Source: an uncultured Lachnospiraceae bacterium
Lineage (GTDB): Bacteria; Bacillota; Clostridia; Lachnospirales; Lachnospiraceae
Assembly (NCBI GenBank): GCA_947631625.1
Contig: CANRMA010000009.1
Location: 1-64,000 of the forward strand
Length of the DNA: 64,000 nt
Reading direction: 5' to 3'
Under the pieces are notes generated by a model, which did no database searches, had not been told where the DNA came from, and was given only the letters and a program-made list of their open reading frames with translations. Below, in pieces: positions 1 to 64,000 of this stretch; positions within the stretch are counted from its first letter, which is position 1, and each line of letters opens with the position of its first letter. The translations under genes were made by a program, and so were the position numbers.

Positions 1-2
1 GA

Positions 3-131
3 ATAGAAGGAATAAGAAAGCTAAACATTGACGCTGAAATGCAGCAGAAGGCAGAGGAAGAAGGTATAGACTGGTATGCGTATTGGTCCGACTTGGAGGA
101 AGTTATTGTCAGGGAGGCAGGCGAGTATTAG
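3..131 (+). CDS. 3' end of a truncated CDS of unknown function (...EMQQKAEEEGIDWYAYWSDLEEVIVREAGEY*)
   Basis: Open frame 3 from the window edge to TAG at 129-131; too short to assign. Confidence 0.45.
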   Translation: MEGIRKLNIDAEMQQKAEEEGIDWYAYWSDLEEVIVREAGEY

Positions 132-366
132 CCTTCCTATGCCTCGGTTAGTTTTTCTGCCGATATACCCATATGATTTACATATGTAGAACTAACAGTA
201 TCTACAATCAAACCAATAACAACACAACGCAGGGACGGTTATGAACGTAAAGTTTGTAACCGTCTTTTCTATTGGAAAAGCAGAGGAATTAAAATAAAAC
301 GGTCTGTTAAGATAATAAAAACAGCTTTGCTATATTTAAATATATGCAAATATATATAAAAACATA

Positions 367-395
367 TTGACATATATAATAAAATGTAATATTAT
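367..395 (+). promoter_or_regulatory. Sigma-A-type promoter of the metal efflux operon
   Basis: TTGACA (367-372), 17-bp spacer, TATTAT (390-395), upstream of the ArsR-family gene. Confidence 0.7.
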
Positions 396-424
396 ACATA
401 TGAACAGATGAGCATATGTATAAT
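391..424. promoter_or_regulatory. Near-perfect 34-bp palindromic operator, predicted ArsR/SmtB-family binding site
   Basis: ATTATACATATG-AACAGATGAG-CATATGTATAAT: 12-bp perfect arms with TGAACA-GA-TGAGCA at the centre; overlaps the -10. Confidence 0.7.
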
Positions 425-496
425 TATACTAAATTCAGAAGCTTTAGAGAGTGCTTCGCAATTACCTAAATCAATATTTTACGAAAGGAGAGCAGC

Positions 497-910
497 GTGT
501 CAGAGAAAAGAGAAACAGTTATAAGAGCGGACGCCAACTCTGATAATGAAACTTTGGCTCCGGAGCCTTTTGAGAGCGAATTTCTGGCTGCAAGGGAAGA
601 TGTTGTAAAAAAAGTGCTTTCACAACAGCCTGATGATGAGATCTTATATGATCTTGCGGAACTTTTTAAGGTATTCGGCGATTCGACCAGAATTAAGATA
701 CTGTATTCGTTATTTGAAACAGAGTTATGTGTCTACGATATTGCAAGGCTTTTGAATTTAAGCCAGTCGTCGGTCAGCCATCAGCTCAGGATATTGAAAA
801 ATTCCAAGTTGGTCAAGTTCAGACGTGAAGGGAAATCGGTTTTTTATTCACTGGACGACGAGCATGTACGCTCCATTATCAGTATGGGAATGGAGCATGT
901 TGAAGAATAG
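497..910 (+). CDS. ArsR/SmtB-family metal-responsive transcriptional regulator
   Basis: wHTH ELCVYDIARLLNLSQSSVSHQLRILKNSKLVKFRREGKSVFYSL; ELCVYD resembles the CadC/CzrA alpha-3 ELCVCD-type motif. Confidence 0.93.
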   Translation: MSEKRETVIRADANSDNETLAPEPFESEFLAAREDVVKKVLSQQPDDEILYDLAELFKVFGDSTRIKILYSLFETELCVYDIARLLNLSQSSVSHQLRILKNSKLVKFRREGKSVFYSLDDEHVRSIISMGMEHVEE

Positions 911-988
911 TGGTTTGCTAGTTAATAATTATTTTTAAATTAAGTGCAAGAGTTTTGAAATGGTCCAATAATTAAAGGGAGAGGAAGG

Positions 989-1216
989 GTGTTTATTATG
1001 GAGAAAACATACAAAATTGAAGTGGATTGCGCAAACTGCGCGGAAAAAATGCAGGAAGCGGCTAAAATGACGGAGGGCGTTGCCGATGCGACCGTAAGCT
1101 TTATGACTCTTAAAATGAAGGTCGTTTTTGAAGAAGGGGCCGACGAAAAAGCTGTTATGAAAAAAGTATTAAAGGCTTGCAGAAAGGTAGAGCCGGATTG
1201 TGAGATAGAGATATGA
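989..1216 (+). CDS. Stand-alone heavy-metal-associated (HMA) domain protein
   Basis: VDCANCAEKM (CxxC) motif, ferredoxin-like HMA length; just upstream of the P-type ATPase. ATG at 998 also possible. Confidence 0.85.
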   Translation: MFIMEKTYKIEVDCANCAEKMQEAAKMTEGVADATVSFMTLKMKVVFEEGADEKAVMKKVLKACRKVEPDCEIEI

Positions 1217-3189
1217 GCAAAAAACAGAAAAAAGTGCTTTTCAGAATAATATTATCAGCAGTTTTATTTATTATCATAAGCATTTTCAGGCCGGAGGGGT
1301 ATTTTGAACTGTTGTATCTTATGCCTTATTTTATTATAGGATACGATATCCTTAGAAAAGCTGTGCTTGGCGTGGCGCATGGAGAAGTGTTTGATGAAAA
1401 TTTCCTTATGTCGGTTGCGACTGTAGGCGCAATCGGGCTTAGAGAATTTTCAGAAAGCGTTGCGGTTATGCTCTTCTATCAGATAGGAGAGCTTTTCCAG
1501 AGCTATGCTGTAGGTAAGAGCCGTAAAAGTATAACCGCTCTTATGGATATACGCCCGGACTATGCCAATATTGAAAAAGACGGCAAATTAGTACAGGTGT
1601 CGCCTGAAGAAGTAAAGACAGGAGATACCATCGTGGTGTGCGCCGGGGAAAAGATACCGCTTGACGGTGTGGTAATTGACGGTTTTTCGACTATAAATAC
1701 CAGCGCATTAACAGGTGAGAGCATTCCGCGGGATGTAAATGTAGGGGATGATATCATAAGCGGCTGCGTAAATATGACAGGACTTATTAAAATAAGGACT
1801 ACTAAGGAATTTGGCGAATCTACCGTAAACAAGATACTTGATCTGGTTGAAAATTCCAGTATGAAAAAGTCCCGTTCGGAGAATTTCATATCAAAATTTG
1901 CAAGAGTGTATACGCCTGCCGTATGTTACGGAGCAGTGGCGCTTGCGATTTTGCCGCCGCTTATACGTATGTTTTTTATGAATACAGAGCCAATGTGGAG
2001 TGACTGGATAGCAAGAGCCTTTACTTTTCTGGTCATCAGCTGTCCGTGCGCTCTTGTGATTTCAATTCCGCTCAGCTTTTTTGGCGGGATCGGCGCCGCT
2101 TCCAAGTGCGGTATTTTAGTAAAGGGCTCCAATTATCTGGAGGCGCTGTCGGAAGCCGGTTATATTGTATTTGATAAGACTGGGACATTGACAGAAGGCG
2201 TTTTTCGTGTTAAAAATGTATATGCAAAAGAAAATGCCGTTGTTATGCAGGACATTGCCGCAGCGCAGGGCAGCGTTGGTAAAGAGAATAATACTGCAAT
2301 TCAGGGCAGCGTTGACAGAGAAGGCAATGTTACGACGCAGAGTATCGATATAAGGGAACGGGTATTGGAAATAGCGGCCTTGGCCGAAAGCTATTCCCCG
2401 CATCCCATAAGCAGCAGCCTGCGTGAAGCCTGCGCGGCGGAAATTGACCAAAGCAGAGTATCACAGGTCGAGGAGATCGCCGGACACGGCGTGACGGCCC
2501 TTATTGACGGTAAAAAGGCCGCCGTGGGAAATGCTAAGCTTATGGATAAGTTTGGGATCGCCTATGAAGAATGCAAAGAGACAGGAACAGTTGTATACGT
2601 GGCTCTTGAAGGTGAATATCTCGGCTGTATATTAATTTCAGACGTAATAAAAGCTGATGCAAAAGAAGCAATAAAGTCATTGAAAAAAGCAGGGATCAAA
2701 AAGGCTGTGATGCTGACAGGCGACAATGAAGCCGCCGCCGGAGAAGTTTCTGAGGAACTTGGGCTTGATGAGTTTCATGCAGAACTTCTGCCTGCGGACA
2801 AAGTTGATTGTGTCGAGAAACTTTTAAACGAAAAACCGTCAAAAAGCAAACTTATTTTTGTAGGAGACGGTATTAACGATGCGCCGGTGCTCACCAGGGC
2901 CGATATAGGTATCGCAATGGGGGCGATGGGTTCGGATGCGGCGATAGAAGCCGCGGACGTGGTGTTGATGGATGATGATCCGCAAAAGATTGCGCTTGCT
3001 ATCAAAATATCCCATAAATGTTTAAGGATAGTATATCAGAATATCGTTTTTGCGTTGGCAGTTAAAGCAGTATGTCTTGTTTTGGGCGCTTTTGGCATAG
3101 CCAATATGTGGATAGCCATATTTGCCGACGTGGGCGTTATGGTGCTTGCGGTTATTAATGCCACGCGCGCGCTTTCCGTAAAAAAGTAA
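1213..3189 (+). CDS. cadA: Heavy-metal translocating P1B-type ATPase (Cd/Zn/Pb exporter type)
   Basis: CPC motif (SCPCALVIS), DKTGTLTEG, SPHP, MLTGDN, GDGINDAPVL; overlaps the HMA gene by 4 nt. Confidence 0.92.
   Translation: MSKKQKKVLFRIILSAVLFIIISIFRPEGYFELLYLMPYFIIGYDILRKAVLGVAHGEVFDENFLMSVATVGAIGLREFSESVAVMLFYQIGELFQSYAVGKSRKSITALMDIRPDYANIEKDGKLVQVSPEEVKTGDTIVVCAGEKIPLDGVVIDGFSTINTSALTGESIPRDVNVGDDIISGCVNMTGLIKIRTTKEFGESTVNKILDLVENSSMKKSRSENFISKFARVYTPAVCYGAVALAILPPLIRMFFMNTEPMWSDWIARAFTFLVISCPCALVISIPLSFFGGIGAASKCGILVKGSNYLEALSEAGYIVFDKTGTLTEGVFRVKNVYAKENAVVMQDIAAAQGSVGKENNTAIQGSVDREGNVTTQSIDIRERVLEIAALAESYSPHPISSSLREACAAEIDQSRVSQVEEIAGHGVTALIDGKKAAVGNAKLMDKFGIAYEECKETGTVVYVALEGEYLGCILISDVIKADAKEAIKSLKKAGIKKAVMLTGDNEAAAGEVSEELGLDEFHAELLPADKVDCVEKLLNEKPSKSKLIFVGDGINDAPVLTRADIGIAMGAMGSDAAIEAADVVLMDDDPQKIALAIKISHKCLRIVYQNIVFALAVKAVCLVLGAFGIANMWIAIFADVGVMVLAVINATRALSVKK
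2266..2337 (+). repeat. Two tandem 36-nt in-frame units within the P-type ATPase CDS
   Basis: CAGGGCAGCGTTGGTAAAGAGAATAATACTGCAATT / CAGGGCAGCGTTGACAGAGAAGGCAATGTTACGACG. Confidence 0.7.
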
Positions 3190-3230
3190 AAAATTACAAT
3201 AATGAAAATAATGAATCTATAACAGACTAT

Positions 3231-3272
3231 TTATCCGGCGTCGGTTTACATAAAGTGACTAACGCCGGATAA
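3231..3272. repeat. 11-bp perfect inverted repeat between cadA and the DUF554 gene
   Basis: TTATCCGGCGT (3231-3241) / ACGCCGGATAA (3262-3272). Confidence 0.7.
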
Positions 3273-3291
3273 AAAATGTGGGAGAATACAA

Positions 3292-4020
3292 ATGAAAGGT
3301 CTTGGAACTATAATAAATGTCATAGCGGTTATTTTGGGCGCGCTTCTTGGTATGTTTATAAAGGGGGGCATGAAGGAAAAACTGCAAAATATTCTGGTGC
3401 AGGCCTGCGGCCTTGCAACTCTTTTTATCGGTATAAGCGGTACACTTGAAAATATGCTTGTGGTATCTGAGTCTAGGATAAGCGTACAGGGTACGCTGCT
3501 TTTGATATGTTCTCTTGTGATAGGAAGTTTTATAGGTGAATTAATAGATATAGAATCGGCGCTTGAAGCTGTCGGAGAAAAGTTAAAAGGTATGATAAGC
3601 TCCAAGAATGACAGTCGATTTGTGGACGGCTTTGTTACGGCCTCTTTGGTTATATGCATAGGAGCTATGGCGGTAGTCGGTTCTTTGCAGGACGGTCTTA
3701 CCGGAGATTACAGTATGCTGCTTTCCAAAGCGGTTCTGGACTTTATAATAATAACGGTTTTTGCTTCCACAATGGGCGTGGGTGTATTATTTTCCGCACT
3801 GCCGCTTGGGATATATCAGGGCCTTATTACTTTGCTTGCGGTATTTATTGCGCCGTATATGACGGACTCTATGATCTCAAGCCTTTCTCTGGTGGGTTCC
3901 GCGCTGATATTCGGAGTGGGCGTCAATCTTATTTGGGATAAAAAGCTGCGGGTGGGCAATATGCTGCCGTCGCTTCTGGTTCCGATAGTATATGAGGTTG
4001 TAATGCAGCTGTTTGGATAG
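3292..4020 (+). CDS. DUF554-family multi-pass membrane protein
   Basis: MKGLGTIINVIAVILGALLGMFIKGG... and the TM pattern typical of DUF554/YqgA proteins. Confidence 0.85.
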   Translation: MKGLGTIINVIAVILGALLGMFIKGGMKEKLQNILVQACGLATLFIGISGTLENMLVVSESRISVQGTLLLICSLVIGSFIGELIDIESALEAVGEKLKGMISSKNDSRFVDGFVTASLVICIGAMAVVGSLQDGLTGDYSMLLSKAVLDFIIITVFASTMGVGVLFSALPLGIYQGLITLLAVFIAPYMTDSMISSLSLVGSALIFGVGVNLIWDKKLRVGNMLPSLLVPIVYEVVMQLFG

Positions 4021-4103
4021 AATAAAGCGCGGCAGGTAGGCTGATATAAACATTATTATGTAAAATTGGTATATTGTCGGCTTGATTAAAAGCTCAGTTT
4101 GTG

Positions 4104-4143
4104 GTACATTCTTTAGGTAGGTTGCTTAAGAATGTACTTTTTA
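4104..4143 (+). terminator. Rho-independent terminator downstream of the DUF554 gene
   Basis: GTACATTCTT (4104-4113) / AAGAATGTAC (4128-4137) followed by TTTTTAT. Confidence 0.65.
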
Positions 4144-4178
4144 TATTATCAGACAGTGCGAATGGGAGATTATTACAG

Positions 4179-4814
4179 ATGTTTGAAAGCTCAGGTGCGG
4201 TTAAGAAATCGAGTAAAATTAAAAACAGTATCAATGTTAAGAACAGTATCAACAATAAGATAAGTACCAATATTAAGAACATATGTTTGATTGTTGCCTG
4301 CATATTTCTGCTTACGGGCTGCGGAGAAGATGAGAGCCTGAATGAATATAAGGAGAATATGGAGACTTTTTTTAATAACGTAGCGCAGATCAATGACAAT
4401 ATGAATTCAATAGACATATCCGGAGAGGGCTATGTTGAGGAGATGCTTGGATATTTGGATTCTCTGAATGATGAAGTGTCCTGGATGGCGGAGCTTGAGG
4501 TCCCGGAGGAATTTGAATCGGTGGAGAGTCTTGCCGATGATGCGAGCGAAAATATGTCGCAGGCAGTTTCATATTATCATATGGCGTATGAGGCGGAAGA
4601 GTTTGACGCGGATATGGAAGATGCGGCCCATCAGTATTATGACAGGGCCAATACGATAATACAGTATATAATCACCATTCTGCATGGCGAAATTCCGGAA
4701 GGCGAGGGAGTTACGTTTACTCAGGAGGATAAGATCTTCGGAGAAGGCTATATGAATGAGAAAGATGATACGGAAGAAGAGACAGAAAAAAGGACGGAAG
4801 AAGAAACAAAATAA
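4179..4814 (+). CDS. Putative lipoprotein
   Basis: Lipobox FLLTGCGEDE; Asp/Glu-rich. ORF track starts at 4101, inside the terminator; ATG at 4179 is more plausible. Confidence 0.7.
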   Translation: MFESSGAVKKSSKIKNSINVKNSINNKISTNIKNICLIVACIFLLTGCGEDESLNEYKENMETFFNNVAQINDNMNSIDISGEGYVEEMLGYLDSLNDEVSWMAELEVPEEFESVESLADDASENMSQAVSYYHMAYEAEEFDADMEDAAHQYYDRANTIIQYIITILHGEIPEGEGVTFTQEDKIFGEGYMNEKDDTEEETEKRTEEETK

Positions 4815-4903
4815 AATATACCCCATAGAATGGACACGATAAAAAGAAAAGACAGAAGAAGAGACAGAAAATATTGAAAATGAACCGCGAGAGGATATAA
4901 AAA

Positions 4904-7375
4904 ATGAATAAACGTGAGTTTGCCAATCTTATAAAAGACAGGCCTGTATTTCTCGACGGGGCCACAGGGACTAATCTGCTCAAAAGAGGCATGCCTGCAG
5001 GAGTGTGTCCCGAAAAGTGGATATTGGAGCATAAAGACGTGTTGACAGGGCTGCAGCGGGAGTTTATCGAAGCCGGAAGCAATATAGTCTATGCGCCAAC
5101 TTTTTCGGCTAACAGAATCAAGCTTAAGGAATACGGCCTTGAAAATGATATTAAGAAAATGAACCTTTCTCTTGTACAAATTTCCAAAGAGGCGGCAGGC
5201 GGCAGGGCATATGTGGCCGGGGACATCACTATGACCGGAGAACAGCTTGCGCCAATCGGCAAATTGGATTTTGAAGAACTTATAGACATATATAAAGAAC
5301 AGATAAGCTATCTTACTCAGGCAGGCGCGGATCTGTTGGTGGTAGAGACTATGATGAGCCTGCAGGAGACAAGGGCGGCGCTGATTGCCGCTAAGGAAGT
5401 CTGCGAACTGCCGGTCATGGCCACACTTACGTTTGAAGCGGACGGCAGGACATTATTCGGAACCGATGCCGAAACCGCTGCGGTGGTGTTGGAAAGTCTG
5501 GGCGCAGACGCTATCGGAGCCAACTGTTCGACCGGCCCCGATAAAATGGTTGACATAATACGAAGCATGGCCGTTGTGACGAACATACCGATAATAGCCA
5601 AACCAAACGCCGGACTGCCCGCGCTTGATAAAAACGGCGATACTGTTTATGACATGGACGAGGCGGCGTTTGCCGAAGGAATGAAAGATATAATAAAAGC
5701 CGGCGCTTCCATAGTCGGAGGCTGCTGCGGCACCACGCCTGCATATATTAAGGCTTTAAAAGAAGCGGTGGGCGATATGCCTCTTATTAAAATAGAAAAA
5801 ACTACGCTCAGATATTTAACAAGCGAACGAAAAACCGTTAAGTTTGGGCTTAATGATAATTTTATGATTGTTGGAGAACGCATTAATCCTACCGGTAAAA
5901 AGAAGCTTCAGGAGCAGTTGAGAAACGGCTCTATGGAAATGGTGGCGGCTTTTGCCGAAGAACAGGAGGCCTGCGGCGCAAGCGTCTTAGATATTAATAT
6001 GGGCATGAGCGGTATTGATGAAAAAGCCATGATGCTTAAGACGCTTGAATGTGTAGGAGGGCTTACGAGTCTTCCACTGGCCATTGACTCAAGCCATGTG
6101 GACGTTATTGAAGCCGCTCTTAGGAGATATCCCGGAAGGGCGCTTATCAATTCCGTTTCGTATGAAAAGGCCAAATTTGAGGCTCTTTTGCCGATCGCCA
6201 AAAAGTACGGCGCTATGTTCATACTGCTCCCGTTGTCCGACGAGGGGCTGCCTAAGGATCTTAATGAAAAAATTAATATAATAGAAAAAATAACGAAGCG
6301 CGCCTATGAACTTGGCATGTATAAGGAAGACATAATCGTGGACGGGCTTGTGGCGACGGTAGGCGCCAATAAAACCGCAGCGCTTGAAACGCTTGAAACC
6401 ATAAGGTACTGCAAAGAAAGAGGACTTGCAACGATATGCGGGCTGTCAAATATTTCGTTCGGTCTGCCGGAAAGAAGTTATGTAAACTCAGCTTTCCTTA
6501 CCATGGCCATACATGAGGGGCTTACAATGGCAATCGCCAATCCCTCGCAGGAGCTTCTGGTAAGTCTTGCTTTTGCCTCGGATCTGCTTTTAAATAAAGA
6601 GGGAGCCGATATCCGATACATTGATTTAATGGATATAGTTAAAGAGAAAAAGGCGGCGCTTGGAGAGACACAGGCTAAGCCTGTCGGACTCCATATTTCG
6701 GACAAGGGTAAAAACTATGAAGAAGCGCAAAAGCCCACATCGGCCTCGGATAAGCTTCGTACTGACGTTTTAAAGGGAAATGCGGACCGTATAGTGGAAG
6801 ATACTATGAAGGCGCTTGGAGAGGGAAACGCCCCCAAGCAGCTTCTGGATGAGGTGCTTTTGCCTGCCATAAACGAAGTGGGAGAACTTTTTGACAAAGG
6901 AAAGTATTTTCTGCCGCAGCTTATTGCAAGCGCGGAGGCCATGAAAGCTTCGATTGAATATCTTGAGCCTCTGCTTATGGAAAATAATACGGATAAGGAC
7001 ATGCCTACGGTGGTAATAGCCACTGTTGAAGGCGATATTCACGACATAGGTAAAAACCTCGTCACTCTGATGCTTAAAAATTACGGCTTCAAGGTGATCG
7101 ATCTTGGGAAAGATGTATCCAAAGAACGTATAATAGAGGCTGCCATAGAGAACGACGCGCAGGTGATAGCGTTATCTGCGCTTATGACGACGACTATGCA
7201 GCAGATGAAAAAAGTGATTGATTACGCCAAAGAAAAGAACGTAAGTTCGAAAATAATAATCGGAGGGGCCGTCATCACGCAGGAATATGCTGATGAGATC
7301 GGCGCTGACGGTTATTCCAAAGACGCAGCGGACGCCGTAAAGGTCACTAAGCGCATTTTGGGTATGCAGAAATAA
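4904..7375 (+). CDS. metH: Cobalamin-dependent methionine synthase (homocysteine, pterin and B12 domains; no activation domain)
   Basis: VGGCCGTTPAYIKAL zinc motif, GERINPTGKKK pterin domain, EGDIHDIGKNLV B12 motif; ends after the B12 domain. Confidence 0.92.
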   Translation: MNKREFANLIKDRPVFLDGATGTNLLKRGMPAGVCPEKWILEHKDVLTGLQREFIEAGSNIVYAPTFSANRIKLKEYGLENDIKKMNLSLVQISKEAAGGRAYVAGDITMTGEQLAPIGKLDFEELIDIYKEQISYLTQAGADLLVVETMMSLQETRAALIAAKEVCELPVMATLTFEADGRTLFGTDAETAAVVLESLGADAIGANCSTGPDKMVDIIRSMAVVTNIPIIAKPNAGLPALDKNGDTVYDMDEAAFAEGMKDIIKAGASIVGGCCGTTPAYIKALKEAVGDMPLIKIEKTTLRYLTSERKTVKFGLNDNFMIVGERINPTGKKKLQEQLRNGSMEMVAAFAEEQEACGASVLDINMGMSGIDEKAMMLKTLECVGGLTSLPLAIDSSHVDVIEAALRRYPGRALINSVSYEKAKFEALLPIAKKYGAMFILLPLSDEGLPKDLNEKINIIEKITKRAYELGMYKEDIIVDGLVATVGANKTAALETLETIRYCKERGLATICGLSNISFGLPERSYVNSAFLTMAIHEGLTMAIANPSQELLVSLAFASDLLLNKEGADIRYIDLMDIVKEKKAALGETQAKPVGLHISDKGKNYEEAQKPTSASDKLRTDVLKGNADRIVEDTMKALGEGNAPKQLLDEVLLPAINEVGELFDKGKYFLPQLIASAEAMKASIEYLEPLLMENNTDKDMPTVVIATVEGDIHDIGKNLVTLMLKNYGFKVIDLGKDVSKERIIEAAIENDAQVIALSALMTTTMQQMKKVIDYAKEKNVSSKIIIGGAVITQEYADEIGADGYSKDAADAVKVTKRILGMQK

Positions 7376-7393
7376 ATTGTTTCAGGGAAAGGT

Positions 7394-9019
7394 ATGGTGA
7401 ATGATATGATAGGTGCGGAGGCAATAGTAAAATGTCTGGAAAAGGAAGGTGTGGAATACGTCTTTGGATATCCCGGAGTTGCAATTTGCCCGTTTTATAA
7501 CAGTATACTAAATTCCGATATAAAAACTATTTTAATACGTACGGAACAAAATGCCGCTCATGCGGCTAGCGGACTTGCGAGGGTGAGCGGAAAAGTGGGA
7601 GTGTGCGCCGTAACCTCAGGCCCCGGAGCCACCAATGTCATAACAGGCATTGCAACGGCTTTTGCGGACAGTATTCCGCTTGTATGCATAACCGGACAGG
7701 TGAACAGTGAACTTATCGGCTCCGATGTTTTTCAAGAGGCTGATATCACAGGGGCAGTGGAGTCTTTCGTCAAATACAGTTATCTGGTAAAGGATGTAAA
7801 CCAGATCCCCAGAATTTTTAAGGAGGCGTTTTATATCGCCAATTCCGGAAGAAAAGGCCCTGTTTTGATCGATATACCGATTGATGTGCAGAATGCGGCG
7901 CTAAAGAGGTTTGAATATCCGGAGGAGGTCAATCTGCGTACATATAAGCCTACGATCAAGGGACATGCGGTACAGATAAAGAAAGTCGTAAATGAGCTTT
8001 CAAAAGCCAAAAGACCTATTATCTGCGCGGGGGGCGGCGTACTTTTAAGCGGTGCGGAAAAAGAACTCCGCGCCCTTGCCGAGAAGTATAAAATTCCGGT
8101 AGTCTCTACCATGATGGGAATAGGGGTTATGCCGACTAACCACCCTATGTACTACGGCATGGTCGGCAATAACGGAAAACCTTATGCCAACAGGGCTATG
8201 AATGAGTCCGATCTTCTCATAATGGTCGGAGCAAGAGTCGCCGACCGCGCGGTCAGTCAGCCCGATCTGATTACCGAAAACAAGGTATTGGTACATATAG
8301 ATGTAGATCCGGCGGAAATCGGCAAAAACGTCGGAGCGTCCATTCCGCTTGTCGGAGACGCCAGACATATTTTTGAGGATTTTGCCAAAGAAGAATTTAA
8401 CTGCGAACATGACGAATGGATAAAAACCCTTAATGAATATAGGAATACTATGAAAAGAAAAAGGAATCCCAATCCCGAATATGTTGATCCGGCCGCCTTC
8501 ATAACCGGACTTTCCGAAAAAATGGCTGATAACGCCATATATGTTGCGGATGTTGGACAAAATCAGATCTGGTCCTGCACTTACCACATAGTTAAGAACG
8601 GAAGATTTTTAACGACGGGCGGTATGGGAACTATGGGCTATTCGATACCCGCGGCTATGGGAGCCAAGCTCGCCTGTCCGGACAGACAGGTAGTGGCCGT
8701 ATGCGGCGACGGTTCTTTCCAGATGTCCATGATGGAACTTGCCACCATGCGTCAGTTTAAAGTGCCTGTAAAAATTATAGTGCTTAAAAATAACTATCTC
8801 GGAATGGTAAGAGAATATCAGCATTATAATTACAAAGACAATTATTCTGTGGTGGACTTAAGCGGCAGTCCCGACCTTGAAAAGATCGCTATGGCGTATG
8901 ATATGAAATTTATGAGGCTTTTTAATATGGAGAATGTCGATAAGACCATAGATGAGTTTCTGGCAGATGATGAATCGGTGCTGTTGGAATGTGTGATCGA
9001 TCCTATGGATCTGGTATGA
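7394..9019 (+). CDS. ilvB: Acetolactate synthase large subunit (biosynthetic)
   Basis: TPP enzyme: GYPGVAICPFYNSI, RTEQNAAHAASGLARVSGKVGVC, GDGSFQMSMMELAT...NNYLGMVREYQ. Confidence 0.93.
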   Translation: MVNDMIGAEAIVKCLEKEGVEYVFGYPGVAICPFYNSILNSDIKTILIRTEQNAAHAASGLARVSGKVGVCAVTSGPGATNVITGIATAFADSIPLVCITGQVNSELIGSDVFQEADITGAVESFVKYSYLVKDVNQIPRIFKEAFYIANSGRKGPVLIDIPIDVQNAALKRFEYPEEVNLRTYKPTIKGHAVQIKKVVNELSKAKRPIICAGGGVLLSGAEKELRALAEKYKIPVVSTMMGIGVMPTNHPMYYGMVGNNGKPYANRAMNESDLLIMVGARVADRAVSQPDLITENKVLVHIDVDPAEIGKNVGASIPLVGDARHIFEDFAKEEFNCEHDEWIKTLNEYRNTMKRKRNPNPEYVDPAAFITGLSEKMADNAIYVADVGQNQIWSCTYHIVKNGRFLTTGGMGTMGYSIPAAMGAKLACPDRQVVAVCGDGSFQMSMMELATMRQFKVPVKIIVLKNNYLGMVREYQHYNYKDNYSVVDLSGSPDLEKIAMAYDMKFMRLFNMENVDKTIDEFLADDESVLLECVIDPMDLV

Positions 9020-9049
9020 TTATTTATAGTGTTGAAAGGATGTTGGGAT

Positions 9050-9538
9050 ATGAAAAAGAAAATATATTCGGTCCTGGTGGAGAACAGGTCCGGTGTGCTT
9101 TGTAAGGTTTCGGGACTTTTTTCAAGAAGAAGTTATAATATTGATTCGCTTGCGGTCGGAGAGACCGACGATCCAAAAGTGTCCTGTATGACTATTGTGA
9201 GCAGCGGCGACCAGCGTACCATAGAGCAGATTGAAAAACAGCTTAATAAGAAGCTTGATGTTATAAAAGTTAAGACTTTTGATGAAGCGGACAGCGTAAG
9301 CAGAGAACTTATGCTTATCAAAGTAAAATACAACAGGAGCAACAGGCGCGATATAATGGAAACCTGCGAAATACTTAAGGCGGAAATAGTGGATATGTCC
9401 AAAAATCAGATGATGATACAGATATGCGATGTTCCCGATAAGATCAAACTGCTCATAAATATGCTTGCCTCTGTCAGCGTGATAGAAGTTGCGCGTACCG
9501 GAACCCTTGCGCTGCCTAAGTGTGTGGATACGGAATAG
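9050..9538 (+). CDS. ilvN: Acetolactate synthase small subunit (ACT domain), copy 1
   Basis: KKKIYSVLVENRSGVLCKVSGLFSRRSYNIDSLAVGETDDP; ATG at 9050 after a plausible RBS. Confidence 0.9.
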   Translation: MKKKIYSVLVENRSGVLCKVSGLFSRRSYNIDSLAVGETDDPKVSCMTIVSSGDQRTIEQIEKQLNKKLDVIKVKTFDEADSVSRELMLIKVKYNRSNRRDIMETCEILKAEIVDMSKNQMMIQICDVPDKIKLLINMLASVSVIEVARTGTLALPKCVDTE

Positions 9539-9603
9539 TGTGGTTGGGAATAGTATGAGTAGGAATAGACGGTTGACTTTTTAAATAAGAATTGCTACAA
9601 TTA

Positions 9604-9631
9604 TTGACAGTTGCTTGTATTAAATTATGAT
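9604..9631 (+). promoter_or_regulatory. Candidate promoter for ilvN copy 2-ilvC
   Basis: TTGACA (9604-9609), 16-bp spacer, TATGAT (9626-9631). Confidence 0.55.
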
Positions 9632-9736
9632 ATGATTTATGATGTGTTTATATTGCGGCCCGCAGGTATATACGGGCAGGAAAATACGGACGGGAATATT
9701 TGGCAATATCAGCACTATGAAAGGTAGAGGATATTG

Positions 9737-10234
9737 ATGCATAAGAAAGTTTTTCAGCTTCTGGTTGACAATACATCGGGCGTGCTCAGCCGTATAGCCG
9801 GGCTGTTTTCAAGACGCGGCTACAACATTGAAAGCATAACGGCGGGAGTTACCGCAGATCCGAGATATACTCGAATTACCATAGTTACCTCCGGAGACGA
9901 CGAGATACTCGCCCAGATCGAAAAACAGGTTGCCAAACTGGTGGACGTCAGAGATATCAAGGAACTTAAGCCTAACGAAAGCGTTTACCGCGAGCTTGCC
10001 ATGATCAAGGTCAGAACTTCTGCGGATCACAGACAGAGCGTTATTGCCATAGCGGATATATTCCGCGCCAAGATAATTGACGTTTCCAACGACAGCCTTA
10101 TCATAGAACTTACCGGCAATCAGGATAAGATCGAGGCATTTATCAATCTGCTGGACGGATATGAGATATTGGAACTTGCAAGAACCGGAATAGCAGGACT
10201 TGGACGCGGTACGGAGAATGTTACATATCTTTAA
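9737..10234 (+). CDS. ilvN: Acetolactate synthase small subunit (ACT domain), copy 2
   Basis: HKKVFQLLVDNTSGVLSRIAGLFSRRGYNIESITAG; diverged paralogue of 9050-9538. Confidence 0.9.
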   Translation: MHKKVFQLLVDNTSGVLSRIAGLFSRRGYNIESITAGVTADPRYTRITIVTSGDDEILAQIEKQVAKLVDVRDIKELKPNESVYRELAMIKVRTSADHRQSVIAIADIFRAKIIDVSNDSLIIELTGNQDKIEAFINLLDGYEILELARTGIAGLGRGTENVTYL

Positions 10235-10296
10235 TGAAAGTTAAGAGTTTGCCAGACTCTTTTCAAAACATTTAATAACAAGTGTTATCAAAATAA

Positions 10297-11331
<1,035 letters not shown>

Positions 11332-11368
11332 AATTGGATTGGTTATGTTATGTAAACTAAATTATGAG

Positions 11369-11449
11369 AATTTAATTATTAACTGATTATATACAAATTT
11401 AATTATTTATTGATTATATGTAAATTTAATTATTAATTTATTATAATTA
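11369..11449. repeat. Three tandem AT-rich 27-bp units
   Basis: AATTTAATTATTAACTGATTATATACA / AATTTAATTATTTATTGATTATATGTA / AATTTAATTATTAATTTATTATAATTA. Confidence 0.7.
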
Positions 11450-11464
11450 ATAACCGGAATTGTT

Positions 11465-11512
11465 TATCCCGTCTCATGACATATGTATATGTTTATGGGA
11501 CGGGGTATTTTT
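11465..11512. terminator. Stem-loop terminator between convergent ilvC and XRE gene
   Basis: TATCCCGTCTCAT...TTATGGGACGGGGTATTTTT. Confidence 0.7.
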
Positions 11513-11521
11513 AGTAATTTA

Positions 11522-11854
11522 TTAAAGTAAATCTATTATTTTGATTATTTTTTCTTTTTTATCAATATCGCAATATTGTAATTTGTCTAAAATAGTATCA
11601 TCCAATGATTTAGTCTGTGACTCATTACGTTCAAACGTATATTCACCACTTATGAAATAATCAACGCTGCAGTTTAATGTATTTGCTATTTTGATAAGGG
11701 CGGTAAGCGACGGATTTGCACGACCGCATTCAATGTTACTGATATGAGAGGGATTGACATCTAACTGATTTGCGATAAATTCCTGCGTGATACCCAGGGA
11801 CATGCGGCGTTCCTTGATCTTAGAACCTATTACTTTAAAATTTAAATCTGTCAT
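11522..11854 (-). CDS. XRE-family HTH transcriptional regulator
   Basis: IGSKIKERRMSLGITQEFIANQLDVNPSHISNIECGRANPSLTALIKIANTLNCSVD. Confidence 0.93.
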   Translation of the reverse strand: MTDLNFKVIGSKIKERRMSLGITQEFIANQLDVNPSHISNIECGRANPSLTALIKIANTLNCSVDYFISGEYTFERNESQTKSLDDTILDKLQYCDIDKKEKIIKIIDLL

Positions 11855-12126
11855 AATGTGATCTGTTTGTTCCTTCCGTGTAAAATAGCATTTTTCCTAA
11901 TTACTAAATAATATGTTTTAATTTTAAAGTACTATTTCTATATGATTAATAATGTGTTATAAAGAATAATTAGTTATAACTAATGTTATATTGATATGAA
12001 TGTGTTAATGTGCTATAATCATATTATGCATATAAATGTAGATGTTTTATTCAATAACTAGTGGATAATTAAGTACAGGAAAAGGATTATAATTATCCGG
12101 AATTATTAGAGGGAGGAAATATAGAT

Positions 12127-15100
12127 ATGAAGATTGTAAAAAAGTGGCTGGCACTTATACTTGCGGTATGCATGGCGCTAAACGGAAGTGTTATAAATGT
12201 GCTTGCGGCAGAACCGGGAAGCGTAGTTGAAATTTTAGACAATGAAACTATGCAGAGTGAATCTGACCAAGGAGAGCAGACTGCCAATACGGGTAATGAA
12301 ATGATGCATGATGCCTTTGATATGGATGATGAACGGTATGATAATGATACTGTTGATACCGATGATGCTGTTATGCCGCAGGAAAGTACAGAAGAAACTC
12401 AAAGTGACGTAATAGCTGATAGTAAAATAGATGAAGATCAGGAAGAGATATCAGAAGATAATGAAAGTGCAGATTCAGATGAGGTTTATCCTGAGGATAG
12501 TGAAAATGTAAGCTCAGATGAGGTCTATTCTGAAGAATCTCAAGAATCAGAATATGATATTGACAGAACCACTGAAACATCCACAGACTTGGATATTGAC
12601 AGCTTAATGTCAATGGATGTAAATGAACGGCTTGCGCAAATGACATCGGAAGGCGATATAGCAAGTGGCGTGACAGGAGATATTGCGTGGGTTATAAATG
12701 TTGATGGAAAGCTTATTGTGGTAGGAAGCGGCGAATACATAGCTGAAGGAGATCTTACACCTTGGCATGATAATTGTAATGATATAATATCGGCTAATAT
12801 AAATATTAGAAATATTAATTGTTTAACTTCTTTATTTTTGGATTGTTCTAAATTGACAAGTGTAGATTTAAGCGGTCTGGATATGAGTAAAGTTACTTAT
12901 ATGAATAAAATGTTTTCAGGATGTGAATGTCTGAAAAATATAGATTTAAGCATGTTTGATACGGATATAGTTGTTAGTATGTCAGCTATGTTTAAAGACT
13001 GCAAAAATATAGAAAATTTGAATTTGAAGACTTTTTATACTGAAAATGTAGAGGGTTTTGATTCAATGTTTTATGGCTGCAGTAGTCTTCAGACTCTTGA
13101 TTTGTCGAATTTTAGGACTGATAGTGCAAAAAATATGAATAATATGTTTAGAGACTGTGGTGCGCTTGCGTCTTTAAATGTGAACGAATTTAATACAATA
13201 AATGTAACCAGTATGAACCGAATGTTCAGCGGATGCAGTAATTTAACTGAAATTAATGTAAATAATTTCAATGTTTCTCAAGTGGAAAGCATGAGATATT
13301 TATTTTATGCCTGCAGTAAGCTTCAGACGATTGATTTTGGCAGTTTTGATGTTTCAAATGTAAAACAGATGGATCATATGTTTGATGGTTGCAGTATGCT
13401 GACAAATCTGAATTTGAGTGGTTTTGATGTAAAAAATGCGGAACAGGTAAGCTCTTTGATAGAAGACTGTACTGCGCTTAAAACCATTAATACGCCTAAA
13501 AATCTTTCTCTGGAGATAATGCTTCCACAAAATGAAAATGAAGTATGGAAGATGCCGGACGGAACAGTTATTAATGTGTTGCCGCAGAATTTAGATTATA
13601 GTGTAGAGATTAGAAAATATGATGAAAGTATAATTAATGAAAATGATATAGCGCATGGCTCATATAAAGATATTGTCTGGTCAATAAATGCTGATGGTAA
13701 ACTTACGGTTATCGGGAGCGGAAACCTTCACACTGTAGATTTTCCGGATGAAGACGATTATCCATGGCTTAGTTATAGAGAGTCTATTATATCAGCAGAG
13801 ATAAATCTTACTGACCCTATATTTGCAGATTACCTGTTTTATAATTGCAGTAATCTCAAAGAGGTAAACATAATTAATTTTAACACAGATAAACTTGCTG
13901 ATATGTATGGTATGTTTTTGGGCTGCGATAATCTGGATAAAATCAGTGTGCCTGCAGGATTAACAGAGACTTGTTGGCTGCCTATTTTAGAAGGAGCAGA
14001 AATCTGGATCATGCCGGACGGCACAGAGATTACATACTTACCAATGAATTTAAGCGAGCGTACAGAAATTATAAAAACTTCAAAGGTAATAAAGCCGGGA
14101 GAAGATATTGCAAGCGGAGTTAGCGGAGAGATTACTTGGACTATAGATGCAGATGGTAAACTAACACTGGAAGGAAATGGAGATTATAAGTTAGTAGATG
14201 CTTGTACTCCTTGGTATGGATATAGAACTTATATTAAATCAGCCAAAGTAAATGTTGCAAATATGAAAAACATGGCATTATTGTTTCAGGGTTGTGATAA
14301 CCTCGAAAATGTAGATTTAAGTGATTTAGATACATCTAAAGTAACTGATATGAGTGGTTTATTTATGGACTGCGTAAAGCTCAAAGATATTAATTTTGGC
14401 AATTTTGACACAAGCAACGTATACGATATGATGAGCATGTTCAGCGGTTGTAAGAGTCTTGTAAATCTTGATCTGAGCATATTTGATACCGGAAAAGTTG
14501 AAGATATGAGTTGTATGTTCTATGGCTGCAGTAGTTTAGAAAATCTTGATTTGCATAGTTTTGATACAAGTAATGTATCGGATATGTCCAGTATGTTTAC
14601 TATGTGTAGAAAGCTTGAACAGATCAATATAAGTGGTTTTAATACTGAAAATGTAATAAATATGTCATTTATGTTTAATGCCTGCGACGAATTAAAAAAT
14701 ATAGATTTAAGCAGTTTTGATACTTCAAATTTAGATTTGGTTTATGCTATGTTTGCTAATTGTGGCAGTTTGGAAAGTTTGGATTTAAGCAGTTTTGATT
14801 TATTTAAGCTTAATGATCTGGATCACTTCGATGATGAGAATGAAGTTGTTGGAGAAATGCTCATCGGTTGTAATATGTTGAGACAAATACAAACGCCTAA
14901 GAACCTTAAGATGTCCGTTCAGCTTCCAGCAGGCAGAACATGGACAATGCCTGATGGCGCACAAATTACTGAATTACCGAAGAATTTGAGTTACAGCGTT
15001 GAAATAACTTGCGTAACCAGTGAGATCGATGACTCACATATCGGAAACCCGTCTTACGAGGATCCGGGTGACGACACAACTTATGGCATCGATAAAAGAA

Positions 15101-16239
15101 TAGACCTAAACTCCATAAATGGAGAAATTTCCAAAATTAAAGCCAAAACATACGACGGTACGTCTTATGAACCTTCCGTGAAAGTTACGGTAAAGGAAAA
15201 TAATAAAAAGAAAACCCTCATTGAAGGAACTGATTACAGAGTAATATATTCAAACAATACAAATGCCGGAACCGGAATTGTAACCGTAAGAGGAAACGGA
15301 ATTTATAAAGGAGAACTTACAAAAGAATTTACGATTAATCCTAAGGCTATTAAGAAAGCCAAGGTTACTGCCGGAAGCTTGACTGTAGGAGAAAGTACTT
15401 CAGACATACCTATACAGGTATATGACGGAAACATACTTTTGACAAGAGATATTGATTATACATTATCATACCCTGCCGATATAACATCTAAAGCAGCTAA
15501 GTCTGTTAAAGTAAAGGTCATTGCCAAAGAAGGCAGCGATTATATTGGGGAAACAACGGTAAAAGTTGCTGTATATGAAGCAACTGCGGATAAGATTATC
15601 AATCCTGAGAATGTAACGCTTGCAAATGAAACTATGTCGTACACAGGAAAGGCCGTAAAGAATACTGTTACAGTGAAACTTGGCGATACAGTTCTTACCA
15701 ATAAGCAATACAAAGTGCAGTATCAGAATAATAAAAATGCAGGAACAGCCTTTATTATAGTCACAGGAAAAGGCGGTTATAAAGGCAAAGTTGTTAAATC
15801 ATTTGAGATAACTGCAAATACTCCTGCATTTGAAATTAAGAAAATTTCCGACAAAACCTACAATGGGAAGCTGCAGAAGCCATCAGTTACAGTAAAAGCG
15901 AACGGAAAGAAACTTAAAAAGAATAAAGATTATACAGTTTTTTATAAAAATAATCTGCATGCCGGAACAGCTACAGTAACTGTAATAGGTAAAGGTAATT
16001 ACAGCGGAAGAGCGGAACAGACTTTCACTATAAATAAACAGAAGATTTCCAAAGTTTCCGTAAAAGGAACCCGGAAAAGCGGACTTACAATAAGTTATGG
16101 CAAGAGGACATTGCAGGAAGGAATTGATTACACCTTGAATTATGGAGAAATTAAGAAAAATAAAATAAAAGTTACCATAACGGCTACGGAGAAGAGTGAT
16201 TTCAAAGATAGTGTAATTAAGACCGTAAAAATAGGATAG
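12127..16239 (+). CDS. Large secreted BspA-type (DUF285 leucine-rich repeat) surface protein with C-terminal Ig-like/MBG-like repeats
   Basis: Signal peptide; repeated NMNxMFxGCSxLxxLDLSxFDTSNV; three GDIASGVxGxIxWxIxxDGKLxxxGxG modules; C-terminal KTYDGTSYEPSVKVTV...NAGTG repeats. Confidence 0.9.
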   Translation: MKIVKKWLALILAVCMALNGSVINVLAAEPGSVVEILDNETMQSESDQGEQTANTGNEMMHDAFDMDDERYDNDTVDTDDAVMPQESTEETQSDVIADSKIDEDQEEISEDNESADSDEVYPEDSENVSSDEVYSEESQESEYDIDRTTETSTDLDIDSLMSMDVNERLAQMTSEGDIASGVTGDIAWVINVDGKLIVVGSGEYIAEGDLTPWHDNCNDIISANINIRNINCLTSLFLDCSKLTSVDLSGLDMSKVTYMNKMFSGCECLKNIDLSMFDTDIVVSMSAMFKDCKNIENLNLKTFYTENVEGFDSMFYGCSSLQTLDLSNFRTDSAKNMNNMFRDCGALASLNVNEFNTINVTSMNRMFSGCSNLTEINVNNFNVSQVESMRYLFYACSKLQTIDFGSFDVSNVKQMDHMFDGCSMLTNLNLSGFDVKNAEQVSSLIEDCTALKTINTPKNLSLEIMLPQNENEVWKMPDGTVINVLPQNLDYSVEIRKYDESIINENDIAHGSYKDIVWSINADGKLTVIGSGNLHTVDFPDEDDYPWLSYRESIISAEINLTDPIFADYLFYNCSNLKEVNIINFNTDKLADMYGMFLGCDNLDKISVPAGLTETCWLPILEGAEIWIMPDGTEITYLPMNLSERTEIIKTSKVIKPGEDIASGVSGEITWTIDADGKLTLEGNGDYKLVDACTPWYGYRTYIKSAKVNVANMKNMALLFQGCDNLENVDLSDLDTSKVTDMSGLFMDCVKLKDINFGNFDTSNVYDMMSMFSGCKSLVNLDLSIFDTGKVEDMSCMFYGCSSLENLDLHSFDTSNVSDMSSMFTMCRKLEQINISGFNTENVINMSFMFNACDELKNIDLSSFDTSNLDLVYAMFANCGSLESLDLSSFDLFKLNDLDHFDDENEVVGEMLIGCNMLRQIQTPKNLKMSVQLPAGRTWTMPDGAQITELPKNLSYSVEITCVTSEIDDSHIGNPSYEDPGDDTTYGIDKRIDLNSINGEISKIKAKTYDGTSYEPSVKVTVKENNKKKTLIEGTDYRVIYSNNTNAGTGIVTVRGNGIYKGELTKEFTINPKAIKKAKVTAGSLTVGESTSDIPIQVYDGNILLTRDIDYTLSYPADITSKAAKSVKVKVIAKEGSDYIGETTVKVAVYEATADKIINPENVTLANETMSYTGKAVKNTVTVKLGDTVLTNKQYKVQYQNNKNAGTAFIIVTGKGGYKGKVVKSFEITANTPAFEIKKISDKTYNGKLQKPSVTVKANGKKLKKNKDYTVFYKNNLHAGTATVTVIGKGNYSGRAEQTFTINKQKISKVSVKGTRKSGLTISYGKRTLQEGIDYTLNYGEIKKNKIKVTITATEKSDFKDSVIKTVKIG

Positions 16240-16260
16240 AGCAATATAAGTTTATACAAA

Positions 16261-16292
16261 AACCGTGCCTGTTAAATTCGGGCACGGTTTTT
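16261..16292 (+). terminator. Rho-independent terminator of the BspA-like gene
   Basis: AACCGTGCC-TGTTAAATTCG-GGCACGGTTTTT. Confidence 0.9.
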
Positions 16293-16520
16293 GATTGTGT
16301 AAAGTTTAATAACCAATACAAAAATAAACAATACACAATAATTTAATGTTTGCAATTTCGTAAACAATATGCTATTATATAAGAAAGCATATTTTCTTAA
16401 ATAAATTCAGTACTTTCTTTTTTTTCTAAGTTTCAGAAAATCCATGCTTTTATCCGAATTAACAAAAAAATAAAAGCAGGAGGGACTGAAACAGCCCTTC
16501 TGTACAAAGGAGGGGTTATA

Positions 16521-17378
16521 ATGAGCGGGCCTAATGAACAAAAGGTGCAGCGCCGCTATAAAGATACCATTTTTCGTATGTTATTTAAGGAAAAGGAAAA
16601 TCTTTTAAGCCTGTATAATGCGCTGAACAAGACAGATTACACAGATGTGGACGGCTTGGAGATCACTACGCTTGAGAACGCCGTTTATATGAATTATAAG
16701 AATGACATATCATTTGTTTTTGACTTAGAGCTTATGCTATATGAACATCAGTCTACGGTAAATCCAAATATGCCGCTGCGTGATCTGGTTTATGTAAGCA
16801 GTGTTCTTCAGAAAAGAGTTGAAGGAAGTAAACTGTATGGGTCTAAGAAGGTCATGATACCTGCGCCGCGTTTTGTAGTATTCTATAACGGTACGGTATT
16901 TCAACCGGAGAGACAGGTATTGAGGCTGTCGGATTCTTATGAAAAACGTCAGGATTACCCTGAGTTGGAGCTGACGGTAACGGTGTACAATATAAATCGT
17001 GGGTGTAATGAAGAGATTATGTCTGCATGCAGGCTTTTAAGGGAATATGCCGAATATGTTGAAAAAGTGCGTGAATATGCCGAAAAAATACCTTTCAGGG
17101 AAGCAGTGGAAAAGGCCGTGGATCAATGTATCAGGGAAGGTATCTTGTCGGAATTTCTGAAAAAGAACAGAGCGGAGGCGATTGATGTGTGGCTCTATGA
17201 ATATGATGAAAAAGGATATATGCAGGACATATACGATGAAGGTCTTGAGCAGGGCGAAGACCGTCTGGCAACGCTTCTGCAGACATTGATGACTGACGGC
17301 AGAAGCGATGATGTGAAACGCGCAATCGAAGACTCCGAATATAGAAAAACGCTGTACAGTGAATATTTTCCGGTTTAG
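16521..17378 (+). CDS. Rpn-family (PD-(D/E)XK nuclease/transposase-like) protein
   Basis: RRYKDTIFRMLFKEKENLLSLYNALNKTDYTD...FDLELMLYEHQSTVNPNMPLRDLVYVSSVL, typical of Rpn/PDDEXK proteins. Confidence 0.85.
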   Translation: MSGPNEQKVQRRYKDTIFRMLFKEKENLLSLYNALNKTDYTDVDGLEITTLENAVYMNYKNDISFVFDLELMLYEHQSTVNPNMPLRDLVYVSSVLQKRVEGSKLYGSKKVMIPAPRFVVFYNGTVFQPERQVLRLSDSYEKRQDYPELELTVTVYNINRGCNEEIMSACRLLREYAEYVEKVREYAEKIPFREAVEKAVDQCIREGILSEFLKKNRAEAIDVWLYEYDEKGYMQDIYDEGLEQGEDRLATLLQTLMTDGRSDDVKRAIEDSEYRKTLYSEYFPV

Positions 17379-17541
17379 TTAAAATTTTTATTAAAAGATT
17401 AAACTGTGGTTGAACGGTGGTTTTAGTAAACGGTAAACGGCGTTTTAAAAAAACATTTTTCATATGCGCTATTATATGTTAAAATAATATATGTGTGAAA
17501 ATATAATATGTTAAGAAACGGTACAACAGGAGGTAAAAGTC

Positions 17542-18795
17542 ATGGGAATGACAATGACGCAGAAAATTCTCGCGGCGCATGCAGGATTGGATAGAGTAGA
17601 GGCAGGACAACTGATCGAAGCTGATCTGGATCTGGTGCTTGGCAACGATATAACCAGTCCGGTAGCAATCAAAGAAATGGAGAAAATGAATGTAGACGGA
17701 GTGTTTGACAAGGATAAGATCGCTCTTGTTCCGGATCATTTCGTGCCTAATAAAGATATAAAATCGGCGGAACACTGCAAATGTGTAAGAGAATTTGCAT
17801 ATCGTAATAAAATAACCAATTATTTTGAAGTGGGTGAAATGGGAATCGAACATGCGCTTTTGCCGGAGAAAGGTCTGACCGTTGCGGGCGACGTTATCAT
17901 AGGCGCGGATTCCCATACGTGTACATACGGTGCGCTTGGCGCGTTTTCTACGGGCGTCGGCAGTACGGATATGGCTGCGGGCATGGCAACAGGCAAGGCA
18001 TGGTTCAAAGTGCCTTCTGCAATCAGATTTAACCTTGTAGGCAAACCGTCGGAATGGGTCAGCGGCAAGGATGTTATCCTGCATATCATAGGAATGATAG
18101 GCGTGGACGGAGCACTCTATAAATCTATGGAGTTTACCGGTGAAGGTGTTAAAAATTTAACAATGGATGACCGTTTCACGATCGCGAATATGGCTATAGA
18201 GGCAGGCGGAAAGAACGGTATTTTCCCGGTTGATGAATTGGCGGTTGCTTATATGAAGGAACATTCCGATAAGCCTTATAAAATTTATGAGGCGGATGAA
18301 GACGCGGTTTATGATGAGGAATATACAATAGATTTAAGCACGCTGCGTCCGACAATAGCGTTTCCGCATCTGCCTGAGAACACTAAGACGATTGATGAAA
18401 TTAAAGAAGATATTAAGATAGATCAGGTGGTTATCGGCTCCTGTACCAACGGGCGTATTGATGATATGCGTATCGCGGCAAAGGTATTAAAAGGCAGACA
18501 TGTGGCAAAGGGACTGCGCTGCATAGTAATCCCTGCGACTCAGGCGGTTTATATGCAGGCAATGGAAGAAGGGCTTTTAAAGATATTTATTGAAGCCGGC
18601 GCGGTAGTAAGCACGCCGACCTGCGGGCCCTGTCTTGGCGGTTATATGGGGATTTTAGCTCAGGGTGAGAGATGTGTGTCCACTACAAACCGTAATTTTG
18701 TAGGCCGTATGGGACATGTTGAGTCGGAGATATATCTTGCAAGTCCTGCGGTTGCGGCGGCTAGCGCTATAGAGGGTAAGATCTCCTGTCCCTGA
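17542..18795 (+). CDS. leuC: 3-isopropylmalate dehydratase large subunit
   Basis: [57 protein letters not shown]; followed by leuD. Confidence 0.95.
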
Positions 18796-18894
18796 ATTCC
18801 AATAAAGACAGGATATATGAAGCAAAATGTAAAGTAACGGATTTTATAAATTTTTATAAATGATCAGGATTATGGAAAGAACGAGGATTGAAAA

Positions 18895-19383
18895 ATGAAA
18901 GCAGCAAAAGGATTGGTTTTTAAATATGGGGATAACGTAGATACGGATGTTATCATTCCGGCGCGTTATCTTAATTCTTCCGAGCCTAAAGAACTTGCGG
19001 CTCATTGTATGGAGGATATCGACAAAGAGTTTATAAATAAGGTAAAAGAGGGCGATATTATAGTTGCAACCAAAAACTTTGGCTGCGGCTCTTCGAGGGA
19101 ACATGCGCCCATCGCTATCAAGGCCGCAGGAGTAAGCTGTGTCATTGCGGAGACTTTTGCAAGAATTTTTTACAGGAATGCAATAAATATCGGACTTCCA
19201 ATCATCGAGTGCCCGGAAGCGGCCAAAGATATTGACGCAGGAGATACGGTGGAAGTTAATTTTGACACAGGTGTCATAACTGATATAACAAAGGGAACTA
19301 CATATAAGGGTCAGGCCTTTCCTGAATTTATGCAGAAGATAATTGCTGCGGGCGGACTTGTAAATTATATTAACCGGAAGTAA
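18895..19383 (+). CDS. leuD: 3-isopropylmalate dehydratase small subunit
   Basis: [34 protein letters not shown]. Confidence 0.95.
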
Positions 19384-19485
19384 CGGAATACTTATAAGCT
19401 GTATTAAGCGTTTTACCGGTAATAATGTCATAACTTATAAGTGTAATAAACAATTTAAAGTTTAATAATATGCGGTGAACAGTAT

Positions 19486-20247
19486 ATGGTAAACAGAGTT
19501 GACGGGAATAGTCATTATGAGTATCAGAAATTAAAAAATACCAATATTCAGGATACCGGAGAAAAATTCAGTCTGGATTATAAACAGAGTGAGCTTGAGA
19601 CAAAGTCCGGGAAAGATAAGGATAAAGAAGAAAAGGTCGATTTACAGGCTAAACAGACGGCGGTTGAAAACGGCGGCGTACGTCTGGATCTGTCCGGGCG
19701 TGGACAGAAGGCGGCTTCGGTACGCATCGGCGTATCATCTTCGTCCAAAGCGCAGGAAACCATAGATATAAAATCGCTTATAGATACGGTAAAAGATTTT
19801 ATATCGACTGCGGTCAGCGCGGTCAAAGAGTTTTTTTATAATCTTTGGTATGATAAGCCTCAAACTGATTTAGAGGCAGACTTAAATATAAAAACTGATA
19901 TGGATACAGCGGTTGGGAATGTCTCTGAAGGGGCTTTGAGCGAACGCGAGGATATAACGGCAGAGTCAGCGGGTGAAGCCAATTCAGAAAATCAGCCTGA
20001 AGATTTAATTGATTTAAAGACCGCATATCGTATTAGGAATGAGAAACTTGACCGCGAGGTTCAGCCTTATCTTAAAAAAGGTGATCTGAATCAGGTCATC
20101 AGCCTTCTTACAGATAACGGAAAGAAAAGTATCGCAATGAATTCCGGTCTTTTAACTTATTATGACAGAAATGGGAGAATGGTAGAGCCCAATGCGTCAG
20201 ACCGGGAGCGGATACTGCATGGGGATATCAATACACGTAAGTTATAA
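19486..20247 (+). CDS. Hypothetical protein
   Basis: Long ORF after leuD; charged low-complexity protein with an amphipathic segment; no family recognised. Confidence 0.6.
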   Translation: MVNRVDGNSHYEYQKLKNTNIQDTGEKFSLDYKQSELETKSGKDKDKEEKVDLQAKQTAVENGGVRLDLSGRGQKAASVRIGVSSSSKAQETIDIKSLIDTVKDFISTAVSAVKEFFYNLWYDKPQTDLEADLNIKTDMDTAVGNVSEGALSEREDITAESAGEANSENQPEDLIDLKTAYRIRNEKLDREVQPYLKKGDLNQVISLLTDNGKKSIAMNSGLLTYYDRNGRMVEPNASDRERILHGDINTRKL

Positions 20248-20264
20248 ACAAACAGGGTCGTATT

Positions 20265-21368
20265 TTATGCCATATCATATGGAGATACGACTCTGTTTTT
20301 TCCGTTCTGTTTTCCATAATACAGTCTGGAATCGGCATGAGAGATAGTGGCTTCCATTGATTCTCCGTTTTTATGAGAAGCAATTCCCAGAGTAATGGTA
20401 ACGTGTATAGTTGTATCATTCAGTACGAATTCATGATTTTCGATAGAACGGCGGATATTTTCGGCAAGCTGAATGGCATGGTCAAGATTTCCTATGCTCA
20501 GAATAAGGATCTCCTCACCGCCCCAACGGCATACATAACCGTTGCCGCTCATAACATCCTGCATTATCTGCGCAATGTCTTTTAAGACCACATCCCCGAA
20601 ATCATGTCCATACGTGTCATTTACCCTTTTGAAGTTATCGATGTCACACATAACGAGCGCAAATTTTTCGTCCATATTGGTCGTGTTTTCCAGAAAAGTA
20701 TGCATACTGCGCCGGTTATACAGACCTGTGAGCGGGTCAACGCTTGCCATGTTGTCGAGCATGGTATTTTGCAGACGGAGTTTGCCGGTTATAGTCTGCA
20801 TATCTAATATAAAAATAGCGGTGACCAACAGAAGGAATGCAAAGTTGCAGGTGGCATTATATGAATAGATCATAAATTCCGCGGTCGGAGATATGTTGAG
20901 AGTATATATACAGCCTATTTTTAACGTAATAAGCCTGCTTCCGATAAAGAATATATATGCAAAAACACTTGTCGATATAGCGATAAGATATCTGCGTTTT
21001 GAAGTCATCATGGTCGTGCATATATAAAAGCAGAACGGAACAAGACCTATCAGATATTGTTGGAAGCCGAAACTCCAACCTACGCAGACAGTCGCCAAAA
21101 TAGCGTGAAGAACGATCTCCACACAGGTAATATAAAAAACATTTATGATATTTTTCTCATATCCGTATTTGATGCTGTTGGCGCCGCATATATATACAAT
21201 AACGCTTATTATGTTAAAAATTATAAGAGGCACGACTTTTAAAAATGAAAAAAGTATAAGAAAACTAAAATGCACCGCGGCAACCGCAAAAACAATGAGA
21301 CTGTATTTAAATCGATTAGACGATATATTTTTAACTAAGTATTGACTTAGTCGGGAAAATGGTTTCAT
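20265..21368 (-). CDS. Membrane-bound diguanylate cyclase (GGEEI active site)
   Basis: N-terminal TM segments; DPLTGLYNRRSM...CDIDNFKRVNDTYGHDFGD...CRWGGEEILIL. Confidence 0.92.
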   Translation of the reverse strand: MKPFSRLSQYLVKNISSNRFKYSLIVFAVAAVHFSFLILFSFLKVVPLIIFNIISVIVYICGANSIKYGYEKNIINVFYITCVEIVLHAILATVCVGWSFGFQQYLIGLVPFCFYICTTMMTSKRRYLIAISTSVFAYIFFIGSRLITLKIGCIYTLNISPTAEFMIYSYNATCNFAFLLLVTAIFILDMQTITGKLRLQNTMLDNMASVDPLTGLYNRRSMHTFLENTTNMDEKFALVMCDIDNFKRVNDTYGHDFGDVVLKDIAQIMQDVMSGNGYVCRWGGEEILILSIGNLDHAIQLAENIRRSIENHEFVLNDTTIHVTITLGIASHKNGESMEATISHADSRLYYGKQNGKNRVVSPYDMA

Positions 21369-21484
21369 TACTCAGTTGTCCTCTGATCCTTTGATAAAAT
21401 TAGTTTGTATACAATATTATTATATAGTAAAAATCCGTTCGTGTAAATAATTTATAAGCTGTTTAATATTTAATGTTATATTGT

Positions 21485-21500
21485 ATAAGGGTTTAATATA
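21485..21500 (+). repeat. 16-bp direct repeat flanking palindromic element A (left copy; right copy 21708-21723)
   Basis: ATAAGGGTTTAATATA at both positions. Confidence 0.75.
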
Positions 21501-21707
21501 GGCGATTGCGAAACTCTCTCTCAACGTATATTGATTGTACATATTTAACAAACACCATTGCAGGCGCTCTGAGCCTACCGGTTCTTAGGCTGCGTATTTT
21601 GCAGCCTTAGTACCGCTGTAAGGCTCAATGCAGCGCAAGCGTGCCTGCAAGGTTTTGTTAAATTTGTACAATCTCGATAACGTATATCATGGTTTTGCAA
21701 TTGCCTA
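21501..21707 (+). mobile_element. Palindromic MITE-like element, copy A (207 bp)
   Basis: Terminal inverted ends GGCGATTGCGAAAC / GGTTTTGCAATTGCC; nested inverted repeats; shares extended similarity with 21872-22079 and 37293-37498. Confidence 0.75.
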
Positions 21708-21871
21708 ATAAGGGTTTAATATAATGAGGTATAGTGTTTAATATATTATGAAGTATAATATTAATATACATGTTTTCTAAGATGATTAATGTTATTTATA
21801 ATATGCCCACAAAGTATAAAAGTGAATATTTGGCTTGTCCGGGCAGATTTGCTTGGATATAATATTTTTAA

Positions 21872-22079
21872 TTAGTGATTGCAAAACTTTCTCAACGTAT
21901 ATTGATTGTGCAGATTTAACAAACACCATTGCAGGCGCTCTGAGCCCGCCGGTGCTTAGGCTGCGTATTTTGCAGCCTTAGCACCGTTGCGTGGCTCAAC
22001 GCAGCGAAAGCGGCCTGCAAAGGTTTTGTTAAATCTGCACAATCTCGAAGACGTGCATCAGCGTTTTGCAATTGTCTGG
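21872..22079 (+). mobile_element. Palindromic MITE-like element, copy B (208 bp)
   Basis: 20-bp perfect arms GATTGTGCAGATTTAACAAA (21904-21923) / TTTGTTAAATCTGCACAATC (22025-22044); core hairpin 21950-21986; flanked by ATATTTTTAA at 21862-21871 and 22080-22089. Confidence 0.75.
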
Positions 22080-22112
22080 ATATTTTTAAAACTCAAAGGA
22101 TGATATTGACCG

Positions 22113-22865
22113 ATGGATAAAGAAGCGTTTGAACAGGCAAAATTGAAAGTGCTGCTTGACCGGCATGAGCCGCAGGGCTTCGGAACACTGCAGGAAAAGA
22201 CCGTACATGCCGTGATGAAGCTTTATTATGAACCTGATATCGATTATCATGAGGTGCCGGTGGAAGGATATATAGCGGATATATATAAAAATGGACATAT
22301 AATAGAGATCCAGAACGGGAATTTTAACAGACTCAGGGAAAAACTTAAGACCTTTTTACCATTATATAAAGTTACGGTGGTATTTCCGATTCCGCACAAC
22401 AGATGGCTCATATATATTGATGAAGAAAGCGGAGAGTTATCGAAAAAACGTAAATCTCCTGTGACCGGCAGCGTATACAGCGCATTTCCTGAACTCTATA
22501 AGATTAAAGAATTTTTAGGACATCCCAATCTTTCTTTTTCGTTTCCGTTGGTCGATATGGACGAATATCGTCTGTTGCCCCGAAGCGCCGGTTCTAAAAC
22601 AAAAGGCAGGGGCAAAAAACGCGGGAGCAGATATGACAGGATGCCGCTTGAACTTTATGATGAAATAAATTTTGAGCGGCCGGAAGATTTTGTGCAGGTT
22701 ATACCGATAGAGCTAAACGGGCAGTTTACGGTAAAGGAATTTGCGGCGGCGGCCCATATTCATAGGGATTATGCGCAGATAACGCTGCATATACTGAATC
22801 ATATGGAACTGGTAAAGAGAGCAGGCAAACGGTCCAGAGAGTATCTGTACGAGGTAATAGATTAG
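22113..22865 (+). CDS. Uncharacterised protein, possible PD-(D/E)XK-like nuclease core with C-terminal wHTH-like segment
   Basis: YHEVPVEGYIADIYKNGHIIEIQNGNFNRLREKLKTFLPLYKVTVVFP resembles a D...ExQ restriction-fold core; C-terminal FTVKEFAAAAHIHRDYAQITLHILNHMELVKRAGKR resembles a wHTH. Confidence 0.6.
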   Translation: MDKEAFEQAKLKVLLDRHEPQGFGTLQEKTVHAVMKLYYEPDIDYHEVPVEGYIADIYKNGHIIEIQNGNFNRLREKLKTFLPLYKVTVVFPIPHNRWLIYIDEESGELSKKRKSPVTGSVYSAFPELYKIKEFLGHPNLSFSFPLVDMDEYRLLPRSAGSKTKGRGKKRGSRYDRMPLELYDEINFERPEDFVQVIPIELNGQFTVKEFAAAAHIHRDYAQITLHILNHMELVKRAGKRSREYLYEVID

Positions 22866-22933
22866 TTTGGATTTTTCACCTTTGCATTTTTTCAAATTTA
22901 TGGTAAAATGTTCATTAATGTTGATGGAAAGGC

Positions 22934-24868
22934 ATGGTTATTTTTATGTCCAAAGAAAATGCGTATAACGCCTCAAGCATTAAAGTCCTGGAGGGACTGG
23001 AAGCTGTCAGAGTGAGACCGGGGATGTATATCGGAAGCGTCTCAACTAAGGGGCTTAATCACTTAATATACGAAATCGTTGATAACGCGGTGGACGAGCA
23101 TCTTGCGGGCTTTTGCAATAATATATATGTGACGCTTGAGGCTGACGGTTCCGCAACCATAGAAGATGACGGGCGCGGTATTCCGGTGGGTATGCATGAA
23201 AAAGGTATTAGCGCGGAGAGGCTTGTGTTCACAACGCTGCATGCGGGCGGCAAGTTTGATAATGAGGCATATAAGACAAGCGGCGGTCTGCATGGCGTGG
23301 GTTCGTCCGTCGTCAACGCGCTTTCGGAATGGCTGCATGTAACGGTTAAAACGGAAGGTTATATTTATGAAGATAAATATGAACGCGGCGTGCCGGCGCT
23401 TGAGCTTAAGAACGGACTTTTGCCTGTTATAGGCAAAACCAAAGAGACCGGGACGAAGATTACTTTTATGCCTGACGATACTATCTTCGACAAGACCAGA
23501 TTTAAGGAGGATGACGTTAAGAGCCGTCTGCATGAAACGGCTTATCTTAATCCGGCCCTTACCATTATTTTTGAAGATAAAAGAAAAGAAGAAACGGAGC
23601 ATGTCGAATTTCATGAACCGGAAGGAATAGTGGGCTTTGTAAAGGATATGAATAAGTCCAAGGAAACCATTCATGACGTTATTTATTTTCAGGGTGAAGC
23701 TGAAGGGATAACTGTGGAAGGCGCGTTCCAGTATGTTAATGAGTTTCATGAGAACGTGCTTGGTTTTTGCAATAATATATATAATGTCGAGGGCGGAACG
23801 CATCTTACCGGCTTTAAGACTATGTTTACCAACATAATAAATACTTACGCCAGAGGGCTTAACATACTTAAGGAAAAGGATATCAACTTCACAGGAGCCG
23901 ATGTGAGAAACGGAATGACCGCCGTTATCTCGATCAAGCACCCTGATCCCAGATTTGAAGGTCAGACCAAGACCAAGTTGGATAATCAGGACGCGGCCAA
24001 GGTGGTCTCCAAGGTTACGGGTGATGAGGTTGTACGTTATTTTGACAAACATCTTGACGATTTAAAGAATATAATAGGCTGCGCCGAAAAAGCGGCCAAA
24101 ATCCGTAAAGCAGAGGAAAAAGCCAAGACCAATATGCTTACCAAGCAGAAGTTTTCCTTTGATTCAAACGGAAAGCTCGCTAACTGCGAGTCTAAAGACC
24201 CTTCAAAGTGCGAAATATTTATAGTGGAGGGTGATTCCGCGGGAGGCAGCGCCAAATCGGCCAGAAACCGTATGTATCAGGCGATCCTGCCTATTCGCGG
24301 TAAAATATTGAATGTCGAAAAGGCCAGTATCGACAAGGTTTTGGCAAATGCGGAAATAAAGACGATGATATACGCTTTTGGCTGCGGTTTTTCTGAAGGC
24401 TACGGCAATGATTTTGACATATCCAAACTTCGCTATGATAAAATTATAATCATGGCGGATGCCGATGTGGACGGCGCGCATATTTCCAATCTGCTGCTCA
24501 CTCTGTTTTACAGATTTATGCCTGAGCTTATCTATGAGGGACATGTTTATATAGCAATGCCGCCTCTTTATAAGGCTATGCCTTCAAAGGGCAGGGAAGA
24601 GTATCTGTATGACGATAAAGCGTTGGAAAAATATCGTAAGACCCACAAAGGGCCTTTTACGCTGCAAAGATATAAGGGGCTTGGGGAAATGGACGCGGAT
24701 CAGTTGTGGGAGACTACGCTTGACCCGGATACCAGACTGCTTAAGCTTGTGGAAATAGAAGATGCGCGTATGGCGTCGGAGGTTACGGAAATGCTTATGG
24801 GAACAGACGTTCTCCCCCGTAAGGAGTTTATTTACCACCATGCGCAGGACGCGGAGTTGGATATATAG
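22934..24868 (+). CDS. parE: Type IIA topoisomerase ATPase subunit (topoisomerase IV subunit B-like)
   Basis: GHKL: EIVDNAVDEHLAG, DDGRGIPVGMHEKG; TOPRIM: EGDSAGGSAKSARNR, DADVDGAHI. ATG at 22946 also possible. Confidence 0.85.
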   Translation: MVIFMSKENAYNASSIKVLEGLEAVRVRPGMYIGSVSTKGLNHLIYEIVDNAVDEHLAGFCNNIYVTLEADGSATIEDDGRGIPVGMHEKGISAERLVFTTLHAGGKFDNEAYKTSGGLHGVGSSVVNALSEWLHVTVKTEGYIYEDKYERGVPALELKNGLLPVIGKTKETGTKITFMPDDTIFDKTRFKEDDVKSRLHETAYLNPALTIIFEDKRKEETEHVEFHEPEGIVGFVKDMNKSKETIHDVIYFQGEAEGITVEGAFQYVNEFHENVLGFCNNIYNVEGGTHLTGFKTMFTNIINTYARGLNILKEKDINFTGADVRNGMTAVISIKHPDPRFEGQTKTKLDNQDAAKVVSKVTGDEVVRYFDKHLDDLKNIIGCAEKAAKIRKAEEKAKTNMLTKQKFSFDSNGKLANCESKDPSKCEIFIVEGDSAGGSAKSARNRMYQAILPIRGKILNVEKASIDKVLANAEIKTMIYAFGCGFSEGYGNDFDISKLRYDKIIIMADADVDGAHISNLLLTLFYRFMPELIYEGHVYIAMPPLYKAMPSKGREEYLYDDKALEKYRKTHKGPFTLQRYKGLGEMDADQLWETTLDPDTRLLKLVEIEDARMASEVTEMLMGTDVLPRKEFIYHHAQDAELDI

Positions 24869-24897
24869 ATGACTATTATTTAAACAGGGGTTAGGAT

Positions 24898-27138
24898 ATG
24901 GCGGAAGATAGGATAATTAAAACGGAATATTCCGACGTTATGCAGAAATCTTTTATAGATTATGCCATGAGCGTAATAATAGCAAGGGCGCTGCCTGATG
25001 TGCGCGACGGACTTAAGCCCGTACAGAGAAGAACTCTTTATGATATGTATGAGCTTGGCATACGTTACGACAGGCCGTACCGTAAGTCGGCGCGTATAGT
25101 CGGCGATACTATGGGTAAATATCATCCTCATGGCGACAGCTCCATTTATGATGCGCTTGTTGTTATGACACAGGATTTTAAGAAGGGACTTCCCTTAATA
25201 GACGGGCATGGTAATTTCGGAAATATCGAAGGCGACGGCGCCGCTGCAATGCGTTATACCGAGGCGAGGCTTGAGCGTATTACGCAGGAAGCTTTTCTGG
25301 CGGATCTGGACAAAGATGTCGTTGATTTTATGCCGAATTTTGACGAAACGGAGAAAGAACCCAGTGTGCTTCCGGTCAAGATACCTAATCTTTTGATAAA
25401 CGGCTCGGAAGGCATAGCAGTCGGTATGGCGACCAATATACCGCCGCACAACATGGCAGAGGTAATAAATGCGACCAAAGCTTATATGCAGGACGAAAAC
25501 ATCTCTACAAGAGAACTTATGCGCTATATAAAAGGTCCGGATTTTCCAACAGGCGGTATCGTCATAAATAAGGACGAGCTGCTTGATATATATGAAACGG
25601 GTGTGGGTAAGATCAAAATCCGGGGTAAGGTAGAGGAAGAAAAAGCCAAAGGCGGCAGAGTAAATCTTGTAATTACCGAAATACCGTATACTATGATAGG
25701 AGCCAATATCGGCAAGTTTTTAATGGATGTGGCAAGCCTTGCGGAGACTAAAAAGACTCAGGATATAGTTGACATAACTAATCAGTCTTCCAAAGAAGGC
25801 ATACGCATAGTCATAGAGCTAAGAAAAGACGCGGATGTTGAGAATTTCAAAAATCTTTTATATAAGAAAACCCGTCTGGAAGATACTTTCGGGGTAAATA
25901 TGCTGGCGATTGCCGACGGAAGACCGGAAACCATGGGCCTAAAGCAGATCATCAAGGCCAATGTGGATTTCAGTTTTGAGATAACGACGAGAAAGTATAA
26001 AAACTTACTTGAAAAAGAACTTGAGAAAAAAGAAATTCAGGAAGGACTTATAAAAGCCTGCAATGTTATCGACCTTATAATAGAGATACTGCGCGGCTCC
26101 AAAGACAGAAATATGGCCAAGGCCTGTCTGGTTGAAGGTAAAACGGACGGGATAAAGTTCAGGTCCAAAGAGTCAAAGGTTATGGCCGAGCAGCTTCTTT
26201 TTACCGAAAAACAGGCTAATGCCATACTGGAGATGCGTCTGTATAAGCTGATTGGTCTGGAGATAGAGGCCCTTATCAATGAGCATGAGGACACTATGGC
26301 CAATATCTACCGCTATGAAGATATATTGGCAAGACGGGATTCCATGGCGCAGGTCATCATAAATGAGCTGGATGAGATAAAAGAGACTTATGGGCGCAAG
26401 AGAAGGACGCAGATCACTAATGCGCAGGAGGCCGTATATGTTGAGAAACAGGCTGAAGAAATGGACATAGTCTTTCTTATGGACAGGTTCGGCTATGCCA
26501 GAACCATAGATCTGCAGACATTTGAACGCAATAAAGATAATATTTATGCTGAAAACCGTTATGTATTTCAATGCAAAAATACGGGCAAGGTATGCCTGTT
26601 TACCAATACGGGACAGCTTCATACCATAAAAGCCATGGATATTCCTTTTGGAAAATTCAGGGACAAGGGTATTCCCGTTGATAATATAAGCAACTATGAT
26701 TCTGCCAAAGAAAGCATAATCTATGCGGCAAGCCAGACCGACTTGAATCTATACAGGGTGATATTCGCCACCAAGCAGGCGATGCTTAAGATAGTGGACG
26801 GCGGAGAATTTGACGTAGCCAAGAAAACCGTCGCGGCAACCAAGCTGCAGGATGATGACGAGGTTGTGAGCGTAGCAGTATACAAAGAACAGCATAATAT
26901 AATCCTCCAATCCAAAGACGGCTACTTTTTAAGATTTGCGGTTTCGGATATACCGGAGAAGAAAAAGGCCGCAGTCGGTGTGCGGGGAATGAAGCTGGGC
27001 GCGGGAGACTTCATAGAAGAAGTATATTATACTAAGAATACCGACGATTCCGTTATAGAGTATAAAGAAAAGACGATCGAGTTAAACAAACTTAAACTCG
27101 GAAACCGCGATACCAAAGGAGTAAAGGTCAGGGTATAA
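24898..27138 (+). CDS. parC: Type IIA topoisomerase breakage-reunion subunit (topoisomerase IV subunit A-like)
   Basis: SVIIARALPDVRDGLKPVQRR, YHPHGDSSIYDALV, DGDGAAAMRYTEARL; no obvious GyrA-box QRRGGxG. Confidence 0.85.
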   Translation: MAEDRIIKTEYSDVMQKSFIDYAMSVIIARALPDVRDGLKPVQRRTLYDMYELGIRYDRPYRKSARIVGDTMGKYHPHGDSSIYDALVVMTQDFKKGLPLIDGHGNFGNIEGDGAAAMRYTEARLERITQEAFLADLDKDVVDFMPNFDETEKEPSVLPVKIPNLLINGSEGIAVGMATNIPPHNMAEVINATKAYMQDENISTRELMRYIKGPDFPTGGIVINKDELLDIYETGVGKIKIRGKVEEEKAKGGRVNLVITEIPYTMIGANIGKFLMDVASLAETKKTQDIVDITNQSSKEGIRIVIELRKDADVENFKNLLYKKTRLEDTFGVNMLAIADGRPETMGLKQIIKANVDFSFEITTRKYKNLLEKELEKKEIQEGLIKACNVIDLIIEILRGSKDRNMAKACLVEGKTDGIKFRSKESKVMAEQLLFTEKQANAILEMRLYKLIGLEIEALINEHEDTMANIYRYEDILARRDSMAQVIINELDEIKETYGRKRRTQITNAQEAVYVEKQAEEMDIVFLMDRFGYARTIDLQTFERNKDNIYAENRYVFQCKNTGKVCLFTNTGQLHTIKAMDIPFGKFRDKGIPVDNISNYDSAKESIIYAASQTDLNLYRVIFATKQAMLKIVDGGEFDVAKKTVAATKLQDDDEVVSVAVYKEQHNIILQSKDGYFLRFAVSDIPEKKKAAVGVRGMKLGAGDFIEEVYYTKNTDDSVIEYKEKTIELNKLKLGNRDTKGVKVRV

Positions 27139-27195
27139 AAGCCTGCGTTTTTTCTGTCAGGGATTGGCAGGCTGATTAAGAATGGGGGTATTGGT

Positions 27196-27750
27196 ATGCG
27201 TGTTATTGCGGGCAGGGCAAGAAGCCTCAGATTAAAAACGCCTAAGGGTATGGATACAAGACCTACCACAGACCGTATAAAAGAGACATTATTTAATATG
27301 CTGCAGCCTTATATACCTGACTGCATATTTATAGACTTATTTAGCGGGAGCGGCGGCATAGGCATAGAGGCCTTGAGCAGGGGCGCCAGACATGCCTATT
27401 TTGTGGAAAATGATAAAAATGCTGTCGAATGCATACTGGATAACCTTAAGTTCACAGGTTTTATTAATGAAGCCACAGTTTTACGCCGGGACGCCATAAG
27501 CGCGCTTTCGGGCATACATGAAAAAGAAACGGGTGTTATTTTTATGGACCCGCCGTATGGAAAAGATTATGAAAAGCAGGCGCTTTCAGTATTAAAAGAA
27601 ATGCCCTATGTGACGAAAGACACATTGATAGTGGTTGAAGCTTTGCTTGATACGGATTTTGTATATACAAGTGAGCTTGGATATGATATTGTAAAAGATA
27701 AGCGGTATAAGACCAATAAGCATGTTTTTTTAAAACGCAGGATAAATTAA
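27196..27750 (+). CDS. rsmD: 16S rRNA (guanine(966)-N(2))-methyltransferase
   Basis: MRVIAGRARSLRLKTPKGMDTRPTTDRIKETLFNML; FMDPPYGKDYE; precedes coaD. Confidence 0.93.
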   Translation: MRVIAGRARSLRLKTPKGMDTRPTTDRIKETLFNMLQPYIPDCIFIDLFSGSGGIGIEALSRGARHAYFVENDKNAVECILDNLKFTGFINEATVLRRDAISALSGIHEKETGVIFMDPPYGKDYEKQALSVLKEMPYVTKDTLIVVEALLDTDFVYTSELGYDIVKDKRYKTNKHVFLKRRIN

Positions 27751-27808
27751 GAAGCTGTAACATTTTGCGATAAGCTGATATTTTTGGTAATATGAGGGGA
27801 ATGAGTAT

Positions 27809-28297
27809 ATGAAAAGAGCGATTTATCCGGGCAGTTTTGACCCGGTTACATTCGGACATCTGGATGTGATCAAGAGGGCTTCGGAGATTTTTGACGAGCT
27901 TATAGTGAGCGTATTGAATAATAACGTAAAGACTCCATTGTTTTCTGTGGAAGAACGTGTTAAAATATTAGAGGAAGCGACAAAAGACATGCCTAATGTA
28001 AAGGTGGATTCTTTCAGCGGGCTTTTGATAGATTATGCCAGGAGCAAAGGCGTTCATGTGGCAATTAGGGGGCTGCGCGCCATAACGGACTTTGAATATG
28101 AGCTCCAGATAGCGCAGACTAACCGGAAGCTTTCGGACGGCGGACTGGATACCGTTTTCCTCACTACAAGTCTTGAATATGCCTATTTAAGTTCCTCAAG
28201 CGTTAAGGAGATAGCAAGCTTTAACGGGGATATATCACAGTGTGTTCCGGATTTCGTAGGAAAACTGGTCTATGAAAAATTTGGTCATGTAAGATAG
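27809..28297 (+). CDS. coaD: Pantetheine-phosphate adenylyltransferase
   Basis: [40 protein letters not shown]. Confidence 0.96.
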
Positions 28298-28305
28298 GAG
28301 TAAAT

Positions 28306-28920
28306 ATGAGCAGTAAGATCGAACAGTTAATTGATGAGATTGAGGATTATATTGACGGATGTAAGTATGTAGCGCTTTCCAAGACTAATATCAGCGTCAA
28401 TAAAGAGGAGATTGATGAGCTTTTGAGAGAACTTCGCATGAAGACTCCGGACGAGATAAAGCGTTATCAGAAGATCATTTCCAATAAAGAGGCTATTCTC
28501 AATGACGCCCGCTCCAAAGCGGAAGCTATAATAAATGAGGCTACGGTACATACCAATGAACTCATAAACGAGCATGAGATCATGCAGCAGGCTTATGCGC
28601 AGGCCAATGAAGTAGTTACGCTTGCGGCTCATCAGGCTCAGGAGATACTTGATGCGGCCACGACCGAGGCTAATAATATGAAGGCTTCCGCAATGCAGTA
28701 TCTTGATGATATGCTCGCCAATCTGGAAAATATAATGACTACCACGCTGAACAGCGCGGCGGCCCATTATGAGAATTTCTATTCCACGATAAACGGATAT
28801 AATGAGATAGTCAAGTCTAACCGCGCCGAATTAAAGCCGCAGGAGGTTGACGAACTGTTAAAGGAAGTTGATTATGACGACCGCGCCGAGGAAGCCATAA
28901 ATCTGGATTTATTGCAGTAA
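28306..28920 (+). CDS. Coiled-coil protein resembling V-type ATPase subunit/ATPase-associated proteins
   Basis: Long helical EAILNDARSKAEAIINEATVHTNELINEHEIMQQAYAQANE; common neighbour of coaD in Clostridia. Confidence 0.6.
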   Translation: MSSKIEQLIDEIEDYIDGCKYVALSKTNISVNKEEIDELLRELRMKTPDEIKRYQKIISNKEAILNDARSKAEAIINEATVHTNELINEHEIMQQAYAQANEVVTLAAHQAQEILDAATTEANNMKASAMQYLDDMLANLENIMTTTLNSAAAHYENFYSTINGYNEIVKSNRAELKPQEVDELLKEVDYDDRAEEAINLDLLQ

Positions 28921-28937
28921 GAAAGGCTGAATGATAT

Positions 28938-30374
28938 ATGTTTCAAAATTTCATAATAAGCTGGTTTCGAAGGGAAGCCGGCTTATTATTTTTCACAATA
29001 AGGAAAAGTCTGCCGGTATTTCTTGCGGCAGCTGTGTTTTTGGGCTGCGCTGCCGACGGTGGTATGGTTTATGCGTCGGAACCGGAAGCGGAGACGCAGG
29101 ATGAAGTAGTAGTTGTTATTGATGCCGGACATGGCGGCGAGGATATGGGCGCAATGTACGGCGGCTTTGTCGAAAAGGACATGACGCTTGCGGTTGCAAG
29201 ATCGATGCAGGAAGAACTTGAAAAGTATGACGGCATAAAAGTCTTGCTGACAAGGACTAAAGATACGGCCATGTCGCTTGAAGAGCGGTGTGAATATGCC
29301 AAAAACGCAGGAGCGGACTTTTTCTTCTGTATACATTTTAATGTATCTCAGAACCATGACCTTTTCGGATCGGAAGTATGGATCTCGGCGTTTGGAGAAG
29401 AATACAGCAAGGGCTATGCTTTCGCGGATATAGAAATGGGGCTGCTTGAAAGTCTGGGTTTGTATTCGCGGGGCATTAAAACAAGGCTGAATGACTCCGG
29501 CACTGATTATTACGGGGTAATACGCTATTCTACGAAAAACGGTATGCCGAGCGCGCTTATCGAGCATTGCCATTTTGACAATGAAAATGACAGTTCTTTT
29601 TGCGACGGCAATGAAGATCTTGAGAAGCTTGGAAAACTGGATGCGGAGGCTGTTGCGAAATATTTTGGGCTTAAGTCTGACGTACTCGGTAAAGATTATG
29701 GTAATTTTGAAAAAGTTGAAGTGAGCATACCCTCCGTTGCGGTAAGTCCCGATACGAGCGCGCCGGATGTATGTATTATAGAGCTTGTGAAGCAGAATGA
29801 ACAAAGCGGCGAGATCACATTAAATTTATCCGCAGCCGATTACGACAGTGAAATGTTATATTATTCATACAGTTATGACGGCGGTGAAACTTTTTCGGAG
29901 CTGAAAAAATGGCCCGATAAGACTCGGGATACTTTTGATTTTACTTTTAAGGCGCCTTCCGGAATTATACCCAAAGTGCTTGTAAATGCATATAACGGTT
30001 ATGATCTTTATACCACGAGCAATGAGCTTGGGCTCGCTTCGGTAAGCTACGGATCGGATGAAGAGTCCGATAACGAAACAGAAGGCAACGCGAATGAAAT
30101 GACTGATCCGGTCAATGGCAGTGGAGATACATCTGTGGAAACATCGGGTATGGGCATATTATCTGTATCAGGCAATCAATCCGCAGATAGTCGCGGCGGC
30201 AATAGCTTGACTAATTCGGTCAATAGCTCCGAAGAGAATGAACCGCCGACAGTGGCTTATTTTATGAAGGTGTGTCTGGTCTGTATCATTGTCATTCTTG
30301 CCATGATATGGTCGGTGCTTTTGGTCATAAAAAGGCAGAAGCGGAAGAGGAAAAGACGCAGAACAGGTAAATGA
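28938..30374 (+). CDS. N-acetylmuramoyl-L-alanine amidase (Amidase_3) with C-terminal TM segment
   Basis: VVVIDAGHGGEDMGAMYGGFVEKDMTLAVA, FFFCIHFNVSQNHD, SALIEHCHFDNENDSSF; C-terminal helix plus KRQKRKRKRRR. Confidence 0.88.
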   Translation: MFQNFIISWFRREAGLLFFTIRKSLPVFLAAAVFLGCAADGGMVYASEPEAETQDEVVVVIDAGHGGEDMGAMYGGFVEKDMTLAVARSMQEELEKYDGIKVLLTRTKDTAMSLEERCEYAKNAGADFFFCIHFNVSQNHDLFGSEVWISAFGEEYSKGYAFADIEMGLLESLGLYSRGIKTRLNDSGTDYYGVIRYSTKNGMPSALIEHCHFDNENDSSFCDGNEDLEKLGKLDAEAVAKYFGLKSDVLGKDYGNFEKVEVSIPSVAVSPDTSAPDVCIIELVKQNEQSGEITLNLSAADYDSEMLYYSYSYDGGETFSELKKWPDKTRDTFDFTFKAPSGIIPKVLVNAYNGYDLYTTSNELGLASVSYGSDEESDNETEGNANEMTDPVNGSGDTSVETSGMGILSVSGNQSADSRGGNSLTNSVNSSEENEPPTVAYFMKVCLVCIIVILAMIWSVLLVIKRQKRKRKRRRTGK

Positions 30375-31305
30375 TCGCTGTAATTGCGGTCTGTATGCAT
30401 TTGTGCAGAAAATATTTACGAATGGACAGCCGTGTGTCCTTTATCATGCTGTAGGTCTGCGCCATACAGGAAAAACCGCCGAAAGGAAGCAGTATAAGTA
30501 TCATGTAAAGACCCGCGGCTCCCGTACGGCTTATTCCGCCTGTAATTTCAAGTATACAGCTGCTGAACGCCAGAAAATTATCGGGAAGCGCTTTAAACGG
30601 GATAAATAATATATTTAACAGGTTAAAAAACACCATGTAACCTCCGAGCCTTCCTATGCCGATAAGTCCCGACGTTATGGATTCATCTGTTGCTTTTAAT
30701 AAAGACGGGGGATCTATGCTGTATTGAGTGAAATTATTGTATGGCGCCGGGGCGGAAGTTGATCTATCCTTATGAAATTTATGTTTCAGAGACATAAATT
30801 TACTTAAAATCATGCCATAAATTAACGGTACGCCGTACATTATCATAAACGGAATATAATTGTGTGTTATATTGAGCGTGCTCATTACAAAACTTATAAA
30901 GTATATCGGGCCTATGTTATTACAGAATGCAAGCAGATATTCTCCTTCTTCTTCGGAGATCCTGCCCGCAAGGCAAAGTTCGCCTATAACTCTCGCGCCC
31001 ATTGGAAAACCACAGAGAAAGCCCATGAGGATGGCATAGGAACCGTTTGGCGAAGTTTTAAAGAGTTTATGAAAAACCGGATGAAAAAAGGCGGCAAAAC
31101 GTTCGGTCAGGTTCATTCTTACCATGATCCCCGAAAGTATCATGAACGGGAACAGGGCAGGCACCATTTTCTTAAACCATAAAATGAGACCGGTATAGGC
31201 ATATTCAAGAGACTGCGCGGGGTAGCGCAGAAGCAGGATAGTCAGATATAAGGCTAAAAGCGTAAAAAGCAGTTGTGTTGCAAGGTCGGCTGTTTTTTTT
31301 AACAT
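30325..31305 (-). CDS. Nucleoside-recognition (Gate) domain membrane protein, YlbJ-like
   Basis: FKKMVPALFPFMILSGIMVRMNLTERF, GFLCGFPMGARVIGELCLAG; ATG at 31305 preferred over 31392. Confidence 0.8.
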   Translation of the reverse strand: MLKKTADLATQLLFTLLALYLTILLLRYPAQSLEYAYTGLILWFKKMVPALFPFMILSGIMVRMNLTERFAAFFHPVFHKLFKTSPNGSYAILMGFLCGFPMGARVIGELCLAGRISEEEGEYLLAFCNNIGPIYFISFVMSTLNITHNYIPFMIMYGVPLIYGMILSKFMSLKHKFHKDRSTSAPAPYNNFTQYSIDPPSLLKATDESITSGLIGIGRLGGYMVFFNLLNILFIPFKALPDNFLAFSSCILEITGGISRTGAAGLYMILILLPFGGFSCMAQTYSMIKDTRLSIRKYFLHKCIQTAITAIIYLFCVFSSSASAFL

Positions 31306-31355
31306 AAATCGCACCGTAACCACATTGGGTTTGCAATTATTTATATGTTCAGTAT

Positions 31356-32069
31356 ATGAAAAAGGAATGGACGGATATGCTTTCGGAAGCAAGATTAAAT
31401 AATGAGTTTGATATAATGTTGGATGATATTGAAGCGGTTATTTTTGATCTGGACGGTTCTTTGGCGGATTCCACCTGGATATGGACGTCCATTGACATTG
31501 AATATTTGGACAGGTTCGGTATTGAGCCTCCCAAGGACTTACATATGCAGATCGGGGGCAGGACTTTTAGCGAAACCGCTGCGTTTTTTAAGGAAAAATT
31601 CAATATTCCCGATGATATCGAAAAGATCAAACAGGACTGGAATGACATGGCGTGGGATAAGTACAGTCATGAAGTCAGGCTGAAAAAAGGCGCAGCCGGA
31701 TTTATGGAGCGCTGCATGGAGAAGAATATAAAGCTTGCGATAGCTACAAGCAATTCCATAGAGTTGGTTGAAAACTTTATTTCATCTAATAAACTGGGCG
31801 GACATTTTGACTGCATCATGACTGACAGGGATGTCAAAAGAGGTAAACCTGCGCCTGATATTTACCTTGCCGTGGCTGATACGCTTGGCGTTAAAGCGCA
31901 AAACTGCCTTGTATTTGAGGATATCGTCCACGGAATAATGGCAGGAAAGGCCGCGGGAATGAGGGTTTGCGCCGTCTATGATGAAGCCTCGAAGGAACAG
32001 GATGAGGAGAAAAAGGTCGCAGCCGATTACTATATTTACGATTTCAGGGAATTGCCGCAAGATTGGTAG
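31356..32069 (+). CDS. HAD-superfamily hydrolase (phosphatase/beta-PGM-like)
   Basis: AVIFDLDGSLADSTWIW, IATSNSIELV, KRGKPAPDIYLAVA, VFEDIVHGIMAGKAAGM. Confidence 0.92.
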   Translation: MKKEWTDMLSEARLNNEFDIMLDDIEAVIFDLDGSLADSTWIWTSIDIEYLDRFGIEPPKDLHMQIGGRTFSETAAFFKEKFNIPDDIEKIKQDWNDMAWDKYSHEVRLKKGAAGFMERCMEKNIKLAIATSNSIELVENFISSNKLGGHFDCIMTDRDVKRGKPAPDIYLAVADTLGVKAQNCLVFEDIVHGIMAGKAAGMRVCAVYDEASKEQDEEKKVAADYYIYDFRELPQDW

Positions 32070-32090
32070 GACGCGGAGGACGGGACATTA

Positions 32091-34052
32091 ATGGGATTTT
32101 TACCGATATCAAAAGAAGATATGCAAAAAGCCGGGATCGGGCAGCTTGATTTTGTTTATGTGATAGGGGATGCGTATGTGGATCATCCTTCTTTTGGCGC
32201 GGCAGTGATCAGCCGGGTGCTTGAGGCGAACGGTTACAGTGTGGGAATAATATCGCAGCCCGACTGGAAAGACGATAAAAGCATAACGGTACTTGGCAGG
32301 CCGAGGCTTGGCTTTTTGGTATCTTCCGGGAATATGGATTCAATGGTAAATCACTATTATGTGTCCAAAAAGCGCAGAAAGTCAGATGCATACACCGCAG
32401 GCGGGGAAGCTTTTAAAAGACCTGACAATGCGACGGTTGTCTATGGCAACCTTATCCGTAAGACATATAAGGATGCGCCGATAATAATAGGCGGTATAGA
32501 GGCCAGTTTAAGAAGAATGGCGCATTACGATTACTGGTCGGATAAATTAAAACATTCTATCCTTTTGAACAGTCAGGCGGACATAATTTCCTATGGAATG
32601 GGTGAAAGATCCATAGTAGAGATCGCAGATGCTCTTAACAGCGGCATAAATATAAACGATATTACGTTTATATCCGGCACGGTCTACAGGACAAGAGATA
32701 TCGACGGACTTTATGAACCAATTATCCTGCCTTCATTTGAGGCAATGTCGGAAGATCCGAAGCTGTATGCCCAAAGCTTTGGCATACAATATGAGAATAC
32801 CGACGCATTTACAGGCCGGATACTTGTTGAAGAATATCCGCATAACGTGTATGTCGTGCAAAATCCGCCTCAGAAACCGCTTACCACGCAGGAAATGGAT
32901 GCGATATACGACCTGCCGTATATGAGGACATATCACCCGTGTTATGAGGATAAGGGCGGCGTCCCAGCCATCTCGGAAGTCAGGTTTTCGCTCATAAGCA
33001 GCAGAGGCTGTTTCGGCGGCTGTAACTTCTGCGCGCTGACTTTTCATCAGGGAAGGATAGTGCAGACAAGAAGCCATGAGTCGATCATTAAAGAAGCCGA
33101 GCTTATGACAAAGGAGCCTGATTTTAAGGGGTATATACATGACGTGGGCGGCCCTACGGCCAATTTCAGACATCCCTCATGTAAAAAGCAGCTGACACAT
33201 GGCGTGTGCAAAAACAGACAGTGTCTTTTCCCGAAACCATGTGAAAATCTGTATGTGGATCATTCGGATTATCTGGAACTGTTAAGGAAACTAAGAAAGC
33301 TGCCGGGAGTTAAGAAGGTTTTTGTACGCTCGGGAATAAGATTTGATTATCTGTTGGCGGATAAAGACGATAGATTTTTTAATGAACTTGTAAAATATCA
33401 TATAAGCGGACAACTCAAAGTGGCGCCGGAGCACATATCGGATACGGTACTTTGCAGAATGGGAAAGCCCGGGCGAGAGATTTATGAGCAGTTTATTAAA
33501 AAATATGATAAAATAAATAAAAGGCTTAATAAAAACCAGTTCCTTGTGCCTTACCTGATGTCTTCACATCCCGGATCAACGCTTAAGGAAGCCGTGGAAC
33601 TTGCGGAATATATAAGGGATCTTGGGTATATGCCCCAGCAGGTTCAGGACTTTTATCCGACGCCTTCGACAGTATCCACGGTCATGTACTATACCGGTAT
33701 TGACCCGATAAGTCAAAAAAGTGTATATGTATGCAAAAATCCGCATGAAAAAGCCATGCAGCGCGCGCTTATACAGTACCGCGATCCCGATAACCATGAA
33801 CTTGTGCGCGAGGCTTTAATAAAGGCCGGGCGGGAAGACCTGATCGGCTTTGATAAAAAATGTCTTATACCGCCAAGAAAGATCAACGGGACAGGCAGTG
33901 GGAAAGCAGGAAAATACAGAAGTTCAAAGAACATCAAAACGGCAGGAAAAGACAGAAGTTCAAAGAACATTAAATCAGCAGGAAAAGATAAAAAATCAAA
34001 AAAATACCAAAATAAGATCAGACAACCGAAACACAAAAGCCGGAAAATATGA
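32091..34052 (+). CDS. YgiQ-family radical SAM protein
   Basis: [20 protein letters not shown] motif; [42 protein letters not shown]; basic repetitive C-terminal tail. Confidence 0.93.
33906..34007 (+). repeat. 36-nt tandem repeat in the ygiQ-like 3' end (~2.8 copies)
   Basis: GCAGGAAAATACAGAAGTTCAAAGAACATCAAAACG / GCAGGAAAAGACAGAAGTTCAAAGAACATTAAATCA / partial third unit. Confidence 0.8.
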
Positions 34053-34064
34053 ACCAAAAAACAT

Positions 34065-34997
34065 ATGGAAAGGATCGATTGTATGAACATAGCAATTATT
34101 ACGGGAGCGTCTTCCGGCATGGGAAGGGAATTTGCCACTCAGCTTGCGCCGATATTGACCAAAACTGATGAGATCTGGCTTTTAGCCAAACGAAAAGAAC
34201 CGCTTGACGACCTGGCTCTTGAACTTAGCAAAGAACTGGAATTAAAAAAGAAAAAGTGTAAAAACAGCGGAAACAATAATAAAACATGTGTCAGGGCAGA
34301 AAAAGTATCAGAATCACAAATAAATTTAAGAATAGAAAAAAGAAGGCGTCATTCACGTAAAAACAGGACGGGGCGAAAATGCGATCCTAACGGCAGCCTT
34401 AAACGATTAAGGGCGCATGATATCAGGATAAGGACCATAGCGGTCGATATATCCAATGAAAAAAAGCTTGCGCATTTTGCGGAAGTTCTGATGATACGTA
34501 ATCCTGCGATCTCTGTGCTTATTAACTGTGCCGGTACGGGGATTTACGGCGCGTTTGACAAACTAAGCAGAGAAGAAGTCTCACAGACGGTTAAACTCAA
34601 TGTCGTCGGGCTTACCCAGCTTACCAAGTACTGCCTGCCTTACATGAGAAGAGGAAGCCGCATAATACAGATGGCCTCCGCCGCCGCTTTTTCATCGCAG
34701 GCGGATTTTGCCGTATATGCCGCATCCAAAGCCTATGTATATTCCTTTAGCAAGGCTTTGGCCAAAGAATTAAAAAGCAGGGAAATCACAGTTACCGTAG
34801 TATGCCCGGGCCCCGTGGATACGCCATTTTTAAATCATGCATACGGCAGATACGGTAAAATGAACCGTTTAAAGAAGTTTACAATGGCAAAGCCTGATAA
34901 AGTCGTGCGTAAGGCGCTTGCAGACAGTAAAAATAAAAAGCGCATATCAATATACGGAATACCGATGAAATTTGCATATTTATTCGCAAAAGCATAA
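34065..34997 (+). CDS. Short-chain dehydrogenase/reductase with a basic insertion
   Basis: IAIITGASSGMGREFATQL; INCAGTGIYGAF; YAASKAYVYSFSKALAKEL. ~65-residue Lys/Arg-rich insertion. Confidence 0.88.
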   Translation: MERIDCMNIAIITGASSGMGREFATQLAPILTKTDEIWLLAKRKEPLDDLALELSKELELKKKKCKNSGNNNKTCVRAEKVSESQINLRIEKRRRHSRKNRTGRKCDPNGSLKRLRAHDIRIRTIAVDISNEKKLAHFAEVLMIRNPAISVLINCAGTGIYGAFDKLSREEVSQTVKLNVVGLTQLTKYCLPYMRRGSRIIQMASAAAFSSQADFAVYAASKAYVYSFSKALAKELKSREITVTVVCPGPVDTPFLNHAYGRYGKMNRLKKFTMAKPDKVVRKALADSKNKKRISIYGIPMKFAYLFAKA

Positions 34998-35073
34998 CAT
35001 AATGCCGACTTATCTTAAACCTGCATTAATTTGTGTGAATATAAAATTTATAATAATATTACTTGGAGATTTT

Positions 35074-35643
35074 ATGAAAAAAAGGATATACAAAGGTTGT
35101 TACGGATACATAGATTATCAGAAAAAATACACAATTTTAAGGACACTTCTGTTCTTTGCGATTTCCATTGCCGTATACGCTATGGGTTATTATTTGACGG
35201 GAAGCAGTAAAAATCTGCTTACGGTAGTGGCTGTTTTGGGCTGTCTGCCTTCCTGCAAAAGCGCGGTCAATGCGATAATGTTCATAAGAGCGACAGGCTG
35301 CGGTCAGGCGGCGCATGATAAAATAAATCAGTATGACGACAAGCTTACCGGATTTTATGATATGTATTTTACGTCCTATCAAAAGAATTATCCCATAAGC
35401 CACATGGTTTTAAAGGGAAATATCATATGCGCATATACGGAAAGTGAAAAATGCGACTGCAGCGAGGGTGAAAAGCACATTGAACAGATGCTTAAGCAGG
35501 ACGGGCATAAAAATATGACCGTTAAGATATTTAATAGGCTTGACAAATATGTTGACCGTCTTAGTCAATTAGAGGCTCTTAATGCAGATGAGCTTAAAGA
35601 AAGGGACGATATCATCACAATGTTTTATTCCATAACATTATAG
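35074..35643 (+). CDS. Hypothetical membrane protein
   Basis: ATG at 35074 after TTGGAGAT; two hydrophobic segments; no family recognised. Confidence 0.6.
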   Translation: MKKRIYKGCYGYIDYQKKYTILRTLLFFAISIAVYAMGYYLTGSSKNLLTVVAVLGCLPSCKSAVNAIMFIRATGCGQAAHDKINQYDDKLTGFYDMYFTSYQKNYPISHMVLKGNIICAYTESEKCDCSEGEKHIEQMLKQDGHKNMTVKIFNRLDKYVDRLSQLEALNADELKERDDIITMFYSITL

Positions 35644-35686
35644 CGTGGTTATAATACATATTTACATTAAGTTTACGAGGCCTGAT

Positions 35687-36715
35687 ATGTATAAACGAAC
35701 GATTACGGAACGTGAAGCCGGACAGCGGTTTGACAAATACCTGCATAAGCTTCTTCCCGAAGCCGGAAGCGGTTTCCTATACAAGATGCTGCGGAAAAAG
35801 AATATCGTATTAAATGAAAAAAAGGCCGACGGGAGCGAAAAACTGGTCTGCGGCGATACGGTGTCAGTATATTTTTCTGAGGAAACCTTACAAAAATTTA
35901 TGGGCGCAGGCGCGGCCTTAGAGGCGGCTGAAAGGCATTTTGAGGCTGAGGCGAAGGTCATATACGAGAATAACCACATTCTGATAGCGGACAAGCCCGC
36001 AGGAATGCTGACTCAGAAGGCCGCAGCGTCGGATTTTTCACTGAATGACTGGCTCGCCGCCTATCTCCTTAATTCAGGGCAGATAAATAGGGCGGAGCTT
36101 ATGACGTTTAAACCGTCAGCTTGTAACAGACTGGATAGAAATACGAGCGGTATAGTGCTCTGTTCCAAAACGGTAACGGGAGCGCAGATGCTTGGCGAGG
36201 CGCTTAAAGCCGGCGCTTGCCGAAGCGCATGTAATAAAAAAGAAAAATTGCATAAGTTTTATATGCTTTATGTCAAAGGGCATATCTATGATGAAAAGGT
36301 ATTGAAAGGCTATCTTGTTAAAGACGAGAAGCGCAATAAAGTGCAAATCTGTACGGAGAGGGAATTTTTAAATAACAAAATATCCGCCGACAGCGCTTAT
36401 GTCTGTACAAAATGCGTTCCGATAAGGCAGGAGGAAGATAAGACGCTTCTGGAGGTCGAGCTTATAACGGGAAAACCCCATCAGATAAGAGCGCATCTTG
36501 CAGGCATCGGCCACCCGCTGCTTGGAGATTATAAATACGGCGACAGAAATTGGAATGATATATATAGAAAAAAGTTTGGCATAGAACATCAGCTTTTGCA
36601 TGCATATAAAGTCGTATTTGAAGAAATGGGAGAACCTTTTGGCGACCTGAGCGGCAGAGAGTTTGTGTCTCCGCTGCCGGAGATATTTGAGATACTTGGG
36701 AAGGAGTTCATATAA
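35687..36715 (+). CDS. RluA-family pseudouridine synthase
   Basis: S4-like N-terminus; CNRLDRNTSGIVLCSKT, ELITGKPHQIRAHLAGIGHPLLGDYKYG. Confidence 0.93.
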   Translation: MYKRTITEREAGQRFDKYLHKLLPEAGSGFLYKMLRKKNIVLNEKKADGSEKLVCGDTVSVYFSEETLQKFMGAGAALEAAERHFEAEAKVIYENNHILIADKPAGMLTQKAAASDFSLNDWLAAYLLNSGQINRAELMTFKPSACNRLDRNTSGIVLCSKTVTGAQMLGEALKAGACRSACNKKEKLHKFYMLYVKGHIYDEKVLKGYLVKDEKRNKVQICTEREFLNNKISADSAYVCTKCVPIRQEEDKTLLEVELITGKPHQIRAHLAGIGHPLLGDYKYGDRNWNDIYRKKFGIEHQLLHAYKVVFEEMGEPFGDLSGREFVSPLPEIFEILGKEFI

Positions 36716-37251
36716 TGCCAACCTGGAATTCACGAGGTCTGCGGGGTTCCACACTGGAGGAGCTTATAAACCGCACTAATGAAAAATATTTGGAAAGCGG
36801 TCTTGCTTTAATTCAAAAGATCCCGACTCCTATAACCCCGATCAATATAGATAAGCAGAGCCGTCATATAACTCTGGCGTACTTTGAACAGAAAAGTACG
36901 GTAGATTACATAGGAGTGGTTCAGGGCATTCCGGTCTGCTTTGACGCCAAAGAGTGCGCAGGAGATACATTTGCGCTTCAGAACATACACGAACATCAGT
37001 TCGAGTTTATGCGCCGCTTTGAACAACAGCAGGGCATAGCTTTTTTCCTTATATACTATACGGGAAAAGATATTTTCTATTACCTTCCGTTTGAGATGCT
37101 GCGCTTCTTCTGGGACAGGGCTAAAGAAGGCGGCCGCAAGAGTTTTAGATACGACGAGCTTAATCCGGAGTATGTTCTGCCTAAAAAACAGGGCATTTTA
37201 GTGCCGTATCTGGACATGCTTAATAAAGATTTAGATGACAGAGCCGAATAA
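36715..37251 (+). CDS. recU: Holliday junction resolvase RecU
   Basis: NRGL-like start (WNSRGLRGSTLEELINRTNEKY), VDYIGVVQGIPVCFDAKEC. Confidence 0.9.
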   Translation: MPTWNSRGLRGSTLEELINRTNEKYLESGLALIQKIPTPITPINIDKQSRHITLAYFEQKSTVDYIGVVQGIPVCFDAKECAGDTFALQNIHEHQFEFMRRFEQQQGIAFFLIYYTGKDIFYYLPFEMLRFFWDRAKEGGRKSFRYDELNPEYVLPKKQGILVPYLDMLNKDLDDRAE

Positions 37252-37292
37252 AAGTGTTAAAGTAGAGTGGTAAGCATTTATATTCATATATA

Positions 37293-37498
37293 GGCAATTG
37301 CGAAACTTTGATTTATGTCTTTTTGGATTGTACAGATTTAACAAAACCCTTGCAGGCCGCTTTCGCTGCGTTGAGCCTCGCAGCGGTGCTAAGGCTGCAA
37401 AATACGCAGCCTAAGAACCGGCGGGCTCAGAGCGCCTGCAATGGTGTTTGTTAAATCTGCACAATCAATATACGTTGAGAGAGTTTCGCAAATGCCTA
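37293..37498 (-). mobile_element. Palindromic MITE-like element, copy C (~205 bp, opposite orientation to A/B)
   Basis: GGCAATTGCGAAAC...GTTTCGCAAATGCC ends; core CGGTGCTAAGGCTGC-AAAATAC-GCAGCCTAAGAACCG; similar to A/B in reverse complement. Confidence 0.75.
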
Positions 37499-37529
37499 TA
37501 TATTATTAAAATTGCAGGGAGCTTATAAA

Positions 37530-38651
37530 ATGGGCAGAAAACTTGTACATACGCCGGAGGGCGTAAGGGATATTTACGGAGATGAGATGGAGCGCAAAAT
37601 GGAAGTTGAGAGGCTTCTTGGCGAGCGCATTCATTCATACGGATATCGCGACATCCAGACTCCTACATTTGAATTTTTCGATGTTTTTTCCAAAGACGTG
37701 GGAACGACTCCGTCTAAGGAACTGTATAAATTTTTTGACAAGGAAGGCAATACGCTGGTGTTAAGACCTGATTTTACGCCGTCCATAGCCAGATGCGCAG
37801 CCAAGTATTTTATGGATGACGACGTCCCGATCCGCTTCTGCTATAAGGGAAACACTTTTACCAATACCTCGGATCTTCAGGGAAAGTTAAAAGAAACCAC
37901 GCAAATGGGAGCTGAGCTTATAGGCGATAATTCGGTATACGCCGATGCAGAGATGATAGCGATGACAATAGAGTCGCTTTACCATGCGGGACTTAACGAT
38001 TTCCAGATCAGTATAGGAAATGCGGAATATTTTAAGGGCGTATGCGCGCAGGCGGGGCTTGATGAGGAAACGGAGCTTGAGCTTCGCGGGTTTATATCCG
38101 GTAAGAATTATTTCGGCGCCGAAGACTTGCTTATAAACAGGGACGTAAAGGAAAAAGACAGGGAGGCGCTGCTTAAGACCGGAGATCTGTTCGGCTCGGT
38201 CGAGGCTCTTGACGAAGCGCTAGGGCTTGTCAATAACGAACGTTCCAAGGCGGCGGTGCTGAGGCTTAAGAGTGTTTATGAGGCGCTTTGTCATTACGGC
38301 GTGGAAAAATACGTATCGTTTGATTTAACGATGCTCAGCAAGTACAATTATTATACGGGCGTTATTTTCAAAGGTTATACCTATGATGTCGGCGATGCGA
38401 TAGTAAGGGGCGGAAGATATGATACACTGCTTTCAAGTTTCGGTAAAAACGCGCCCGCGATAGGCTTTATGATAGAGGTGGACGGGCTTTTGCTCGCTAT
38501 GGAGCGACAGGGCATAGTCAATGAATATGCGAAAAAACGTACAAAAATTCACTATAACGACAATAATTATCCGGACAAATTAAAAGAAGCAAGAATGCTG
38601 CGCGCCGACGGCCAGAGCGTTGAGCTTCTGCCGGAAATGAATGGGAGATAA
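37530..38651 (+). CDS. hisZ: ATP phosphoribosyltransferase regulatory subunit
   Basis: HisRS-like: TPEGVRDIYGDEMERKMEVERLL, GYRDIQTPTFEFFDVF; precedes hisG. ATG at 37530 has RBS CAGGGAGC. Confidence 0.92.
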   Translation: MGRKLVHTPEGVRDIYGDEMERKMEVERLLGERIHSYGYRDIQTPTFEFFDVFSKDVGTTPSKELYKFFDKEGNTLVLRPDFTPSIARCAAKYFMDDDVPIRFCYKGNTFTNTSDLQGKLKETTQMGAELIGDNSVYADAEMIAMTIESLYHAGLNDFQISIGNAEYFKGVCAQAGLDEETELELRGFISGKNYFGAEDLLINRDVKEKDREALLKTGDLFGSVEALDEALGLVNNERSKAAVLRLKSVYEALCHYGVEKYVSFDLTMLSKYNYYTGVIFKGYTYDVGDAIVRGGRYDTLLSSFGKNAPAIGFMIEVDGLLLAMERQGIVNEYAKKRTKIHYNDNNYPDKLKEARMLRADGQSVELLPEMNGR

Positions 38652-38653
38652 GT

Positions 38654-39301
38654 ATGAGTGAAGAAAGATATCTGACTTTTGCGCTTGCAAAGGGCAGACT
38701 TGCCAATAAAACAATGGAACTGTTTGAAAAGATCGGGATCACCTGTGAGGAGATGAATGATAAGGATTCCCGCAAGCTTATTTTTGTAAACGAGGAGAGG
38801 AAGTTTAAATTTTTTCTGTCCAAGGGTCCTGATGTCCCTACTTATGTGGAATACGGCGCCGCCGATATAGGCGTGGCGGGAAGCGACATAATCATGGAGG
38901 AAAACAGACGGGCTTATGAAGTTCTTGATCTGGGCTATGGAAAGTGCAGGATGTGTGTCTGCGGGCCGCAGTCTGCCAAAGAGCTTTTAAAACATCATGA
39001 AATGATACGGGTGGCCAGCAAATACCCTAACATAGCCAAAGATTATTTTTACAATAAGAAGCATCAAACGGTTGACATAATAAAACTGAACGGTTCCGTT
39101 GAACTGGGACCTATCGTGGGGCTTTCCGACGTTATAGTCGATATAGTGGAAACAGGCTCCACGCTCAGGGAAAACGGACTTGAAGTATTGGAAGAGATAG
39201 CGCCGTTGTCTGCGAGAATGATAGTCAATCAGGTGAGCATGCAGATGCAGCCCGAGCGTATCAAGAAGCTGATAATGGAACTCAGAAAGGTAAGCAGATG
39301 A
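38654..39301 (+). CDS. hisG: ATP phosphoribosyltransferase (short form)
   Basis: LTFALAKGRLANKTMELFEKIGI, YVEYGAADIGVAGSDIIME, LGPIVGLSDVIVDIVETGSTLRENGLEVLE. Confidence 0.95.
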   Translation: MSEERYLTFALAKGRLANKTMELFEKIGITCEEMNDKDSRKLIFVNEERKFKFFLSKGPDVPTYVEYGAADIGVAGSDIIMEENRRAYEVLDLGYGKCRMCVCGPQSAKELLKHHEMIRVASKYPNIAKDYFYNKKHQTVDIIKLNGSVELGPIVGLSDVIVDIVETGSTLRENGLEVLEEIAPLSARMIVNQVSMQMQPERIKKLIMELRKVSR

Positions 39302-40587
39302 AAACAGTAAAACTTAACGCCAAAACTCAGAAAGATTTATTAAATACTCTTTTAAAACGAAGCCCTAATAATTATACCCAATATGAAGCGGTAGTGACCG
39401 AGATAGTAAATAACGTAAGACAGAACGGAGATAAGGCCGTTTTTGAATATACGAAGGAATTTGACAAGTGGGATATAAACGAGTCAAATATAAGAGTGAC
39501 TGAAGCTGAAATTAACGAGGCTTTTGAAAATACGGACGCTGACTTCATAGAAGTGTTAAAACGTTCCGCCGATAATATAAGCGCGTTCCACCGTAAACAG
39601 CTTCGCACAAGTTTTATAGACACTAAGCCCGACGGCGCCATTTTAGGCCAGAAGATACTGCCTATCGCGGTTTCGGGCGTATATATACCGGGCGGAAAAG
39701 CGGCCTATCCAAGCAGTGTGCTTATGAATGTGATACCGGCCAAAACCGCCGGAGTGGAAAAGATAATAATGACTACGCCTGCCGGAGCCGACGGCAAAGT
39801 CAATGCGGGAACTCTGGTTGCGGCCAAGATAGCGGGCGTTGACGAAATATATAAGTTAGGCGGCGCGCAGGCGGTAGCGGCCATGGCGTTCGGTACGGGA
39901 ACCGTTCCTAAGGTGGATAAAATTACGGGCCCCGGAAACATTTTTGTGGCTCTTGCCAAAAAAGCCTGCTTCGGCTATGTGGGGATCGACTCGATAGCCG
40001 GACCGAGCGAAATACTTGTAATTGCCGATGAGAGCGCCGATCCGAGGTATGTTGCGGCCGATCTGCTTTCGCAGGCGGAACATGACGAGTTGGCCAGCGC
40101 GATCTTAATTACGACCAGCGAAAAGCTTGCCGCCGAAGTGACAAAGCAGGTAGAGGGCTTTTTGAGCGAATTATCCAGAAGCGATATTATAAAGGCGTCA
40201 TTGGATAAGTACGGATTTATTTTGTTGGCAGAAACAATGGAGGCGGCGATAGACGCGGCCAATGCCATTGCCTCTGAGCATCTGGAGATACTTACCAAAG
40301 ACCCGTATAACGTTATGACGAAAATAAGAAACGCAGGCGCGATTTTCATAGGAGAATATTCCTCGGAGCCGCTTGGAGATTACTACGCGGGACCTAATCA
40401 CATCCTTCCGACGAACGGGACCGCAAGATTCTTTTCGCCGCTTGGAGTCGATGATTTTATGAAAAAAACCAGTATAATCTCATATTCCAAAGAAGCTCTT
40501 GAGCGCGCTCACAAAGACATAGAGCTGTTTGCCGCCAAAGAAGGGCTTACGGCGCATGCCAACTCGATAAAGGTAAGGTTTGAGTAA
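39298..40587 (+). CDS. hisD: Histidinol dehydrogenase
   Basis: YIPGGKAAYPSSVLMNVIPAKTAGV, GPGNIFVALAKKACFGYVGIDSIAGPSEILVIAD. Confidence 0.96.
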   Translation: MKTVKLNAKTQKDLLNTLLKRSPNNYTQYEAVVTEIVNNVRQNGDKAVFEYTKEFDKWDINESNIRVTEAEINEAFENTDADFIEVLKRSADNISAFHRKQLRTSFIDTKPDGAILGQKILPIAVSGVYIPGGKAAYPSSVLMNVIPAKTAGVEKIIMTTPAGADGKVNAGTLVAAKIAGVDEIYKLGGAQAVAAMAFGTGTVPKVDKITGPGNIFVALAKKACFGYVGIDSIAGPSEILVIADESADPRYVAADLLSQAEHDELASAILITTSEKLAAEVTKQVEGFLSELSRSDIIKASLDKYGFILLAETMEAAIDAANAIASEHLEILTKDPYNVMTKIRNAGAIFIGEYSSEPLGDYYAGPNHILPTNGTARFFSPLGVDDFMKKTSIISYSKEALERAHKDIELFAAKEGLTAHANSIKVRFE

Positions 40588-40606
40588 CAGTTACGGAGGA
40601 AAAATA

Positions 40607-41194
40607 ATGGCAAGGACATCTATACAGAAAAGAAAGACTAAAGAGACCGACATCGTTTTGGAGTTCACTATAGACGGTAAGGGCAAAAGTAAAGTGGATA
40701 CCGATATAGGCTTTTTTAACCATATGCTTGAAGGCTTTGCAAAGCATGGCCTGTTTGATTTGACCGTATCGGTCAATGGAGATCTTGAAGTAGATGCGCA
40801 TCATACTGTGGAAGATACCGGTATAGTGCTTGGAGCCGCGATCAAAGAGGCCATAGGCAATAAGGCGGGAATTAAGCGTTTTGGCTCCTTTATCCTGCCT
40901 ATGGACGACGCTTTATGCCTGTGCGCGGTCGATCTGGGAGGCAGACCTTATCTGGGTTTTGACTGTGAATTTAAAACAGAGCGTGTGGGCGGTATGGACA
41001 CCGAACTTGTCAGGGAATTTTTTTACGCGGTATCTTACAGCGCGGGAATGAATATTCATATAAAGATGTTATCAGGAGAAAATACGCATCATATGATAGA
41101 AGCGATGTTTAAGGCCTTTGGCAAGGCGCTTGACGAAGCGACGTGTAAAGATGAACGCATAACCGATATACCTAGCACAAAAGGAAGCCTTTAA
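40607..41194 (+). CDS. hisB: Imidazoleglycerol-phosphate dehydratase
   Basis: DTDIGFFNHMLEGFAKHGLFDL (consensus-like), DAHHTVEDTGIVLG, HHMIEAMFKAFGKAL; ATG at 40607 after GGAGGA. Confidence 0.95.
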   Translation: MARTSIQKRKTKETDIVLEFTIDGKGKSKVDTDIGFFNHMLEGFAKHGLFDLTVSVNGDLEVDAHHTVEDTGIVLGAAIKEAIGNKAGIKRFGSFILPMDDALCLCAVDLGGRPYLGFDCEFKTERVGGMDTELVREFFYAVSYSAGMNIHIKMLSGENTHHMIEAMFKAFGKALDEATCKDERITDIPSTKGSL

Positions 41195-41254
41195 TTTAGA
41201 CTTTAATTCAAGCCTTTAATTCAGCTTTTAATTTAATTAGGAGAGGAAGCGCTA

Positions 41255-42535
41255 ATGTACAAAAAATTCATACCATGTATATATTTATATAAAGGAAACG
41301 CAGTAAAGAGCTTTGACGATCGCACAATCATCAACACTAATCCCATAGCTCTTGGCAAATTTTACGGAGACAACAATGCGGATGAACTGATAGTGTATGA
41401 CCTTTCGTCAGGCGATGCGGAACATGAAGAGGCTTTGGACATAATTAAGTCTATATGCGCGACGGCAGGAATTCCCGTGATAGGAGCCGGCAATGTGCGT
41501 CGTATGGAAGATATCAAGAAGCTTATCTATGCGGGCTGCAAAAAGGCGGCTCTCAATTATTCCAAATCCGAAAATATAGAAATAACCAAAGAAGTATCCC
41601 AAAAGTTCGGAAAAGACAAGATCGTGGCAAGCATATCCGGCGCAGACGAGATCGTGGACAACGAAGATCTTATAGATGAGTATGTGGACGAACTTCTGCT
41701 TGTAAAAGAGCATGGCATCAAGGAAGCCGCGACAGTTTCCAAATTTCCGGTCATAGTCTCTGTTCCGGAGGTATCTTTGGATAAAATACTGGAAATGCTT
41801 GCCAAAGACAAGATCAGCGGTATTTCCGGCAACGGTATCAACGAAAACGCCAAAGAGCTTCTGGCGATAAAGTCGCTGTGTCAGGCTAACGGGATCAGTG
41901 TAAATACTTTTGAAGCCAAGATACCTTGGAGTTCTTTTAAATTAAATTCGGACGGCCATGTGACTGTGGTTGTGCAGGATTATAAAACCGACGAGGTTCT
42001 TATGGTAGCCTATATGAATGAAGAAGCCTATAATATGACCATAAAGACCGGAAAAATGACCTATTACAGCAGGAGCCGCGATGAACTTTGGGTGAAGGGA
42101 GAGACCAGCGGCCATTATCAGTATGTTAAATCTTTAACGGCAGACTGCGATATGGATACCATTCTTGCCAAAGTTTCGCAGATCGGCTCGGCCTGTCATA
42201 CCGGCGCGCATTCCTGCTTTTTTAATGAAATAATGAGTAAGGATTATGAAAACGAAAATCCTCTGAAGGTATTCGAACAGGTGTTTGGCGTTATACAGGA
42301 CAGAAAACTTCATCCCAAGGAAGGCTCATATACCAATTATCTGTTTGACAAGGGAATAGATAAGATACTCAAGAAGCTTGGCGAAGAAGCGACGGAGATA
42401 GTCATAGCCGCCAAAAATCCCAATGCGAACGAGATTAAGTACGAGATATCGGATTTCCTTTATCATATGATGGTGCTTATGGTGGAAAAAGGAGTTACGT
42501 GGGAAGAAATTACGACAGAACTCGCTAACAGATAA
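41255..42535 (+). CDS. hisI: HisIE bifunctional protein with N-terminal degenerate HisF-like TIM-barrel domain
   Basis: C-terminal WVKGETSGHYQYV...CDMDTILAKVSQIGSACHTGAHSCFF (HisI) and LFDKGIDKILKKLGEEATEIVIAAKN (HisE); N-terminal FIPCIYLYKGNAVKSF...PIALGKFYGDNNADELIVYDLSSG resembles HisF. Confidence 0.93.
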   Translation: MYKKFIPCIYLYKGNAVKSFDDRTIINTNPIALGKFYGDNNADELIVYDLSSGDAEHEEALDIIKSICATAGIPVIGAGNVRRMEDIKKLIYAGCKKAALNYSKSENIEITKEVSQKFGKDKIVASISGADEIVDNEDLIDEYVDELLLVKEHGIKEAATVSKFPVIVSVPEVSLDKILEMLAKDKISGISGNGINENAKELLAIKSLCQANGISVNTFEAKIPWSSFKLNSDGHVTVVVQDYKTDEVLMVAYMNEEAYNMTIKTGKMTYYSRSRDELWVKGETSGHYQYVKSLTADCDMDTILAKVSQIGSACHTGAHSCFFNEIMSKDYENENPLKVFEQVFGVIQDRKLHPKEGSYTNYLFDKGIDKILKKLGEEATEIVIAAKNPNANEIKYEISDFLYHMMVLMVEKGVTWEEITTELANR

Positions 42536-42606
42536 GCAGATAAACAGATAAACATACCTGTTCTTTTTTTCATTATGTTTACATAAAATTCTGTAAAAGT
42601 ATATAG

Positions 42607-43086
42607 TTGGAAAAGCATATGCAGATCATGAAAACATTTCAGAACCGGCCGTCGCAGAACGGTATTTCAAAAAGACAGGTACCCACAGATAAGAAAATGA
42701 GGCTTATACAATCCATACGCGCGGAAAATATGGATAACAGGTTAAAGATAAGACAAAGGGAGAATTTCCTGTACGGAACAGGCAGCGGGCTGCCGCCTGT
42801 GCTTGGCAGGGCGGGAGCCATGAAATTTTATAATATGGAAGACGCATATGGGAACGGTGAAAATCCTGATGAAATGACGCCTGCTTCCGGAACCTTCAGA
42901 ATACGTATGATAGCAGCTGTTATTTTATTTGTAGCCTTTTTGCTGTGCGATGCAGGCGGATATAAAATCTGGGGCTGCTCTGCAAATGACATTTACGGTC
43001 TTATTTCCGAGGATTATTTTAAGCTTTATAATGACAAAAATGTAGATGAACTGCCGCAGCTCACGGAGCTTCTTAAGATCGAATAG
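42607..43086 (+). CDS. Hypothetical protein with one TM segment
   Basis: ORF between hisIE and the radical SAM gene; IAAVILFVAFLLCDAGGYKIWG; TTG start at 42607 or ATG at 42619. Confidence 0.6.
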   Translation: MEKHMQIMKTFQNRPSQNGISKRQVPTDKKMRLIQSIRAENMDNRLKIRQRENFLYGTGSGLPPVLGRAGAMKFYNMEDAYGNGENPDEMTPASGTFRIRMIAAVILFVAFLLCDAGGYKIWGCSANDIYGLISEDYFKLYNDKNVDELPQLTELLKIE

Positions 43087-43119
43087 GCGATTGAACAGGC
43101 GTTCGAAAGGACAGTCCGC

Positions 43120-44997
43120 ATGGAAAGAAAACTAGCGTTATCTAATGATATACTTATGCAGGTGGAAAAGCCCGCCCGCTACATAGGCGGAGAAGTTAAT
43201 TCCGTCATGAAAGATAAAATAACAGTCGATATTCGATTTTGTATGTGTTTTCCCGATATCTATGAGATCGGTATGTCGCATCTTGGCATTCAGATATTGT
43301 ACGGTATGTTCAATTCGTGGGAGGATGTATGGTGTGAACGCGTGTATTCTCCCTGGGTGGATCTGGATAAGATCATGAGGCAGCGTAAGATCCCTCTGTT
43401 TGCGTTGGAATCTCAGGAACCTGTCAAAAACATGGATTTCTTAGGCATAACCATTCAGTATGAGATGTGCTATACGAATATACTCCAGGTCCTGGATCTG
43501 GCGCAGATACCGCTCTATGCAAAGGACAGAGGCGAAGAGGCGCCCATAGTTATCGGAGGAGGGCCATGCAGCTATAACCCTGAGCCTATTGCGGAGTTTT
43601 TCGATCTTTTTTATATAGGCGAGGGCGAAACACAGTACAGAAGGCTTCTGGATACATATAAGGAATATAAAAAATGCGGCAAAAGCCGTAAGGATTTTCT
43701 TAGGGCGGCGGCGCAGATACCCGGAATCTACGTACCTATGTTTTATGAGGAAGAATATAACGACGACGGCAGCATAAAAGGACGAAAGAAGCTGTATGAT
43801 AAGGCTCCGGACACTATTGTCAAGGAGCTTGTAAAAGATGTGTCGGATACATATTATCCTGACAAACCCGTCGTGCCGTTCATACAGGTGACACAGGACA
43901 GAGTTGTATTGGAAATACAGCGGGGCTGCATAAGAGGCTGCCGTTTCTGTCAGGCAGGGCAGTTATATCGTCCGGTCAGGGAAAGAGATGTGGAAGTCCT
44001 TAAAAAATATGTAACGGAGTTATTAAATAACACCGGTTATGATGAGATTTCATTAAGTTCATTAAGTTCCAGTGATTATTCGGCGCTTGGCGAGCTGTTG
44101 GATTTTATGATAAATGACTGTAACAGGCGTTATATTAATATTTCCCTGCCCTCGCTCCGTATAGACGCTTTTTCGTTGGATGTAATGGCAAAGGTTCAGG
44201 ACGTTAAGAAAAGCAGTCTGACCTTTGCGCCGGAAGCAGGCAGCCAGAGACTTAGGAACGTGATAAATAAAGGGCTTACCGAGGAAGTTATATTGGATGG
44301 GGCTGCCCTTGCTTTTAAAAGCGGTTGGACAAGGGTTAAGCTCTATTTTATGTTGGGACTTCCTACGGAGACCGATGAAGATATTCTGGGCATAGGAGAT
44401 TTGTCCAATAAAATAGCAGCCGTTTTTTTTGATACGGTTCCGAAGGACAAGCGTATAAACGGAAAAGTACAGATAGTGACCAGCACATCGTTTTTCATAC
44501 CCAAGCCGTTTACGCCTTTTCAGTGGGCGCGGATGTGTACTAAAGACGAATTTATAGAGAAGGCATATAAGACCAGACAAGGCATAATATCGCAGCTTAA
44601 CCGGAAAAGCATCAAGTATAACTGGCATGAAGCGGACTTAAGCGTATTGGAAGGAATTCTTGCAAGAGGTGACAGAAAACTTGCAAAAGTAATTTTGACC
44701 GCATATGAGAGAGGCTGTCTGTTCGACTCATGGAGCGAATGCTTCCATAACGACATATGGCTTTCGAGTTTTGAAGACTGCGGCGTGGATATGGAGCTTT
44801 ATATGAGAGAACGGAGAGAAGACGAAATCTTCCCGTGGGATTTTTTGGACTGCGGCGTTACCAAAGAGTTCCTTTTAAGGGAGTGGAAAAAGGCAATGAA
44901 TGAGACCGTTTCTTTAAACTGCCGTAAACAGTGCCAGGGCTGCGGGGCAAATCGTTTCGGCTGCGGAGTCTGTTTTGAAGATAAGGAGCAGGGTTAG
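43120..44997 (+). CDS. B12-binding domain/radical SAM protein (TIGR03960-like)
   Basis: CMCFPDIYEIGMSHLGIQILYG; IQRGCIRGCRFCQAGQLYRPVRERD; next gene is the usual TIGR03936-like partner. Confidence 0.92.
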   Translation: MERKLALSNDILMQVEKPARYIGGEVNSVMKDKITVDIRFCMCFPDIYEIGMSHLGIQILYGMFNSWEDVWCERVYSPWVDLDKIMRQRKIPLFALESQEPVKNMDFLGITIQYEMCYTNILQVLDLAQIPLYAKDRGEEAPIVIGGGPCSYNPEPIAEFFDLFYIGEGETQYRRLLDTYKEYKKCGKSRKDFLRAAAQIPGIYVPMFYEEEYNDDGSIKGRKKLYDKAPDTIVKELVKDVSDTYYPDKPVVPFIQVTQDRVVLEIQRGCIRGCRFCQAGQLYRPVRERDVEVLKKYVTELLNNTGYDEISLSSLSSSDYSALGELLDFMINDCNRRYINISLPSLRIDAFSLDVMAKVQDVKKSSLTFAPEAGSQRLRNVINKGLTEEVILDGAALAFKSGWTRVKLYFMLGLPTETDEDILGIGDLSNKIAAVFFDTVPKDKRINGKVQIVTSTSFFIPKPFTPFQWARMCTKDEFIEKAYKTRQGIISQLNRKSIKYNWHEADLSVLEGILARGDRKLAKVILTAYERGCLFDSWSECFHNDIWLSSFEDCGVDMELYMRERREDEIFPWDFLDCGVTKEFLLREWKKAMNETVSLNCRKQCQGCGANRFGCGVCFEDKEQG

Positions 44998-45816
44998 ATG
45001 AAGTTACGCATTAAATTTGCCAAGCATGGCGCGATCAGATATATAGGGCATTTGGATGTTATGCGCTTTTTTCAGAAAGCCATACGCAGGGCCGGGATAG
45101 ACATTAAATATTCCGAAGGCTTCAGTCCGCATCCGGTGATGTCGTTTGCGTCGCCGTTGGGAGTCGGAATGGAAAGCTTCGGAGAATATCTTGATATCGA
45201 GGTAAATTCCATAACTTCGACACAGGCGGTAAAAGCTGCGCTGAATGCAGTGACGGCAGAGGGTATAGATATACTTTCCGTAAAGATTCTGCCGGATAAT
45301 GCCAAAAATGCAATGGCGAGCGTAGCCGCCGCAGGTTATAAAATAACACCTGTCATGAACGACGCCGCTGACGCAAGGAGCGCAGGCTGCCTGAATGATA
45401 CAGACGTTATCGGCGAGGACGGCGGCGCGGTTCGGCCTAAATATAAGATATCCGAATTAGAAAAAAAACTGGCGTTATTTTATGCGCAGGAACAGATATT
45501 TGTAAATAAGAAAACCAAGAAAAGCGAGACAGTGACAGATATAAAGCAGGGGATCTACGGCCTGAAACTGGGTGAAGTTACGCTTGGAAAAGTTTATGCG
45601 GCAGATGCAGACGACTCCGCGCTTTATATGCTCGTAAATGCAAGCAGCAGCGGCAATATAAAACCGTCTATGGCGCTTGAGGAATTCTGCCGTTTTTGCA
45701 ATATGGAACTTCCGCCGTATTCGTATATGATAACAAGGTTGGAGACGTACATGAATGTAGTTGATGAAAGCGGAGAAGAAAAGCTGCTTCCGTTAGAGGA
45801 GGCAGGCCATGAGTGA
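44998..45816 (+). CDS. TIGR03936-family radical SAM-associated protein
   Basis: MKLRIKFAKHGAIRYIGHLDVMRFFQKAIRRAGIDIKYSEGFSPHPVMSFASPLGVG. Confidence 0.9.
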   Translation: MKLRIKFAKHGAIRYIGHLDVMRFFQKAIRRAGIDIKYSEGFSPHPVMSFASPLGVGMESFGEYLDIEVNSITSTQAVKAALNAVTAEGIDILSVKILPDNAKNAMASVAAAGYKITPVMNDAADARSAGCLNDTDVIGEDGGAVRPKYKISELEKKLALFYAQEQIFVNKKTKKSETVTDIKQGIYGLKLGEVTLGKVYAADADDSALYMLVNASSSGNIKPSMALEEFCRFCNMELPPYSYMITRLETYMNVVDESGEEKLLPLEEAGHE

Positions 45817-47128
45817 CGGTAAAATGAATGACGGTAAAATGCAGGATGACAAAATAAAGAACGATAAAATTCATGATGAAAAGATACTTATCACACAGTT
45901 TAATAACAGATGTTATTTTGTCTTGACGGCCGGAAACGGCATATTGTCGATACAAGTGCAGGATCAAAATAAATATAAAGGCGGCGCTTTGAGTGCCGAC
46001 GCAGCGCCCGGAAGCATATATGTAGGCAGGGTACAGAATATCGCAACCAATATCGGAGCGGCCTTTGTGGATATACAAAAAGGGGTGCGGACTTTTTTGT
46101 CGCTTGATGAGGCAAAAAACGCCATAGTGACCAACCGTATTCCGGACGGAACGCTTAAGGCGGGAGACGAATTGCTCGTACAGCTTGTAAAAGAGCCGAT
46201 AAAGACCAAACTGGCCGGAGTCAGTACCCGACTCTCGCTAGCCGGAAGCTATGTCGTCGTAGAAGCCATACCGGACATAGAAAGATTAGAAATACAGGCA
46301 CGTAGCGACAGTTCACTGTCAGGCAGGCTAAGGATATCCAAAAAACTTGCTTCAAAGGATATGCATAAATATAAAGCTTCGGCGGTTCTTGGCAAAATAA
46401 CTGAGAACTTTAACATAACCGTACGAACTAATGCCCAAGACGCTGATATTACGGAAGTTGAAAAAGAAGCGCAGGAACTGGCTTCGCAATTAGCGCATAT
46501 ACTGGAAACAGGCAATAAAAGAGTATGTTTCAGCCGGCTTTACCAACCGGAGCCAAATTATATTTCGTTCATAAAAAATAACTATCGTTATGAATACAAT
46601 GAGATAGTTACGGATATAAGGGCCATATATGACGAACTCACAAAGAACAGTTCCTTAAGAGAGTATCCGATACGGTTTTATGAAGACGATATGCTTCCCC
46701 TTTATAAATTATATTCTCTGGAAAGCAGGGTGCGCGGGCTTATTGATAAAAAAGTGTGGCTTAAGTCGGGGGCCTATCTCGTTATAGAACAGACGGAAGC
46801 GCTTACAGCGATAGATGTAAATACGGGTAAGTATGAATCCCATAAAAATCAGGAGGAGACTTACTTTAAAATAAACCTTGAGGCAGCTGATGCAATTGCG
46901 GCGTCATTACGTGCAAGAAATCTTGCAGGAATTATACTTGTCGATTTTATCAATATGTCAAAAGCAGAGCATGAGGAAAAACTCATACAGCATATGAAGG
47001 AGCTTTTAAAACAAGATCCTGTTCCTGCAAAAGTGATAGATATAACCGGACTGGGGCTTATGGAGATCACCAGACAGAAGAAGGGAAAGTCTCTTGCGGA
47101 ACAACTGGGTTTGATAAACCGGGCATAA
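45809..47128 (+). CDS. rng: Ribonuclease E/G family protein
   Basis: SIYVGRVQNIATNIGAAFVDIQKGVRTFLSL; TAIDVNTGKYESH; AGIILVDFINM. Confidence 0.93.
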   Translation: MSDGKMNDGKMQDDKIKNDKIHDEKILITQFNNRCYFVLTAGNGILSIQVQDQNKYKGGALSADAAPGSIYVGRVQNIATNIGAAFVDIQKGVRTFLSLDEAKNAIVTNRIPDGTLKAGDELLVQLVKEPIKTKLAGVSTRLSLAGSYVVVEAIPDIERLEIQARSDSSLSGRLRISKKLASKDMHKYKASAVLGKITENFNITVRTNAQDADITEVEKEAQELASQLAHILETGNKRVCFSRLYQPEPNYISFIKNNYRYEYNEIVTDIRAIYDELTKNSSLREYPIRFYEDDMLPLYKLYSLESRVRGLIDKKVWLKSGAYLVIEQTEALTAIDVNTGKYESHKNQEETYFKINLEAADAIAASLRARNLAGIILVDFINMSKAEHEEKLIQHMKELLKQDPVPAKVIDITGLGLMEITRQKKGKSLAEQLGLINRA

Positions 47129-47189
47129 ATCGGGGCATAAGCAGGCGACTGCTTTGGGCTGATATTATATATGAAGGGGCAAAACAGAT

Positions 47190-47741
47190 ATGAAACTGCT
47201 TAAACTTAATAAAGTCCGCGACGGCAGATACTTAAAAAACTATGAACTTACTTATCTTAATAAGAAGGGAAATGAAAAGGTATATGAAATAGTCAGCAGG
47301 CATGAAATACAAAATGTTGAAGAACTGGGAAATATCGTAAGTGGAGTATCCATAGCGGCTTATTATGAAGATAAGCTTCTGTTGCTTAGGGAATTTCGTA
47401 TGGGAGTAAATAAATATATTTATAATCTGTGCGCGGGTATGATAGAGGAGGGGGAGACTATAGAGGAATGTATACGGCGCGAACTGTATGAGGAGACCGG
47501 ACTTAGGTTAAAAAGAATAATCCGGATATTGAATCCTTCATATTCTGCAGTTGCCATTTCCGATATAAAGACACAGATCGCATTTGTGGAAGCGGAGGGT
47601 GATTTTGAGGATCATTCTTCTGAAAATGAGAAGATAGAGGCAAAGTTTTATGGCAGGAACGAAGTGCGGGCACTGCTTGAAACACAGGATTTCAGCTCAA
47701 GAGCCCAGATGGCGGCATATTTTTTTGCCGGACAGCCATAA
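47190..47741 (+). CDS. NUDIX hydrolase (ADP-ribose pyrophosphatase-like)
   Basis: Nudix box CAGMIEEGETIEECIRRELYEETGL. Confidence 0.92.
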   Translation: MKLLKLNKVRDGRYLKNYELTYLNKKGNEKVYEIVSRHEIQNVEELGNIVSGVSIAAYYEDKLLLLREFRMGVNKYIYNLCAGMIEEGETIEECIRRELYEETGLRLKRIIRILNPSYSAVAISDIKTQIAFVEAEGDFEDHSSENEKIEAKFYGRNEVRALLETQDFSSRAQMAAYFFAGQP

Positions 47742-47904
47742 CGGCGGAACATTTTTTGCCAATAACATAATATAGTGGGAAAAACGGTAAATATTGATAG
47801 TTCAAAACTGACTCCAATATGTTAAAATGAAACAGAAATGGAACAGCTGAGTAAATGTTCAGGTCAAATCTAAAATCAAATCTCATTTCGGGGAGGAAAT
47901 GTGT

Positions 47905-48072
47905 ATGGACAGAAGGATTATCAATATTTTGGCGGGCGTATTGTTTGCGGTGTCAGGTATTTTTACACTGCTTGACGGAGTATACAATATGAGAGCCTCT
48001 AATCTGTTGATCGGCATAAGCTTTATTGTTGTCGGGGCTTTGTACTTAATTAAGCGTAAACAAAAGCAGTAA
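47905..48072 (+). CDS. Small membrane protein (55 aa), not in the ORF track
   Basis: RBS GGGAGGAAAT; MDRRIINILAGVLFAVSGIFTLLDGVYNMRASNLLIGISFIVVGALYLIKRKQKQ*; two hydrophobic helices. Confidence 0.7.
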   Translation: MDRRIINILAGVLFAVSGIFTLLDGVYNMRASNLLIGISFIVVGALYLIKRKQKQ

Positions 48073-48115
48073 TGCAAAAGGAAGTTCGGCGTAATAACAT
48101 TACATCAGTTATAAT

Positions 48116-48159
48116 AACAGCTGTTATTTGACAAAATTTTGTTAATGACAGCTGTTTTT
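48116..48159 (+). terminator. Rho-independent terminator after the 55-aa ORF
   Basis: AACAGCTGTTATTTGACAAAA / TTTTGTTAATGACAGCTGTT then T-run. Confidence 0.6.
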
Positions 48160-48194
48160 AAACTTAAAAATCTTTAAAAATTTTTAAATATATT

Positions 48195-48331
48195 GAAAGA
48201 TTTATCCTATAAAACATCATTGTGAAGATAGAAAAGATTTATCCTACAAAACATCATTGTGAAGATTGAAAAGATTTATTCTACAAAAGATTATTGAAAA
48301 AGATTGAAAACATTTATTCTATATATTGACA
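48195..48331 (+). repeat. Tandem 36-38-nt repeat (~3.7 copies) upstream of the rplU promoter
   Basis: GAAAGATTTATCCTATAAAACATCATTGTGAAGATA / GAAAAGATTTATCCTACAAAACATCATTGTGAAGATT / GAAAAGATTTATTCTACAAAAGATTATTGAAAAAGATT / partial. Confidence 0.85.
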
Positions 48332-48354
48332 AATACCGGAAAAAATTATAAAAT
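48326..48354 (+). promoter_or_regulatory. Promoter of the rplU operon
   Basis: TTGACA (48326-48331), 17-bp spacer, TAAAAT (48349-48354). Confidence 0.75.
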
Positions 48355-48359
48355 ATTCG

Positions 48360-48448
48360 AGTATGCCGCACAGTGAGGTAGAAGCGCAGGATTCCTGCCA
48401 CCGAAGCTGGCGAGTAATATGGACGCAAGTTCATACGATAGGAGGTGC
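48360..48448 (+). ncRNA. Ribosomal protein L21 leader RNA
   Basis: Structured-looking leader GTATGCCGCACAGTGAGGTAGAAGCGCAGGATTCCTGCC...GGAGGTGCC directly upstream of rplU; position and hairpin GCAGGATTCCTGC fit the Rfam L21 leader class. Confidence 0.7.
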
Positions 48449-48451
48449 CAT

Positions 48452-48757
48452 ATGTACGCAATTATAGCAACAGGCGGAAAACAGTATAAAGTATCCGAAG
48501 GCGATGTGATAAGAGTTGAAAAGCTTGATGCTGAAGTAGGATCTACTGTTACTTTTGACCAGGTATTAGCAATCAGTGACAAAGAGCTGAAAGTAGCCGG
48601 AGATGTTGCAGGCGCAACCGTTACCGGAACCGTTGAGGATCAGGGACGCGCTCGCAAGATTATCGTTTACAAATATAAGAGAAAAACCGGCTATCATAAG
48701 AAAAACGGTCACAGACAAGCATACACTCAGGTAAAGATCGACAAGATCAACGCATAA
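48452..48757 (+). CDS. rplU: 50S ribosomal protein L21
   Basis: [25 protein letters not shown]...[23 protein letters not shown]. Confidence 0.97.
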
Positions 48758-48780
48758 TGTGTAACGCTTAAGGGTGTGGA

Positions 48781-49110
48781 ATGACAACGATAACATTTCA
48801 TATAACAAAATCAGGAGAATATGCAGGCTTCACCTGCAGCGGACATGCAGGCTTTGACGATTACGGCAAAGATATCGTCTGCGCCGCGGTTTCTGTTCTG
48901 GTCATCAATACTGTCAATTCGCTTGATGAGATCGTACATGAAGATATTACTGTCGAAACTGATGAAAAGAACGGTTATATTGACTGTATGTTCAATGCGC
49001 CTTTGAAAGAAACTTCAAAGGTATTAGTGGATTCTCTTAAACTGGGTCTGTCCGGAATTGAAAAGCAATATGGAAAAGACTATTTTAAACTTAAATTTGA
49101 GGAGGTGTAA
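48781..49110 (+). CDS. prp: Ribosomal-processing cysteine protease Prp
   Basis: [29 protein letters not shown] between rplU and rpmA. Confidence 0.93.
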
Positions 49111-49114
49111 CACC

Positions 49115-49399
49115 ATGTTAAATATGAACCTTCAATTTTTTGCGCATAAGAAAGGTGTAGGTTCCACCAAGAACGGCAGGGACTCCGAATCCAAGAGACT
49201 GGGCGCAAAAAGAGCTGACGGACAATTCGTAAAAGCAGGAAATATTTTATACAGACAGCGTGGGACCAAGATCCATCCCGGAACAAACGTAGGGATCGGC
49301 GGCGACGATACTTTATTCGCGCTGGTTGACGGTGTGCTTAGATTTGAAAGAAAAGGAAGAGATAAGAAACAGGCTTCCGTATATCCTGTAGAGAAATAA
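49115..49399 (+). CDS. rpmA: 50S ribosomal protein L27 with N-terminal extension (Prp substrate)
   Basis: [33 protein letters not shown] at 49115 after GGAGG. Confidence 0.97.
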
Positions 49400-49412
49400 T
49401 ACGAATGAACCG

Positions 49413-49444
49413 GGCTTCAAACAATCTTGTTTGAAGCCTTTTTT
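49413..49444 (+). terminator. Rho-independent terminator after rpmA
   Basis: GGCTTCAAACA-ATCT-TGTTTGAAGCC-TTTTTT. Confidence 0.9.
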
Positions 49445-49469
49445 CCTAAAATAGAAAGCAGGTTATTAA

Positions 49470-50756
49470 ATGTTTGCAGATCGTGCCAGAATATATGTAA
49501 AAAGCGGAAAAGGCGGAGACGGTCACGTCTCTTTCAGAAGGGAAAAATATGTTCCAAACGGCGGCCCCGACGGCGGAGACGGCGGAAACGGCGGAAGCGT
49601 TTATTTTGTCGTGGACGAAGGCTTGAACACTTTGACGGATTTCCGTCATATCCGTAAATATTGCGCAGGAAATGGTGCAGAAGGCGGAAAACGCAACTGC
49701 GCCGGCAAAAACGGCGAGGACATTTTTATAAAAGTTCCGGAGGGTACGGTTATAAAAGAGGCCCAGAGCGGTCAGGTTATAGCCGATATGTCCGGTGACA
49801 ATAAAAAACTACTGTTATTAAAAGGCGGTAGAGGCGGAAGCGGAAACCAACATTACGCCACCAGCAAAATGCAGGCGCCTAAATATGCGCAGCCCGGTCA
49901 GCCGGCTATGGAGCTTGAGCTTATATTGGAACTTAAAGTTATAGCTGATGTTGGGCTTGTGGGCTTTCCCAATGTGGGTAAATCGACTTTTCTTGCAAGA
50001 GTGACCAATGCCACGCCCAAGATAGCCAATTACCATTTTACCACTTTAAATCCCAATCTCGGGGTGGTTGACTTGGATGACGCCGACGGTTTTGTGATCG
50101 CCGACATTCCGGGGCTTATTGAAGGAGCGTCAGAAGGCGTGGGACTTGGACATGAGTTTTTGCGCCATATTGAGCGTACCAAGATAATACTCCATATCGT
50201 TGATGCGGCTTCAACCGAGGGAAGAGATCCTGTTGAGGACATATATGCGATCAATAAAGAACTTGAGGCCTATAATGCAGATATAGCCGCAAGGCCGCAG
50301 ATCATAGCTGCCAATAAGATTGACGTCATATACGGCGAAGACGACCCCATAGCCCGTATAAAGGCCGAATTTGAACCCAAAGGCATACCTGTATATCCAA
50401 TCTCGGCAGTCAGCGGTAAGGGCGTCAGAGAGCTTATTTACGCTCTTAGGAATAAGCTTGATGAATTTGACGGCGAACCTGTGGTCTTTGAACCCGAATA
50501 TGTTTTTAAAGCGCCGGATTACGCTGCCTCTGAACCTTTTACGGTCATATATGATGAAAAAGCGGATGAATATGTGGTGGAAGGTCCCCGCATTGAAAAA
50601 ATGCTTTCCTATACCAACTTAGAGTCAGAGAAAGGCTTTCAGTTCTTCCAGAACTTTTTGAAGGACAACGGGATACTTAAACAGCTTGAGGAACTGGGGA
50701 TAGAAGAGGGCAACACGGTCAGGATGTATGGACTGGCGTTTGATTATTATAAATAG
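49470..50756 (+). CDS. obgE: GTPase Obg
   Basis: Gly-rich N-terminal Obg domain; GFPNVGKSTFLARVTNA; DIPGLIEGASEGVGLGHEFLRHIERT. Confidence 0.97.
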   Translation: MFADRARIYVKSGKGGDGHVSFRREKYVPNGGPDGGDGGNGGSVYFVVDEGLNTLTDFRHIRKYCAGNGAEGGKRNCAGKNGEDIFIKVPEGTVIKEAQSGQVIADMSGDNKKLLLLKGGRGGSGNQHYATSKMQAPKYAQPGQPAMELELILELKVIADVGLVGFPNVGKSTFLARVTNATPKIANYHFTTLNPNLGVVDLDDADGFVIADIPGLIEGASEGVGLGHEFLRHIERTKIILHIVDAASTEGRDPVEDIYAINKELEAYNADIAARPQIIAANKIDVIYGEDDPIARIKAEFEPKGIPVYPISAVSGKGVRELIYALRNKLDEFDGEPVVFEPEYVFKAPDYAASEPFTVIYDEKADEYVVEGPRIEKMLSYTNLESEKGFQFFQNFLKDNGILKQLEELGIEEGNTVRMYGLAFDYYK

Positions 50757-50804
50757 GTAATTGCAAAACCATGATATACGTTGAGAGAGAGTTTAGCAAA
50801 TACC
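50754..50804 (-). mobile_element. 51-bp internally deleted derivative (copy D) of the palindromic element
   Basis: TAGGTAATTGCAAAACCATGATATACGTTGAGAGAGAGTTTAGCAAATACC = left and right ends of the family fused at ATATACGTT. Confidence 0.75.
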
Positions 50805-50835
50805 TGGAAACATATAAATATGAAAGGATCAAAAG

Positions 50836-51120
50836 ATGACAAGTAAACAGAGAGCATATTTAAAAAGTCTTGCGAGCAATTTAAACCCTGTTTTTCAGGT
50901 CGGAAAAGCAAGTTTGACGCCGGAGTTTACACAGGCCGTTGAAGAGGCGTTTAACACCAGGGAGCTTATTAAGATAGCGGTGTTGAAGAACTGTGCCGAC
51001 GATCCTAATGAGATCGCGCAGATAATAGCGGAAAGAACACATTCACAGGTCGTTCAGGTAATCGGTAAGAAAATCGTATTGTATAAGCCGGATAAAAAGA
51101 ATCCTAAGATCATATTATAA
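50836..51120 (+). CDS. yhbY: YhbY-family (CRM domain) RNA-binding protein
   Basis: LTSKQRAYLKSLASNLNPVFQVGKASLTPEF; downstream of obgE. Confidence 0.93.
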   Translation: MTSKQRAYLKSLASNLNPVFQVGKASLTPEFTQAVEEAFNTRELIKIAVLKNCADDPNEIAQIIAERTHSQVVQVIGKKIVLYKPDKKNPKIIL

Positions 51121-51213
51121 ATGACAAAATATTTATGTAATAATATATTTGATAATATATTTATGTAATAATATTTGTAATTACTCCAACAATATAAAGC
51201 AAGATCCGAAAGC

Positions 51214-51834
51214 GTGGATATATTGAAAAAAACAGGAATAATGGGTGGAACCTTCAACCCGATACATTTGGGACATTTAATAATAGCAGAGAAGGCCAGA
51301 GAGCAGTTTGCTCTGGACGAGGTGCTTTTTATGCCCTGCGGAATGCCCTATATGAAGGATACAAGCGAACTTCTTCCTTCGGATATAAGAGCCGAAATGG
51401 TATCTCTGGCGATAGAGGACAACCCCTTTTTTATTTTATCCACAATAGAAATTGAAAAAGAGGGCAGTACCTATACTTATCAGACACTGGAATATCTTAA
51501 GAGCCTGAATATAAATAACGAGTATTATTTTATTCTTGGCGCGGACAGTCTTTGGACGATCTCTGATTGGAGAGAACCGCAGAAAATATTTGATAACTGT
51601 ATTATTCTGGCGTCCGTCAGGGATAATAAAACAACAACTGATATGGAAAAGCAGATTGAAACTATCAAAAGAAGATTCAGAGCCGATATCCGTCTTTTAC
51701 AGGCAGGTAATGTGGAGATCTCGTCATCAAATATAAGGGATCTTGCTAAAAGACATCTGTCCATACGTTATCAGGTGCCGGAGAGCGTTTATAAATATAT
51801 TAATGATAATGGTTTATACGGCATAAACGGCTGA
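51214..51834 (+). CDS. nadD: Nicotinate-nucleotide adenylyltransferase
   Basis: GIMGGTFNPIHLGHLIIAEKARE; SSSNIRDLAK; precedes yqeK-rsfS. Confidence 0.95.
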   Translation: MDILKKTGIMGGTFNPIHLGHLIIAEKAREQFALDEVLFMPCGMPYMKDTSELLPSDIRAEMVSLAIEDNPFFILSTIEIEKEGSTYTYQTLEYLKSLNINNEYYFILGADSLWTISDWREPQKIFDNCIILASVRDNKTTTDMEKQIETIKRRFRADIRLLQAGNVEISSSNIRDLAKRHLSIRYQVPESVYKYINDNGLYGING

Positions 51835-51874
51835 TCTTATGTAAGATTTACATTATCAGAAAGGAAAAACCTTT

Positions 51875-52468
51875 ATGAAAACGGCAAGTTTAAAAAATAT
51901 ACGCAAAGCCATGGAAAAAGAACTGAATTCCAAGCGTTATGAGCATACATTGTCGGTAGCCTATACTGCGGCCAACCTTGCAATGATCCATGAGGCCGAT
52001 GTTGAGAGCGCGCTGGTCGCAGGTATGCTTCATGACTGCGCCAAATGTATATCCGGAAAGAAACTGATCTCAATATGCCGGAAAAATTCAATTCCGGTAT
52101 CCGATGTGGAAATGGCTAATCCGTCAGCGCTTTTGCATGCTAAAGTCGGGGCTTATTACGCCGGGGAAAAATACGGGATCAGCGACAAAGATATCTTAAA
52201 CGCCATAAAATACCATACCACAGGACGGCCTGATATGAGCAAATTGGAAAAAATATTATACATAGCCGATTATATCGAACCCGGCAGGAAACATGCTTCC
52301 AACCTCGCCCGGATACGTGTGATGGCATATCAGAACCTGAATGGCACATTGTTAAAAATATTGGAAGATACTTTATCTTATCTGATGTCGGTGGACGGAC
52401 AGATAGATACAATGACTAAAAAAACTTATGAATTTTATAAAAATTTACATAAACCGATTGATAATTAA
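51875..52468 (+). CDS. yqeK: HD-domain hydrolase YqeK
   Basis: RYEHTLSVAYTAANLA, AGMLHDCAK, YHTTGRPDMSKLEKILYIADYIEPGR. Confidence 0.95.
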   Translation: MKTASLKNIRKAMEKELNSKRYEHTLSVAYTAANLAMIHEADVESALVAGMLHDCAKCISGKKLISICRKNSIPVSDVEMANPSALLHAKVGAYYAGEKYGISDKDILNAIKYHTTGRPDMSKLEKILYIADYIEPGRKHASNLARIRVMAYQNLNGTLLKILEDTLSYLMSVDGQIDTMTKKTYEFYKNLHKPIDN

Positions 52469-52530
52469 AGATAATCATATGTGTAAAGCTAATTTCACAT
52501 AATGATGAAACAGATGGAAAGGAAGATCAT

Positions 52531-52878
52531 ATGACTTCAAAAGAACTTGCAAAACTTGCCATAGAAGCATTGGAAGATAAAAAAGCAGAAGATATTCAGG
52601 TAATTGATATCAGTGAAATATCAACAATAGCAGATTATTTTATAATAGCCACCGGAACCAACAAAAGCCAACTGCAGACCATGACGGACAATGTTGCCGA
52701 AGCGCTTGGGAAGGCCGGATATCCGGAAAAACATATAGAAGGATATCAGAACGCAAACTGGATACTAATGGATTTTCATGACATAATAGTGCATATATTT
52801 GATAAGGAAAACCGCCTGTTCTATGATCTTGAGCGGATATGGCGCGATGGGGTAATGGTGGATAAGGAAAGCCTGTAA
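52531..52878 (+). CDS. rsfS: Ribosome silencing factor RsfS
   Basis: IDISEISTIADYFIIATGTNKSQLQTMTDNV; VHIFDKENRLFYDLERIW. Confidence 0.95.
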   Translation: MTSKELAKLAIEALEDKKAEDIQVIDISEISTIADYFIIATGTNKSQLQTMTDNVAEALGKAGYPEKHIEGYQNANWILMDFHDIIVHIFDKENRLFYDLERIWRDGVMVDKESL

Positions 52879-52889
52879 AAAATAATAAA

Positions 52890-52940
52890 ATGAATCCCAA
52901 CATTATATAGTTATCATATAAATGTTGGGATTCATCTTTC
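52890..52940. terminator. Terminator stem-loop after rsfS
   Basis: ATGAATCCCAACATT (52890-52904) / AATGTTGGGATTCAT (52921-52935), then CTTT. Confidence 0.7.
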
Positions 52941-52981
52941 TGATCACTTTTAATACGAATTAGTTGACACTAACCTGTCGC

Positions 52982-53218
52982 TTATTGTGATTCTTTGGAA
53001 GTACCGCCGGCATACATATAGAAAGTGATAATATATAAACCTGCAAGACCTACCAATGCATAGATAATTCTGGAAAGCCATGACATATTACCAAAAATAA
53101 AGGCTACGAGGTCAAAACTGAAGAAACCTATCAGTCCCCAGTTAATTGCACCGATTATGGCAATAGTCAGGGCAAGACAATCCAATCCTTTATTATTCAT
53201 GATCATTCCCCTCTCCAT
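52982..53218 (-). CDS. DUF378-family small membrane protein
   Basis: DCLALTIAIIGAINWGLIGFFSFDLVAFIFGNMSWLSRIIYALVGLAGLY. Confidence 0.9.
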   Translation of the reverse strand: MERGMIMNNKGLDCLALTIAIIGAINWGLIGFFSFDLVAFIFGNMSWLSRIIYALVGLAGLYIITFYMYAGGTSKESQ

Positions 53219-53368
53219 AAGAAATCTGAAAACCTGATTAAAACGGTTTTAGCTTATATGACAGAAGCTTTTTATATATATTTTCCTGACAACGGAATAT
53301 ATAATATAGTAATGTTTCTGTCATCATGTATTATTATCTCTTATAAAAAGGCGTATATACTGGAAAAA

Positions 53369-53986
53369 TTAGTGGTATAAACGGAACACTCCGAATACTT
53401 TCCCAAGAATACGGCAATCATCTACTATAATAGGTTCCATGTAATCGTTTTCGGGCTGCAGTCTTATGTGTCCGTTTTCTTTATAAAAAGTTTTAACGGT
53501 AGCCGAATCATCGATCAAAGCCACTACAGTGTCACCGTTATTGGCAGTATTGCAGCTGTTTACAAAAATCCGGTCTCCGTTATAAATTCCGACATTTACC
53601 ATTGAATCGCCTTTTACATTTAAAACAAAGGATTCTCCGCCCGGAACCATATCGGCCGGAACAGGAAAGTAGCTCTCAATATTGGATTCCGCCAGAATAG
53701 GAGTGCCTGCGGCTACACGTCCGATAACGGGAAGCGATACCATTTCGGTACGCACCATCTGAAAATTATCGTCACAGATCTCAATTGCGCGCGGTTTGGT
53801 AGGATCTCGTCTGATATATCCGTTTTTTTCCAATGTTTCAAGATGAGAGTGAACGGAAGAGGTCGATTTAAGTGAAACCGCTTCACATATTTCGCGAACT
53901 GACGGCGGATATCCTTTCTGCAGGATCTCCTCTTTAATGTAATCCAGAATTGCCTGTTGTTTCTTTGTTATTTTACCGTATCCCAT
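53369..53986 (-). CDS. lexA: SOS repressor LexA
   Basis: wHTH; cleavage site [33 protein letters not shown]; divergent LexA-box region. Confidence 0.96.
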
Positions 53987-54107
53987 ATAATCCTCCTTTA
54001 TTCGGGTTTAAGAAATAAAATAGGAATTAAATAATTCCAAATATACAGTTTCTTGTGGTTATAGATAAATCATAACACAAGATTATAAAAAAAGCAAACA
54101 TATATTC

Positions 54108-54206
54108 AGAATATTTGTTCGATTTTTCTATAAAAAGTATTGACTTTCGAAAATATGTTCGATATAATAATCTCATATCAGAACAGACGTTCGCAACACT
54201 TGTTCG
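54108..54206. promoter_or_regulatory. Cluster of four LexA-box-like sites with an SOS promoter
   Basis: 54108 AGAATATTTGTTCG, 54148 CGAAAATATGTTCG, 54180 AGAACAGACGTTCG, 54193 GCAACACTTGTTCG; compare CGAACNNNNGTTCG. TTGACT 54140-54145, 17-bp spacer, TATAAT 54163-54168. Confidence 0.85.
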
Positions 54207-54247
54207 GATAAATGGTTGATTTTATATACAGGCAGGGAGGAATATAT

Positions 54248-54640
54248 ATGAACGGCAATACTTATTATAATTATGAATTGACAAGAAATGAAAGACGCAT
54301 ACGGAATAACAGGATCAGGCGTCAGCGGGAGCTTCGCAGGAATGTAATGCTTACTGTAATGACGATATGTTTTATAATAACCTTTTCAATCAGTCTTAAC
54401 GGTTTCTTGTCCAATGCTAAAGGAAGCAGTGGGAGAGAAGTGCATAAGTGCTATAAGAGTATTACTATTTCTAACGGGGATTCTTTATGGTCTATTGCAA
54501 AAGATAACATGGATGAAGAGCAATATCCCTCAATATATTCATATATTAAAGAAGTAAAACAGATAAATTCCCTGCATACAAATTCCATAAATTACGGGGA
54601 ATGCCTTATAATACCTTATTATACGCATAACTACAAATAA
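54248..54640 (+). CDS. LysM-domain membrane protein, YneA-like SOS cell-division inhibitor
   Basis: One TM segment then SITISNGDSLWSIAKDNMDEEQYPSIYSYIKEVKQINSLHTNSINYGECLIIPYY (LysM); divergent from lexA. Confidence 0.8.
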   Translation: MNGNTYYNYELTRNERRIRNNRIRRQRELRRNVMLTVMTICFIITFSISLNGFLSNAKGSSGREVHKCYKSITISNGDSLWSIAKDNMDEEQYPSIYSYIKEVKQINSLHTNSINYGECLIIPYYTHNYK

Positions 54641-54966
54641 TAAATTTTGCACTTTCAATAATTATTCAGTATTCTTCTCTCATACGAAGTGAAGCATATA
54701 AAAGAATAAATGCGGATTTATTACCCCAACACCATAGTAAACTATATCTAAAAAAATACAGCAGTTGTTTTTTATAATTTATTAATATATAATAGTAGAT
54801 AAGCAGTCAGATAACCAATAAACATATATTTGTTGTTTGATCAACGGAATATTCTTATATTATATATTATTATATATGTTTATGTTGCAATATATGTGTT
54901 TTATGACTGCAGTGTTAAGTCAAAGTTTTAATCTTAAATTTATGAATGATGTAGGGGGTTTGAAAA

Positions 54967-56331
54967 TTGAAAAAGTATGTAAGTTTTAAAATTATGATTC
55001 CTTTGATTTTGGTATTTATTTTGACTATTACAGTCAATATGTCTACCACCTCGTGTCTGCAGTCTGCAAGAAATGTTTTTGAAAATATTTTGTCCTCGTC
55101 AGAGGTATCTGCGGAAATAACTGATATCGCAAACAACAATGTCAGCCTTATTTCGTCTGAATTATCCCGAAACGGCATAATTTCATCTTTACAGCTTTTA
55201 TTAGTCATCGTAACAATAGTTATTACATATGTAAGCTTTGTTAAGCCGTTAAGAGATACGGAAAAGCAGCTTAGTATATTAATAAAGAATCTGGAAAATG
55301 AAAGCGGAGACTTAAATGAACGTATAATAAGCAAAAAAGAAGATGAGATAGGCAGACTGATATTTGGCATTAATCTCTTTTTAAACAAACTCCAGACAAT
55401 AATGAAGGATTTTAAATCACATTCCATTGCGTTGGATGAATCTTCAGGTAAAATTGTTTCCAAAATATCGGATTCGTCAAAAGAAATGAGTTCAGTATCG
55501 GCATCTGCAGAAGAACTTCACAATGATATGCAGGATATTTTACGGATAATTGAAAATATTAATTCAGATATAGAATTATTAAATAACAGTAGTGATGTCA
55601 TATCAAATTCAACTGTTTCAGGTAAATCTTATGCGGCTGAGATGAAGGAACGCGCCAATGAAATTAAGGAACTTGCAACCAACAGTAAATCAGAATCTGA
55701 AAAGATCACCTCATCATTAGAAGATGTTTTGCGAAGTTCTATGGAAAGCAGCAAGAGTGTAAATGCAATTCAAAGCCTTACTGATGAAATTCTTTCAATA
55801 GCCAGTCAGACCAATCTGCTCGCGCTTAATGCCTCTATTGAAGCTGCAAGGGCCGGCGAGGCCGGTAAGGGCTTCGCAGTCGTAGCCGATGAAATAAGGG
55901 CATTGGCGGATAACAGCCGTAATACCGCGAACAGTATACAACAGATAAGCAATGATGTTGTTTCCTGTGTTGAAAACATGTCTGATTCATCCAACAGGCT
56001 TTTGGAATTTGTTAATACCAATGTGCTTAACGATTATGACAAGTTTGTGACTGCTTCAATGAAATACTTAAGTGATGCGGATGCTGTTGAAGAAATGATG
56101 ATCGAGTTTAATCATAAATCTTCGGAATTAAATTCAGTTTCTGCCAATATTAATTCAGGTATTTCCAAGATTTCAAAGGCAATTGACTATGAAAATGATA
56201 AAGTTTCCGGATTAACTAATGTCATGCAGGACTTATCTTCAAATATGAATGAGATTCAGGATTTCACAGCCATAAACGATGAAGTCTCGAATAATTTAAA
56301 GAAGGAAATAGCCAAGTTTAAGGCTATCTAG
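54967..56331 (+). CDS. Methyl-accepting chemotaxis protein-like transducer
   Basis: Two TM segments; [45 protein letters not shown] hairpin-tip motif. Confidence 0.92.
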
Positions 56332-56464
56332 AACTATTCGCAAAATCCGTGTTTAACGAATAGTTGGCCCGGGTAAATAGGGGGTATAGAAATAATCAAC
56401 AGGGCTTGCCTTGAATGGTTTTACAAATTTAATCATATATAAGTTACATATATAAGTTACAAAA

Positions 56465-56512
56465 AACTCCCATATATAGAGCTTTTTTAAAACCCTCTAT
56501 ATAATGGGAGTT
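56465..56512. terminator. Stem-loop between convergent MCP-like and methyltransferase genes
   Basis: AACTCCCATATATAGAG / CTCTATATAATGGGAGTT. Confidence 0.5.
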
Positions 56513-56561
56513 ACAAACTTAATGTTTTTGATCATTTGCTGCCTTAAGATTTTATTTTATA

Positions 56562-57386
56562 TCATACAATAAATCCGGCCTTTTTAAATACATATTGATT
56601 GCAGCCGTGACCGCCGCCTGCAGTATAAAGTTTTTCCAATAAGTACCCTTTATTATGGAAAAAATCAAATATATCTTCCGGTTTTGCAACCTCAAACGGA
56701 TAACCGCCTACCCAGTCAATTACGTCATATTTGGGGGACATTCCGCGTTGCTTTATATAATTTTTCCAGGTATTGAACGGTTTGCCTTTTAATAAATCCT
56801 TTATGGTTGTCGGTCCCCATAATCTCAGAAAGCATGGATACAAAACAAAGCCACGAAGCGCTTTGGGACAATCATTATACGTTTTTTTAATCTTTTTCCA
56901 AATTTTGCTTGCCTGTCCCTGATCGTTATATATTGATATAAACAAAATTCCATTTTCATCAACCATATTATTGGCATTATTAAGTGCCTGATACATATTT
57001 CCGGTATGATGCAGTACACCCCATGAATAAACTACATCAAATTTTCCCAATCCGGATAAATAATCATAATCCAGAGCATCTCCTCGTTCAATCTGCCAGT
57101 TTTCATCATTCTTATAGAACATATTTTTTAAATATCTGGTACAATTTACGCTGTTTTCATCATAATCAAAAGAAAATACGTTCGCGCCCATATTTCTGGC
57201 TGCAAGGCTGAACAGTCCGCTTCCCGAACCTATATCCAGAAACTTTTTGCCTTCAAGAGTATTTGTACCCAACCAGTCCTGTAATGATTTTTCTGCCTCA
57301 TTTATTTGCTCATTTGTAAGGTTATTTAGAAATTGCTGCCAGTTTTTACCGAACTCAAATCTTTTATCTGAATTTTTATCAAACAC
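56562..57386 (-). CDS. Class I SAM-dependent methyltransferase
   Basis: FLDIGSGSGLFSLAARNMGANVFSFDYDENSV; VVYSWGVLHHTGNMYQAL. Confidence 0.9.
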   Translation of the reverse strand: MFDKNSDKRFEFGKNWQQFLNNLTNEQINEAEKSLQDWLGTNTLEGKKFLDIGSGSGLFSLAARNMGANVFSFDYDENSVNCTRYLKNMFYKNDENWQIERGDALDYDYLSGLGKFDVVYSWGVLHHTGNMYQALNNANNMVDENGILFISIYNDQGQASKIWKKIKKTYNDCPKALRGFVLYPCFLRLWGPTTIKDLLKGKPFNTWKNYIKQRGMSPKYDVIDWVGGYPFEVAKPEDIFDFFHNKGYLLEKLYTAGGGHGCNQYVFKKAGFIV

Positions 57387-57504
57387 ATCTGTGTACCTCC
57401 CATATATAATAATAAATCTGATTTACATCCGACTATTTATTATTATTTTTTGGGAAATTTAATATTTTATTCCACAAAATAAAAACTATATATCCTGGTC
57501 TTAT

Positions 57505-57762
57505 TTATCTTTTTTCACGGTAATCTTCGGAACTGTTATATTTTGTAACATAATTTTTATAAGGATTGCTTATATATTTATCATCTGAAATTTCAGGTTG
57601 GGATTTTTTAACTCCGTTTAAATGCTTATATGAATTATTAAAATCCCTTATAGAATCAATATTATTGGTTTTTTCTTTACTTTTCTTTATTTTTACATAA
57701 ATATAGATATATACAATTACCAGAAATATACCGATCAGAACAAATACACCATTCATAAACAT
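57505..57762 (-). CDS. Small hypothetical membrane protein
   Basis: MFMNGVFVLIGIFLVIVYIYIYVKIKKSKEK; downstream of dtd; ATG at 57762 preferred over 57846, which overlaps dtd. Confidence 0.5.
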   Translation of the reverse strand: MFMNGVFVLIGIFLVIVYIYIYVKIKKSKEKTNNIDSIRDFNNSYKHLNGVKKSQPEISDDKYISNPYKNYVTKYNSSEDYREKR

Positions 57763-57790
57763 TCCCTGCCGCGAATTTTTATTATGATAT

Positions 57791-58237
57791 TTATAACTCA
57801 TCAGAATCCAACATGATCGTAAACGGTCCGTCGTTAATGAGTGCAACCTTCATGTCCGCGCCAAATTCACCATGTTCAACGTCAGTGATTGTTTCACGGC
57901 ATTTTTCTATTATATATTCATAAAGCTCATTGGCCATATCAGGACTGCCTGCATTTATGAACGACGGACGATTACCATGTTTACAGTCTGCATATAATGT
58001 AAATTGTGAAATAATTAACAATCCTCCGTTTACCGATGTCAGGTTTAGGTTAGTTTTGCCTGCCTCATCCTGAAAAATACGCAGATTTAATAGTTTACGC
58101 ACCATTTTATCCGCAATTTCTTTCGTATCGGACTGATTTATTCCAACAAACACCAAAAAGCCTTTTTTAATACTGCCAATTATCTTGGAATCAACGCTCA
58201 CGTTAGCTTCCTGAACGCATTGAATAAGAAATTTCAT
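57791..58237 (-). CDS. dtd: D-aminoacyl-tRNA deacylase
   Basis: [65 protein letters not shown]. Confidence 0.95.
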
Positions 58238-58255
58238 ATTTTAAATGTCCTTTAT

Positions 58256-59575
58256 TTATTTTCCTTTTTCGCCGCTCTCTTGCGTTTTGGTCTTATTTTC
58301 TGCGCCTGCGGCGGATTTGCGCTTCTTTTTCACAGGCACGTACTCGGTAAAGGTCTTATCCTCTCCTATTGAGCCGACCAGTAAATACGGCGTGGTATCC
58401 GTCGGCAGGTCTTTCCCCTTAAGAAGCTTGCTTACAACAGCTCTGAACGCCGCATAGAACACTGCAAAGATCGGAACGCCCACAAACATACCCAGTATTC
58501 CGAATATGCCGCCGAAAACCGTGATTGCAAATATGACCCAGAATCCGGACAGACCGGTGGAATCGCCGAGTATCTTAGGCCCGAGTATATTTCCGTCAAA
58601 CTGCTGTATTATAAGTATCAGGATGATAAAATACAGGCACTGTATAGGATTTACCATAAGTATAAGCAGCGCACAGGGAATGCCTCCGAGCCATGGACCA
58701 AAAAACGGAATGATATTGGTGACGCCCACTACCACGCTGACAAGTATTGCGTAAGGAGTGCCTATTATACTGGTGCATACAAAGCAGATAACGCCTATTA
58801 TAGCGGAATCTATTATTTTTCCGATGATAAAGCCGCTGAATGTGGAATGTATAAATCTTACATTCGATATGGTCTGATTGGCCGTCGGAATGTCCAAAAA
58901 GGCATAAACAAGCTTTTTGGCCTGTCCGGCAAAGGTCTCCTTACTGCCTAATATATAAATGGATATGATAAAACCTATTATAAGGTTCCACATTGCCTTA
59001 AAAAATCCGATGACGCTCATGGACAGCGTCTTTATAAGGTCATTTATCTTTGGCAATACGTTGCTGTTTAAAAATCTGTTCAGCATAGTTGAATATTTAT
59101 TTAATAATTCATTGACTACGCTTTCCAGATCCGGATTGTTCTCAAGTATCTTAGTAACCCATGCCGTAAGGTTGTTTACATAAGTCGGGAACTGTTGTAT
59201 AATGCTTTGGATACTTCTTATCAGTTCCGGGATTATCATTGCGAAAAATTCATACAGTATAATAAGTATGATCACAATCGTTAGTAAGATAGAGATCATA
59301 CGGATTCTTTTTTTGCTTTTTGAGTCAATAGGTATCTTGGCTTTTACATAAATAGGCTTTATGATCTTACGTTCTATAGTATTTAATATAGGCGTTATCA
59401 GATATGCCAACGCAAGTCCGTCTATGATCGGCATTGATACTGTTATAACAGAATGCAGCACGCTCGAGAGGCTGTCGCTGTGAAAAAGAATATAATAGAA
59501 CAGAATTCCTCCCATAACAACAAAAAGCGCCGTTAAGCCCCAGTAAAAGTATTTTTTGTTAAAATGAAATTTCAT
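58256..59575 (-). CDS. AI-2E family (PerM/YtvI-like) transporter
   Basis: Multi-pass; IGVTNIIPFFGPWLGGIPCALL-type motif; GNILGPKILGDSTGLSGFWVIFAI. Confidence 0.92.
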   Translation of the reverse strand: MKFHFNKKYFYWGLTALFVVMGGILFYYILFHSDSLSSVLHSVITVSMPIIDGLALAYLITPILNTIERKIIKPIYVKAKIPIDSKSKKRIRMISILLTIVIILIILYEFFAMIIPELIRSIQSIIQQFPTYVNNLTAWVTKILENNPDLESVVNELLNKYSTMLNRFLNSNVLPKINDLIKTLSMSVIGFFKAMWNLIIGFIISIYILGSKETFAGQAKKLVYAFLDIPTANQTISNVRFIHSTFSGFIIGKIIDSAIIGVICFVCTSIIGTPYAILVSVVVGVTNIIPFFGPWLGGIPCALLILMVNPIQCLYFIILILIIQQFDGNILGPKILGDSTGLSGFWVIFAITVFGGIFGILGMFVGVPIFAVFYAAFRAVVSKLLKGKDLPTDTTPYLLVGSIGEDKTFTEYVPVKKKRKSAAGAENKTKTQESGEKGK

Positions 59576-59739
59576 AACAGATAAGCTCCTGACTTATTAT
59601 TTATGATCATTTTATTATTATATTAGAAAATTATCTAATTTGCAATTGCCTATTTAATAATTAAACTAGTATAATGATAAGTAGTCGTTATTATTTAAAA
59701 AATTAAACGGAAAGACATTTTTTACGAGGATATTTCACT

Positions 59740-60471
59740 ATGAAACTACAGCAGGTATTAAGTCTTACACGAAGGGCGATAGATGATTATAATATGATCG
59801 AAGATGGCGACAAGATAGCCGTCGGCGTTTCGGGCGGCAAAGACAGCCTTACTCTTCTGCAGGCGCTTAAGAGTCTGCAGCGCTTTTACCCTAAGAAGTT
59901 CTCATTATGCGCGATTACCATAGACTTAGGGTTTGAAAATTTAAACCTTGATAAGATAACTGAATTTTGTAAAAACATAGATGTACCTTACCATATTATA
60001 AAAACAGATATAGCGCAGATCGTGTTTGATGACCGTAAGGAAAGCAATCCCTGTTCTTTGTGCGCCAAGATGCGTAAAGGCGTGCTAAATACCGCCATAA
60101 AAGAATTGGGCTGTAATAAGGTCGCTTATGCGCATCATAAAGATGATGTTGTTGAGACCATGATGCTGTCGCTTATTTACGAGGGGCGTTTTCACACGTT
60201 CAGTCCCGTTACATATTTAGACCGGATGAAGGTTACGGTTATAAGGCCTCTCATTTATATGCGTGAAGCCGATGTGACAGGCTTTGTAAATAAATACAAC
60301 ATACCTGTCGTTAAGAGCCCCTGCCCTGCCGACGGACACACCAAACGCGAATATGTTAAGATACTTTTACAGGATATCAATAAAGAAACTCCCGGCGTAA
60401 AAGAACGTATGTTCACTGCCATCTGTAACAACATGCCTCAATGGCGGAAAGAATTCAGGCAAACTATATAA
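59740..60471 (+). CDS. TtcA-like tRNA 2-thiolation ATPase
   Basis: PP-loop VGVSGGKDSLTLLQAL; CSLCAKMRKGVL; KVAYAHHKDDVVETMMLSLIYEGRFHTFSP. Confidence 0.9.
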   Translation: MKLQQVLSLTRRAIDDYNMIEDGDKIAVGVSGGKDSLTLLQALKSLQRFYPKKFSLCAITIDLGFENLNLDKITEFCKNIDVPYHIIKTDIAQIVFDDRKESNPCSLCAKMRKGVLNTAIKELGCNKVAYAHHKDDVVETMMLSLIYEGRFHTFSPVTYLDRMKVTVIRPLIYMREADVTGFVNKYNIPVVKSPCPADGHTKREYVKILLQDINKETPGVKERMFTAICNNMPQWRKEFRQTI

Positions 60472-60530
60472 AATAATATATATAATTAAGAATCGAAAAG
60501 CTCTTACTTAAGAAAGGATTACATAATTAT

Positions 60531-61598
60531 ATGGAAAGTAAAAAGAACGAAAACTACCATGACCAGCAGAATATTCATAATGTCCGTAAAATGAGGGATG
60601 TGCTTGACACTCTCCCCGGCTTTTGCAAGCAGTTTTTCAGAGGTATAACGGAATATACTTCAACCCGTACAAGGTTAGCTTATGCCTACGATATACGGGT
60701 ATTTTTCGAATACCTGCATGAGCGTAATCCATACTGCGCTAAAATGGATATATCGGAATATCCTATATCGGTGCTTGAGCATATAACAAGGGAAGATATT
60801 GAAGAATATCTTGAATATCTCTCCTACTACGAAAAAGACGGTCAGATCTATACTAACGATGAACGCGGCAAAAAGCGTAAATTATCTTCTTTAAGAAGTT
60901 TTTATAATTATTTCTTCCAAAGTGAGCTTATTAAAAATAATCCTGCAGTGCTTGTACCGCTTCCCAAGCTTCATGATAAAGAGATAATACGTCTTGATGC
61001 CGATGAAGTCGCGATTTTACTTGATCAGGCCGAAGACGGCGTCAATCTCACTAAGGCGCAGAAGCGCTATCACCAGGCCACTAAAACAAGGGATATAGCC
61101 ATACTTACACTGCTGCTTGGAACAGGAATACGTGTGTCGGAATGTGTAGGGCTTGATATATCGGATGTTGATTTTAAGAACGATGGGATTAAAATAAGGC
61201 GAAAGGGCGGATATGAAGCCGTTGTGTATTTCGGAGATGAAGTTGAAGAAGCGCTAATGGATTATATGGAAGAGCGGCGTCATATAATACCCCTCAGCGG
61301 GCATGAAAATGCATTTTTCTTATCAATGCAGAACCGCCGCATGTCAGTGCGCGCAGTAGAAAATATGGTTAAAAAGTATGCTTCTACCGTTACAAGTTTA
61401 AAGAAGATCACGCCTCATAAGCTGCGCAGCACCTACGGCACCTCTCTTTACCGCGAAACGGGCGATATTTACCTTGTTGCGGATGTTCTTGGACACAAGG
61501 ACGTCAATACCACCAAAAAGCATTATGCGGCCTTAGAGGACGAACGCAGGCGTTCCGCAGCCAATAAGGTCAGATTACGTGAGAAAAAAGACGAATGA
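60531..61598 (+). CDS. Tyrosine recombinase (XerC/XerD-like)
   Basis: TLLLGTGIRVSECVGLDISDVDF; HKLRSTYGTSLYRETGD; LGHKDVNTTKKHYA. Confidence 0.92.
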   Translation: MESKKNENYHDQQNIHNVRKMRDVLDTLPGFCKQFFRGITEYTSTRTRLAYAYDIRVFFEYLHERNPYCAKMDISEYPISVLEHITREDIEEYLEYLSYYEKDGQIYTNDERGKKRKLSSLRSFYNYFFQSELIKNNPAVLVPLPKLHDKEIIRLDADEVAILLDQAEDGVNLTKAQKRYHQATKTRDIAILTLLLGTGIRVSECVGLDISDVDFKNDGIKIRRKGGYEAVVYFGDEVEEALMDYMEERRHIIPLSGHENAFFLSMQNRRMSVRAVENMVKKYASTVTSLKKITPHKLRSTYGTSLYRETGDIYLVADVLGHKDVNTTKKHYAALEDERRRSAANKVRLREKKDE

Positions 61599-61603
61599 AT
61601 CAA

Positions 61604-62251
61604 TTATTTTTTTCCGCCCTTTGCTTCAAAGTCTTCAATATACTGTATCAAAAGTTTTACTGTGCCGTCTTCACCCAGTATGCCGCTGTTTATGGAGAGG
61701 TCGTATGTATCGGCGCGGCCCCACTTTTTGGATGAATAATAATTATAATAACTCTGTCTCTGCTTATCTTTCTTTATCATTAATTCTTTGGCTTTCTGTT
61801 CAGTTGTAACATCGCTGTATTTATTCATGATATGCCTGATCTTGCTTTTTTCATCGGAATGAATAAATACGCTTAAGCAGTTGGGATAATCGCTAAGCGC
61901 ATAATCAGCGCATCTTCCGACGATAACGCAAGGACCTTCGTTAGCAATTTTCTTGATGGTGTCAAACTGTGCAAGAAATACCTTGTGGCTTATCGGCATA
62001 TCTACAAAAGAGGCCGAATTATATCCGAAAGAATAAGTATCCATTACAAGATTATACAGGAACGAACTTGTCGGTCTCTCATCATGGCCCTGCATCATTT
62101 CTTCGCAGAAACCGCTCTCTTTTGCGGCCCTTGTAAGTAATTCTTTATCATAATATTTGATCCCGAAATGTTGCGCTAACTTCTCTCCTATTTCATGTCC
62201 GGCTGAGCCAAACTGTCTGCCTATGGTAATTATCGTATTCATAAACAACAC
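61604..62251 (-). CDS. Cytidylate kinase-like family protein
   Basis: IITIGRQFGSAGHEIGEKLAQHFGIKYYDKELLTRAAKESG; IVGRCADYALSDYPNCLSVFI. Confidence 0.9.
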   Translation of the reverse strand: MLFMNTIITIGRQFGSAGHEIGEKLAQHFGIKYYDKELLTRAAKESGFCEEMMQGHDERPTSSFLYNLVMDTYSFGYNSASFVDMPISHKVFLAQFDTIKKIANEGPCVIVGRCADYALSDYPNCLSVFIHSDEKSKIRHIMNKYSDVTTEQKAKELMIKKDKQRQSYYNYYSSKKWGRADTYDLSINSGILGEDGTVKLLIQYIEDFEAKGGKK

Positions 62252-62350
62252 CGCCTTTCTGCTTAATATTATTATATATATTTACTGTCAAAAAATCAAT
62301 TAATACTTAAATCAAATTACACAACCTAATTACACAACGTATCGGTTGGT

Positions 62351-63262
62351 TCATTCCAAAATACTGAGCAAATGTTCAAAATATTCCGGCAAAGGCGCAG
62401 ATACTTCCAAATACTCTCCTGTAGTCGGATGTATCAGCCCTATTGTCATGGCATGAAGCGTCTGCCCCTGCAAATTAAATTTGGACTTATGGCTGCCATA
62501 AACGTCGTCTCCAAGCAACGGATGCCCTATTGAAGCCATATGCACGCGTATCTGGTGTGTGCGTCCGGTCTCAAGCTGACATTCTACATAAGTATATTCC
62601 TTAAATTCTTTTAAAACCTTATAATGCGTAACCGCGGGCTTTCCGTTTACCATGTCCACGGACATTTTCTTCCGGTCTTTTTTATCACGACCGATGGGAG
62701 CGTCTATAGCGCCCTCTTCCTGCGGCAGTCTGCCGTACACTATGGCGCGGTATCTGCGTGTCACGGAATGTTCTTTAAGCTGTTTTGCGACTATATTATG
62801 CGCGATATCATTTTTACATACGATAAGCGAACCTGTAGTGTCTTTATCTATCCTGTGTACGATACCAGGTCTCATAACGCCGTTTATTCCGGACAGCCGA
62901 TCCTTGCAGTGAAACATTATGGCATTGACCAGTGTGCCGCTGTAATGACCCGCAGCCGGGTGGACTACCATCCCTTTGGGCTTATCCACGATCAGGATAT
63001 CGTCATCTTCATAAAGTATGGAAAGCGGGATATCCTGTGCCTGAATCGGCAAAGTTACTGCGTCCGGAATCTGAAAAGCAACTTCATCATCCACTTTCAG
63101 CCGGTAGCTTGCTTTTTTAGGAAGCCCGTTTACAAAAACCATATTATCTTTAATAAGTTTCTGGATATAAGAACGGGATAAATCCTCAATCGTACTGCTT
63201 ATCCATTTGTCGATACGTTCATCCGCATCCTCGAGTCCGATATTGCAGCTAAAGTGTTTCAT
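62351..63262 (-). CDS. rluD: RluD-type 23S rRNA pseudouridine synthase
   Basis: S4 domain; GIVHRIDKDTTGSLIVCKND; QLETGRTHQIRVHMASIGHPLLGDDVYG; beside lspA. Confidence 0.92.
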   Translation of the reverse strand: MKHFSCNIGLEDADERIDKWISSTIEDLSRSYIQKLIKDNMVFVNGLPKKASYRLKVDDEVAFQIPDAVTLPIQAQDIPLSILYEDDDILIVDKPKGMVVHPAAGHYSGTLVNAIMFHCKDRLSGINGVMRPGIVHRIDKDTTGSLIVCKNDIAHNIVAKQLKEHSVTRRYRAIVYGRLPQEEGAIDAPIGRDKKDRKKMSVDMVNGKPAVTHYKVLKEFKEYTYVECQLETGRTHQIRVHMASIGHPLLGDDVYGSHKSKFNLQGQTLHAMTIGLIHPTTGEYLEVSAPLPEYFEHLLSILE

Positions 63263-63264
63263 GG

Positions 63265-63819
63265 TTATTTGATCTCTCTGAATTTCTTCTGGTTAAAGCC
63301 TATAAAATTCAGGTCTTTTTCCTTATAATAAAACAATAGCGCTATAATTAAGAAAAACGTCGCAACTGTCACATATATGTCCGCCATGTTAAAGATGGGG
63401 AAATTTATAATGGCAACGTATATAAAATCTATCACATAATTAAGTCTTACCCTGTCTATCATGTTTCCTATGGCGCCCGCCGCTATAAGCGATAAAAGTA
63501 TATGCATAAGCGTGTACTTCTTTTGATTGGGCGTCTTATACAGTATATAAGCGATAACCGACAGGACTATAACTTCAACGAAAATAAAAAACATACGTTG
63601 GTTTTGCAGCATGCCGAAAGCAGCTCCCGTATTTTCCAGATAATTAAATTCGAGCACGCCGTTTATAATGCTGAATGCCGGTTTGTCTTTAAGCCGCGCC
63701 ACAGCCATATTTTTGGTGTACTGATCCAAAAAGATAAGCGCCGCCATTGCCAGTATGTCTGTTAATAATACAAAAAATTTTATAAGTTTCTGTTTAGTTG
63801 TATTTTTTAGTTTTTTCAT
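63265..63819 (-). CDS. lspA: Lipoprotein signal peptidase
   Basis: FLDQYTKNMAV, YLENTGAAFGML, AAGAIGNMIDRVRLNYVIDFI, FNMADIYVTV. Confidence 0.95.
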   Translation of the reverse strand: MKKLKNTTKQKLIKFFVLLTDILAMAALIFLDQYTKNMAVARLKDKPAFSIINGVLEFNYLENTGAAFGMLQNQRMFFIFVEVIVLSVIAYILYKTPNQKKYTLMHILLSLIAAGAIGNMIDRVRLNYVIDFIYVAIINFPIFNMADIYVTVATFFLIIALLFYYKEKDLNFIGFNQKKFREIK

Positions 63820-63825
63820 TATTAC

Positions 63826-64000
63826 TTAAGCCTTTTCATCTTCTTTGCTAAAATAGATTTCATTGACCGCATTCAGTATATCTTCATCCGTAACATTCAT
63901 ATCAATGACCGCTTTGCCTATTTTCTTAAGAAGCACAAACTTAATCTGCCCTGCAGCCATTTTTTTATCGGACTTGGTAAGCGCAAGAATTTCTTCAGGA
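63826..64000 (-). CDS. aroB: 3' end of a truncated CDS, likely 3-dehydroquinate synthase
   Basis: Reverse-strand ...PEEILALTKSDKKMAAGQIKFVLLKKIGKAVIDMNVTDEDILNAVNEIYFSKEDEKA* resembles the AroB C-terminus. Confidence 0.7.
   Translation of the reverse strand, partial: PEEILALTKSDKKMAAGQIKFVLLKKIGKAVIDMNVTDEDILNAVNEIYFSKEDEKA

Follow-up and report, generated by a model that had tools for sequence, protein, structure and literature searches.

The window studied here, i.e., the whole 64,000-nucleotide stretch of DNA, holds three palindromic copies of a non-coding, multi-copy element of about 205 bp. What are these copies, what moves them, and what is the folded sequence at their center? A first-pass annotation, made from the letters alone, had read them as a nonautonomous mobile or RNA-structural family. 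We conclude that copies A, B and C are MITEs. We are fairly confident that an IS1182-like DDE transposase acts in trans to mobilize these non-coding elements, and that their interior is a 95-nt passenger module. The module itself looks like an undescribed family of structured RNAs or hairpins.

Copies in the window and the dispersed family

All three copies lie where the first-pass annotation had put them, A and B in direct orientation and C inverted, though its ends (21501-21707, 21872-22079 and 37293-37498) are replaced by the exact ones in Table 1. Its intergenic region of ~745 bp holding A and B measures 744 bp (21369-22112). The nested palindrome is real, as the RNA fold of whole copy B reaches -111.8 kcal/mol vs -60.3 +/- 4.6 for shuffled sequences (z -11.3). 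No ORF of at least 70 aa lies within the elements, in agreement with the annotation, and the ATG of a 250-aa ORF is found ~35 bp past copy B. A and B had also been proposed as a tandem pair that founded the family, and this we do not uphold. Each has its own target duplications, and A shares 98.5% identity with a copy on contig 4 but only about 87% with B, so the two arose by independent insertion. A tandem duplication as their origin is ruled out by the separate target duplications and the different sublineages.

Table 1. Coordinates of the elements, their inner modules and their target duplications in the window
Feature	Position	Strand	Evidence
Left target duplication of copy A (ATAAGGGTTTAATAT)	21485..21499	.	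16/16 match to right side, one base shared with element end
Copy A, full-length MITE	21500..21707	+	Both ends 0 mismatches to TIR consensus
Structured inner module, copy A	21556..21650	+	Covariance model R1, 103.3 bits
Right target duplication of copy A	21708..21722	.	
Left target duplication of copy B (ATATTTTTAA)	21862..21871	.	
Copy B, full-length MITE	21874..22077	+	
Structured inner module, copy B	21927..22020	+	Covariance model R1, 101.0 bits
Right target duplication of copy B	22080..22089	.	
Copy C, full-length MITE	37292..37497	-	32 bp upstream of hisZ (ATG 37530)
Structured inner module, copy C	37350..37443	-	Covariance model R1, 100.0 bits
Mini element, 51 bp, same ends, almost no interior	50755..50805	.	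TIR scan of window, 0 and 1 mismatches

The family extends far beyond the window. The annotation had named, as a finding that would speak against it, that only these copies exist; BLAST gives 92 matches to the element across the 2.67-Mb genome. A pattern search followed by an iterative profile over the fetched loci yields at least 61 full-length copies, defined as those above 150 bits, plus truncated ones. The 61 copies have a mean pairwise identity of 84% and a nearest-neighbor median of 94.6%. They are bounded by 15-bp terminal inverted ends, AGRYNWTTGCGAAAC and GTTTCGCAATTRYCT, a pattern found 183 times in the genome, compared with 4 times when it is reversed as a control. The target duplications are AT-rich and vary in length from ~8 to 16 bp. 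A repeat score of at least 9 is reached in 28 of the 61 copies vs 4.8% of shuffled pairings, and a convincing target duplication is absent in the other 33.

The same ends and similar duplications bound two further kinds of element. A second MITE family, of 142-158 bp, has a different hairpin interior with the arms ATACAAAACGGGGTTCC and GAGTCACCCCTTATTTGTAT; it is seen upstream of copies at L030, L008, L024 and L053, and also at L097, L099, L101 and L111. Mini elements of 48-62 bp hold little beyond the two ends, and besides the one in Table 1 they are seen at L098, L108, L109 and L124.

The insertion sites follow a pattern. In 48 of 61 copies a Shine-Dalgarno-like site and a start codon are located within 90 bp of an element end, and in 33 of those 48 the start is at 30-39 bp. 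The hisZ leader, which carries copy C, is 278 bp long in this genome vs 83, 117 and 68 bp in the congeners G011, G007 and G021. These three leaders are too short for the element, and the duplicated target itself is not alignable across species. A loose motif flag in the same three leaders was likewise discounted, as intervals of this length cannot hold the element. The copy number, the target duplications, the leaders of relatives that lack the insert and the autonomous partner described below all bear out a nonautonomous dispersed family.

An insertion sequence with the same ends

A search of congeners for the ends of the MITE led to an insertion sequence of 1755 bp in G011, both ends of which have 0 mismatches to those of the MITE. 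Its protein of 490 aa matches PF05598 (2.4e-11) and PF01609 (2.4e-5), i.e., DUF772 plus a DDE domain. The best NCBIfam family is IS1182, with 77 bits for NF033551 vs a curated cut-off of 270. Because the score falls below the cut-off, we name the partner IS1182-like and do not call it a member. The partner is found in four congeners, as homologues with 64-77% identity and the same end motif are present in G035, G023 and G002. Two copies in G035 and another two in G023 have an intact end on either side, and the remaining copies of the homologues have just one end within the fetched stretch. Target duplications of 14 bp flank both G035 copies, and the G011 copy has none.

In the present genome, which is 81% complete, we did not find an intact partner transposase. 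A relic is present (G000 contig 20), consisting of a 99-aa remnant and one intact end. Three PF01609 genes of this genome were examined as partner candidates and rejected, as none has MITE ends. Partners with the same ends also occur on megaplasmids of Butyrivibrio proteoclasticus (pCY360, as a tandem pair) and of Roseburia, and this supports, short of proof, that the genome family f1, to which most matches of the module belong, is Lachnospiraceae. The pCY360 pair (L257) has a target duplication at each junction, and the gene table of the collection lists no gene there.

We infer from the shared ends that the IS1182-like transposase moves the MITE. It would recognize the 15-bp inverted ends in trans and would insert the element a short distance upstream of ribosome-binding sites, in AT-rich DNA, duplicating ~8-16 bp of the target. 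The interior, in this reading, is a passenger module on a long stem, often found outside these MITEs, and not a deleted transposase gene. Template-switch homogenization may be part of what keeps the stem arms complementary.

MITEs are also associated with the IS1182 family, e.g., IS1272, the transposase of which combines DUF772 and DDE as that of the partner does. Newly inserted IS1272 has been reported to replace stem-loops without target duplications (PMC5678879), whereas the partner has the 14-bp duplications at both G035 copies. The first-pass annotation had compared the architecture with Correia/NEMIS and REP/BIME, and kinship with either is unsupported, since ends and duplications differ. 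The Correia/NEMIS elements of Neisseria are likewise short intergenic MITEs able to form transcript hairpins. Their target duplication is TA, in contrast to 8-16 bp here, their ends are different, and our family has a conserved multi-part interior module. REP, BIME and REPIN elements with RAYT resemble it as high-copy intergenic palindromes, but here we see direct target duplications and ends common to a DDE insertion sequence. As a mobile element, this is a new MITE family that is ordinary except for its passenger.

Structure and distribution of the inner module

The 95-nt module comprises variable stems, a GNRA hairpin, a fixed U.U mismatch, a YU bulge and a GUNYUUU loop. The fixed features are CUUAG/CUUAG with the U.U mismatch, the bulge, the GUNYUUU loop and a two-pair hairpin. 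The annotation was right in seeing a core stem with one mismatch, which is this U.U, fixed across the family. The nested palindrome that it described is correct; the actual fold is more than one simple hairpin, as the long stem carries a small second hairpin, of GNRA type, where three helices join in a three-way junction. Of the 81 distinct sequences, 75 have a GNRA loop (GAAA, GCAA, GAGA, GGAA, GGGA) on the two-pair hairpin, and the tip stem is Watson-Crick or, in 34 of the 81, has tandem G.A pairs. Extra hairpins are seen within the second stem of the module, on either strand of that stem (L128, L129, L131; L050, L054, L063).

The covariation of the module is very strong. We aligned the central 95 nt across this genome and its congeners (A2) and made the covariance model R1 with an explicit structure. 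A further alignment (A4) of the 81 distinct sequences was fitted to the model and thus leans towards it: 89.6% of its cells pair, and double-sided changes occur in 29 of 31 pairs. Cells with double changes number 500 vs 147 +/- 10 in shuffled alignments and 58-87 in slid controls, and the covariation score is 0.50 vs 0.17 and 0.055-0.114, respectively. In an unfitted alignment (A1), compensatory changes are found in 28 of 40 predicted pairs. Together with the GNRA loops, this backs the structural side of the earlier reading. With its covarying stems, GNRA loop and three-way junction, the module resembles the structured RNAs of Rfam. None of the 4227 families matches it at the gathering score, and below that score we see weak, implausible matches alone, so that the annotation's own counter-case of a known RNA did not materialize. 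The literature that we searched, largely without subscription journals, gave no description of the element, which may exist under another name.

The search with a covariance model that the annotation had recommended shows that the module is spread genus-wide and across f1. Within the genus, R1 finds the module in 36 of 37 genomes, the number of matches in each ranging from 1 to at least 69, and no match is seen in the 24 genomes from other families. A scan of 392 genomes of the order finds 67 that match, 66 of them in f1, across about 33 genera, and one borderline match in family f5 (E 3.4e-4). In a scan of 398 genomes of the phylum, the only genome outside f1 with matches is G784, and these are weak. 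This sole matching genome outside the order has three module-like matches of 34-37 bits. By DNA search, the module is not found in phage or plasmid collections, nor in the plasmid stretches around the insertion sequences.

Many module copies are not part of the MITE: they lack its ends and are located at the tip of long, near-perfect stems. The arms of these solitary modules are unrelated between loci, with a within-locus score of 19.4 vs 6.8 when shuffled and a between-loci mean of 9.0. At one orthologous locus (G098/G061, L199/L200) the module is nearly unchanged, in contrast to the poorly aligning intergenic stretch on its left. Closely spaced modules in inverted orientation (-,+), the two separated by a few hundred bp, also occur at L198, where the arms of the two are unrelated, and on G336 contig 9, G356 contig 47 and G364 contig 2. 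The tip hairpin CTTAGGCTGCGTATTTTGCAGCCTTAG, or close variants of it, is seen in REP-like two-hairpin elements of congeners (L070, L074, L075, L084). A TwoAYGGAY RNA (RF01731) lies about 77-143 bp from two G011 module copies (L066, L085) and does not recur in 40 other loci.

Competing readings and significance

Is the module selected as RNA or as DNA? The GNRA loops, the tandem G.A pairs and the excess of G.U over A.C suggest an RNA on the + strand; the count of G.U vs A.C is 55:30, much of it from single columns. We infer that the module acts as RNA on this strand, and we would guess that, within transcripts, it serves as a self-folding RNA element. Among tandem gene pairs, with genes taken from simple ORF calls and copies that are not independent, the module is antisense in 50 cases vs sense in 27 (p 0.012). 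Since the antisense placement is commoner, a role in the mRNA of the neighboring genes is not obvious.

The strongest competitor, which we regard as possible though clearly less probable, is that the module is selected only as DNA, in palindromes corrected by template switching with a tip recognized as a cruciform or as single-stranded DNA. The lack of a sense-strand bias agrees with this, as do arms that are locus-specific yet near-perfect (19.4 vs 6.8 shuffled). Template switching at quasipalindromes is an established mutation process that can hold such arms complementary (PMC7202029, PMC8604942). Nevertheless, homogenization alone would erase the fixed U.U mismatch, the YU bulge and the asymmetric GNRA hairpin, and would not keep them. 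In addition, the GNRA loops (75/81) fit one strand only, and tandem G.A pairs stand in place of Watson-Crick pairs at the tip. We consider a structured RNA somewhat likelier than a role as DNA only. Our fuller proposal, to which we give an even chance, is that the module is an undescribed structured-RNA class of Lachnospiraceae-like bacteria, that genomes carry it in numbers from 1 to at least 69, that selection keeps it at some loci on long locus-specific stems, and that transposon-type MITEs have captured and amplified it.

We disfavor the idea that the MITE is of REP/REPIN type and depends on a RAYT (Y1) transposase for its movement. The dispersed, high-copy intergenic hairpins and the tip hairpin in the two-hairpin elements of some congeners are in its favor, but direct target duplications and 15-bp ends common to a DDE insertion sequence make it improbable. 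Slighter still is the chance that part of a conserved gene or a known RNA was misread as a mobile element, as the module retained in place at the orthologous locus might suggest, given the MITE ends and target duplications, the short hisZ leader of congeners, the absence of an ORF inside and the absence of an Rfam match at the gathering score. Of the earlier interpretation, the nonautonomous dispersed family and its structural character stand, and the founders and the kinship with Correia/NEMIS or REP/BIME do not.

A MITE with a conserved folded interior, in place of a transposon remnant, ties mobile DNA to structured RNA, apparently within one of the major families of gut bacteria. Because the module is frequent, has a clear consensus and is missing from Rfam, its function can be tested without delay. 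Together with its insertion sequence, the MITE also provides a natural transposition system, one that apparently lands just upstream of ribosome-binding sites.
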